A stretch of 64,000 nucleotides of DNA from Clytia hemisphaerica (lineage: Eukaryota > Cnidaria > Hydrozoa > Leptothecata > Clytiidae). A model generated the notes under the pieces. The model had not been told where the DNA came from. It did not search any database and was given only the letters and a program-made list of their open reading frames with translations. Within the stretch, counting starts at the first letter, position 1, and each line of letters begins with the position of its first letter. The stretch covers positions 1,461,152-1,525,151 of the forward strand of contig CACVBU010000385.1 in NCBI GenBank assembly GCA_902728285.1. The letters are read 5' to 3'. The translations under genes were made by a program, and so were the position numbers. Below, piece by piece: positions 1-64,000 of this stretch.

Positions 1-1
1 C

Positions 2-139
2 CAAGGCACAACTCTTGAAGATACCTGTCAGCACCTTCCAGACATTGATCTTTTTAAAATGGAGGACATAATAGTTGGTCCCTTGGAAGCAATACCTATG
101 AAAGGAAACAAATTCAACATTCCAGAGTACAATTATTGA
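2..139 (+). CDS. C-terminal end of an unidentified protein (partial)
   Basis: An open frame enters from the left edge in frame 2 and runs 45 codons to a TGA at 137-139. The peptide has mixed composition (for example LEDTCQHLPDIDLFKMEDII) and ends in IPEYNY, unlike the low-complexity shadow frames elsewhere. An AATAAA with a downstream GT-rich stretch lies 600 bp on, which fits a terminal exon followed by a 3' UTR. I do not recognise the family. The upstream part is outside the window, so a chance open frame cannot be excluded. Confidence 0.45.
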   Translation, partial: QGTTLEDTCQHLPDIDLFKMEDIIVGPLEAIPMKGNKFNIPEYNY

Positions 140-738
140 TAAAGGAACGTTTTGCAATTGTTTCCAAAATGAACAGAAGTATATAACGTCAACTGCTCCA
201 ACTTAGGACTATCTGACAAAACATGGGACGGCAATTTGGCCACTATTTCACCGAACCTCCAAAGTCATTTGATTTGAGTTACTGAACGGCGTATTAAAAA
301 ATACACAATTTCTCCGAGTAGGCTTTTAAATCGAAATATGAAAAAAAATTTGTAGTGGAACACACGCAAATGTCTGGAATGAAGAAGACCAAATTAGTGG
401 CAAAACAATGGAGCGTTTGACGTCACTCACGAGGCAAATTGCACACTTGTTATTTGTTAATCCCATAGGGTGATAGGCGGTTAGGCGGTGGGCGTTCTCT
501 AACTCTCCAGTTAGCGTCCGGTCATTTTAATGAAAACAAAAAATTTAAAAAGGGCGCACTAATGAAACCGTGACATGTTATGACAGAAATTATGATTGAT
601 AAACTTGATGGAGTTATCAAAACAAATTTGTTGTCAAAGAGATTTAACAGTAAGTGAAAATTACAGGCCAGATAATCCAACAGTCCCATGTTTCGACCAA
701 TCGTTGCAAGTTAGAGCAGTTGACTGAACCTTATTGAT

Positions 739-744
739 AATAAA
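739..744 (+). promoter_or_regulatory. Poly(A) signal for the left-edge gene
   Basis: AATAAA followed within about 30 bases by a TTGTGGCTCTGTG GU-rich element, the usual layout of a cleavage and polyadenylation site. Bases 140-760 would then be the 3' UTR. No other coding signal is seen from 140 to 1120. Confidence 0.45.
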
Positions 745-1140
745 GTGATTGTCATGATTATTTAATATTGTGGCTCTGTGATATGGTTGATATTTGTTCT
801 ACATCTTATGTTTGTTCCATTTTTGTTATATTTCATCTAGAAAGAAGTGTTAAAGAAATGTTATTCCAAGTTATTTACATATTCTTGAAATTTCATTTTC
901 ATAATCTGGGTGTACCCCAAAACCCACACCGTGATAGGCCCATTTTGATGACAAAATTGTGAGATTCACAAAGAATTCTTTGCAAGAAAACTTTAACAAT
1001 TGAAAAGATATATCTAGATGGTTGATTTTTATCCTAGGTTTGCAAACTTAGTCTCCTGATTTATGAATCCAGTGACCCTAGTGTTAAAATTTTGAAATAT
1101 TTAGACTATTTTTATGAACAGGGCTGTAGTTCGTTGTTAC

Positions 1141-1240
1141 TAAAAGTGGTAACACAGGGTAACACATGGTAACAGGGGGTAACACTAGGGTAACAGGGGG
1201 TAACACATGGGTAACACATGGGTAACAGGGTAACAGTTTG
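1141..1240 (+). repeat. G-rich GGTAACA subterminal repeat, left arm
   Basis: About ten near-tandem copies of GGTAACA(C/G) with spacers such as CATGG or CTAGG. The reverse complement of the same block is at 6629-6730. It forms the outer part of each foldback arm. Confidence 0.8.
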
Positions 1241-1384
1241 AAAATGGTGGCTCTGAGGGGTCGGAAATTTGAAAATTGACTTAACCAATGTTGTTGCTGA
1301 ATACAATGATAGAATGAATGATGCTGGTCAATGCAATGATGGAATTGATGTTGATTGGTGTGCATGATGGGTGTACTGGTTGAA

Positions 1385-3640
1385 TGCATGGGAATCAATG
1401 GGACTGATGAAATGATGGAATCGATGTTACTGGTGAATGCAATGATGGTGTTACTGGTGAATGCAATGATGGAATCAATGGTGCTGGTGAATGTAATGCT
1501 GGAATCAATGGTGCTGGTGAATTCAATGTTGGAATCAATGGTGCAGGTGACTGAAATGATGGAATCGATGTTGCTGGTGAATGCAATGATGGTGTTACTG
1601 GTGAATGCAATGATGGAATCAATGGTGCTGGTGAATGTAATGCTGGAATCAATGGTGCTGGTGAATTCAATGTTGGAATCAATGGTGCAGGTGACTGAAA
1701 TGATGGAATCGATGTTGCTGGTGAATGCAATGATGGTGTTACTGTAGAATGCAATGATGGAATCAATGGTGCTGGTGAATGTAATGCTGGAATCAATGGT
1801 GCTGGTGAATTCAATGTTGGAATCAATGGTGCAGGTGACTGAAATGATGGAATCGAGATTGCTGGTGAATGCAATGATGGTGTTACTGGTGAAATGCAAT
1901 GATGGAATCAATGGTGCTGGTGAATGTAATGCTGGAATCAATGGTGCTGGTGAATTCAATGTTGGAATCAATGGTGCAGGTGACTGAAATGATGGAATCG
2001 ATGTTGCTGGTGAATGCAATGATGGTGTTACTGGTGAATGCAATGATGGAATCAATGGTGCTGGTGAATGTAATGCTGGAATCAATGGTGCTGGTGAATT
2101 CAATGTTGGAATCTGGTGCAGGTGAAATGATGGAATCGATGTTGCTGGTGAATGCAATGATGGTGTTACTGGTGAATGCAATGATGGATGGTGCTGGTGA
2201 ATGCAATGGTTGAATCAATGGTGCAGGTGACTGAATGATGGGATGTACTGGTGACTGCAATGATGATTTATGGTGAATGCATGATGGAATCAATGGTTCT
2301 GGTGAAGGTAATGCTGGAATCAATGGTGCTGGTGAATTCAATGTTGGAATCAATGGTGCAGGTGACTGAAATGATGGAATCGATGTTGCTGGTGAATGCA
2401 ATGATGGTGTTACTGGTGAATGCAATGATGATGTTACTGGTGAATGCAATGATGGAATCAATGGTTCTGGTGAAGGTAATGCTGGAATCAATGGTGCTGG
2501 TGAATTCAATGTTGGAATCAATGGTGCAGGTGACTGAAATGATGGAATCGATGTGCTGGTGATGGATGGTGACTGGTGAATGATGATGAATGATGATCAA
2601 TGGTGAAGGTAATGCGGAATCAAGGTGCTGGTGAATCAATGTTGATCAATGGTGCAGGTGATGAAATTTGGAATGGTGTTTACTGGTGATGCAATGATGT
2701 GTTACTTGAAATGATGGGAATTGGTGTTTGAATGTAATGCTGGAATCAATGGTTGCTGGTGAATTTCAATGTTGAATCAATGGTGCAGGTGACTGAATGA
2801 TGGAATCGATGTTGCTGGGTGAATGCAATGATGGTGTTACTGGTGAATGCAATGATGGAAATCAATGGTGCTAGTGAATGCATGGTGGAATCAATGGTGC
2901 AGGTGACTGAAATGATGGAATCGATGTTACTGGTGAATGCAATGATGGTGTTACTGGTGAATGCAATGATGGAATCAATGGTGCTGGTGAATGCAATGGT
3001 GGAATCAATGGTGCAGGTGACTGAAATGATGGAATCGATGTTCATGGTGAATGCAATGATGATGTACTGGTGAATGCAATGATGGAATCATGGTGCTAGT
3101 GAATGTAATGCTGGAATCAATGTGCTGGTGAATGTTGGAATCAATGTGCAGGTGACTGAAATGATGGATCTATGTTGCGATGATGGTATTATGGTGAATG
3201 CAATGATGGAATCAATGGTGCTGGTGAATGTAATGCTGGAATCAATGGTGCAGGTGACTGAAATGATGGAATCGATGTTGCTGGTGAATGCAATGATGGT
3301 GTTACTGGTGAATGCAATGATGGAATCAATGGTGCTGGTGAATGCAATGGTGGAATCAATGGTGCAGGTGACTGAAATGATGGAATCGATGTTGCTGGTG
3401 AATGCAATGATGGTGTTACTGGTGAATGCAATGATGGAATCAATGGTGCTGGTGAATGCAATGGTGGAATCAATGGTGCAGGTGACTGAAATGATGGAAT
3501 CGATGTTGCTGGTGAATGCAATGATGGTGTTACTGGTGAATGCAATGATGGAATCAATGGTGCTGGTGAATGTAATGCTGGAATCAATGGTGCTGGTGAA
3601 TGCAATGGTAGAATAAATGGTGCTAGTTAATACAATGGCC
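1385..3640 (+). repeat. Minisatellite arm (144-bp higher-order unit), left
   Basis: The basic unit is about 30 bp (ATCAATGGTGCTGGTGAATG followed by ten more bases) with a 24-bp variant centred on GTTACTGGTGAATGC. Four 30-mers and one 24-mer make a 144-bp higher-order unit: AATGATGGTGTTACTGG recurs at 1441, 1585 and 1729. Later units carry small deletions, insertions and dropped subunits, most dense at 2560-2760. Because 144 is divisible by 3, several frames stay open on both strands for long stretches. The resulting met/val-rich and ser/pro-rich ORFs are by-products of the repeat. Confidence 0.9.
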
Positions 3641-3650
3641 CTGAGGACTG

Positions 3651-5150
3651 AGGGGTAAAAATATAAAAGCCACGTGTTTTAAAGCTATTGAAAGTTAAAT
3701 AGGGTTTCACTTTCTATCCGTTTATATCATCAATATCAAACTAATAAAATAAGTCATTTTGTCAATATAAGGAAAATAGAATAATGAGAACATTGTACCT
3801 CTAAAACTGGCCTTCCCAGTGTTCGCGGGGTGTTTGCTTAATGACAATTTTAATCTAGTTTTACTAAAGGCATCTCATTCGGTACAATAAGAATATTTGG
3901 CTTAATAAAGCTTAAAGATACCACACTTATATACAAAAGTATATCAATATTTTTTGTAAAAAAGCGTCTCTTTGTCAAATTACATCAGGACTTGATTTGG
4001 ATGTTCTCTACGGTTGAGAGAGCAAATAAACTTTTGTGTCTTTTTTTCCTTTTTTTTGTATTTTGTTGATAGATCTTTCTCGTAGAAGAAGAAACACGTG
4101 GATTTCCTTTCATAACTGAAAGTTATGTAATGTTTTTTTTCGCATACAAAAAAATGAGCAAAAAACGTGATTTGAATGGTTACCCAACTTTAGTCTCGTA
4201 AAGTAAATAGTCTTTTATTTTAAATAATAGAGTTGGCGTGTAAGTGAAATATTTCTCTTTTATTTTTTGTGTCTATATATTACACCCTTGTTAAGAGGAA
4301 GCTGCGAGAGAATGTTTTACTTATACATCACTTTGAGTATGAGAAAACAAACAATGAATAATATCAAGAATTTACTTACAACGGAGAAGAGAGTGAATTA
4401 TCCCGCCTCAGTTAAGTTTCTTGCAATTTCATTGGCTAAAAGACGTCACGTGGAGACCGAATATATCTTGTATCCCCCTCCTCCTCCCATGCTCGTTTAA
4501 AAAAAGAAGAATACATTGCATTGCACGCAATGTATCGAACGAATGCGCTTTGAAAGTGATTCGAACGTTTTTGTTTTTATTTTTTTTGTTTGGAAAAGTC
4601 AAGATTTGTTGAATTTGTTGGAGTTTGAGATGCTAGTTGGCTCAGTTGGAACCTCTTTTAACAAACTTAGTTTGACCTTAACTTTTCTGTAGTGGGTATG
4701 TATTGTGGATTCTTAAATGTTTCTTAATGTTGGTGTTTCACTTTGATGTTATTTTGTAGTCTATGGCTTGTTTTCTCTTTGGTAGGTAGGATTGGGCTAT
4801 TCCAGAAAAAATTGTACAGTATGGGGTATGCGGAGGAGGTTTTTTTTGAAAGCTCGAACCCTCTGGATTTTTGACTAATTTCTGTATACCTCCTGGATTC
4901 TTTTTACCGCAGACCTCCCTAGACGTGATTTTTCGGCTCGTGAGTCCCCTGGATGATTTCGCCTCCTCGACCACAAAAATGCTCTTGATCAATCATCAAT
5001 AACCCCCTAGATTTTATCATCTCCACAGTAGACTCCCCCTGGATTTTTAAAGTACAGACCCCCTTGGATGTCAAACTTCCTCAACATAGGGTGTACGATT
5101 TATTTCTTGAATAGCCCATTTGAAATTTAAGCTGTGTTTTGGATTTAAGC
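3651..5150. other. Unique core of the foldback element, no gene seen
   Basis: AT-rich sequence between the two minisatellite arms. Only short open frames (up to about 84 codons) occur, with no recognisable domain. No transposase motif was found. Confidence 0.6.
4850..5075 (+). repeat. Degenerate CCCCTGGATTTT tandem repeat
   Basis: Seven imperfect copies of a motif around CCCCTGGATTTTT at roughly 30-bp spacing, inside the foldback core. They are too diverged to define an exact period by eye. Confidence 0.5.
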
Positions 5151-5164
5151 TATACTTAGGAACT

Positions 5165-6540
5165 TCGACGGATTGCATTCACCAGCAACATCGATTCCAT
5201 CATTTCAGTCACCTGCACCATTGATTCCAACATTGAATTCACCAGCACCATTGATTCCAGCATTACATTCACCAGCACCATTGATTCCATCATTGCATTC
5301 ACCAGTAACATCATCATTGCATTCACCAGTAACATCGATTCCATCATTTCAGTCACCTGCACCATTGATTCCAACACCTGCACCATTGATTTCACCATTG
5401 ATTCCAGCATTACATTCACCTGCACCATTGATTTCACCATTGCATTCACCTGCACCATTGATTCCAACATTGAATTCACCAGCACCATTGATTCCAGCAT
5501 TACATTCCAACCATCATCATTACATTCACCAGTAACATCGATTCCATCATTTCAGTCACCTGCACCATTGATTCCAACATTGAATCCACGAGCACCATTG
5601 ATTCCAGCATTACATTCACCTGCACCATTGATTCCACCATTGCATTCACCAGCACCATTGATTCCATCATTGCATTCACCAGTAACACCATCATTGCATT
5701 CACCAGCAACATCGATTCCATCTTTCAGTCACCTGCACCATTGATTGAATTCACCAGCACCATTGATTTTACCATTCACCAGCACCATTGATTCCATCAT
5801 TGCATTCACCATTCCATCATTGCATTCCATCTATTCCATCATTTCAGTCACTGCACCATTGATTCCAACATTGAATTCCCAGCACCATGATTCCAGTATT
5901 ACATTCACCAGCACATTGATTCCATCATTGCATTCACCAGTAACACCATCATTGCATTCACCAGCAACATCGATTCCATCATTTCAGTCACCTGCACCAT
6001 TGATTCCAACATTGAATTCACCAGCACCATTGATTCCAGCATTACATTCACCAGCACCATTGATTCCATCATTGCATTCACCAGTAACACCATCATTGCA
6101 TTCACCAGCAACCATCGATTTCATTTCAGTCACTGCACCATTGATTCCAACATTGAATTCACCAGCACCATTGATTCCAGCATTACATTCACCAGCACCA
6201 TTGATTCCATCATTGCATTCACAAGTAACATCATCATTGCATTCACCAGTAACATCGATTCCATCATTTCAGTCACCTGCACCATTGATTCCACCATTGC
6301 ATTCACCAGCACCATTGATTCCATCATTGCATTCACCAGTAACACCATCATTGCATTCACCAGCAACATCGATTCCATCATTACAGTCACCTGCACCATT
6401 AATTCCAACATTGAATTCACCAGCACCATTGATTCCAGCATTACATTCTTCAGCACTATTGATTCCATCATTGCATTCACCAGTAACACCATCATTGCAT
6501 TCACCAGCAACATCGATTCCATCATTGCATTGACCAGCAT
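5165..6540 (-). repeat. Minisatellite arm (144-bp higher-order unit), right
   Basis: The same 30/24-bp array as the left arm, in reverse orientation (CACCAGCACCATTGATTCCA on the plus strand). It has fewer higher-order units and its own pattern of deletions, so the arms have changed length independently since they were formed. Confidence 0.9.
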
Positions 6541-6746
6541 CATTCATTCTATAATTGTATTCACCAACAACATTGGTTAAGTCAATTTTCAAATTTCCGA
6601 CCCCTCAGAGCCACCATTTTCAAACTGTTACCCTGTTACCCTAGTGTTACCCCTGTTACCCATGTGTTACCCCCTGTTACCCTAGTGTTACCCCCTGTTA
6701 CCATGTGTTACCCTGTGTTACCACTTTTAGTAACAACGCTGTAGTT

Positions 6747-7420
6747 TCCTAAAATAAAAATATTTCTGAATAAATTGTTATCAAACACAACCCTATGATA
6801 TCAGGGGCTCTCCAAAATAGGAATGTTTTTTATCCTAATGCTCTAAAACCTCTGATTTTCTTTATTTAAGTGGCTGTGCTGCTTTTGGGGTACCATGGTT
6901 TTTGGGGTCCATATACCTGTATCTTCAGTCCTAAAATCTGTGGATCTAATTTTGAATTATTTTTAGCAACACCTATCCAAATCTAGAACTCAAAGCTTGT
7001 AATCATTTGGAGTCTCTCTACTCACTAAGCCTTATATACCTTTTAAGATGTTTTTATATTTATTTTTAGTAAATAAAATCTTGTTTTCCTTTATATGCAA
7101 TTTTTAATTTTAAGTTTATTTTTAAGACAGATACATATACTTTTTAACACTATTTATGTACATTATATTTATATTCTTTTCTAGATAATATTTGTGAGAA
7201 TAGATTTTGTAATTAACCTCCTGTAAATTATCGAATAGAAATATAAAGGAGTGGTCATGGCTTCTTCACAAAGACGAAAGACAGATCTGGACTTGTTGCA
7301 AACTTTCCAGTCTCTTGTTCGTAGTTTTTCTGATTTTCTAGGACTTTGTGAGCTATTTTCTATTTTTTCCAGAACTGATTGAACGATTTAAAAGATCACC
7401 ACCGGTGGGATTCGAACTTA
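6747..7420. other. Intergenic, no gene seen
   Basis: AT-rich, with no convincing open frame. A 28-bp sequence at 7251-7278 (GGCTTCTTCA and AAAGACGAAAGACAG) recurs inverted at 11883-11910. Confidence 0.4.
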
Positions 7421-7423
7421 CTA

Positions 7424-7498
7424 TCAGGAACCCAACGGGTTTGAACCGAGGACCTTGTGCATGTGAAGCATACATGATAACCACTACACTACAAAACT
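7424..7498 (-). pseudogene. tRNA-Val(CAC)-like pseudogene or tRNA-derived SINE head
   Basis: On the minus strand there is an A box (GTGTAGTGGTTA), a seven-base loop TTCACAT that would give anticodon CAC, an AAGGTC variable region and a B box (GGTTCAAACCC). The anticodon stem mostly pairs, but the T and acceptor stems do not close, so a working tRNA is unlikely. A second B-box-like GTTCGAATCCCACC follows at 7404-7417, which suggests a composite or SINE-like remnant. It sits about 100 bp upstream of the truncated LINE. Confidence 0.5.
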
Positions 7499-7599
7499 GA
7501 AAAGTTCTCGTCTCAAAGTGAAATATGTGCATGTTCTAATCAGATTTATTTGACGTCAAAAAATCTAATAATGGTTCTGCGCGAAAATTCCGGATTTTG

Positions 7600-9485
7600 A
7601 AAATAAAGGATGATCTACATCATAGATAGACGAGAAAGAAGAAGACTAGAAGAACGAATTTGTGGTCAAGCAAAAAGAAGCCCTAAGAAGTTTTGGAAGC
7701 ATATCCGGAACTCAATGAAGACCAAAACGGGAATCTCCCCTCTTCTCCTTGATCCAAATGATAAATCATCACTTCGTTTTACTGATGAGGATAAAGCTGA
7801 CATCCTACAGGATCAGTTTTGCAGTGTTTTTACGAATGAACCTGCTGGATCACTACCTGAGTTTCCATCACGAACAGACACAGATGTAGCATTCGATCTA
7901 ACAATCGACATGATCAAAAAGGAACTAAAAGGTTTGAATCCTAATAAATCGCTAGGACCTGATGAGATTCACCCAGTCATGCTGAAAAAGCTGGCCTTTT
8001 ACATAGCTGGTCCTTTACATACTATCATGGCCAAGTCCTTCGTAGAAAGTAAACTACCTGATGATTGGAAGACTGCACATGTGTCCCCGATCTACAAGAA
8101 AGGAAAAAAGAACCTTGCAGAAAATTACAGGCCCGTTAGTTTAACATCAGTTGCGTGTAGAGTAATGGAAAGAATCCTAAAGAAACAAATAATGGAACAC
8201 CTCACGAATGAGAAATTGCTATCAACCAAACAACATGGGTTCATGGGTAAGCGATCGACAGTGACACAACTACTTCACTACTTAGACAAATGTGCGGACT
8301 CGATATCCAATGATAAGGTTGTTGACGTAATCTATTTCGACTTCGCAAAGGCATTTGACACCGTTCCACATCGCAGATTACTAAGAAAACTCGAAGCGTA
8401 TGGTATCAGAGGAAGGGTACTTGGTTGGATGAAAGCATTTTTGTCCGATCGTTACCAATATGTGAAGGTCAATGGAAAGTTATCTAAGAAATGCCAGGTG
8501 CAAAGTGGTGTACCACAAGGAAGTGTCTTAGGTCCACTCCTTTTCGTTATTTACATCAATGATCTAGCTGAAGTTACCAAATCAGAAATGTTTCTCTTTG
8601 CCGATGACACAAAGCTTGTTGAAGAAATCAATAACGCTGAAGATGCAATTAGACTTCAGCACGATATCGAGGCAATGGAAAAGTGGTCTGTTGACTGGTT
8701 GTTGAAATTCCATCCTGACAAGTGCCACGTGTTGACACTAGGGAAATTCTGGAACATTCAACATGCACATCCTTACGAGATCGCTGGCTCTGTCCTAGAA
8801 CATGTTGATCAAGAGAAGGATCTTGGAGTGATTATTGATAGTGAATTGAATTTCGAAGAACACATCTACACCAAGATCAAGAAGGCTAACTCGATCGTTG
8901 GATTGATTAGCAGAAGCTTCGACTTCCTTTCTCCCGAGATGCTCCGCACACTTTTCATTGCATTTGTGAGACCTCACCTTGAGTACGCGCAAGCTGTTTG
9001 GTCTCCACGGCTGATCAAACACTCTGATGCAATTGAAAGTGTCCAACGTAGGGCCACAAGACTGGTCGGCGGTTATAGAAACCATTCATATGAAGAACGT
9101 TTACAAGTCATGAACCTACCCAGCCTCAAGATCCGGCGTAAAATCGGGGACATGGTGGAAGTATATAAACATCTTAATGTCTATGATAAATCTTCCCTAT
9201 GTCAAAAACTCGTTCTTCGAAATCGACCTCAACGTAAGCACAATCTCGAATTAAAGAGGAATTTCGCTGAAGACGGCATTAGAGGATACCAAACGAATTC
9301 ACTTTACTATAGGAGCATTGATACTTGGAACAGTTTGGCAACCAATGTTGTAAATGCAACGTCCGTAGGGAAATTCAAACTAGAATTGACAAACGAATGG
9401 AATGATAAGATCTATAAATTGTAAAGATGTAAGATTGTTTCATAGAGGTCAATAGACCTGAGAAATACACTTCTATAAATAAATA
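7600..9485 (+). mobile_element. 5'-truncated non-LTR retrotransposon (LINE, Jockey/CR1-type)
   Basis: The body contains an intact reverse-transcriptase ORF, a short 3' UTR of about 60 bp and an AT-rich ATAAATAAATAAAA tail ending near 9488, typical of target-primed retrotransposition. The upstream endonuclease domain is missing, consistent with 5' truncation on insertion. The undamaged ORF suggests a recent copy. Confidence 0.85.
7610..9424 (+). CDS. LINE reverse transcriptase (ORF2 fragment)
   Basis: A 604-codon frame without interruption. Residues about 1-130 are the linker between endonuclease and RT (KFWKHIRNS, then a GPDEIHP block). RT motif A is YFDFAKAFDTVPH near residue 242. Motif B is SGVPQGSVLGPLLF near 298. 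The catalytic FADD of motif C is near 329. A C-terminal thumb-like region carries IESVQRRATRLV. Family knowledge: this arrangement is typical of Jockey-superfamily LINEs (CR1/L2/Rex-like). The exact clade needs a tree. The first ATG is internal to the original ORF because the 5' end was lost. It is a transposon gene, not a host gene. Confidence 0.9.
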   Translation: MIYIIDRRERRRLEERICGQAKRSPKKFWKHIRNSMKTKTGISPLLLDPNDKSSLRFTDEDKADILQDQFCSVFTNEPAGSLPEFPSRTDTDVAFDLTIDMIKKELKGLNPNKSLGPDEIHPVMLKKLAFYIAGPLHTIMAKSFVESKLPDDWKTAHVSPIYKKGKKNLAENYRPVSLTSVACRVMERILKKQIMEHLTNEKLLSTKQHGFMGKRSTVTQLLHYLDKCADSISNDKVVDVIYFDFAKAFDTVPHRRLLRKLEAYGIRGRVLGWMKAFLSDRYQYVKVNGKLSKKCQVQSGVPQGSVLGPLLFVIYINDLAEVTKSEMFLFADDTKLVEEINNAEDAIRLQHDIEAMEKWSVDWLLKFHPDKCHVLTLGKFWNIQHAHPYEIAGSVLEHVDQEKDLGVIIDSELNFEEHIYTKIKKANSIVGLISRSFDFLSPEMLRTLFIAFVRPHLEYAQAVWSPRLIKHSDAIESVQRRATRLVGGYRNHSYEERLQVMNLPSLKIRRKIGDMVEVYKHLNVYDKSSLCQKLVLRNRPQRKHNLELKRNFAEDGIRGYQTNSLYYRSIDTWNSLATNVVNATSVGKFKLELTNEWNDKIYKL

Positions 9486-9852
9486 AAATTTCGGGTTTTT
9501 GTAACATGTAGACTAGGTTTTAGGCTTGAGTTTTCAAATTAAGATATTTCGTGATTCCTTCAACCAAAATATTTGAAAATCACCAAGATTTTTCATTATA
9601 GGCAAAAATAGAAAAAATGGCCTAGTAAGGACATTTTTTATTTCCTAGTTACAGTAGTACATATGTCCAAATTAAAACATAATGTCCTAAGTAAGACATT
9701 GTTCCTGACTGAACTTGGTCTAATGTTGACACCCCTCCTCTAATTCCGACACCCTTTTTATATATCAGCTGAAATTTATAGAAAGGTTGAAATTGTTTTT
9801 CTTTGCTTAGTGGCCAGAGAGGAATAATCCTTTTTCAATCAGTGATTCAAGC

Positions 9853-10655
9853 GGGTTGGTCTAAAAAGCAGGGTAGCCAATTGGGGTAGCCAATTGGGCT
9901 GGGTTGTGGGGTACCTAAATATTTTACAGACCAGAATAGAAATACCGAAAATGAATGCATAGAACCACATTTTACTGACCCAGGGAGCATGAATCTGATT
10001 GATACTTAGATTGATCATGTATGATTCCAAAGATAAACAAAGATATAAATTACCACGTGTTAATGCACGAGGAGTAAGAAATAGAGCTTCATTATAATAG
10101 AGCTATTTCAAAAGACCTTTTGTACCTATTATAAGCTGCCATATTTAAAAATTTTGAAAGGAATTAATTGTTTGAAACATCTAAACATATTTTAAATTAA
10201 ACAATAGATTCAATAACAAAGGATTGTTAAGATATGACAAGATTAGAGATCATATGGCCCAAAGGCGATTCCAAAGCTATTATCATCGAATTACAGCTTC
10301 ACGGAAATAACAATTAAAAACATAGATAAAATCTAAATCTAAAATATTAAAAACTGTTTTGTATTTATTTTTTATTCGGGTCTGTAAATTTTCAAACGAA
10401 GCCAAGAAGGAAGACAAAATGGCGCCAGGTCTCTTGAGAAGTAACAAAGTTCAGTACCTTTGGAAAAAAGGCTATTGTGGCTGAAGTTTGAAAGGAATCT
10501 TAAATTTTATTACATGGAATCATTAACAAGATGTTGTAATAGTTATTTCCACATGAAAACAGGTTTCAGATTTCAAAAGTTTAGGCAAAAAGAGGTACCC
10601 CATAACCTAGCCCAATTGGCTACCCCATTGGCTACCCTGCTTTTTAGACCAACCC
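9853..10655. mobile_element. Non-autonomous TIR element nested in a MITE
   Basis: Terminal inverted repeats of about 65 bp begin GGGTTGGTCTAAAAAGCAGG and include a repeated GTAGCCAAT motif. The insertion is flanked by GATTCAAGC at 9844-9852 and 10656-10664. The intact relative at 62596 has this sequence once, so it is the target duplication (9 bp, or 7 bp ATTCAAG if the first C belongs to the TIR). No transposase is encoded. Confidence 0.8.
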
Positions 10656-10693
10656 GATTCAAGCTTTCATATTATTCCTTTCTCTAAAGAAGG

Positions 10694-10760
10694 CTGTCGG
10701 AATTAGACGAGGGATGTCGATATTAGACGAGGGATGTCGATATTAGACGAGGGATGTCGA
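10694..10760 (+). repeat. 20-bp tandem triplication in the MITE terminus
   Basis: Three consecutive copies of GACGAGGGATGTCGATATTA, where the related copy at 62596 has one. The expansion lengthens the terminal inverted repeat on this side only. Confidence 0.85.
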
Positions 10761-10778
10761 TATTAGACCAACTTACGG

Positions 10779-12414
10779 TACAGACCAGTCAGGGCCTCCT
10801 TGGTCTTTTATAACATTAGTTCGGATAGAATAAAAACAAACCAAACACAACCAAACCTTCTGTCTTGCGTTTACTCTTTCCTTCCCAACAACTCTCGTTT
10901 TTGCTTATATAGGTTTTAAAATCCACAAGTAATGAACCTCTTATAGCTTTATCTGAATAAATATGGCTGAAAACCTTCTGTCAGGTTTCATTCCGTACGT
11001 TTTTTATCCATGTGGTGAAGCGATTTCCCCGATTTCCCGATAAATAAAAATTGGAGCTTTTCCCATGGCGGGATTCGGCGTACTACCATCTCGAAATATT
11101 TTTCGTAAAAATTTACTGTATTCTAACGCTAATATAATCTAGATAGAAAACAAATATTAAATTTGATTCTTTTTTTGTTCGTATTTCTAAATTTCAAGAT
11201 AAAAAGAACTATTTACAAATTATTTTCTTTAACGGACGTCGAATCGACATTGACATATTTAATGATGTCATAATCAATGTCGTGCATATTTTGTCATCAT
11301 CCTTTTCATTGGATAAATACCACTAAAATATACAAGATAAGTAAAGATAGATTTATCGACCGCGAGCACGGCTTAGCTAAGGGTAGTTCTCTTATTCATT
11401 ATCTAAGAATTGAAGCGGGCAAAGATTACCGTGCGGGCTGATAGCGAACAAAGGTTATTTAAAGATATTTTCAGTTTCAATCTAAGGTAGAATAAACTAA
11501 ACATAGAAAGGGGGTAATTTTTAGTGCTCTATACGATGATCGGTATTTTTTTTGAATTCTATGTTTAGATTTTTCTATCCAGCCTCATTGCTATGTATGC
11601 GCGCCCTGTTGCTAAGACCTTTGCTTGAAATCGAGTGTGAAACCAAAATAATTTAGCGCACACTGCCATTCGCTTAATATCAATAAAGTGAAAGGAAGCC
11701 CTGACTGCTACTGACCATACTATAATAAAGAGGAAATCTCAAAAGAGTGCTTGTTTCGAGCTCCAACCCTAACCCTAACTGATAATAACCCAAATCCTAG
11801 CCAATTTGATACAAAACCACACCCATACCCAATCCTACTAGTTCCTGACACTATTCCCGAATGCCGGATTCAAAAAATACATTTCTGTCTTTCGTCTTTA
11901 TGAAGAAGCCATCACCGCAAGGAGTTGCGGTATATAACCATTGCTTTTACATTTTTCATATACTGCAATTGAAGTATATAGAAGAAACATAATTCAGGAT
12001 TCGCATAGAGAACAAGCAATTTTTGCACATTTATGATATCTTTTTTTAACACACATTCAAAATATTTTTTCTGTAAAGTCAGATTTTTCTAGTAATAAAA
12101 GTTAAAGACTATTTTTAACAGTCAATATATGTAGACCTTTGTCGACCAGCACTATGTAGTTGTTATAAGCTTTTTCAGGTAAACACAAATGAAAACTACC
12201 GAGACAAGCGGGTGCACCACCAGTTAGTCACACTAGGAAATCAAGCTTTCAGAAAAAACAACATCACTCATCTTGTTATTCAACAGCACTTCGATTTTTA
12301 AGGCCTTGTTTGTACTCTAAAGTAAAAATAATCCCGCACATGTAAATGGGTCAGTGTTAGAGGTCCGGCAAAATTTTTTTTTTCATCTATGACAAATTTT
12401 AGGCAATTTCTCAT
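10779..12414. other. Intergenic, no gene seen
   Basis: No open frame of note. It contains a two-unit CCCTAA motif near 11767, too short to be a telomeric tract. Confidence 0.4.
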
Positions 12415-13842
12415 ACTTTAATCGTAGAAATTTTAGCGAGAGTAATTTTAGCGTATATTAGCGAGTCAGGAAAATCTTGATTTTTTTTGGATTTATTTTA
12501 GCGAATCACGATTTCAAAAAATTTCGCGTGGATAAATTTTAGCGAATACTTGTCTGAGAAAATTTCGCGTGGATTAATTTTAGCGAATCGCCATTTCCAA
12601 ATAACTTTTTGAGATATATTTTGGTGAAAGTTCGAGATATAACGGAGGTTCGAGATAAGCGTGTGTTTTTAAGCCTACATTTTCTTACAGAACTCTAGGG
12701 ACCGACAAAAATAAATATCTTTATTAGTTTTCGCAAAAATCGTAAAAAAAAAGAAGAAAAAAACTGGATTTATTTTAGCGAATTGCGTTTTTGAAAAATT
12801 TAGCGCAGATAAATTTTAGCGATCTGTCGATTCGGCGTGTTTTAGCGAGATAAATTTTAGCGAAAATAGGGAAAACTCGCTGAAACGCTAAAATTAGTCT
12901 CGGTTAGTGTAAAACGCAGGTCACAGGTCACAGGTCACAGGTCGCAGGTCACAGGTCAGTGATGACAGGTTAACTCTAATCAATGTCATTGCAGAGGAAA
13001 ATGTTTGGAAAACACAAAGAATTATCAAAACATAATTCTCAAGCAATTTCATCCATATAAAACCATTTCAAACATCAAAATTCAACCATGTGCTTTTATC
13101 GATCTTTCGCAGTTTGCGCCGTGTATAACGCAGACCAGAAAATATTTGAAACCATATTATACCTATAACAGGTATATTACATATTGTAATGTTATATGAT
13201 GGTTACATATAATAAAACAAATCGCTCTAAAACTACCTTCTCAGAGAACTCACGAGCTTCTGATTGGTGTAATTTTATATCCAGCCATATTGTTATCATC
13301 ACATTCGGCATGCTGAATATTTTTGGTGCTTTTCTCTTGTAAGACATGATATTTTGTAATTCTGTCAATATTTTTGTCAAAAATTGTCATTAAGTCATTA
13401 AAATAACAATTGAATAATTAATTAGTTTCATCCTTCTAAAACCACTCTCTTAGGGACCTCACAAGCTTCTGATTGGCGCCGTTTTATATCCATTCACACT
13501 ATCTACATCACATTCTGTATTATAAATATTTTTCGTGCTTTTGTCTTGTTAGGCATCATATTTTATGATTTTGTCATTATTTTTGTAAGTAAGTGTCACT
13601 ATGTCAAAATAGGTTGTTATTCTATTCAATTGTCATTTTATAATATCTAAATAGCATGTATTACTTTTTTGTAATTTAATGCGCTATGTATTGATGTTAT
13701 GTTATGTTATGTATATGTTATGATCTTTTTTTTTTCCGGTCTGTACTTTGTTGACCTGTGACCTGTGACCTGCGACCTGTGACCTGTGACCTGCGTTTTA
13801 CACTAACCGAATTAGTCTCGCTAAAATTTCTACGATTAAAGT
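12415..13842. mobile_element. TTTTAGCGA-rich inverted-repeat element, split by a nested insertion
   Basis: The left end ACTTTAATCGTAGAAATTTT is matched by its reverse complement at the right end (to 13842). The left part is rich in repeated TTTTAGCGA/AAATTTCGCG motifs. Removing the insert at 12901-13809 and one copy of its duplication leaves an element of about 510 bp. Similar motif-rich elements occur at 40134 and 49160, but their ends differ. Confidence 0.65.
12901..13809. mobile_element. TIR element whose ends are AGGTCA half-site arrays
   Basis: Terminal inverted repeats of about 55 bp begin CGGTTAGTGTAAAACGC and continue into six AGGTCA-type hexamers at 7-bp spacing (one is AGGTCG). The right end is the mirror image at 13753-13809. 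A 9-bp target duplication AATTAGTCT flanks it (12892-12900 and 13810-13818). The interior is AT-rich with no transposase. The ends read as DR1 nuclear-receptor elements (see findings). Confidence 0.85.
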
Positions 13843-14099
13843 AGTGTTTGAAAATTTTAATTTCATTGTTCATTAGTTGTTCCTAATGGCTGTGTATGAT
13901 CATTCAATGCATTCTAACACATGAATCAATAAAAGGCCAACAAAGAAGCATCTGTTGAAAATAATGCCTCTCTCAACCTCTTACTATGGGGGATTTCTCA
14001 AAGCTTTGAGGGACACATACAATTCTTCCAGCACGTCCGTAGGGCCAGAGGAACAGAGGAACCATTGGATACTTGCAATTGAAAAGACCAAGTCAATAA

Positions 14100-14215
14100 T
14101 ATCAACTACTTAGCTCCTTTCGGCAAAAGTGATCATAGTGTACTCTCATTGTCATTTGAACTCTATCTCCACCCAGAAGTGTTACCAGAAAAATATAAAT
14201 AAATAAATAAAGCAG
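14100..14215 (+). pseudogene. Decayed LINE endonuclease fragment
   Basis: A short frame contains YLAPFGKSDHSVLSLSF, which matches the conserved SDH block at the C-terminal end of LINE apurinic-type endonucleases. It ends in a TAA within an AAATAAATAAATAAA tract. No RT follows. It is an old fragment about 550 bp upstream of the D2HGDH start codon. Confidence 0.5.
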
Positions 14216-14760
14216 ATTTTGCAGCAATGAAAAGACACCTGAGGCCTTCAGGATGGGTTTACAATTTCAAGGTCAGAGCTGAAAATGGTTCGCGAATGAA
14301 TGGTTGCTGAAAGGTGTTTCAAGAAAAACAACTGGGAGCTGAATTTTTCCCATTTTCAGTAATGAAAAGATTTTATTGGAAAAGAGGAAGATTTGTAATA
14401 AATCGATGAATCGAAAAAATATAGAAAAGATAAGTCAAATCTCCATCGAAAGTGGATAGGATCAATCAGTACAGAGTATGTGATTGCACAGAACCAATCT
14501 AACAGAAAGATAATACAAGTTAATAGGGGACCTGTTAAAGAAATAAATAGCATCAAAGATGCCCTCAGGCTACAGGATATTGTCATCGATGGTGTCACCA
14601 GAAGTTTTTTTAAAGGATAACAAAATTATTTTCCTAAGAAATCATATTTTCAGACTTTGTGTCTCCTCAAAGACCATATCAATTTTTGTGAAGTTCGAAA
14701 CCTTATGAGTGATATTTGCTAAGGATAAATTGCTATTTTCCTAAAATTTAGGGAAAAGAT

Positions 14761-17700
14761 ATGTTGTATAGTAGAGGTTTGAAAAGATTGATAACCTCTC
14801 TGAATAAAAACAAGGGATATTTGTCTGTTGGCGTTAGATGTTCCTCAGTTGACTACACTTACAAAAATTACAATGTACCAAGGAGAGATAATCTGAAAAA
14901 GGTTTGGTTTGCTTATTTTAAGTTTTCATTTTAATAATTTCCCATTTAAGAATGCTTTTCCAAGGTTTTTTTTTTTAGTTTCATGAAACTTTTTTCAATA
15001 TGAAGATACTATTCTCAAAGTTCAAAAGTTTTCCAGAAGCTGCTTTTTGTCCTCAATATAAGATGCATTATGTTTAGCAATCATCTTACCTGCTCCCCTA
15101 TCATCTTTCTATGACTAGGTTGAAGAATCAGACATCAACTATTTCAAGAGTTTTCTCGGAGATCGTGTTGTAACAGATGTTGATGAGCTTGAAGTGCACA
15201 ACCGTGACTGGCTTAACCTTGTCAGGTATTCATTTTATGGTAACCAAAAATAATACTTAAAAAGGCTTGTTCATGGTGTTGAGTTAAATTGAAAATATTC
15301 TTAGTTGATGAAATACATCTTTATTTATCACTATTATATATTAAGCTGATGAATATAAAAGAGCAATTTACTATTTCATCATTTTGAAATAAATTTTCCT
15401 ATTCCCTTGCAGAGGCATGAGTCCAGTCATGCTGAAACCAAAGACTACTCAAGAAGTGTCACAAATCATGAAATACTGCAATGAAAATTCGTAAGAATAT
15501 AAAATGATTGTTTTTTCACCTGACAAAATGATGTTTCAGAATATTTTATTGTTTTCAATTTTCCTGGTATTGTGTTTATATTGTGCTTATCTTTTATTCT
15601 TGATTTTCAGATTGGGTGTTTGTCCCCAGGGAGGAAATACTGGACTTGTCGGTAACTAAGATCTAATTTCTTTCACTCATCATATATTTCTGTTTTTAAG
15701 TGCTTTTATAAGACAATTATTACAGGGTTTTATCAGTTCAGATTGGAAATATAACTAGCCTTCAAGCTTCCTCATCTGAGGCTTACCTATGGACAATCAT
15801 TTTATTCATTGATCATTATTCATCAGAATAAAAAACTTAAAAAAATGCAATTACATTAATATCAGATTATTGACTTGACTTTCTTATCCTGACTCTTAAT
15901 TTTCAGGTGGCAGTGTTCCAGTATTTGATGAAGTGATTCTCTCTTTGAATCTCTTGAACAAGATTCACGAAATCGATGCCACCTCTGGTACAGTAGAATG
16001 TGGTGCAGGTGTCATTCTTGAGAACCTGGATAAAGAACTGGAAAAACACGATTTAATGGTACCTTTGGATCTTGGTGCAAAGGGCAGGTCAGATATTCTT
16101 TCTTTGAAGTGAAAGATAACTTGCTACTTGCGACCTACAACTTGCTTAGAATTTTTACATACAAGGAATGAATTTAATACCTTAATTAGAAGTTCCAAAG
16201 TGAACAAATATTGAAATTTTATAACTGGTTATTACTGTAGCTGTAAGAGAAAAAACGATTTTCAATGATTTTAATTTCTTTATTTTCATTCTTTATCTTT
16301 AGTTGCCATATTGGTGGTAACGTAGCAACCAACGCTGGTGGCATTCGTTATTTACGCTATGGTTCACTTCATGGTAATGTATTGGGGGTTGAAGCTGTAA
16401 GTACCCTGACATGAAACATCGATGTTTTAAGGAAAAATTGAGAAAACCTAAGATTATTTTCAACTATATACAACAGATCATGGTTTGTTTGATATTAGGC
16501 GAGACCAAATCGAAAAAAATGATTTAATTTTTTTTGAAGGTCTTCCCGTAGAGCAATAAGATAAATTTGTCTTACCTTATGCAAGTATGAGCTTTACTTC
16601 AGTAGCATACACATAAACTTAATTTGGTAATCGAATGATATTTTAAATTTAATTTTTGTTCAGGTGTTGCCAGACGGAACAATTTTGGATTGTCTTTCAA
16701 CATTGAAAAAAGATAATACAGGTCGGTTTTATGCTAAACTATTCCATTTAATGATGCAATCTGAAAACTACCAGACAAAATTCAGCTTTCAAAGTTGGAC
16801 TTTTTCATACTGCACGTGCAAAATTGGAAATTTCCACAGTTTTGGTTCAGTATTTTCCCTATTTTTATTTTTACATTGTATAGTATCAAGGATTTTGCAG
16901 CCAGAGGCCTGGGTTGAGGTCAGCCCTCGTTCCCAGGAATAAGCTGGTTCAGTCAGAATATCATAAGGTTATGTCTAAGGGTAGTTGAACGTAATGTGGT
17001 ACAACAAAGCCGCTATCATTCCTCTCTTCGATGGGAAATCGACCAACTCCTTTAGAGCTTTAGCTTGGGCGATCGCCAATCTACCCATCGGAATATCAGA
17101 TGAACGTTGTACCCACTTGAAAAACTATAACACTTTCTTTGATACTGGAGGAATAAAAGCATAGTAAAATAGAAAGAGTTGGTGCCGCATTTTAAATATG
17201 TAAGTGACAACTACTTTTAATCTTTTCTCATTCTTTCTATTTGTAGGCTATGATTTAAAGCAACTCTTCATTGGATCAGAGGGTACACTTGGTATAATAA
17301 CTGGTTTATCTTTGATGGCCCCTCCAAGGCCTCTAGTGAGTAACAATCATTTTTTATGTAACTGTAAGAAAAACAAAAAAATCCTAGCATCATCCCAAAG
17401 TACTGCATGGTTGAGAGCATAATCAGAAACACAAATTCAAAAATTACACAATTCATACTTGTTGGTAAGGCTAGATTCTAGCGAATTTACAGAACACTTG
17501 CCATCATACCATAAGGTATCTGGTTATACAGTTACCATGTAAGATATTACTTACTTATAAGTAATCTAGAATATCCTCCACCTTGCTTTAAAAATCATAC
17601 CGTAAATAAAATGCCTATCAATTGGGTTTAGTAGTTTTGTGTTGGTGTTACCAGAATGTACACTACAACCTTTTAAATTGTGATAAATTTTATTCTTTTT

Positions 17701-20700
17701 GTTACTTTTTAGGCAACCAACGTAGCTTTCCTTGGAGTAGAATCTTATGAAGCCGTGAAAGAGGCTTACGTTAAAGCAAAAGGATGCTTGGCAGAAATCT
17801 TGTCAGGTAATATCATTTTTCTATAAAAAAAAATAGAATAGAACTTTTCATAAATTACGTCACAAACATCACTTGCCTCGAATTCGAACAATTACCATGG
17901 TGATTATGTCTTTTGAGACATTAAATAACTTTTTAATGGGTAGAAAGTAGTTTTATTAAAATCCGCTGGGAGTTAATCACCATGGCAATAATTTCAAAAC
18001 GAGGCAAGTGATGTTCGTAACGTAATCTATGAAAAGGTCTATTACTAATGTTCGACAAACTCTGCGTAATTTCAAGTAAAAAAGAAAGCAAGTCGTTTTG
18101 GCAATCCCCGTTCCAAGTTTCAAATTTTTTTTCAAAAAAATTGATTAACCATTTCTTTAGCGTTCGAGTTTCTGGATAATCATGCAATGTCAACAGTTAA
18201 AGAAAACCTGGGCTATTCGAATCCCATTAGTGAACATCCATTTTATGTTCTGGTGGAAACTTCTGGATCTAATGATGGACATGATGCTGAGGTTGGTTGT
18301 AAGAAAAGATATAATATTCCATACCTAAACATATTTCTCTCGACGAAACAGTTTTTATAATGAACAGGAAAGTAAACTCAACTGTTTTTTAACGATATTT
18401 CTTCTTCTTTCATAACTTCATCAGGTTTTTTTTGTTCGTTATTTTTCAACTTGTTTATTTGGTTTATCTAACAATTTTTATCATATACATTATAAATGCA
18501 TCTGAAAGAAACATTATGGTCCTTTGCAGTGAATAATATGAGGACTTCTTTTTTGGGCTAAAAATCAAAAATTTGAAACCTGAAATAATTATATTGATAC
18601 ATTCTTCTCTTTCTTTGTTCAGAAACTGGACCATTTTCTGGAGGTTGTGATGGAAACTGGCATAGCAGTTGATGGAACTGTTGCTAATGAAGTTGGAAAG
18701 GTGATTGCAAATTTAATTTTAAACTATTGTAATAATTTATATAGTAATTAAATTAAGATACTTTCAAAACAATCTACAAACTTTGTCAGGTTTAAAAGTA
18801 TCTTAACCTAAATTATAATCAAGTCATGTCATTCTCTCTTCAATGATATTACCAATGTTATATGACTTCTCGAAACAGTTATTTGATTTTTTCTTTTCAG
18901 ACAACTTTTTCAAGGCTTAATTAAGTTTATTGACCTTAACAGTTCGTTTTTTCTCTGTAGATGCAAGACATTTGGAAGATGCGAGAACACATTGCCGAAG
19001 CCCTTCTTCATGATGGAGATGGCTGTTTTAAAGTAGAAAACTAAAATTTCTTTAATTTAGTCAACAACTTTGTTACTAAATTTTGTCCCAATGGGAATTG
19101 GATATTTTGAAAAAGTTGAACAACTTAACCTTGCATCATAAAAAACATGATTGGTAAAATCAAAATATCTAAATACGGTGCCAATCACTTTAAATTAAAT
19201 CATCTTTAAGCGTATCACAACAGGTGTATCTTATTTTTTTGGAAAGGCTTCAATGACTCAATATCGTGTATAGATACACTACAGTTGACGACGCTCTCTA
19301 TACGAAGGTCTACTATTCGACACGCCCCCTTATTCGAATGAAAATCCAATTTCCCTTTAAAATCGAATTAGTGAGCGTCGACTAGAGTTTATACATTCAA
19401 TATTAAATAATTTAATAGTTAGTATCGCTCTTTTCGTTCTTTTTCAGTACGATATTTCACTACCAGTAGACGTGATGTATGATATTGTCAGTTTGTTAAG
19501 AGAAAAATACAGTCATTGTACCAATCGTATTGTTGGATATGGTCATTTCGGTGACGGTATGTTGAAGTTGATCGTTAATTTACCAGATTATTGATCCAGT
19601 TGGACATGTAAAAAACTATTCAGATTGATTGTGTTCTTTTTGTTAGGTCTGCAGGGGGGGGGTCTGTACATTTCCCTTATTTCTAGTTTGAATCGCAGAC
19701 CTAGACAGATTTAATCCCTATATGAGAAACTCTTTTCCCTATAGGATAAGCAGAATCCTACACAATTCCAATCCTGGATTTTATACGCAACAATATATAT
19801 AAGTGGGAGGTAGGCTAGGTATGGTTCTTGGGCTAAAGATTTTCTCATGGCCTTTCTTGATTTCAAATTCTCTTTATTTTCAAATTTTCTTTGTTTGTCT
19901 AGGGAACCTGCATTTGAATGTGGTGGCGCCAACTTATGATAAAGAATTGATGTATGAACTTGAACCAATTATATTTGGATTTACTAGTAAACTAATACTC
20001 GTATACCTTTTCGCCTTTAAAGTAATCTTTTCGACCTCCTACCCACGTAGACAGGGATCTTGCGACTGTGATATCGTGACTGTGATATCGATGCTCTGGC
20101 AAGGCCGACCCTTGTCCATACCACGGAAAATTACAGTGCAATATTGCTTACTGTAGAGCAATTTAGGGAGAAAAAGTACCTACCTATCTTTTGGCAGATA
20201 AGAAAGAGAAGTCTTCGGGTCGTTTCTGATTTTAGTTGCTAGACTTCATTAGTCCCTCTTTTTTCAATCGTTGTATCTTTAACTATTGCTTTTTGACTGA
20301 TTTTTCTAAAGTTTTGAATGCAATTTCCTCATTTTAGGTAAACATAATGGCAGCATCAGTGCAGAGCATGGTATTGGTTTCAAGAAGACAAAACACATGC
20401 ATTATTCACGATCACCAGAAGCCATTGAGGTCATGAAGAAACTCAAAAATCTATTCGATCCTAAGGTATGTCAACAGTTAATTTTAAGGATACCCTCCTA
20501 TAGAATATTCAGGGTTAAAGTGTTCAAAAAATTTGCTGAAGAAATACGTGGATGACATTTTTTTATCCGAATTTCAAGGTATCGAGAAAAAATACCGGAC
20601 AGTTTTTGGTTTTTCTATAAGCTTTACCAAAGAGAGATATTTATTTGACCTATTTTTTTTTCATTTCATCTCTTTTTAATAGTCTTTAATTTGAAAAAGA

Positions 20701-20836
20701 GCGCTAATGAGGCTTTTTTCTTGCTTCGACTTTAAATTTTTTATTAATGTATATACACCACTATCTTTCAATCAATGATGTACATTTTTATGCATTTTAG
20801 GGCATTCTTAATCCATATAAGATGTTACCCTCCTAA
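14761..20836 (+). CDS. D2HGDH: D-2-hydroxyglutarate dehydrogenase, mitochondrial
   Basis: FAD enzyme that oxidises D-2-hydroxyglutarate to 2-oxoglutarate in the mitochondrial matrix and passes electrons to ETF. Exons: 14761-14901, 15119-15225, 15413-15490, 15611-15651, 15907-16087, 16303-16396, 16664-16721, 17247-17335, 17713-17806, 18161-18291, 18623-18700, 18961-19032, 19448-19556, 19903-19986, 20338-20465, 20801-20836. All introns are GT-AG and phases join without a break, giving 506 aa (human about 521). The N-terminus is rich in R, K and S with no acid before residue 35, like a transit peptide. The FAD-binding domain has [11 protein letters not shown] (114-124), [13 protein letters not shown] (184-196) and [11 protein letters not shown] (242-252). 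Metal ligands are H421, H428 and E462, with the same spacing as H434/H441/E475 in human. The C-terminus [10 protein letters not shown] is typical. A MITE lies in intron 9. MSH3 follows in the same direction 2.3 kb on. Confidence 0.96.
17839..18041 (+). mobile_element. GACCTTTTCATAAATTACGTCAC-type MITE, copy A
   Basis: About 200 bp in D2HGDH intron 9. The TIRs run from the terminus through ATTACGTCAC to CTTGCCTCG, and each end abuts a TA. Relatives are copies B (24525-24717, inverted) and C (29047-29238). All three share a central AATCCGCTGGGAGTTAAT-type segment. Confidence 0.85.
19250..19395. mobile_element. Possible short TIR element in D2HGDH intron 12
   Basis: ACAGTTGACGACGCTCTC at 19271 is roughly mirrored by GTGAGCGTCGACTAGAG near 19370. 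The match is imperfect and no target duplication is clear. Confidence 0.3.
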
Positions 20837-20976
20837 ACAGTAAGATATTGATGGTTTTTATGTTGCAAAATTGGGTTAATGATTACATTTGGGGCTGTCA
20901 GTGTGGCAAGAATGTTTGGGAACCTATCGCTAGTAAGAAAATTAAGTTAATTAACTCCAATAAGTTAAAAGTTTTC

Positions 20977-20982
20977 AATAAA
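20977..20982 (+). promoter_or_regulatory. Poly(A) signal of D2HGDH
   Basis: AATAAA 141 bases after the D2HGDH stop codon, the first on this strand downstream of the gene. Confidence 0.5.
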
Positions 20983-21414
20983 AGCTACCGAATTATTTTA
21001 GAATTTTTTGTAGCCGAGATAAATTTCTATTAATTCGTTCAGGAACAAGCTTTGGGATCCCCAATACGATTGAACCCGCAATATTTGTACTCGTTGACGA
21101 TTTTTCAGTTACTTTTGAAGGTCTTTTGCAGTGTTGATTTTGTATATTGATTTAGAATTTATGCTGAATATGCTTAAAGTAAAACAAATCAACGGGAGAT
21201 AATTAGCATCATCAATTTGAATAAATTTTGGTCCTATAAACTATGAGTATCCAGGCCACATTTTTTCAGTTTATTTTTTCAGTTTACGTTTTACCAGAAA
21301 TATTTTTGACGGGTTACTTATATATAATTATAACAATATTTTTTAATTTTGACGATTTTTTGTAAAATATTTTTAGATTTATAATGCAAAAATATTTCAT
21401 ATACGTATCTTTTG

Positions 21415-21858
21415 CAGGGTTCAGACAGACCCTGGAAAACCTGGAAAACCTGGAAATATGATAAATTTTTAGAAAAATCAGGGAAATTCAGGGAAACCCA
21501 GGGAAAAAAAATTTTTTTTCCCAGTCTGCTCAGGGAAACTCAAGGAATTTTATTTTTTGAAGAATGAATGGAAAAAACAGATTTAAAAGTTTTTTTAGTT
21601 TTAAAGTGTTTATTCATATATGCAGTATTTGTAGCTTTAATTTTTACCTTAGGTTTACCATTTGATTTGTGTGCCTTTTGTTTAAAGATACATATCTTTT
21701 GACTCTGCTTAGTTTTTATGGTTTGCTTGATACTCAGGGAAAAAATAGGGGAAAAATAGCTAAAATGAGGAATTTCTCAGGGAAAAAAACCTTTGAAAAT
21801 TGATTAAAATTCAGGGAAACTCAGGGAATTTTATTTTCGAAGGTCTGTCTGAACCCTG
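21415..21858. mobile_element. CAGGGTTCAGACAGACC TIR element with 5-bp target duplication
   Basis: A 444-bp element with 17-bp perfect terminal inverted repeats, flanked by TTTTG on both sides (21410-21414 and 21859-21863). The inside is built from repeated CAGGGAAA(C/T)TCAGGGAAA motifs toward both ends. No ORF. It lies between D2HGDH and MSH3. Confidence 0.8.
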
Positions 21859-21863
21859 TTTTG

Positions 21864-22818
21864 GAAGGGATCACACTTAGTTAAAAATGATATTTGCAAG
21901 ACAATTTTTCGGAGTTGTCATTTTCAACTTATGAAATAATTATAATCCATCATACTGCATCATAACATACAGCAAGTGCAGGCACGACGCACTGGGTACG
22001 GCAGGTACGGCATCTGCGGTACCAGATATTTTGAAAAAACCCTTAAATTCCTCTTTTCGTCGGTAAAATAGCTTAAAATTCAACATTCGCCGTATCAGAT
22101 TGAAAGAGCTTCCGTCGTGTCTGGTGTCATTGAAATCCCCAGTCACAATCAATTAGATAAAAGCTATTGTTTGAAGCGGAAATATTTATGGAACACTCTG
22201 CAGACGACCTTCGAATTTGTGAACGGTCCTTTATAGAATTAAAAATATTTTTGAAGGAAATTCCTTTATCCTATAAACCGAAAATAGAATATTGACAAAC
22301 GAGATCAGCTTTCAAAATGGGTTACCAAATTTAGTCACAAATCTCCCTTCAACGGGGAAAGAAATGTCTAAAAATTATATTCCTATTTTTCAGATGCTAA
22401 AAAACAAACAAAAAAAAGAAAAAAAAACTTTGCAGTAACAACAATAAACGACATTTATTCATTTAAACTTAACAACAAAGAAATACTATTAGCCATTGTT
22501 ATTGGAGATGATTCCGAGATAATTTGAACCTAAAGAAAGCCAGCGCCTAATACTTTTACCACACAGGTGAACGATTAACTTTCAGTGTTGGAAGTTTCAA
22601 TTTTGGTACGAAGGTACTTTGATCTCCAATGATGCTCTTTTCATAGGTTTACAGGATCAAAGGTTACAGCATCTTGAAGATGTAATAGTTCGTTTTAGCT
22701 GAAAACTTTGTTTGATTTTGTTTTTATTTGTGCCAATGGGTTATCTCTTAGAGGCTGTAAATTTTGCTTTGAGTCAGTATATTTCGAAGTAACTGTGTTA
22801 CTTCATGGGTATATTAAT
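21864..22818. other. Intergenic between D2HGDH and MSH3
   Basis: No convincing gene. The sequence is AT-rich with short ORFs only. The MSH3 promoter should lie in its right part or in 22994-23135, but no core element could be assigned with confidence. Confidence 0.4.
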
Positions 22819-22993
22819 AGATCTTATCGGAGTTTTTGATTTTTCTAAAAAAGCGATGTATTTTGGGATTGTTTCGGGAGTATTACAATAGAAATCTCTT
22901 AGGAATTCCTCGAGGGATTTCTATTGTAATACTCCCAAAACAATTCCACAATGCATCGATTTTTTAGAAAAATAAAAAACTCCGATAAGATCT
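22819..22993. repeat. 175-bp near-perfect hairpin upstream of MSH3
   Basis: AGATCTTATCGGAGTTTTTG starts the left arm and its inverse ends the right arm at 22993. The arms are about 78 bp with few mismatches and the loop is about 20 bases (around 22896-22916). It is probably a palindromic MITE. It ends 142 bp before the MSH3 start codon, so it lies in the likely promoter or 5' UTR. Confidence 0.85.
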
Positions 22994-23135
22994 AATAGTA
23001 GGAGAAGAACCTTTGCAGCTGTAACCAGAAAATCTGCACTACTTTAAACTCAATGGCCATCATGTTATCAGTATCAAATACTTTTTAGATTAGATCCTAT
23101 AAAAATGAAACATTAATATCAACAAGAACAAAATC

Positions 23136-26100
23136 ATGCCTGGAATCAAAAGAAAATCAACACCTGGCAAGGATAACCAGCAAACAATATCCAGATTTTT
23201 CAAACCCAAATCTACTGATGCCAACAACAATGGTGGTGGTCAAAATCATGAGAAAACACCAAAAAGACAAAAGAAAGTGGTAAGAGATTATATATTGTTT
23301 GTCTCAAGAGCATTAACACCCTTGTCAGGGTTTATTTTTATCAACAAGAACTTTCACTTTCGTACAAAAAACTGTTTGATTGCCAAAACCCCATAACAAG
23401 GTATTATATTCTAAAACTGGGCCATTTAGAGCAAATCAACTTTTGATAGCCGAAAATATTTCCAAAATAAATGCGAGTCAGTCTGGGGTTTTTATAAGAC
23501 ATGAAAAGCATTTACTTTCTCACCTCAAAATTAATTTAAAAAAAGACTTTGGTTTGGCAAAAATAGGAAATGTAATGTAAGATATAGAAACACTATTCCC
23601 TCTACAATATTCATCTAACTATAAGTATTACTACTTTCGTTTGAAATGAAAGTTTTTTTACAGATTGCCTGAATATCCTTACTACCAATTTTCAATTCTT
23701 CATTTTAGCCTGTTATACAGATTCTTGATGATGACATAGCGCCTAGTCAATCACCGGCAAAACCTTCCTCACTTCAGAAACAAAATAAACTTCCACACGA
23801 TGAAATAAAAAAAGAAAATGATGGAAATGTAAACCAATCTTTAACGCAACCAACAACTCATAAAATCACAGTAAGTGAAAAATGCCTCCAAAAATTGGCT
23901 CGGTATTCCATTGATAATACACTATCAACAAATGGATCAATGACACCTTATTTCACCAAAACCACATCGGAAGAATCGATTGAGACACCATCTTCAATGG
24001 AGCAATCAAACATTAGCAAATCTCAACTCAACAACTCAAATCTCCAAAAATTTGCTCATTCACCTTCAATCGTTCACAAAGAAATGGCTCAAACCTCTAC
24101 CCAGTCAAATTTTGACGAGACAGTACACAGAAAAATATTCGATCAAAACAACAATTTCTCAAAACTTGGCACTACAGAACCACCACCACCACCATCCTCA
24201 AATACCAAGAAAAAAGGAAAGATTGTTTACACTCCACTAGAAAAACAAGTTTTGGAATTACGTAAACAATCCCATGGTGCAATGCTATTCGTGGAATGTG
24301 GATATAAATATCGATTCTTTGGCCAAGATGCAGAGGTATGTGAAGAGTAAGAGAAAAGATTCGATTTAAGGGTTCATAATTTTGGCGTGTTGAATTTCGT
24401 GGCCTGAGGGACAAAGCAGTGGCGTTGTGGGAAGAATTTTCTGGGGTGGCCAAGCAAAAATGTAGTGCTCTTTGAAAAATATTTTGTTTTTGCGTCCCCT
24501 TCTAACCCTTTCAATAGACCTTTTCATAAATTACGTCACGAACATCACTTGCCTCGTTTTGAAATTATTGCCATGGTAATTAACTCCCAGCGGATTTTAT
24601 TTAAACTACTTTCTTTTCTTAAAAAAATCATTTCATGTCTCAATGGACATAATCACCTTAGTGATTGTTTGAAAACGAGGCAAGTGATGTTCGTGACGTA
24701 ATTTATGAAAAGGTCTATTGAATAGCGAGCGAAGCAATCAGAAAGAAATCAATGTATTAGTCCCGCTGCTGAGGTCGATAAATGTTTCATTTCGTGACGC
24801 ACCTCTTAGAACTAACTTTTTTTGGTGGAAACTCGCGAATTAGCATATGTAGATTCCAAAATCAAAAACTGATGGAAAACAGGGAATTTCCCCACAATCT
24901 GCATTAATTTATGCAAAATTAAACACCTTTTTGGCCACAAATAGGCCCATAACTTTTGATCTAGAGAAGTTGGGACTTTGGTGTAATACACTTTTTTGCT
25001 CAGTTTGAAGAGCTCTATCATGTGATATAGGTCTTTTTTTAATTTGAAGACCCCCCAAAAATCATGAATTTCCAGGCCTTGCAATTTTGCCTGGAAACGC
25101 AAAAATCGCCAATTACTCGTAACTTGCACGATAATATCGTGGAAACTTTTTCATTTTGGAATCTACATATACTAATTCGTGAGTTTCCACCAAAAAAAGT
25201 TAGTTCTAAGATGTGTGTCACGAAAATTGTTTTCTAGCCACTTTTTTCGATCTCAGCAGCGGGACTATATTCCGAATACAATGCGAGATACATGTGAAAG
25301 GGCGCCATTTTCGTAATAAATGAGGGTGGTGTTTCAATGAGCACTGCGTAAGTTTGAATACGAAATTATTACGATTTTCCATTTTGGCAGCCCTTCAAAA
25401 AAAGTAATATCAATGTATTTGTTTATCCTTGCTTGTAGTGGAAGTCCGAATTCGTTCTAAAAAGCCAAAGGTCTAATTACTGGTATTCCGTAGACAGATT
25501 ATAGCTTCAAACAACTTTATTTTCAGCGCTGGAACACTATTTTGCATCTTCAAGAATTTAGTTTAATTAATTTAACAGGTTGCATCCAAAGAACTGAACA
25601 TTTGTTGTCACATGGACCATAATTTCATGACTGCAAGTATTCCTGTACATAGGCTGAATGTTCATTTGAGCAGGTAAGAAACCTCGCTTGCTAGCCATCA
25701 TCAATAATGTTTAATCTTCAGCTCTGGTACGACAAAGAGAAATGTAACCTATTTAACCTTTATCATATCCACCAACCATTCTACATCCTCTTTTACCAAT
25801 GGAAAAAAGTTCATGTTTTTCTTTTCTCCTTTATTCATCTGTACTTCTGCACATCGCACTGAAAGAGAATGGACTTTAAAAACATAAAGGTGCGAAATTC
25901 TATCCATTGACACACTTGCTTAATAATTTACTGCACTGTCTTTTACCTTTTATAGATTAGTAGAAAAGGGATACAAAGTGGGCGTGGTCAATCAAACAGA
26001 GACCGCCGCCCTTAAAGCAACGGGCGATAACAAGAATGCCCCGTTTACACGACAAATCACAAACATCTACACCAAAGCAACTTTCATCGATCGAGAAGGT

Positions 26101-29100
26101 ATTTATTTTTAAAATTAAGTACATTTTAGAATTTCGTGACGTTTTTCCAATCCATACAATCTGATACCATCTTGTTTGATACTAGGTTGATTACGACTTA
26201 AAATCTTTGAGCTTCTAATTTTGACTCCAATTTACAAGCCCCAGCAAAAGTGATGACATCACATGGGGACCAGGCAAATGGTCAAAAGTTTTCACATGCT
26301 TTTGTGATCTAATGGGCCTAATTGATCGTTTTTTGTCGGGTTTGGGTCCCACGTCGGGATTTTATAAGATTTTCGCTTCCAAGTAAGATACTATTGCATA
26401 TAGCCCCCCCCCCTCATTATACTCGTCTCAGAACTTATTATCACAGTGAGATTGAGGTCATGTTCAGACTCGTTCCGAAACGAAACGGTTCCGAAATGAG
26501 TGTGAACGTCGAAATTCGAAACGTCATAAAAGAAGACGTTACAAAGCAAAAAGGATCGAAATGGTTCTGCTCCACTTTTTTCATCAGAACGAAACTGCTC
26601 CATTTTCTTTCTCCAAAACGTTCCGAAACCAATATAGACACTCTCGATCCATAACGGAAACAATACCGGAGCAACACGAAACCGTAACGTCTGAACATGG
26701 TCTGAGATGTCAACATGAAATTCCCATTTATAATCATCATCTTTTCATCATAGAAATGAATCACGATGGCGGAAAAGCAAATCCTTCTTATATCCTCGCC
26801 ATTAACCAATCAAAGAAAAGCTGCTTCAATTTCATCGCAGTCAACCCTACTACAAGTGAAGTTGTATGCGAGCAATTCTCAACCAAATCTATAAGTGATT
26901 TGTCAGTGGCTTTGGAAACTATATTCAGCTGTTTGAAACCATGTGAGTTAGTGTTGCCAAAGTCTTCGTTGGACGAATCTGTTGAGACCTTTATTGCCAG
27001 ATATGTCAGTAACAGTATCGAAGGTGTACGGACTGAACGATTGATTGAAAGTCCATTCACGAATGTCACCAAAGAAAGTTTAAAGAGACTAGATCCTGAA
27101 TTTAATACTCAATCATTATTATCGTGTGCTTGCCAACTCGAATCGTATTTATCTCAATTCAAGTTGGACGGCATACTGAAATCGAGTGAAAATTTTCGGA
27201 AATTTAGAACCATAAATCAAAGCATGGTATTGGATGGAATAACATTACGTAATCTTGAGATCTTCGAGAATAACACGGACGGAGGAGTGCGTGGTTCATT
27301 GTTCTCCGTGCTTAATCATACATACACTCCTTTCGGGAGGCGTTTGTTAAGAAGATGGATAGCCAATCCTTTATTGTCTAAAGACGAAATCCAAGATCGG
27401 TTAATCGGGATAACAGAAATGGTTGAAAACTGGGAATCGGATTACATGAAAAGCTTACGACGTGGTTTAGCTGGTTCAATTGATCTTGAAAACGGGTTAA
27501 CTATTATCTCACTAAAGAAAGCCAGTCCTTCGAAATTTATCAAAATTGTGAGTGAGCTTGAGAAACTTCGAACTTTGTTTTTCAAATACAGTGAGGAAAT
27601 CTCTTCGAAAACTAAATCGAAACTTCTTCGCGAACTATCTACTCAAATTCCGCAACATCTTGGAACTAGGTTGGATGCCTCGTTGAATAAACTAAACAGA
27701 ACAGAGGCTGATAGAAACAACAAAAACAACGTTTTCAAACAGCCTGAACTCGATTATCCTGAGGTGCTCAAAGCCAAAAACGAGATCAAATCCATCGAGT
27801 CAAAACTAGAAGAATATAGACGTTCTCGATTGCCCAGAGCATTAAACAAACTCTCTGTTGAATATAAATGCGTCTCCGGTTTGGAATATCTTGTTGAAGT
27901 CAAGAACAATGAAGTTAAGTCGATCTCTTCTGATTGGATTAAAATCAGTGCAACCAAACAAGTCACTCGGTTCAGACCACCTTTCGTAGACGAACATTTC
28001 AAGAAACTCTGTCGAGCTCGTGAAGAATTATCGATAAGCTCAAATGAAGCCTGGATTTCATTCCTAGACTCATTTTCATACTTGCATTACGAGGCGTGTA
28101 AACGCGCTATTGAGAAAGTTGCCATCTTTGATTGTTTAATATCATTATCAATCGTTGCTAAGCAACCTGGTTATTGTTGTCCAATCATCGATGATTCTGA
28201 TTGCATTGAAATTCAAGATGGTAGACATCCGGTGATTGAGGGGTTACTTGCTTCCGGTCAACAATATGTGGCAAACGATACAAAGCTCAACAATGAGAAG
28301 AAGGTAAGTGGTTTGAAAATTATGTCTCGAAAAAAATTAAACATAACTTACATAAAGAAACATCTCATAATTTATGCCAATTTCTATTACCAAGTTTTTC
28401 CTCCATTAGGCGCCGCCCTCTAATAAGCGCCACATCTAAAATCACGAAAATTGATTAAGCGCCGTCTAAAAAATCTCCTTGACCCAAAATTGTATACAAC
28501 CTTTTGATCTAGGGGTTCTTTGTTTGAATACCTATTTCTTAGTTAAGTTCGTTTCCTTGGATCCTGTGAAAACAATGAAAAGACATAGATGTCCTAGATT
28601 ACAGGGCTAGCCACTTAAAAAGTCGTTGTGCACGTTTTCTTCTTTTTAGGCAATGTTAATATCAGGTCCAAATATGGGTGGTAAAAGCTCGTACATCAAA
28701 CAGATTGCTATCTATTGCATCTTGGCGCAAATTGGTTCATACATTGCTGCTTCTTCTGCCAGGTTCGTAGCATTTTTGGCCACTCCCAGATATTAAAAGA
28801 ACCTACACTAGCTTTAGTAGAGGACTTCTAATTAAGGCCTCGCCAAATTAAATGATTGCTACCTTGCCAAAATATAGTTCTTTGGTAATTTCCAGAATAA
28901 CCACTAATTTTCGTTTAAAACACTCATCTTCAGGGCAATAAAGAACAAAATCACTCTTTCATTCAAAATGAGTTTCAACAAAGTGGCTTAACATTAACGT
29001 CAAACTCGAAACTTATTAGAATCAGTTTCTTTATTTCAGTCAATAATAGACCTTTTCATAAATAACGTCACTAACATTACTTGCCTCGTATTCAAACAAT

Positions 29101-31540
29101 TACCATGGTGATTATGTCCCTCGAGACATTAAATGATTTTTTTATGAATAGAAAGTAGTTTTAATAAAATCCGCTGGGAGTTAATCACCAAGACAATAAT
29201 TTCAATGATGTTAGTGACGTAATTTATGAAAAGGTCTATACTTTATCAAAGTGACTTTTCACTTCCAGTGCTAGACTAACTTCCAGTTTACGCTAATAAA
29301 TAAAGAACGTCTTTAACAAACTTTACCAGTTTCTAAGGATACATACTACATGAAACAGGGGCCCCCCAGCGGTTTGCGTGAATGCGTGAATGGGCATTTT
29401 GGGTTGCGTGAATCCGTGAAAATTGAAAAAAAATGCGTGAATGCGTGAATTGAAAAACTTGCGTGAACGTGTAAATCCACTTTTTCATTGTGTGAATCAT
29501 GCGTGAATCTGGGCTATTTAGTGCGTGAATACGTGAATTTCCCTTTTTTCCACCGATTTTGTGCAGTTTTTCCGATTTTCCAATGCTTCCCCGATTTTTC
29601 CCGAACATTTTTCGATTTTCTGAAAAATCGGGTTATTGCGTGAAACTCGGGGAAAATTTGCGTGAATGCGTGAATTTCGAAAAAAAATTGCGTGATTGCG
29701 TGAATTGAGGGTCCGCTGGGGGGCCTCGTACAGGCTGGTACTGAGAAAAATTTAACTAAATTATATATCCTTACATCTGTTTGTATCAGGGTTGGTGTAT
29801 TAGATGGTATTTATACGAGAATGGGTGCAAATGACAACATCGCACATGGCAAAAGTACTTTTTTAGTCGAAATGGAAGAAGCTTCAAGAATATTAAGGAA
29901 TTCCACCAATAAATCGCTGGTCATCTTGGACGAGTTAGGGAGAGGTAAAACCATCTTTTTGAAGGAACGCTGATTTTTTTTGTGTTCTTATAAGGGTGAC
30001 CGACCTTCAAAAGTTTAAATTTTATTTGTTATACCTTCAACCTGGGCGGTAATATCACCTGCACTTTCCGTTCTGCAAAAAATAAGCGAGTTGAAATCCG
30101 TAATGGGCGTTGGAGCAATCCTTTCTGCTGCCCTGAATCATTAGTGTAGGCTGTGAAAATTTAACCTCCTGCCCTCTTAGCTGACGTTAAGAAATATATT
30201 GGTAGCCGGCGACCCCCTTGTAAATATATATTTTTCGTGGACTTTTTATCCCCAAAATTATGTAAGGAGTGGTTAGCCATAATAAAATATCGCCAAACAT
30301 TTGACACCACTTGTTTCTATGTCTTTATCCAATATCCTATGTTAAGAAGGAAAAACCAAAGTCAAATCCTTTATTATCTCACTTGAATTCTTTTCCGTTT
30401 CTTTTTTAATGGAAACATTGTTTTTTCGTTCATCTTGCCAGGAACCAGTACGTTTGATGGTGTGGCAATCGCTTCAGCTGCATTGAAATATTTCTTGGAT
30501 GAAGTTCAACCGTTCACACTTTTCGTATCGCACTATCCGTCGGTGTTCAAAGAATTCGAAAATCATGACGCATGCGTGAATCATCACATGTCATTTATCG
30601 AAGCAAATGATGTTGGAGTTGTTACTGATGAAGAGAGTGGCGTCAAAAAGGAGAAAGTCGACTCTATTGTCTTTTTGTACAAGGTGAGACTATTTGGTAT
30701 CACGATTACACACTTTTCTATGAAAACAACTTTATAAGAAAATGCGATGCCTGATTTCGGCTGAAACTTGAGAACAATCCCAGAAACGGCTACGAAAAGG
30801 CTGTACTCAAGCCCCAAGAATAGAATAAGCATATTAAGAACAATATGAACATTTAATCCCGAAAAAAAGAAATGCTAAGCTTGTAGAATCTGTCCCTGTT
30901 TTACTTTATTCAGCCCTTTAGCGAATTGATTTGAAGTTTTACTACTGGGCACCTTTCCATCATTAAAAGGCATTGTTAACTTAAAGGACCACAAAACTGT
31001 TTCGAGTTAGAGAGACATTCGAGTTGTAGAGGTTTGAACTAAAGAGACTCTTTTTGTTTTAGTTAGCCAATGGTGTAGCAGGGAAAAGTTATGGTTTAAA
31101 TGTTTCAAGACTTGCTGGAATCAGTGAAGACATCATTCAAAATGCTGCACGAAAATCTTCACAGTTTCAGGAGAAGATGTCGAATCTAAGGTCAGTGTTA
31201 CTTTAAAAACATTTATGCCTATGAATAAGTCCTAAATATCTCATAATGGGGCCCCAGTGGTTTGCGTGAATGCGTGAATGGGCTTTTTCACTTGCGTGAA
31301 TGCGTGAACTGGAAAGCTTTGCGTGAAAAATTTTTTTAAAAAATTGTTATATCCCCCAGAGAGCCCATTACTGGCATGTCCACATGAAATGTCGACTATT
31401 TAACCACTGGTCGATATTTTAGCTGCAGAATTTGAATATAACCGTTGAAAATTATATTTTCTTTCTACAGATCATTCAAAAACGCGATAAAGTTTGCAAA
31501 AACGAAGGAAAGATACTTGTTGAACTCACACGAACATTAG
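23136..31540 (+). CDS. MSH3: DNA mismatch repair protein MSH3 (MutS-beta subunit)
   Basis: MutS homologue that pairs with MSH2 to bind insertion/deletion loops in nuclear mismatch repair. Exons: 23136-23279, 23709-24335, 25579-25673, 25956-26098, 26754-28303, 28650-28762, 29790-29944, 30442-30683, 31063-31190, 31471-31540. GT-AG throughout, in phase, 1088 aa (human about 1137). A PCNA-binding motif QQTISRFF (15-22) starts the protein. A low-complexity linker follows to about 215. The MutS mismatch-binding domain starts at YTPLEKQ (222), with [11 protein letters not shown] and [18 protein letters not shown]. The lever and clamp fall in the 1550-nt exon 5. Walker A is GPNMGGKSS (859-867), Walker B is VILDE (935-939) followed by LGRG, and the H-loop is SHYP. 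The order matches MSH3 rather than MSH6, with no PWWP domain. Introns 2, 4, 6 and 9 carry MITEs. Vertebrate MSH3 is head-to-head with DHFR; here D2HGDH precedes it. Confidence 0.97.
24525..24717 (-). mobile_element. GACCTTTTCATAAATTACGTCAC-type MITE, copy B
   Basis: In MSH3 intron 2, inverted relative to copy A. It has well-matched terminal repeats from ATAGACCTTTTCATAAATTA inward, including CGTCACGAACATCACTTGCC. TA abuts each end. Confidence 0.88.
24760..25265. mobile_element. GTCCCGCTGCTGAG TIR element, TA-flanked
   Basis: 506 bp in MSH3 intron 2. The inverted arms exceed 100 bp, with an inner match running through GTTAGTTCTAAG and TTTCCACCAAAAAAA. Both ends abut TA. There is no long ORF; two short frames on the minus strand are shadows of the arms. 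Confidence 0.8.
26459..26699. mobile_element. Short TIR element in MSH3 intron 4
   Basis: CATGTTCAGAC at 26459 is mirrored by GTCTGAACATG ending at 26699. The interior is rich in GTTCCGAAAC/GAAACGTTCC-type palindromes. It ends 54 bp before exon 5, and the open frame through it into exon 5 is not coding. Confidence 0.65.
29047..29238 (+). mobile_element. GACCTTTTCATAAATTACGTCAC-type MITE, copy C
   Basis: In MSH3 intron 6, same orientation as copy A. It has lost the right CTTGCCTCG block and carries several substitutions, so it looks like the oldest of the three. Confidence 0.85.
29358..29726. mobile_element. GGCCCCCCAGCGG element with GCGTGAAT repeats, full copy
   Basis: In MSH3 intron 6. 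Ends GGCCCCCCAGCGG and CCGCTGGGGGGCC are inverted. The interior has about a dozen GCGTGAATNCGTGAAT units in one orientation, so it is not a simple palindrome. Confidence 0.75.
31248..31330. mobile_element. GGCCCCCCAGCGG-type element, truncated copy
   Basis: In MSH3 intron 9. It matches the first about 80 bp of the element at 29358 (GGGGCCCCAGTGGTTTGCGT) and lacks the other end. Confidence 0.7.
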
Positions 31541-31866
31541 TGTGAGACTTAATATATGGGAGATCGTGGTGACATACTCCAAACAAGCTCCAAACTTTAT
31601 TTTTTGATCAGTTCTTATGTTATACATCATTTAGTACAATTTTCATCCACAAATATATACGTATTCTTACTAATCCAAATTGTTGAGAATGTCGAGAACG
31701 ATATTGCATCCGTCACATACGTGTTTTGTTCTAAAAATTTTAGGGGTTCAGGGTTTTCTCTTTGTTTTTGGTAGACTGGCGAATGAAAAACAAGAATCGC
31801 AAAATTGCGACTAAATATTTCCTTAAAAATGAAGGTCATCATTGACATATATAAAAAAGCACACAT

Positions 31867-31872
31867 AATAAA
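31867..31872 (+). promoter_or_regulatory. Poly(A) signal of MSH3
   Basis: AATAAA 327 bases after the MSH3 stop, about 60 bases before the Ngaro-like element. The element therefore lies just past the inferred MSH3 3' end. Confidence 0.45.
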
Positions 31873-31934
31873 GTATACATATATATTTGTCCAGAAAGAA
31901 CTGGCATGTTGTTTGCTTTGTTTTGGTGTTTACA

Positions 31935-32115
31935 GCGAAGTTTCCAGCGATTGAAAAAAGCTGGAAAAGCAGATTCTCGTGCATTTTCGCACGCTAATTA
32001 CTTTTGCATGCGCATCATTACGTCATAATGGGAGCATGCGCTGTGAAAACGTTTTAAATAAGGCGTTTGAATTACAAACATCCTCGCTGCATTCACTCAT
32101 CAAACTAAGCGTACT
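31935..32115 (+). repeat. Split direct repeat A1
   Basis: About 181 bp starting GCGAAGTTTCCAGCGATTG and ending AAGCGTACT, nearly identical to A2 (35939-36117). It contains GCATGCGC palindromes and TTTTAAATAAGGCGTTTGAA, and leads into the first ORF, so it likely holds the element promoter. Confidence 0.9.
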
Positions 32116-32154
32116 GTGTATGTGTGTGTGAGAAAGAAATTATTTTTAAAAAAA

Positions 32155-33750
32155 ATGTCTAAAAAATCAAGTGAAAAATCAAAATCTACTGATGGTGGAA
32201 CTACTTCTGGAAATGAAACACTAACTGTTACTTACGAGCAGTTGAGAACTCTGGTTAACGATGTTGTTGAAAAAGACTTTGGCCCACAAATCATGAAAAG
32301 CACCAAAGACACAGTGAAAGCTGCTTCTGTGCAATCTGCTGAGAATCATTCGACCAATCTGGCTAAGCTCAAAAAGAAACTCGAAAGGAAGAGAGCCAAC
32401 GACAACATCGTACTCAAGAAAACCGGCCATCAAGATCAATTTGCTCATAATACAGCAGTCTTGGAAACGATTGAGGATACCCTCGAATTCATGGAAGAGA
32501 CGGATGTTGATGGGATGAAAGAAGCTTTAAATAAAGACCGATTTTGGGAATTCGAACAATCTGCTGAAAGTATCTCCGTCGCCGGAAAGATTCAAAAATT
32601 TTCAGAATTTTGGGAAAAAGACTTGAAAGCATCCAACTTCGCCTTGAATATCGTACACGAAGGATACAAAATACCTTTCGAGTCAGAACCACCAAAATTT
32701 TTCGCAAAAAACAACGCTTCCAGTCTAAAAAATCGAACTTTCGTTACGGATAGTATCACACAACTTTTAAAGGACGATTGCATCAAAAAAGTCGACGAAC
32801 CGCCTCATTGTGTTAATCCTTTGACTGTTGCAGAAGGAAACTCAAAACTAAGACTCGTCTGGACCTTAGACACGTCAACAGATATATCAAGCCAAAAAGT
32901 TCAAGTACGAAAACTTAAAACAGGTTTCAGAACTCACGAACAAAAACGATTTTTTAATTACTTTCGATCTTAAGAGTGGGTATCATCACGTTCCAATCAT
33001 CCAGATTTTCAAACTTTTTTGGGATTCGCCTGGGACATCGACGGCAAAAGACAGTATTTCGTATTCAAAGTCTTACCATTTGGGCTCAATATAGCATGCC
33101 TAGTGTGTTACAAAGCTTATGCGACAGCTTGTTTAAAGATGGCGCTCGATGGGAATCAAATGTGCAATGTATCTCGATGATGGTAATGGGAATAATTCTT
33201 ATAATTCCCTGATACAATGAGAGATCTAGTGCTAAACGACCTACAATCTGCAGGGCTGACCCGTTAACTTTACAAAGTCGAGTCTAGTACCGGGCGTACA
33301 AAACTTGGTTGGGTTTTGAAATAAATACAGTCGATATGAACTTTGAAGTGCCAGCCATCAAAAATTCAAAAACTTTTGAAATAATTTCACAAGCATTAGA
33401 AAACGAATTTCTATCAGCAAGAGAAGTTTCCAGAAATCGCAGGCAACCTTATTTCCATGGCAATCGCAATAGGCCCGCTTGTCTATTTGCTTACAAAACA
33501 AATGTACAAATTCATAGCTTCAAGTTTCTCTTGGGATAAATGGCGATTAATAAATTTTGACGTTATTCAAGAACTTCAATTTTGGCAAACCAATTTAAAA
33601 AACGTAAAAGCTTTTAGAATTAAAACCAAACCAGAAATTACGAAGATCATCTTTTCGGATGCAAGTGGTACCGGCTATGGAGGTTACGTGGTAGAAAAGT
33701 TAGGAAACATCATAGCAAAAGAAAAATTTTTGTTAACAAGAAATACAAAC
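32155..33750 (+). pseudogene. DIRS/Ngaro reverse transcriptase-RNase H, frameshifted
   Basis: An ATG at 32155 opens a frame to 32973. It carries a coiled-coil-like lysine-rich N-terminus and the start of the RT domain (PPHCVNPLTVAE then LRLVWTLD). Frames then shift near 32880 and again near 32900, after which FDLKSGYHHVP (RT motif A region) is readable near 32963. The catalytic YLDDG is near 33170. RNase H begins at IIFSDASGTGYGGYV (about 33648). These blocks are typical of DIRS-order polymerases rather than LTR or LINE types. Multiple frameshifts make it non-functional. Confidence 0.85.
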
Positions 33751-33954
33751 TAGCTCAACTTTTCGTGAACTTCTTGCAGTTAAATATATTTTGATGTCCT
33801 TTCCTAAAACTTCTCGAAAACGAAATAATTGAGTGGGTTCACGGACAACGATAATATTTGTAAAATAATCAGCGCGGGTCGGTAGAACAAGACAACACCT
33901 ACAAAATCTTGCAATAGAAATTTTCAACCTCTGCTTATCCCATAACGTCGAAAT

Positions 33955-34396
33955 TTACCCTACTTGGATACCAAGGGACATGAATAAAACAGCAGATTTA
34001 ATTTCCAAATCTATGGACACAGATAATTGGTCTATCGATAATGAGACTTTTAATCACATAATCAAAAACTATGGACAAATTACTATAGATCGATTTTCCG
34101 ATAACCAAAACGCTAAGTCAACTGTTTTTAATTCTCGTGAGTATTGTCCAGGAACATCCGCCGTCAACGCTTTTTCCTGTAATTGGGGAAACAATGAGTT
34201 CAACTGGCTTTGTCCTCCAATATCCCTCGTGGGTAAGACAATTCAGCATCTGAAAAATTGTAGAGGTAAAGGCATATTACTTGTTCCATTGTGGCCTTCT
34301 TCTTACTACTGGCCATTGCTGACATCGAACGGCAAAGAATTCGAAGTTTTTGTGAAAAGTTTTAGTACTCGACCCTTATTATATTCAATTATCTAA
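33955..34396 (+). pseudogene. RNase H end and connection domain of the Ngaro-like element
   Basis: TWIPRDMNKTADLISKS closes the RNase H domain. It is followed by VNAFSCNWG, NWLCPPISLVGKTIQHL and LLVPLWPSSYYWPLL, a block found in DIRS/Ngaro polyproteins between RNase H and recombinase. The frame ends at a TAA at 34394-34396. Confidence 0.8.
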
Positions 34397-34557
34397 ACAA
34401 ATGTATTTGACGGATTGCAGGCTTCTATTCTGTAGCATTATATATCGATATGTCCCAATAAATATTCAGTATTATTAAATTCCTAGTTATATCTCACTAT
34501 TACCCCATCTAACACACTCATTTTTCATTCTTTTTATGTTGACAAACTTGGTTACAT

Positions 34558-35785
34558 TTGCAAGATTTATTACATCACGATCAACGTTACACGTGGTGTG
34601 TTTTATGTGCCAATGCCTCTGTGCAAACACGTCTTTCGCGTCAATGTCTCTGTACAAACGTATTTGAGGAGTTCGTTCTCCATCTTGAAGCCCATCGTCT
34701 TACAGATGGCAAAGTGCAAAGGTACGAAATTAACTTTTTTTATTTATTTCATTTTTCGACAGATCATGCCCCCCCAAGTTTGAAAGAAAAACTCGCAACA
34801 ATTAGGAACGAAAGTTTGAAACAAAAAGCCGAAGGTCTTCCCGTTTTATTAGAATCAGTTACGCCCAATCCACTTTGAGGAAGTAACAAACTGCTTGGGA
34901 AAAATGGGTGTCTTGGGCTGGTCCATTCGACGAGGTAAACTGTTGTCCTGCCGACCCTTTTTACGTAGCGGTATATCTAAACGATCTTACGAATTCACTT
35001 GCAACCGAAGGAACATTGACCGCAGCTATTCTAGGATCAGATGGGGGCACTTACCTCAGGATTTGAATCTCCGACCGATCATTCCCTTGTTAAATTAGCA
35101 CTAGAAGGAGGTAAGAGAATAATAGCTGAGAAAAATTCTATTGGAGGGAAAAGACGCAGAAAGAGAACCCTTATCATCAGATATTATCAAAAGTCTAGCG
35201 GAAACATACGCCACATCAAGTAATCTTTTGGATATTCGTTTTACCCTAATGGTTATATTAGGATTTGCAGGTTTTTTCAGAATCAGCGAAATGCTAAGGA
35301 TTCAGACCAAAGATTTAACTTTCGATCAAAAGGGCGCAACGCCGCAATTTTTTCTCCCCATATCGAAAAACCGATCAACAACGCCAAGGTAATCTCGTTT
35401 TATCAGTAGAACAAAATCCAAATCCTGCCCAATCCACTGGCTCCGTAAATATTTATCACTTTCCGGGCTGAGATACAAATCAGAAGCTTACTTATTTTGT
35501 CGCCTTTACAAAACGAAATCTGGTCATAATGCACATGGTCATCTCCCCATATCGTACTCCACAGCCTTATCATCGTTCAAAACCAACCTCTCAAAAAATT
35601 ACGGATCGGCAAAATACGGTTTACATTCCCTCCGATCAGGGGGTGCTACAGAAGCCGCAAATAACGGAGTTTCTGATAGGCTTATCTCCAAACATGGTCG
35701 ATGGTCCTCAAACACAAGTCGAAATATTTATATTAAAGACAAAACTGAAATCCGATTCAAAATTTCTCAATCATTGGGAATTTAG
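34558..35785 (+). pseudogene. Tyrosine recombinase of the Ngaro-like element, frameshifted
   Basis: Remnants appear in several frames. The catalytic-domain start is readable as LGFAGFFRISEML (about 35258), with the first catalytic arginine in FFRISE. The box II segment, HSLRSGGATEAANNGVSDRL followed by ISKHGRW, starts at 35624 in another frame. The expected tyrosine lies in NIYIKD, and the frame stops at 35785. R-H-R-H-Y residues are all present but in different frames. Tyrosine recombinase instead of a DDE integrase is the defining trait of DIRS-order elements. Confidence 0.85.
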
Positions 35786-35854
35786 CTTTAAAAATTTTTA
35801 TTTTTTTTTTGCTACTATCATGTTCAACTCATAATTTTTTCTTTTTTATCTCTC

Positions 35855-35938
35855 GTGTTATTGCAGACAAATACCAAACAAAAAGGAGCTATTCTTGTGA
35901 TTATTGTTTGTTTATCGAAAAGGAGAAATAGCCGAGAA
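35855..35938 (+). repeat. Split direct repeat B1
   Basis: 84 bp starting GTGTTATTGCAGACAAATAC and ending AAATAGCCGAGAA. It joins A2 directly and is repeated with a few changes at 36718-36803. Confidence 0.88.
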
Positions 35939-36117
35939 GCGAAGTTTCCAGCGATTGAAAAAAGCGGAAAAGCAGATTCTCGTGCATTTTCGCACGCTAA
36001 TTACTTTTGCATGCGCATCATTACGTCATAATGGGAGCATGCGCTGTGAAAACGTTTTAAATAAGGCGTTTGAATTACAACATCCGCGCTGCATTCACTC
36101 ATCAAACTAAGCGTACT
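35939..36117 (+). repeat. Split direct repeat A2
   Basis: Second copy of A1, with only a handful of differences. It directly abuts B1, forming the B1A2 junction expected for the circle-joining region of these elements. Confidence 0.9.
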
Positions 36118-36146
36118 TAAACATAATAAAAAATTATTTTCCTTTC

Positions 36147-36392
36147 ATGATCCTTTCCACATTCCACCACGTACATTCGAACCTAGTGCCACCACCGGAC
36201 GAAAAGCCAGCAACTCAAATTGGTCAATCAATGGCTCAGACGATCAACCACCAAGGAATACGAAACGCCGGTCATTGGAGATTGACGATCTTATCAACAT
36301 TCACCACCGAAAACTTATCCAACATGGAATCGTGGATGTGTTTATCAATTGACGAATTTGGTATTCCTAAACAAAAAATTAAAATAGATTGA
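36147..36392 (+). CDS. Short ORF between A2 and B2 of the Ngaro-like element
   Basis: An 81-codon open frame of mixed composition (GQSMAQTINHQGIRNAGHW) downstream of A2. It may be the remnant of an extra ORF, such as those some Ngaro elements carry, or the displaced end of the recombinase frame. I do not recognise a domain. Confidence 0.3.
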   Translation: MILSTFHHVHSNLVPPPDEKPATQIGQSMAQTINHQGIRNAGHWRLTILSTFTTENLSNMESWMCLSIDEFGIPKQKIKID

Positions 36393-36717
36393 TAACATTT
36401 TGAAGCTATGAAGCTCATACCTCGTAAAAATCCATTATTATAATTTAAATTTATGATCTCTTACATTTGACGGTCAAACACTTGCAGATGGAATAATTTC
36501 TTTAGTAAAAAATTTGTACATAAAGGGGGAAGACCTTTAACCTCCGAAGGTCGGGGCGACGGATGCCATTGGTTCGGAGATAATGTTTCCTCCAGAATAA
36601 ACAGCCACTGGGGGTTTTACGCTACACGCTTCGTCACAAAAACTCCGTTGTATTTTATTTGAGTTTATCCAACTTGTAATTTTACTACTGATTTGTTAAC
36701 AATTTTTTTTACCGCGA

Positions 36718-36803
36718 GTGTTATTGCAGACAAATACCAAACAAAAAGTAGCTATTATTGTGATTTATTGTTTGTTTATTCGAAAAGGAGAAATAGCCGA
36801 GAA
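36718..36803 (+). repeat. Split direct repeat B2 and right end of the element
   Basis: Direct repeat of B1 (GTGTTATTGCAGACAAATAC through AAATAGCCGAGAA). It marks the right boundary. No target-site duplication is seen, as expected for recombinase-type integration. Confidence 0.85.
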
Positions 36804-36876
36804 AATATGTACTTATCAGTCCTAAAAAAAATACAAATTTGAATATAATGAGGGCAATAAGTCTGGTTAAATGTTA

Positions 36877-36961
36877 CCTTAAAGGAAGAAATTTTGGCGG
36901 AAAGAAAATTTGGCGGATTTGGCGGATTTGACTGAAATCCGCCAAATTAAGTTCCTTTTAA
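36877..36961. mobile_element. CCTTAAAGGAAGAAATTTTGGCGG element remnant
   Basis: Left end CCTTAAAGGAAGAAATTTTG preceded by TA. The core has repeated TTTGGCGGA. The right end is GTTCCTTTTAA, weakly matched. It is a short internally deleted relative of the element at 49160-49509. Confidence 0.65.
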
Positions 36962-36974
36962 GCAGCCTCAATGT

Positions 36975-37205
36975 TTCTTAAGAAATCAGCCTTTTGAGCC
37001 TTAAATGTTTCTTACATGTTTCTAAACTTTTTGACATAATCAGCCTATTTTTCATGTTTTGATTGGAAGGTTCTTAAAAAAACGAATTAAAAATGTCATT
37101 TTTTCATTTTCAGCCTCAGCATGTTTCTTAGATGTTTCTTAGTTTTTAGGCATTCTGAGCCTCATGTTTCTTAAAAGTGTGTTTCTTAAAAAAAAAAACG
37201 TGTAC
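36975..37205. mobile_element. ATGTTTCTTA-repeat element, partial
   Basis: Repeated ATGTTTCTTA/GCCT motifs and an AAAAAAAACGTGTAC end. It matches the reverse of the motifs in 37777-38145, so it is probably a relative lacking one terminus. Confidence 0.45.
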
Positions 37206-37390
37206 GACAAAGTAAAAATCTATCTTTAATAGCAACAAAGAAAAAAATGTGGCTCAATTGAAAACAGACACTGCATTGGTTTACAAGACTAGACTAGAGA
37301 AAGATGTCAACCATCCACACGGTTCATGAAAAAAATAAAGTATTTATCAAAAAAAGGTTCTCTTTTTTTTGTATTTTTTTTGGTAATCAA

Positions 37391-37778
37391 TACACCGTTT
37401 AACAGGTGTCGGTTGCGCACGTGTATGAACAATTTTCTATTGTTTTGATTTTGGCAACCACAAGAAACTCCACTCTCCCCCGTAAAAAATGGTAGGTAAA
37501 CATCCAGTTCTCATAAGAAAACCCAGCAGAGAAATGGTAGGTAAAGAACTCCTTTTAATCATAACTTCTTTTCCTCTTGATGAATTTTTGTGAAATTTTC
37601 AGGAGAGATACATATAATTGTCATTAATATCATGTTCAAACATCTAAAACATTCTCTTTAAAGGAAGGAAAAAAAATGGCAATGTTTACATTTCTCTAAC
37701 CTTCCAGCCACAGTACTAAAGTGAGCATTTTTACCTACCGCCTCTACGGTGGAGATGGCGAGACTGTTAAACGGTGTA
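37391..37778. mobile_element. TACACCGTTTAACAG TIR element
   Basis: 388 bp with 15-bp terminal inverted repeats (TACACCGTTTAACAG and its inverse). A GTAGGTAAA motif inside is repeated. It shares its terminal TA with the next element. Confidence 0.7.
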
Positions 37779-38145
37779 CACGTTTTTTTTTTATTAGAAC
37801 CTAGTTTATAAGAACATATAGGCTGAAATTCGTCGAAAAATTAAGAACATCTTAAGAACATGCCCAGCCTCAGTTTGGAAAAAAATGACAAGAAACTACA
37901 ATTTTTTCCTCTTTTTAAGCAGTTTTAACCGAATTTAGGGGTGGATCTTCAAAAGTCGAGAGTCAAATATTGTCCAAATTTTGCCAAATTTAAGTGCTCT
38001 TTATTTTGTATCATATTGTCGATTTAGAGTAGTCTGAAAAATTAAGAACGCATTTAAGAACATTTTAGGCTGAAAATTGCTAAAAAAATAAGCACATCCA
38101 GGCTCAGCCAAATTTTAGGTGTTCTAATAAAAAAAAAAACGTGTA
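37777..38145. mobile_element. TACACGTTTTTTTT TIR element
   Basis: TACACGTTTTTTTTTATTAG and its inverse at 38120-38145 are the ends. The interior carries TTAAGAACAT repeats. It abuts the preceding element at TA. Confidence 0.75.
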
Positions 38146-38448
38146 TTCCAACAAACAACAATCAATATACCGTAACAGGATCCCACGGTGTAAACATTAT
38201 CAACCAACAAAACCCACACCACCAAAATTGTAAAAATAAGTCAATATAATTTCTATCAACAATTTCTCGTAAAATGTTTTTTTTCCAACATTCATTCTGA
38301 CTGTCTGATACCAATCATGGCTGGAGTCATCATGTGTAAGAGTGACTGTGTATAACAACAAAAGTTTATTGAAAATCATCGTACGGTCATGGTGAAGCTA
38401 AAGATTTATCAACCAAACAAAACTGACGCCAAGTCGTCAAATCTGTCG

Positions 38449-38749
38449 CCCGGGGGGGGGGTACTAGGGCAAGATGGGTTACGGGGATGCTCCGCTGGTC
38501 AGGGTACCTTTTTTAACCTCCACGAGTCCCAGGTAGGGTCGCAAAAACCCCAAAATAGAAAAATCAGTCCCTCGTAGGGTGCCTATTTTTGGAAAATTTG
38601 GGGAAAAAGTAGAAAATTTGCGAAAATTTTGGAATTTCAGTCCCATTCAGGGTCACTTTTTTCGCAAATTTCGAGTCCCACGTAGGGTCCATTTTTCGAA
38701 CCTCAGCGGAGCACCCCCGTCGGTCGACAAGGGTAGTACCCCCCCCGGG
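38449..38749. mobile_element. CCCGGGGGGGGTACTA TIR element with 8-bp target duplication
   Basis: 301 bp, with GC-rich inverted ends CCCGGGGGGGGGGTACTA and GGGTAGTACCCCCCCCGGG. It is flanked by ATCTGTCG at 38441-38448 and 38750-38757, an exact 8-bp duplication as made by hAT-type transposases. The body has several GAGTCCCACGTAGGGTC-type repeats. No ORF of its own. Confidence 0.88.
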
Positions 38750-38757
38750 ATCTGTCG

Positions 38758-39447
38758 CTTAAAAATTTCCATGAAAATTACAATCGAAACTTATCTCATA
38801 GAATGCTTTTTTCAACATTCTGGAGGTGTTCAAAGTTAGAGGTATCATATGTAGAGCCAAGCAATACATGAAAAGTCATTCGCTATCCCATTTGCCATGA
38901 GATATACAAGTCAAGAAATCAAACAATAACCAACAAATCATGTCTCTTCACTTTCATGTCACATCGTGTTTATATGGGGTAACCAGAAAGTCAATCCACA
39001 AGAACAGCCATCTTCCTTTATTATGGAGTGTTCCAAAACTATTGGTAGGTTGTTTGGAAGTAAAGAAATCCACACAGTTTGATTTATTTTAAAGATTTAA
39101 CTTGGTGAAAACAAACTGCATCTTTCTAGCAAAAACTCATGTTTCAACCTGCTACATAACAATTGCCAGTCGGGTCTGCCACTAACATGTAATAGTTTTA
39201 TTATAACCGGGCTTGAGAATCCGTAAGGAACTTGTAACATATATTATATATATAGTTTATCAGTCGACTCGAATCATGATACATTACTTATACTTCACTG
39301 GGTGCATTTTTCGCTGTGAAATTAAAAACGGGCGTCAATCCGGGCGTACGGAAGGCGTTTTGACACGGGAAATTATGGAGAAAGCCCGTTTTAACAAATA
39401 TTTCCCTTTTGGAAAACGGGAAATATTTAATTAACTGGCGATTTCTA
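38758..39447. other. Intergenic, no gene seen
   Basis: AT-rich, with no convincing ORF or repeat ends. A short CCCGTTTT/GGAAAACGGG inverted motif lies at 39386-39420. Confidence 0.35.
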
Positions 39448-40141
39448 CCTTAAGGGCTCTGACCATAGTGAATTTTTCATAATTGCCGTGTTTAAAATGT
39501 GTTTTCTGACTGATGTAACCAACAAAACTATGGCATGTTATACATTTTCTGTTAGACAAACTATTCCTGAATCTGAAAATTCAAAAATTGCATTGAAAAA
39601 ATTTGATGAAGAAGAAAATGAAGACTTTTTCGAGAAAGAGTATTTCAACTTTGAAGAGCTTAGTTTCGGCGGAAAAAAAACATTTTGAAAAATTTTTCGC
39701 AGTAGTTGGTGTATCTTTTACCGAACAATAAAAATTTTGGCGGAAAATTTTTGTAAATGCTTCTTTGTCTCGAAATCTTCAAAATAGTGGTTTTTCATCA
39801 ATTTTTCATCTGGATTTTGCTTAAAAAAACAGTCATAACTTTTGACACATCTTTTTAGAAAACTTTTCCGCAAAATTTAAAATAGTTCAATGCTTTGCGG
39901 ACAGTTTGAAAAAAGTTCGAAACAAAAAGATTAATGACCCATTAAAACTTAGCACTTTTTATAAAAGAAAGTGATGCAACATACTATTTTTGCAATTAAG
40001 TTCTTAATTACTCTTAAGGGGTTTGATTAAAAAGCAATTTATAAAGGCAATTCTTTGTTAAAAGTATTAAAGAATCTAAAACATAACTTTTATGTTCAGA
40101 TACTAAAATCAATTTTCTGACTATGGTCAGAGCCCTTAAGG
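39448..40141. mobile_element. CCTTAAGGGCTCTGACC TIR element, TA-flanked
   Basis: 694 bp with perfect or near-perfect inverted ends CCTTAAGGGCTCTGACCATA. TA is on both sides (39446-39447 and 40142-40143), pointing to a Tc1/mariner-like non-autonomous element. Only short frames are inside. Confidence 0.8.
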
Positions 40142-40581
40142 TAAGAAATTTTCGCGGGAATTTAATTTCGCTGTTCATCAATTTCGAAAAAATTCGCGGG
40201 AATTTAATTTCGCGGTTCATCTGTATTAAAAAATTTCGCGGATCACTGAAATATTAGATTTTTTTATTTGACTATACGTTGTTTTTTATAAGAAACACCT
40301 TTATAAGGAACCTGAGGCTGACATTTGACAGTGAATCTTATGAAAACTCACAAACTATACACGTATTTCAAAGAAATGTTATCAAAAATTATGAAAAATT
40401 TCGCGGTTCACCTTTTTTGATAAATTTCGCGGTTCATCAAATTTGTAAAATTTCGCGGGAATTTAATTTCGCGGATTGGCGATTTTAGAAATTTCGCGGG
40501 AATTTAATTTTGCGGTTTTTGGCAAAAACCGCGAAAACCACGAAATTTTCTTCCCGCGAAAATTTCTTCCCTTATGGTAGG
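40134..40581. mobile_element. AGAAATTTTCGCGGG element with TTTAATTTCGCGG repeats
   Basis: It abuts the previous element. GAAATTTTCGCGGGAATTTA starts it and GCGAAAATTTCTTCCCTTA ends it. The interior repeats GGGAATTTAATTTCGCGGTT at least four times. It is related to 49160-49509, where CGCGG is replaced by TGGCGG. Confidence 0.7.
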
Positions 40582-41492
40582 TTCTAGGCCGGCGAATTCT
40601 TAGCAAGTGCAGTGTATTGAAGTGCAAAAAGTGGACAAAATGCAGCTGTTTCTGGCTGAAAAACACTATTTTTAAGGGTCAATATCTTGAGTTGGGTACA
40701 GAAATCACCTATACTCGAAGTACATCTCTAATCTTAATTTGTTGAGAGCTTTCCAAAAATATACAACAGGTCTCTCTTTTCTCAAGCAAAAATTTTCATT
40801 AAAATTTGACCCGATGATTTTGCCTGAGACTAGTTGCCCCCGCAGGAGCGTAGCGACGAGGAGGCACTCATAGTTTCACGCATAGATATTGGACTGGAAT
40901 CTCGAAATTTTGTTGCGTTTGTTTTGTCGCCTAAGCATCCCCGTAGTTAGTCTCTTCCGTAAATGTTCGGTTTTTTCCGGGACGGTAGTATACATATTTT
41001 CATATTACGTTATATGCTATTACCATTATTACATATTACAATTTTAGTTTTGATTTAGCTTTGAAAAGCTGAAGCGAGTGTTATAAATGCAAATCATAAC
41101 AGTGTATGATATAACACGAATTACAATATTACTTGTGCAAATCAAAACAAACAAAATGGCAGACTGGTTATGATGATGAGCTGATTCATTGACTGGAAAA
41201 AGTGTTTTGTATGTCAAATTTGTTTCTTTTCTTTGAAACTGAATACTAACTACTGTAATTTAGTCAGAAGTTCACTTCAGCAATGATTTCAATTCTTTTT
41301 CCGGAATCTTTAAAGAAATTTGCTAAAGTTTTCAATTGATATTTTTGTTCAAACTCTAATTTATCTTTGTCTTTTATTTTATTTATGACTACCTTTATTG
41401 TTTATAGAGCTTCTCGAGCTTTAAATACTATCATATGGTCGTAACTCGAGAAAGTCCTTCTTAACTTAGTAAAACAAGATACCGGCAAAGTA
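40582..41492. other. Intergenic, no gene seen
   Basis: No open frame of interest. It contains an AGGAGCGTAGCGACGAGGAGG purine-rich stretch and AT-rich sequence. Confidence 0.35.
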
Positions 41493-41717
41493 CAAAAAAG
41501 TTGAATGAATGCATATGTAAAGTTGAATCCAAAAGTGGTTGAATGAATGTTGAATGTCAATCAATGTAAACAAACTTTTTCTTTTGGTCTTTCAAAATAG
41601 ATTTACCTCACTTAGAGTTTTTTCACTGTTTTTTTCAGTGTGGTAAATCTATTTCAAAAACCTGCAAAAAGTTTGTTTACATTCGTTTAACTTTACATGC
41701 GCACATTCAACTTTTTC
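41493..41717. mobile_element. AAAAAGTTGAATGAATG palindromic MITE
   Basis: 225 bp. The ends AAAAAGTTGAAT and its inverse and the inner block TGTAAACAAACTTTTT form long inverted arms around about 41635. No ORF. Confidence 0.7.
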
Positions 41718-42587
41718 ATGCAGTTGTGATAGCCTAAATAACTTACGCTCCAGTGGTTTGGTAAAATAGCTCCAATTCTGGCTTTCCAAGTTAGGATGGA
41801 CCTTCCCGAAGGCATTTAACGCTGGTTAGACTAGGTACACAGACAGTCATACAGAAACACCATAAAGCGAAAGTATATATAGCTATAAACTCAAAAAGTC
41901 TAGCTTCCTGAACCCCGGCTGCGCTGCGCTGTCTGCGCTGCTTGGAGAAAAGATTGCATCATGAAAAAGTACTATGCACTTGAAAAAAAATTTAGGCGCA
42001 TTTCAACTTTTCTCGACTGTACGTCTGAATGGACCACAATGGCATTCCTTTATTTTTCTTTTGACCAATAAAATAGATTTTGTTTGAGAAGTACAATCAC
42101 AGCGTACGCAAGTGGAGGTCGGGCCTTAACTAGGATTGGTTTCTATTTCACCCTATTTAAGATGGCGCAGAACTTTTTGATAAATTTCATACGCAGTATC
42201 CTCTTGACTATTGTTTATTAGGCAAAGTTGCAATAGAGAATTGTTGAAATATAGCAGCCAATGAAAAAAACAAGCTATTTCTGATTGGTTACCTTGTTGA
42301 TTTATTCACCACTATATATTTTGCCTACAATCTAAGATGTCTGTGGCATTATCAGAAAAGGTCTATTTAGTGAATAATAATCACGATATATATTGTTGTA
42401 AGAAAGAAACTAAGGAGAAAAAAAACAGGAGATGTGAAAACCTGTAAGCTAATGATACCATAATTTTTGAAATATATTTTTGAGAAGCTTTTCCAGCTTT
42501 TCCTTAAATTTTATTAAATTATCAAGCTGCGAATTCTTCAAGTATTTTATTAATGGAATATATTTTTTTTTCAAGCAAATGCCTCAA
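41718..42587. other. Intergenic, no gene seen
   Basis: Nothing recognisable beyond a short GCTGCGCTGCGCTGTCTGCG repeat at 41921. Confidence 0.35.
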
Positions 42588-42633
42588 TCAATCAATCAAC
42601 CAATCAATCAATAATTAAATCAATCAATTATTC
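42588..42633 (+). repeat. (ATCA)n microsatellite
   Basis: Imperfect tandem AATCAATC units. Confidence 0.85.
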
Positions 42634-42733
42634 CTGATTATTTTTTAATGTTTTGATCTTTAAAATTAAAACATTAAAGCTTTATAAGTGCATGACATGA
42701 TCTTTATGTGGGGGCATTTAGTGAAAGCTATGA

Positions 42734-42826
42734 CTAGTTTAGGTATAAACTTATTTCTTTTTTTTATGATTTTTGTTGGCGAAAACAAAAATCATAAAAA
42801 AAGAAATAAGTTTATACCTAAACTAG
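42734..42826. repeat. 93-bp near-perfect palindrome
   Basis: CTAGTTTAGGTATAAACTTA and its exact inverse border a 6-base loop (GGCGAA). The arms of about 43 bp pair almost completely. It is too short and too perfect for the other MITEs here. Confidence 0.9.
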
Positions 42827-43952
42827 CCTGAGACCGTCATATTTGTCCGATAAATACACCAAAGTGTCCGAAAAAAATTGGCACCTATGTTATTTTGATT
42901 CCCCAACCCCTTAGCTTTCCAAAAATGTATAACTGAACAAATTTCTCCTTACTAACAGTGTGGTTAAAGTTTGGTAAAGTATGGACTTTATTTGACAAAA
43001 ATTTGTGATGACGCCATCAAATTTTGAAAACAAACCTCACTTGTATTTGTTTCTATAAATCAGCAAACTCTACTTGACATTTAAACTTGGACGCAGGGTC
43101 AATCTTTGACACCTGTCATGTGTATTTCCAATCCAGCCTAAACTTGCCCTTAATGTATGGACTAGTTTGAGCCAAAAGCCGGTCTGTTCAATAGCTACAC
43201 TAAGTTTCTTTATTCTGACAAGCAGGTGGTCTTTATCACCCTTAAACTACTTTTTCCGGGATTTCTCTGGCTTTGAAAAATGCTCAAATGAATAACGACG
43301 ATCGAGTTGAATTACTCTCGGGAACCTAATAAACGGGGGGGGGGGGTGTTTGAAATAAGCGAGGTGGGTGGGAAAGTTCTCAAAACTTGATAAGTCGGAG
43401 GCATAAAATTGGCCTGGGTGGAAAAATTTTGAAAAGGAGGCTAATACGGCAAAATTAAGGCAAATTTGGGAACTTTCAAAAACACTTCCCCAAAAGTCAA
43501 TAAGCAGAGGAAAACAATAAATTTAATCAAAATAATTTCAAAAAGTCAAATACACCTCCTTGCGAAAGTGATTTTCTTCCTCGTGTAAGAAAGTTTAATG
43601 GTAGTTTACATACATTTTTGGCAAACATTTTTGAAACCTCAATAACATTGGTTTAATCTTTTTTTATCTTTAAAAATTTTTCGCATAAAAATTATAAGTC
43701 AGTATTTACAAAAATAATAATGGTTTTATCTCAGAATTCGTGATGAAAGTTCGAAAAAGAAAATAGGCCTGGTTTTCATTTTTCTGAAGGGTCCTGGTGA
43801 TAAAAAGGAATTGTCGACTTGAAAGTTGATTGGATTTCATTGTTGAGTTCCCATACTCCTTAAACAACCATCCAGACTCCTGACACGTTGTACAAACGAA
43901 ATGTTGTGATACAGTACTTCGAAAATCACCGACATGAAAGTAAAAGACCAAA
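42827..43952. other. Intergenic downstream of PUF60
   Basis: No gene seen. A run of 13 or 14 G occurs at 43335. The PUF60 3' UTR should lie at its right end. Confidence 0.4.
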
Positions 43953-51662
<7,710 letters not shown>

Positions 51663-51879
51663 GTTTTGCAGGTCTTGATTCTAAAGGGTGAATTATTGAA
51701 ATAGATTTTTTAATGAATATGTCTCTAAAAATAATCGATCTCACAAGTAGAAAAGTATGAATAGGAAATTCAACTGTTAATTTCTGCTAAATTTATCTGT
51801 CTTCGCATAAAAGAATTCATGTAGATAAACTTTTAGACAAACAAAAGCATATTGCTCTTAAGTCATATGTGTCATCACA

Positions 51880-52690
51880 AGCAACTTTAAATACGAATGA
51901 AAGATAGTCGAACGTGCGCAACGCACTGGGCTCAACTTCAGTGGCTTCAAATGATTCATAGGCCCAATTGTAGACCCCCAGATATTTACCCAATGAACAA
52001 GTGTGCCAAATTTCAACCAAATCCGACCATTTTGGAGGGCTGTAGGCTGCTTCAAAGCTTTAGCCTCGTCTTGGCAAAAAACTCGTCCCTAGGCCCCAAA
52101 AATCTAAATTTTTGAAAAATGCAAAAAGCACCCCCAGATATTCACCCAAGGAACAAGTGTGCAAAATTTCAGCCAGATCGAACAATTTTTGAAGTCTCCA
52201 GGCTGCCCCAAAATTTTAGCCTCGTTTTGGCGAAAAACTCGTCCCCAGGCCCCAAAAATCAAAATTTTTGAAAAATGAAAAAAACACCCCCAGATACTCA
52301 CCCAAGGAACAAGTGTGCAAAATTTCAGCTAGATCGAACAATTTTTGAAGTCTCCAGGCTGCCCCAAAATTTTAGCCTCGTTTTGGCGAAAAACTCGTCC
52401 CCAGGCCCCAAAAATCAAAAATTTTGAAAAATGAAAAAAGCACCCCCAGATATTCACCCAAGGAACAAGTGTGCAAAATTTCAGCCAAATCGAACAATTT
52501 TTGAAGTCTCCAGGCTGCCCCAAAGTTTTAGCCTCGTTTTGGCGAAAACTCGTCCCCAGGCCCCAAAAATCAAAAATTTTGAAAAATGAAAAAAACACCC
52601 CCAGATATTCACCCAAGGAACAAGTGTGCCAAATTTCAGCCAAATCGAACAATTTTTGAAGTCTCCAGGCTGCCCCAAAGTTTTGGGACA
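51880..52690 (-). repeat. 156-bp tandem repeat, about five units
   Basis: The CACCCCCAGATATTCACCCA boundary recurs at about 51973, 52129, 52285, 52441 and 52596, a period of 155-156 bp. The first unit is the most diverged and the last two are nearly identical. It begins about 200 bp upstream of the first PUF60 coding exon found. Frames on both strands stay open across units because 156 is divisible by 3, so the ORFs seen there are not genes. Confidence 0.88.
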
Positions 52691-52732
52691 TACACACACA
52701 CAGACACACAGACAGACACACACACACACATT
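52688..52732 (+). repeat. (CA)n microsatellite
   Basis: ACACACAGACACACAGACAG type repeat that directly ends the 156-bp array. A CTCAACTGAAGTTGAG palindrome follows. Confidence 0.9.
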
Positions 52733-52763
52733 CTCAGATTCTAACTCAACTGAAGTTGAGAAT

Positions 52764-53038
52764 ATGGAACGTTCTTGAACTTTTAGGAACGTTCTAAGAA
52801 CGCTAGAGAACGTTCTTAAACATTCCTGGTCATTCCCTTTTATTTACAAGTTTAAGGATGTCTTAAAATGTTCGGAAGCGTTCCTGAACGTTCCATAACG
52901 TTCTCGAACGTTCTCAAACGTTCAATAACGTTCTTATTGAGTCAATATTAACCTTTGGACGCAAATTTTAGAACCATCGAGGACGTTCTGGAACGTTCTA
53001 GGAACGCTATGGAACGTTCAGGAACGTCTCAAGAACGC
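52764..53038. repeat. Cluster of GAACGTTC palindromes
   Basis: Seven exact GAACGTTC octamers and several one-mismatch versions lie in 275 bp, many at spacing that forms GAAnnTTCnnGAA. Position: about 1.1-1.4 kb upstream of the first PUF60 coding exon. Confidence 0.85.
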
Positions 53039-53177
53039 TCCGTTTTATTTGTACTTCAAATCGCTTGTGATGACACATATTTCAAATTATGATTATGGCT
53101 AAACTAGTGAAAATTTGGTCAAGATTATTATTTAAACATCACACAATGTACAGTGGCGTCCAGGGATGTACCTGTTA

Positions 53178-53297
53178 CTGTAAGTTGGTCGAATCTCAAC
53201 ATCCCTCAGGTAATTCTGACACCCTTCTTTAGAGATAGGAAAAATAGGAAGGTCAGAATCACCAATAGAAAAAGATTCATACATCTAAGGCAAGACC
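53178..53297 (+). mobile_element. AAGTTGGTCTAAT-family MITE, decayed partial copy
   Basis: GTAAGTTGGTCGAATCTCAA, then a CACCCTTCTTTAGAGATAGG segment, match the first half of the copy at 62596. The other terminus is lost. Confidence 0.7.
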
Positions 53298-53639
53298 AAT
53301 TTGATTAGTTGTTTTACGGGCCCAACCAACCCTGAAATTCCAAAAATCGAAATAAAAATAAAATTGATTTTGATAGTACATTTTTTACTTTTGTTGCTTT
53401 ACAGACTGCCAAATTTTCAAAATTTTGGTAGTTTTTCGAAGGTTTTGAGAATTATATGAAACATGCATATCCATCAAATGACTGACCAATCAAAGCAACA
53501 AAATTTCAAAACAAATGAACTATGCAGTTCCGCTCGCAGCTCTACTCTACCATTTTTGTTTTGATTTAACTTTGTATTTTAATGACCAGACAGGTCATTT
53601 ATTTAAGGGCTATGCATGTTTGCCTCCACTGATAGTAGG

Positions 53640-54582
53640 GGCCACTATGTCGTGAAAAAGCTTCCCGTGTGCAGCAGCTTGTACAAAGAGATTTTATGAT
53701 TGATAACTGTTCCTTGAATGTAGAATATCAAAATTTGAGAGGTGGGACCGGGTGTGACCACCTGTTGCCATGGAAACTGACGTCATTGGTTACTATGGCA
53801 ACCAAAATGAAAAGTTGTCAAAATTGAAGAATTTTTGTTCCATTCGAAAGAGCATGAAAAACTGATAAAGAAAAAGGTCATAACCTACATCTGAAAATGA
53901 ATATATCAGGAGATATTAAGGAAATAACGCAAAATGACGTCATAAAATGATGACGTCATCGAAAAAAAAGTTTTGGTTTTTTGGAAAGAATACCTTACAG
54001 TGAACATAAAATATTATTACGAAAAAGTCTGAAAATCCTTTTTAAGAAGTCTATTAGCCAAAATTGATATTTTTAAATTTTGCCTGTAATGTGCTGGGCT
54101 GCGCGTACCCCAAGTTCCTACCTTCGACAGGCAAAAATTGAAAATGTCAATTTTGGCCAATAGACTTTTTTTGACAAATTTTCAAACGTTTTCGTAATAA
54201 TATTTTATGTTCACTGGAGAGTCCTCTTTCCAAAAAACCAAAAATTGTCGAATTTTGGCAAATTTTCATTTTCGATGACGTCATTGTTTTATGACGTCAT
54301 TTTGCCTTATTTCCTTAATATCTCCTGATATATTCATTTTCAGATATAGGTTGTGACCTTTTTCTTTATCAGTTTTTCATGCTCTTTCAAATGGAACAAA
54401 AAACTTCAATTTTGACGACTTTTTTTCTTGGTTGCCATAGTAACCAATGACGTCAGTTTACATGGCAACGGGTGGTCATCCCAGCTCAACCTCTCAAATT
54501 TTGATCGTCTACATTCAAGGAATAATATTCAATCATAAGATCTCTTTGCACAAGCTGCTGCACACGGGACGTCATAGTGGCC
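53640..54582. mobile_element. 943-bp palindromic element with six TGACGTCA sites
   Basis: GGCCACTATG at 53639-53648 and CATAGTGGCC at 54573-54582 bound it. The arms are about 430 bp, match over most of their length (for example CCCGTGTGCAGCAGCTTGT) and meet near 54100. Each arm has three TGACGTCA palindromes. No ORF belongs to it. Confidence 0.85.
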
Positions 54583-54789
54583 TTTACTATGATGCAAGTT
54601 ACCCAACTTTACGGTACGGGACAAATTTTGAGCGCAATCCAAAAAAATTCCCATGTAGGTAGGGAGGTCAGTCAAATTTTCAAACATCATAAAGAAAAAT
54701 TAAACTAGGCTCATCTGATAGCCCTTGAGCACAAGAAAAACAATGAGGGATCAGTTCAGTTCAGTATTTCAAAAGATAATATAAGAAAA

Positions 54790-55161
54790 ATGGATAGTGA
54801 AAATCTTGCTATTTTGGTAAAAACGCGCCCTTACCATCCAAAGCTAAATCACATATCCAGAGCGCACCAAAAAGACTCAAAATGGCACGAAAAAATAGCC
54901 TACAAAGATTACGTCATAACCATGCGGTTTGCTTGCGCAAGGTTGGATATCTCTCAACCAGCACTTTTAGAATTGCAATCGATAGTGAAGCCTTTAAAAT
55001 TGGGGAAAACAAACTTTATTTTTGAAAAGCTAGTGCTTGAAATCATCCTGCATAACCATGCGGTTTGCTTGCGCAAGGTTGGAAATCTCTCAACCAGCAC
55101 TTTTAGAATTGCAATCGATAGTGAAGCCTTTAAAATTGGGGAAAAAAAACTTTATTTTTGA
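54790..55161 (+). CDS. Possible small ORF or decayed coding remnant
   Basis: A 123-codon frame. The first 40 residues (LAILVKTRPYHPKLNHISR then WHEKIAYKD) vaguely recall a MADF-type domain, but the match is too weak to rely on. The second part is produced by reading the 137-bp duplication in two different frames, so the C-terminal half is not natural coding sequence. It may be an exon of a decayed transposon gene. Confidence 0.25.
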   Translation: MDSENLAILVKTRPYHPKLNHISRAHQKDSKWHEKIAYKDYVITMRFACARLDISQPALLELQSIVKPLKLGKTNFIFEKLVLEIILHNHAVCLRKVGNLSTSTFRIAIDSEAFKIGEKKLYF

Positions 55162-55193
55162 AAAGCTAGTGCTTGAAATCATGAATCATTAAA
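54920..55193 (+). repeat. 137-bp tandem duplication
   Basis: CATGCGGTTTGCTTGCGCAA starts at 54921 and 55058. The two copies are almost identical, which implies a recent event. A poly(A) run follows at 55189-55204. Confidence 0.9.
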
Positions 55194-55204
55194 AAAAAAA
55201 AAAA

Positions 55205-57006
55205 ACTCTTAACCTTCATCAAAATTTTCACTTAAAGTTTAAAATATGGTAATGATCTACGTCAGGGCCTGTGGACCCACAGGTATCAAAAGAAAGCTTA
55301 TTTCTTTGCACATCTTCTCCAAAAAAATAGGCCTGAAAGAACAATCACTTCAAACGCGCTCACTTCAAACGCGATGACCGTTTGAAGACAACCTGTTGGA
55401 ACTTTTTTCGGTGCCGTCATCTTTTTTGTTTACATTTTTTACCTCAGGTCAGAGGAAATGTGATAACTTTAGTTGTAGAAGAGCAGTCAACTTGATTATT
55501 TTTTATTGTGTTCTCTGATAAATTTTATACTGATTTAAAAAAAGAAAGAACCATTTGGAGTGGATTATGGTAAAGATATGAGGAAAGGAAAAGAAAAAAT
55601 CTCCAGACGGTGTCAATTGAACAACTTCAAACAAAAATTGCAATCGAACCAATTGAATGTAATCGAAAGCGATCGAAGAAGCCGTCCCGAAATTAATTAA
55701 CCCATCGTTAGGCATCGGAATTCCTATGGGAGCTCATTTCCGAGATTTGTAAAATAGCTAAGTCGGCAAAAAAACTTTTCCCGGGGGTTTGAGGAATAAA
55801 CAGAACTGTTATTGTTTGTTTTTTATTTAACCATATATTTAAATTTGCGATCAAAAATACTTAAATAAATAAGTTAATCGATCGCCTGAGGGCGATTTTA
55901 ACAGTGTAGATATACAAGTCAAATCTCGTTTTTGAAATCGAAAGTAAATGTTTGACTCGCTTATCTTTATAAAATCATTAGTTTCCTTACATTTTGTCTG
56001 AATAGGAGAGATTTTAAAATTTTTTCAGGCTATATCCCATCCCCTTCCTCAAAGTGTAACTTTTTTCTCTAGGGTCTACGCTTTACTTTTGCTTTAATCA
56101 TATGTGTTATGTACTGACTAATAATGGCAAAAGTTGCAGATCAAATAAAATGTATAACAGCCTTAAGTAGTCTATTGTATTCATCACTTTTGTATGGTTT
56201 ATGACGTCATTCCCCTATCATTTCAATGTTCGTCTCATTTATCCATGTTCATTATGCCACATTATGCTTAGAATTGATTTACTTTAAGCGAGACAATAAT
56301 TTCACAGCTGTTTTAAAACGCATGTGTAAACACTTTGTTTTTTACTACAACGATTTGGATAGTAAAATAAGTGTCCTGAATTGAAATTGCACGGCCTTTG
56401 AAACAAAACAACGATAAAGAAGTTTTTAAAGAGGTAAGGTTCACTCGACCATTTTACTCGACTTTATAATTTAGTCTAGCTGCTCTAATCTTGCCATAAT
56501 TTACCAGAGATAGATCCGCATCGCAGGGTGTAAGGTAATAAGCCATCAACCTTGCCCTTCTACGACTAAACGAAAAAATGGACAAAGTGAAAATTAATTT
56601 CTTAGTGAACACTACCACCAGGTTCTTTCTCCGATGATTTTGTCGGAAATAAGCGATCGCCAACAGTGTGTTTGAAACACGCTGACCTAGTAATATTCAA
56701 TATACTATCTGTATCTCTCAGGAAATAGACACTTACAGAACGACATAGTTTATCATTTGAAATACCCCCGTGTTTGGACCATTCTATCGTGGGCGCAAAA
56801 TAGGGCAGAAACTAAATAGCAAGCGCTCAAGGTGAAAAGGTGAAAAGGAAAGTGATTGATATTCTTTGAAGGAAAAACGTCAGATACAAACCCAAAGACC
56901 AAAATATGTATTTTGTTGTTGAGAATTGATCCTGTGAAGATGAAAAAATTTCCGCTTTGCGTTTTTTTGGAACGCTGAAAAACTCTAATTTTGATCTTCC
57001 TTAAGG
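55205..57006. other. Intergenic, no gene seen
   Basis: AT-rich with only short frames and no repeat end recognised. Confidence 0.4.
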
Positions 57007-57011
57007 TAAAG

Positions 57012-58055
57012 CAGCCTAGACTAATGTTAAATTTCGTTTCCGCGCAAATTCGTCACATTTTGTCTCGATAACCTCATAACTACGGAACTTATCGTTAGAG
57101 GCAATCGAGCAAGAACAATAGAAAAAATCTTTAATTGGCTCTGTAGAAAAATTGCAAAATAGAAACTCGCTTAAATTCACAATACTGATTCTTTACCCCA
57201 AAACGAAAGTTTTCTATTTTGTAAATCTTTCTTACACTTCCCCATACGTAAAATATAGAGTACTTTTGTTTTCCCCCCAAACTTACGAGGGAAAAAAGTT
57301 AAGACTGCGTGTTGTCCTCGCGGACTTTCCCAGCGTAATTTATTTGTGTGATGTCATAATGTTAGTATTGTTCTCTTCTCAGATTATTACTGACGGCACT
57401 TCAATCGCTTACGGGATTGGACAATGGTTGACAATTGATCGTGACGTATACAACAATTCGATGACGCGGACGAATGAAAGTTCATTTTGGGTGGCTTCAT
57501 AACACTCGTAAATTCTTTATTTTTCTAGTGTATTTTGTTTTTTCGTTTTAGAAGAAATACTATACGGTAGAAAATAAGGTTTTATACTATTATTTTTAAA
57601 TTTGATATTTTAAATGCCTATTATAAAGAAAAATTCGTAAGTGGGCGGAAAAATAAAAACGCCTTTGTTTTGAACGCCCGACTGCAAAAATCTCGGGATT
57701 CTGGGACTTCTTTTGAGACGGGGGTTAGACATGAAAACAAAGAGCTAAGTAGAATAGTAGAATCGACTTTTTCAAACTTTAAATAGAGTGTGTAAAGTAT
57801 TTTTGTAATCAAACATTATATTTTAAGTAATATTTCGTTATAAGCAAAGATAACTTGTTCGGAAATAAAAAGTCTTCATTCTTCGACCCCCGGATTTTTC
57901 ATCGCATTTTTCATCGCATAATTTCTACGGGAAATCGAAAGTAATTTCATTCGGCTTGTGATGTTTGAGAGCTTGGATGTTGGGAAGCTGCAGGAATAAA
58001 GGTAAACAAATTATAGTCTTTTTTCTGAAAGAAAAATTAACATTAGTCTAGGCTG
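57012..58055. mobile_element. CAGCCTAGACTAATGTTAA TIR element with 5-bp target duplication
   Basis: 1,044 bp. Perfect 19-bp terminal inverted repeats at 57012-57030 and 58037-58055, flanked by TAAAG (57007-57011 and 58056-58060). The largest frame inside (57152-57502, 116 codons) has no transposase motif and is probably not coding. Terminal CAG and a 5-bp duplication are shared with the element at 21415. Confidence 0.85.
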
Positions 58056-58060
58056 TAAAG

Positions 58061-58978
58061 AGGTTGCGAGATTTGGGTTAGCGAGGCAAAAAACGCAAAA
58101 AAACTGGTAAAATCGTAATCCTCAAAAATCGAAGTTCTAGCCTCACTGATTGGACACTGTCTGGAAATCTCTTTTTTTCTTTTTTTTTCTTTTTGCGCAT
58201 GCAGCAAAAGATCGTGACTTTTGATCTCCCTAATGTAAGGTAATCCCACACCTGGAATTTTTTTTGCTTGTTCCAGCAAAACAACCCCATTGCACTATTT
58301 TTATTCCAAAAAAAGTTTACTTATCTCACAAATCAGCTCAATACATTTGGAAAACCGTGCCATTTTTCATTTCGGAACAATTTTGCGCAAAATCACCCTC
58401 AAAAGTCAAGACTGCCTGTCCCTAAGGCTAGGAGCAGCAGGAAGCACGACCCTGTCGACGTACCGGACAGTCTAGTGTTTTGTCCGGTGCCAAAAAGTAT
58501 CCCTCAGCCGCACTGAAAATCTTTTGTCGGTTAGATTTTTCAAACTTCTGGACACCTGACACATGTCGTCATGCTTTTCAAAAATAATAGGCCATTCTAG
58601 AAAATTTTTGTTACCCCCGTTGGACGAAGTGCATTTTTTAATTTTTTCTAGCCTCAGAAATAATTTTTCTTTTCTCCAGTTTCTCAGAACAGAGCGCGCA
58701 GGGAAAGTGATATATACTATCCGTAGATCTAACACGATTTTTTTTCCTATCCGTAATTTCGTTTTCAGGGGGTATTGGGTCATTAACAGTTAGGTAGGGT
58801 CAGGGTTGCTAGTAACGGCTTGTCACTGTGCTGGGTGCATACTCGGCGCCTTGGGCCCCGCAGGGTTGCTAGTAACGGCTCGAATTTCAGTCAGGTTAAA
58901 AAAGGGGTACTTTTACCCATATTATAATAACATTACCCCCGTCTTTTTTGTCATTCTATAAGTATTTCCAAATTTAGT
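58061..58978. other. Intergenic with a short direct repeat
   Basis: CAGGGTTGCTAGTAACGGCT occurs at 58801 and 58861, 60 bp apart. No gene seen. Confidence 0.5.
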
Positions 58979-58981
58979 CTT

Positions 58982-59068
58982 CTGCTGTGCGAGTGTGGCT
59001 CAACGGATAGCGTGTTGGCTTCCTAATCCGAAGGTCTTTCTTTAGTGGTGGTTCGAATCCGACCCGGT
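58982..59068 (+). pseudogene. tRNA-Arg(CCT)-like sequence, probably a SINE head
   Basis: It has A-box-like GTGGCTCAACGGATAGCG, a TTCCTAA loop that would give anticodon CCT, an extended variable region and B box GGTTCGAATCC. The anticodon stem has one mismatch, the T stem one, and the acceptor stem two. A working tRNA is unlikely. The continuation beyond the T arm without a break suggests a tRNA-derived SINE, whose 3' end was not located. Confidence 0.5.
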
Positions 59069-59866
59069 GCGATGATTTGATTGGTCGAAAAATGATTGAC
59101 AGGTATCAAAACTTAGTCAGAAATGAGAAACTAAGTCTCAAACAGTCAGTAGAAGCAAAGATACAGAAGAAAGATAGGAAAGGAAAAGGAGTAGAAGGAG
59201 TGTTAGATATACGGATAGTAGTTATCACCTACCAGCGCGCAGGGTCGTCAGCAATTAGCAGAGGACTCTAAACTAACCTCTCTTAAAACATCAACAAATA
59301 AAACAAATCATTCACCAACTTACTATAGTATATAAATATCAGTACTGCTTGAGTCAATAAAAGGATTGCTGTGTAGAATATTGTGAAGAATTTAGTAAAA
59401 TTGTATCACAGCGGACGTTTTCTTCTTGTCTTATATGTCAGTAGGATATATTAACTTGGTCCAGTAGACGTTTTCCAATTTACCGGACCCCGACTGATTT
59501 GGAAATTTTTATGAGAAGAAACTTAGCAAACGATATGAAAATCCATTTTGATCTTGGTACGTCCCAGTTTTAAGACGTATGCCGACGAATTAGGTTTGTT
59601 CTAATGTTTAGCACCAAATGATCTCGCGGCAAATGCTAGATTTTAAAAGTACAGACCGGAGAAAACGGAAGCTTTGCTTAAGGAAGATGAAAAAAATTCC
59701 GGTCTGTAAAATCTTTTTTTATCCCCCTTATTATGAAATTCAGAGACTCACACTTGAAAACTTGAAAACTATTATCTCCATAAGCTTGCAAATCTGAGGT
59801 TCTGAGGTATTTTGAGGTAATCTGAAAAATTGATTTTTCGAAGGAAAATCAGAAAGCATCAAAAGC
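59069..59866. other. Region upstream of WDR91, no gene seen
   Basis: It contains the possible SINE body and the WDR91 promoter or 5' UTR. No core promoter element could be assigned. Confidence 0.35.
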
Positions 59867-59989
59867 ATGGCAACCACTGCAAATGCACTAGACGACCTCA
59901 TTAAAGAATACCTAATATACAGAGGCTTTACTGCAACTCTCAAATGTTTTGATGTCGATCTTAAAAATGATAAGTCGAAGAGCTTTAAG
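59867..59989 (+). CDS. WDR91: WD repeat-containing protein 91, first coding exon
   Basis: ATG followed by 41 codons ending at a GTAAGC donor. The peptide reads LDDLIKEYLIYRGFTATLKC then DVDLKNDKSKSFK. It matches the N-terminal LisH-like start of WDR91 ([20 protein letters not shown] in human). WDR91 is a RAB7 effector that, with WDR81, lowers PI3-kinase activity during early-to-late endosome conversion. The remaining exons, including the WD repeats, are not in the next 4 kb, so intron 1 is longer than 4 kb and is filled with mobile elements. Assignment rests on 41 residues. Confidence 0.8.
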
Positions 59990-60018
59990 GTAAGCTTGTT
60001 TAAAGATGATTGTATAAT

Positions 60019-60878
60019 CTAGACCCCCGCGCTCGATAGGATCGATCATCGGAGCGGCTCGATGACGGATCGATATGTGATCGATGGATTACTTATCGAT
60101 CCGGATAGGAGATCGATAGAGGATCGATACTCAAGATTTTTTTAAGCTTATGATTAGTTATCGATCTATCATCGATCTATCATCGATCTATCATCGATCT
60201 TTTATCGATCTTATCGACCCTATCGACTCTTTCTAAAAATCGAGCTCTGATATTAATCGATCTTTCTCGCCATCGACACCTATCGATTACCTATCGACAC
60301 CTATCGATTACCTATCGACACCTATCGATTACCTTTCGACACCTCTATCGATCCAATCAAAATATCGACCGTTTTTTTATATTGATTAATCGATCCATAG
60401 CGATCTAATGAATGGCGTCAACCGGATTTACTTATCGGTACTTATCTGGCACCCGATGTAGAAATTTTCTTTCGACACGCTAAGAAAGCTCTGGGAAAAG
60501 GTCGGGGAAACTTTCAACATCTGCTGGAAGGTTTATATTACGGAATTTCGCCTGAGCCCTAGCTCCGAACTTAAAAAAGCGGAGGGGGCCGGCTTAAAAA
60601 TGGCCGATATGGTACTCTCGGGTACCTAATATAATAAGCCCCCCCTTAGAGCCTGAAATTATAATCGATGCATAATCGATTAACGATCGATGACGAATCG
60701 ATATACTCGATTGAAATACTAGCTCGATAATGGATCAACGAAGGATCGATACTCAAGACTTTTTAATGGCTGAATCTTCCATCGATCTCCTATCCGGATC
60801 GATAAGTAATCCATCGATCACATATCGATCCGTCATCGAGCCGCTCCGATGATCGATCCTATCGAGCGCGGGGGTCTG
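60019..60878. mobile_element. ATCGAT-rich TIR element in WDR91 intron 1
   Basis: 860 bp with inverted arms of about 115 bp (AGACCCCCGCGCTCGATAGG and inverse). The flanks GTATAAT (60012-60018 and 60879-60885) look like a 7-bp duplication, or 8 bp with one mismatch. TCGAT occurs dozens of times, partly in tandem (CACCTATCGATTACCTATCG near 60278). No ORF. Confidence 0.8.
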
Positions 60879-60948
60879 GTATAATAAAACGTCAATATAA
60901 TAGAACTCTCTCTTCTTCCTGCTCCTCCGCCACCACTCACGACCCTCG

Positions 60949-61510
60949 ACATGGCCCGAGAATTCTCGGGCCTCTTCGGGCCATGTTCGGGCCGGGAGTC
61001 CCTATCAATTCTTTTGGCCCGAACATGACCCGAGTCATTCGGGCCATGTTCGGGCCATGTTAAATGTTAAATTGATTCAGCATGTCCAGTCAAACAAAAT
61101 AGTACAAAATAAGATTTGTCTGTTTTGTTTATATCGCTCAAAAAAACTTTACAAGCTTCCCATGGACACGCTTCAGTTTAAAACCAGGACCAGTTTACTA
61201 GCAAATATTTCCACCCTAAGTATATTTATAACTATGTTTTCATACCAAATAAGACATTTAATATTTATATGAATTTACAACATTCATATATTTAATATAA
61301 TTAAGAGAAACAAAGTTTTTCTCAAAGAAAATGTTTAAAAAATTCAGTCCTGAAATTACATGCCTGTTTAAATCATGTTTTCAAAAATTGGCCCGTGCGT
61401 GGCCCGCGTGTGGCCCGAACACGGCCCGAATTCTCGGGCCATACTCGGGCTTTACGCGAATTCCAATAAAAGTTTTGGCCCGAGAATTCTCGGGCCATGT
61501 CTAGGGTCGT
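60949..61510. mobile_element. ACGACCCTCGACATGGCCCGAG TIR element with 8-bp target duplication
   Basis: 562 bp. Exact flanking CACCACTC at 60941-60948 and 61511-61518. The ends carry the palindrome GGCCCGAGAATTCTCGGGCC, and many GGCCCGA units follow inward. It is probably non-autonomous hAT-like. It lies in WDR91 intron 1. Confidence 0.88.
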
Positions 61511-61518
61511 CACCACTC

Positions 61519-62595
61519 TCTCTCTCTCTCTGTTTGCATAGTCAAAGACATTTACCAAAGCAAAGAGAAGATCTAACCCACACTCGAACTATTGCAATTT
61601 TTTGGAAACGTCATCAGGCCAAAAATTGCGAAAACATTTGCCAGTTTTTAAAGTCAAATCAGGTGCGAAAAAGGGGCGCTTCCATCCAGAACTCTCACCA
61701 GTGCGGCATTTTACCTGGATCAGGGAAGTCACCTGATCCAGCTGGGAGACCCGTCTACTCTGTTCGTGTGGTTTAGTTAAAACGAATAATAAAATGTAGA
61801 AATCTCCATAGAAATAACAGAGTATATAGCCGGGTATTTTTGTAGATGCCAAATCTGTCTGCAGAATTCTTTTGGCTCTTAAACAATTATTGAAATCACG
61901 TGATATTATTGTTTTGATTGGAAGTGCACGAATCTGATTGGCTAACCTTATCAACAGCTTTTTTGGCACGAAATTAAAACCAAAACCATACTCTCAATGA
62001 ATAGCTTTTGATGGGATTTTTGCTTATGTGTTGTAAGTTTGAATAGAGAGTATGGATCTCCAAACTACACCGGATCGAGCTACATCGCTTGTTCTGGCAG
62101 GCTAGCTCTAAATCTCTAAAACAGCAACTAATAACATGAAAACCAGATTTTATGATTCTTCAATGGGAATCAAAACTATAAAGTGCACTTACAAACATCA
62201 ATATGTCAGATCTAACAAAATTAATAACGATACTGTCATCATTGACAATAAAACAAAGGATTTTCTGTCAAGAGTCTTGTAAACATTCCAACAACTTCCA
62301 TCAAAATGATCTGTCACAGCAAGTCTACCATTTTTAATGCAGTCTGAGGATTGAGCCGAGAACGCTCTTGCAGAACGCTTGCAGAACGCTTGCAGAACGC
62401 CTGCGAGCTCTCGCGCGGATGAAAAACTTTAATCTGTCAATCATCTTCTCAAGCGAAAAGACGCGAAGCGATTCTAGCTTAGTGCCGCAGATCATCAGTG
62501 CAATTATCATAATCCCTTTATTTTCATTCCTAGAATTTTTGCAAAAAAAAGGAAAAATACAAAAGTTGTACTTTTTACTGCTCCATATTCACATA
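61519..62595. other. WDR91 intron 1, no further gene seen
   Basis: A CGGCATTTTACCTGG motif at 61711 is inverted at 63468 (see findings). No WDR91 exon was recognised. Confidence 0.4.
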
Positions 62596-62810
62596 CCTTA
62601 AGTTGGTCTAATATCGACATCCCTCGTCTAATTCCGACACCCTTTTTTAGAGAAAGGAATAATATGAAAGCTTGAATCACTGATTGAAAAAGGATTGTTC
62701 CTCTCTGACCACTAAGCAAAGAAAAACAGTTTCAACCTTTCTAGAAATTTCAGCTTATAAAAAGGGTGTCGAAAATGGAGGAGGGGTGTTGACATTAGAC
62801 CAACTTACGG
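62596..62810 (+). mobile_element. AAGTTGGTCTAAT-family MITE, complete copy
   Basis: 215 bp, ends CCTTAAGTTGGTCTAATATC and GACATTAGACCAACTTACGG. This undisturbed copy shows the empty site of the nested insertion at 9853. No clear target duplication. Confidence 0.85.
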
Positions 62811-62982
62811 AACTGAATTTGAAAAATCTTCTATGTGGCGTTTTTTTGCAAACTTCAAAAAACTGATTTTTGTCTCGCTTTTGCGGGACTACAGGTTAAG
62901 TGCTGTGTGCAGCATAGGGTACAAAGTCCAAATATGCGTTTCCCGTAATTTTTGTATGAAGAGTTAGGTCCATACTGTCTGG

Positions 62983-63433
62983 GTATACACGCATCACTCG
63001 ATCTAGCGACGGTGTAGTCCCATCAAGCAACGGTTTTCTATTACTTTTATTCTTTCGTATTTCCGCCCACGGCGCAATTGGGCCGATGAAATCTGCATAA
63101 AGGTAATCTTTTTAAAATTTGCTGCCAAATGAGCATTCAAACTAAAATTTTCACGGTGCAGTTGTCGAGTTATGAGAGCATTGCTCGATCAAGCTACAAA
63201 GTTACCAAGTTCCCAATTGATCCTGATTAATTTCATAACTCGAGAACCGCACGGTGAAAATTTAAGTTTGAATGCTCATTCGACGGCAAATTTTTAAAAG
63301 ATAACCTTCATGCAGATTTCATCGGCCCAAAAGTTTGCGGCGCGGGCAGAAACATGAAAGACTAAAAGTGATAGAAAATCGTCGCTCGATCAGACTACAC
63401 CGTTACATCGAGTGACCCATGTACCCAGAACAA
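62983..63433. mobile_element. Palindromic element with arms of about 200 bp
   Basis: TCACTCGAT, then CGACGGTGTAGTCCCATCAAGC, start the left arm and are mirrored from 63361 to 63420. GGGCCGATGAAATCTGCAT and its inverse lie further in. The arms differ at about one base in ten. No ORF. Confidence 0.75.
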
Positions 63434-64000
63434 GCGACGTAGTTCAATCAGGTGACGTCCCCCGAACCAGGTAAAATGCCGTACTGCTCACAATCCTCCA
63501 TCGGTTTGCATAGCAAAGACTCCAGATAGGTGAACCTAGTGAACTCATCTGGTGAACTGAGTTAATCCAGAGCAGCTCAGAGGAGAACCGGGTAGGTGAA
63601 ATCACATCTGGTGAACTGAGTGAACCATGCAGTTCTGAATCGAGGTTGATCCCAGTGACATACTCTGTGCCCATCTTGGCTAAGGAGGGGTTCAATAAAA
63701 TCCAGTGGTTGTGCTGGAAAGTCACAGATACTTTAGGCTTACAAACTTTCGCGAGCATAAACTTTTGCAATTCGCTAGATAAAAATGAGAATTTTTAAAT
63801 AAAAATTGCCTTAAAAGTGAAAAATATTCCTTGAATTCAATAAAGACGGTTGCCCTTTGAATTTAAAAAGGCATTAAAGGATAATAATATGCCGAAAATT
63901 TGATATTTAATACGATTTCGAGGTTTTATAGATTTCCAATTTTTTTGAGAATTTTTTGTGAGCATAAACTTTTGCAAATTGCCCTGTTAAGAATTTTCAA
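63434..64000. other. Right edge, no gene seen
   Basis: TCTGGTGAACTGAGT is repeated at 63549 and 63609, and GAGCATAAACTTTTGCAA at 63756 and 63961. WDR91 continues to the right of the window. Confidence 0.4.

Follow-up and report, generated by a model that had tools for sequence, protein, structure and literature searches.

The satellite-armed element at positions 1132 to 6738 of the Clytia hemisphaerica window (64,000 nucleotides of contig CACVBU010000385.1, the whole stretch that we analyzed) is very probably a nonautonomous, internally deleted member of a foldback family of the Mutator superfamily (MULE), judging from its sequence and that of its relatives. The family itself is a real, multicopy foldback family of Mutator type with unusually long satellite arms. 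Its members share exact 22- to 23-bp tips, 8- or 9-bp target duplications, subterminal repeats of the GTAAC type, and arms made of satellite arrays based on a 30-bp monomer. Tandem-repeat inverted ends and target duplications in several copies are the features by which foldback elements are recognized.

Structure of the element in the window

The 5,607-bp element lies between two exact copies of an 8-bp target-site duplication, CTGTAGTT, which inspection of the sequence placed at 1124 to 1131 and 6739 to 6746 on the forward strand. A search of both strands of the whole window found this 8-mer only at these two places. The left tip is an exact 18-bp inverted end (1132 to 1149, forward strand), and its exact inverted copy forms the right tip (6721 to 6738, reverse strand); at least two matches to this end with up to three mismatches appeared in 1 of 100 shuffled sequences. 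The left tip, TGTTAC...GTAACA, is an imperfect palindrome that extends to approximately position 1154. Adjoining the tips are subterminal blocks with 9 GTAACA motifs on the left (1149 to 1235, forward strand) and 10 on the right (6626 to 6721, reverse strand), spaced mostly 10 to 11 bp apart. Over their outermost ~165 bp, the two ends carry no substitutions relative to each other; small gaps within the subterminal repeats account for the differences. The remainder of the flanking domain occupies 1236 to 1320 on the left (forward strand), where it contains TGAAAATGGTGGCTCTGAGG, and 6551 to 6625 on the right (reverse strand). The subterminal strand forms no special hairpin (z = -0.97), no RNA families or tRNAs were found in the window, and a search of viral contigs with the element end gave 0 matches.

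Inside the flanking domains, two arrays of the same monomers lie in opposite orientation, the left at about 1321 to 3637 (forward strand) and the right at about 5172 to 6550 (reverse strand). Tandem Repeats Finder (TRF) assigned a period of 144 bp, which corresponds to a higher-order unit of five monomers, A-B-C-D-E, of 30, 24, 30, 30, and 30 bp; 114-bp A-B-C-E units are interspersed among the 144-bp units. Of 136 parsed monomers, 61 are identical to their consensus (39 of 86 in the left array and 22 of 50 in the right), and degenerate monomers occupy both the outer and the inner edge of the left array. Relative to the monomer consensus, and with edge monomers excluded, the arrays lack 99 bases, have 14 extra, and show 87 substitutions. 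Most of the missing bases (87 of 99) fall in four patches, picked post hoc after inspection and covering 876 of 3,630 aligned bases, a clustering that suggests assembly consensus error rather than biology. The initial annotation had described a foldback transposon with opposed arms of a 144-bp unit, an intact 8-bp target duplication, and inverted ends with matching subterminal blocks, and we recovered all of these parts in the same places. Its hairpin of more than 1.5 kb is also a fair description if taken as a pairing length, the best inverted alignment of the two arms having 83.8% identity over 1,651 columns.

The arms are of unequal length, and the right array breaks off abruptly in midmonomer at 5172. 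Approximately 1.5 kb of nonarray spacer separates them. It consists of an inner sequence that we call alpha (3638 to 4790, forward strand), parts of which are common to many copies, including the transposase-bearing copies C936 and C170 described below, and a nested short inverted-repeat stretch (4793 to 5118) that we label MITE-like and that occupies the identical place in C936. The window copy has kept alpha and the MITE-like stretch and lacks both the transposase and beta, the right inner sequence. We infer a single deletion running from within the spacer to within the right array, which would explain both the midmonomer start at 5172 and the shorter right arm. As a separate observation, positions 106 to 392 of alpha have a multicopy relative outside the family at ~75 to 79% identity (L040, positions 1588 to 1950, and about 20 other places).

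Three other readings of the array were rejected. An open reading frame (ORF) of the array has no homologue at an E value of ≤0.001, and the array reading frames look like by-products of the 30-bp period. Derivation of the array or the spacer edge from the flanking domain was dropped because the best local scores of flanking domain versus spacer, 19 and 20, do not rise above those of shuffles (means, 20.5 and 20.3). Finally, GTAACA is present in many 144-bp units, with a background of 25 occurrences in 58,393 bp; we do not take this as proof of binding sites, since by rough arithmetic from the background one chance site per unit would be an event of ~6%, and since the monomer consensus of the second subfamily described below lacks the motif.

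The window holds several other features. A 605-amino-acid reverse transcriptase ORF (RVT_1; 7607 to 9424), by its look similar to those of non-LTR elements, lies 0.9 kb to the right of the element. Parts of MSH3 at 23709 to 24350 and 26456 to 28423 contain MutS domains I, II, and III, with domain IV below the cutoff; the second part is 95% identical to a Clytia hemisphaerica Msh3-like protein over 84% of the query, which points to this hydrozoan as the probable host. The region from 31934 to 36803 contains one ORF whose Dam match falls slightly short of the cutoff, one ORF with a phage integrase match, and 98% identical direct repeats (31934 to 32115 and 35938 to 36117), pieces of what we take to be a DIRS-type retroelement. 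A further tandem array, with a 156-bp period, 4.6 copies, and 93% matches, is found at 51974 to 52684.

A genome-wide family with two subfamilies

We searched 417,433,876 bp in 951 contigs for relatives of the element. Its end was found at 40 scored places among 157 candidates, with 89 to 100% identity, and the 23-bp tip with up to two mismatches had 386 matches (203 plus 183), compared with none for the reversed control. Among the 100 tip matches listed, 90 were exact, and a hand count placed 70 of these 90 in 35 convergent pairs. We fetched 28 loci; 24 were two-ended and 4 were not. All 25 two-ended copies (the 24 fetched plus the window copy), which range from 838 to 5,607 bp, carry opposed inverted arrays; the weakest case is the smallest copy, L027, in which the right array reaches just 49 bp past the flanking domain. 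Array lengths across the family extend from less than 0.3 to more than 2 kb. Ten of the 24 other two-ended copies contain the window's 144-bp unit without a mismatch, making it a property of the family and not of the window insertion alone. In many copies, the spacer derives from a longer element by deletion, and these derivatives overlap one another.

Exact target duplications of 8 or 9 bp flank 19 of 26 copies when the two subfamilies are taken together. In subfamily 1, to which the window copy belongs, six exact 8-bp and nine exact 9-bp duplications were found, both flanks being available for 22 of 24 copies and the window not being counted. The duplications of L017 and L025 are one base short of exact by eye, and five copies (L009, L018, L023, L030, and L031) have no target duplication. 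The initial annotation had proposed a search for further insertions with 8-bp duplications and had named a single genomic copy, with no end-defined insertions elsewhere, as grounds for refutation; the many end-defined copies with 8- or 9-bp duplications run counter to that refutation.

Arms within a copy resemble each other barely more closely than arms taken from different copies do. Among 2,000 permutations, the observed likeness was reached in 196 at k = 20, 156 at k = 30, 45 at k = 40, and 22 at k = 60. There is thus little sign of arm-to-arm conversion, and a special process of this kind would have little support from these sequences.

Several loci differ from the two-ended pattern. L019 has a truncated left end. 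Three one-ended loci were rejected as large autonomous copies: L026, which contains a reverse transcriptase ORF; L028, which meets a contig edge; and L029, where ORFs at 1191 to 7469, Helitron-like by eye, lie beside a truncated arm. The 10.6-kb tip pair L045 is uninformative, with a run of N adjoining a tip. L009 and L016 have a common right flank (96%) and different left flanks, a pattern that either ectopic recombination among elements or a switch in the assembly could produce. In L020, an ORF at 3081 to 3761 with a weak PHD finger match (below the cutoff) lies in a 1.1-kb insertion within the right arm.

A variant tip ending in AACG had 56 plus 60 exact matches, with 0 for the control, and defines a second subfamily. 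Three of its copies, L041 (6,471 bp), L042 (5,618 bp), and L046 (5,354 bp), have target duplications of 9, 9, and 8 bp, respectively, and contain GTAACG subterminal repeats, a 30-bp array, and an extra inner 124-bp array, all inverted. The C-terminal transposase pieces of the two subfamilies are 45% identical, and good alignment of their flanking domains is confined mainly to the 22-bp tip and a single short box; the TGAAAATGGTGGCTCTGAGG stretch of the left flanking domain is nearly kept in subfamily 2. GTAAC repeats are common to both, and the higher-order arrangement of monomers turns over freely. The 30-bp consensus from 118 monomers of subfamily 2 differs from that of 636 monomers of subfamily 1 at 1 of 30 positions, in an extraction anchored on TGGAATC that forces seven positions. 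An anchor-free TRF consensus from L041 has the same difference. Further lineages (C193, C250, C624, and C915) stand at 47 to 59% transposase identity.

These comparisons bear on where the arms came from. A free genomic satellite might have been captured by a transposon and now be spread as satellite by the elements. The array is indeed satellite-like and has a higher-order unit, and satellite arrays are reported to have arisen from Tetris of Drosophila virilis (PMC4079207). Here, in contrast, no array was free among the first 100 of 385 array-signature matches in contig order: all 100 lie within ~2.5 kb of a family tip, in an assembly from which long satellites may be missing. Moreover, both subfamilies already have arms of the same monomer, which marks the array as a long-standing component of the element. 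We therefore consider capture followed by such spread very improbable; the proposals of the initial annotation that a satellite array had become an arm and that the element could seed satellites elsewhere find no support in these observations.

Transposase genes and superfamily assignment

Two copies connect the subfamily 1 elements to a transposase. C936 (locus L043) begins within alpha and contains inner sequence, transposase exons, the right array, and the right end as far as the contig edge, stopping 7 bp before the tip. Its transposase gene is in three pieces, with a tandem-repeated stretch between the C terminus and beta. A mariner-type insertion separates the first two pieces at a site that looks like an intron, with GT...AG at its edges; mariner-type transposase ORFs (2344 to 3232 of L043) thus lie within a probable intron of a Mutator-type transposase gene. 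C170 combines array and inner sequence with the N-terminal part of the transposase, and a tip lies 0.9 kb past the fetched stretch. The transposase-bearing copy anticipated by the initial annotation therefore exists as two part-copies and not in full length, and no contig carried the complete order tip-arm-transposase-arm-tip for subfamily 1.

Homologues of the transposase came from corals, a sea anemone, and metagenome sources. In their alignment (A1), two aspartates are conserved in 18 of 18 sequences each, C and H in all 15 sequences with letters there, W in 15 of 15, and E in 14 of 14; the C936 pieces contain the D, D, CxxH, and E motifs. A structure model of one homologue, P0109 (and not of the C936 protein), appears to have an IS256-like fold. 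The DDE, CxxH, and W signatures, together with this apparent fold, point to the Mutator superfamily, and the 8- or 9-bp duplications fall within its range of 8 to 11 bp. Among profiles, the Pfam MULE domain PF10551 matched 3 of 18 homologues (best E value, 0.0041). The C936 pieces had no Pfam match, including to PF10551, and the transposase pieces matched neither NCBIfam nor a PHD finger. Foldseek returned nothing from the PDB at an E value of ≤0.001. The best viral fold match, a bracovirus protein (E = 7.5e-10), only fits the occurrence of Phantom in insect viruses, known from a title cited in PMC6446971. Hits of a PDB sequence search with the transposase profile, mostly antibody light chains with weak E values, were taken as chance.

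Assignment to another superfamily with duplications of ~8 bp (hAT, P/Galileo-like, or Merlin) would be very improbable. CxxH and W also occur in hAT, according to the Muta1 study (PMC5225508), and hAT and P folds are compatible with the structure list, in which Hermes ranks lower. That a satellite array was misassembled as two opposed arms is extremely unlikely: the clustered deletions, the flanks of L009 and L016, and the fact that C936 both begins and stops inside the element could be read that way, but the convergent design recurs in every two-ended copy, exact duplications flank most copies, and arm lengths are unequal and spacers differ.

Related foldback elements and the possible role of the arms

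TU elements of sea urchins, with which we compare the family by description, are foldbacks with arms of 15-bp repeats and 8-bp duplications. The window copy is most like Muta1 of the mosquito Aedes aegypti and Tetris of Drosophila. Muta1, a MULE that has been called a type 2 foldback element, shares 8- or 9-bp duplications, a terminal motif that is an imperfect palindrome, nine short tandem repeats in the subterminal region of each end, a DDE/CxxH/W transposase, and many nonautonomous derivatives (PMC5225508). Its ends are 145 bp long, whereas here satellite arms of up to more than 2 kb follow the subterminal block; transposition has been demonstrated for Muta1 (PMC5225508), and the present family is known from sequence alone. 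Tetris, which its authors placed in Mutator from its duplication size, is likewise a nonautonomous foldback with 8- to 10-bp duplications, a variable middle, and ends that combine a flanking domain with a tandem-repeat domain, a likeness in described structure (PMC4079207). It differs in having 220-bp AT-rich repeats, in place of the 30/144-bp unit, and three structurally complete copies; the same article mentions foldbacks of sea urchins (PMC4079207).

More distant parallels exist. Galileo, a Drosophila element of the P superfamily with a P-type THAP transposase, has long arms with direct repeats, which in one D. willistoni copy reach 4.2 to 4.7 kb with ~140-bp repeats; direct tandem repeats are reported in that D. 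willistoni copy only, whereas here they occur in all two-ended copies examined (PMC3688188, PMC4168063). In D. buzzatii, extra transposase-binding sites have been shown inside the Galileo arm repeats (PMC3688188, PMC4168063). Tm1 of root-knot nematodes (Mutator/foldback) has arms of variable-number 13- to 15-bp repeats, 8- to 10-bp duplications, nested insertions, and a putative transposase in some copies, but its repeat unit is different and its end motifs are asymmetric (PMC3169594). Rehavkus and Phantom, compared by description, have Mutator-related transposases and minisatellites reported near their ends (PMC6446971). Rehavkus is marked by a transposase with a PHD finger and by a minisatellite ahead of the 3' end; C936 has the tandem-repeated stretch beyond its transposase C terminus, and its transposase pieces gave no PHD match. 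We found no description of a cnidarian foldback element with satellite arms in the open-access literature searched.

Taken as a Mutator-type foldback, the element would be mobilized by a transposase supplied from elsewhere that binds the tip and the subterminal repeats and excises it. Insertion at CTGTAGTT with staggered joining would have produced the 8-bp duplication. Unequal exchange or slippage may change array length and would then account for arms that differ in length, both in a single copy and from one copy to another. The long arms probably offer the transposase additional landing sites or serve as spacing for it, and they would pair into a hairpin solely when single-stranded.

Conservation of the monomer across the subfamilies is the one strong hint of arm function. 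Tentatively, the 30-bp monomer may be a conserved working part of the arm, in which case it would probably be a transposase-binding unit and not passive satellite; exchange of arms between subfamilies would explain the conservation too. If the monomer is a working part, the arms would be a selected landing array and would amount to a natural experiment on how repeat number affects Mutator transposition. The enzyme that mobilizes foldback elements has not been found in some cases, among them Tetris, for which the published account reports no transposase (PMC4079207). Here, transposase exons are present, and the family, with its kilobase satellite arms, can be linked to a Mutator-like transposase family of the same genome. 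One element type with hundreds of ends and variable arrays thus provides a test bed for why foldback arms exist, and the two subfamilies with nearly one 30-bp monomer are part of that test of arm purpose.
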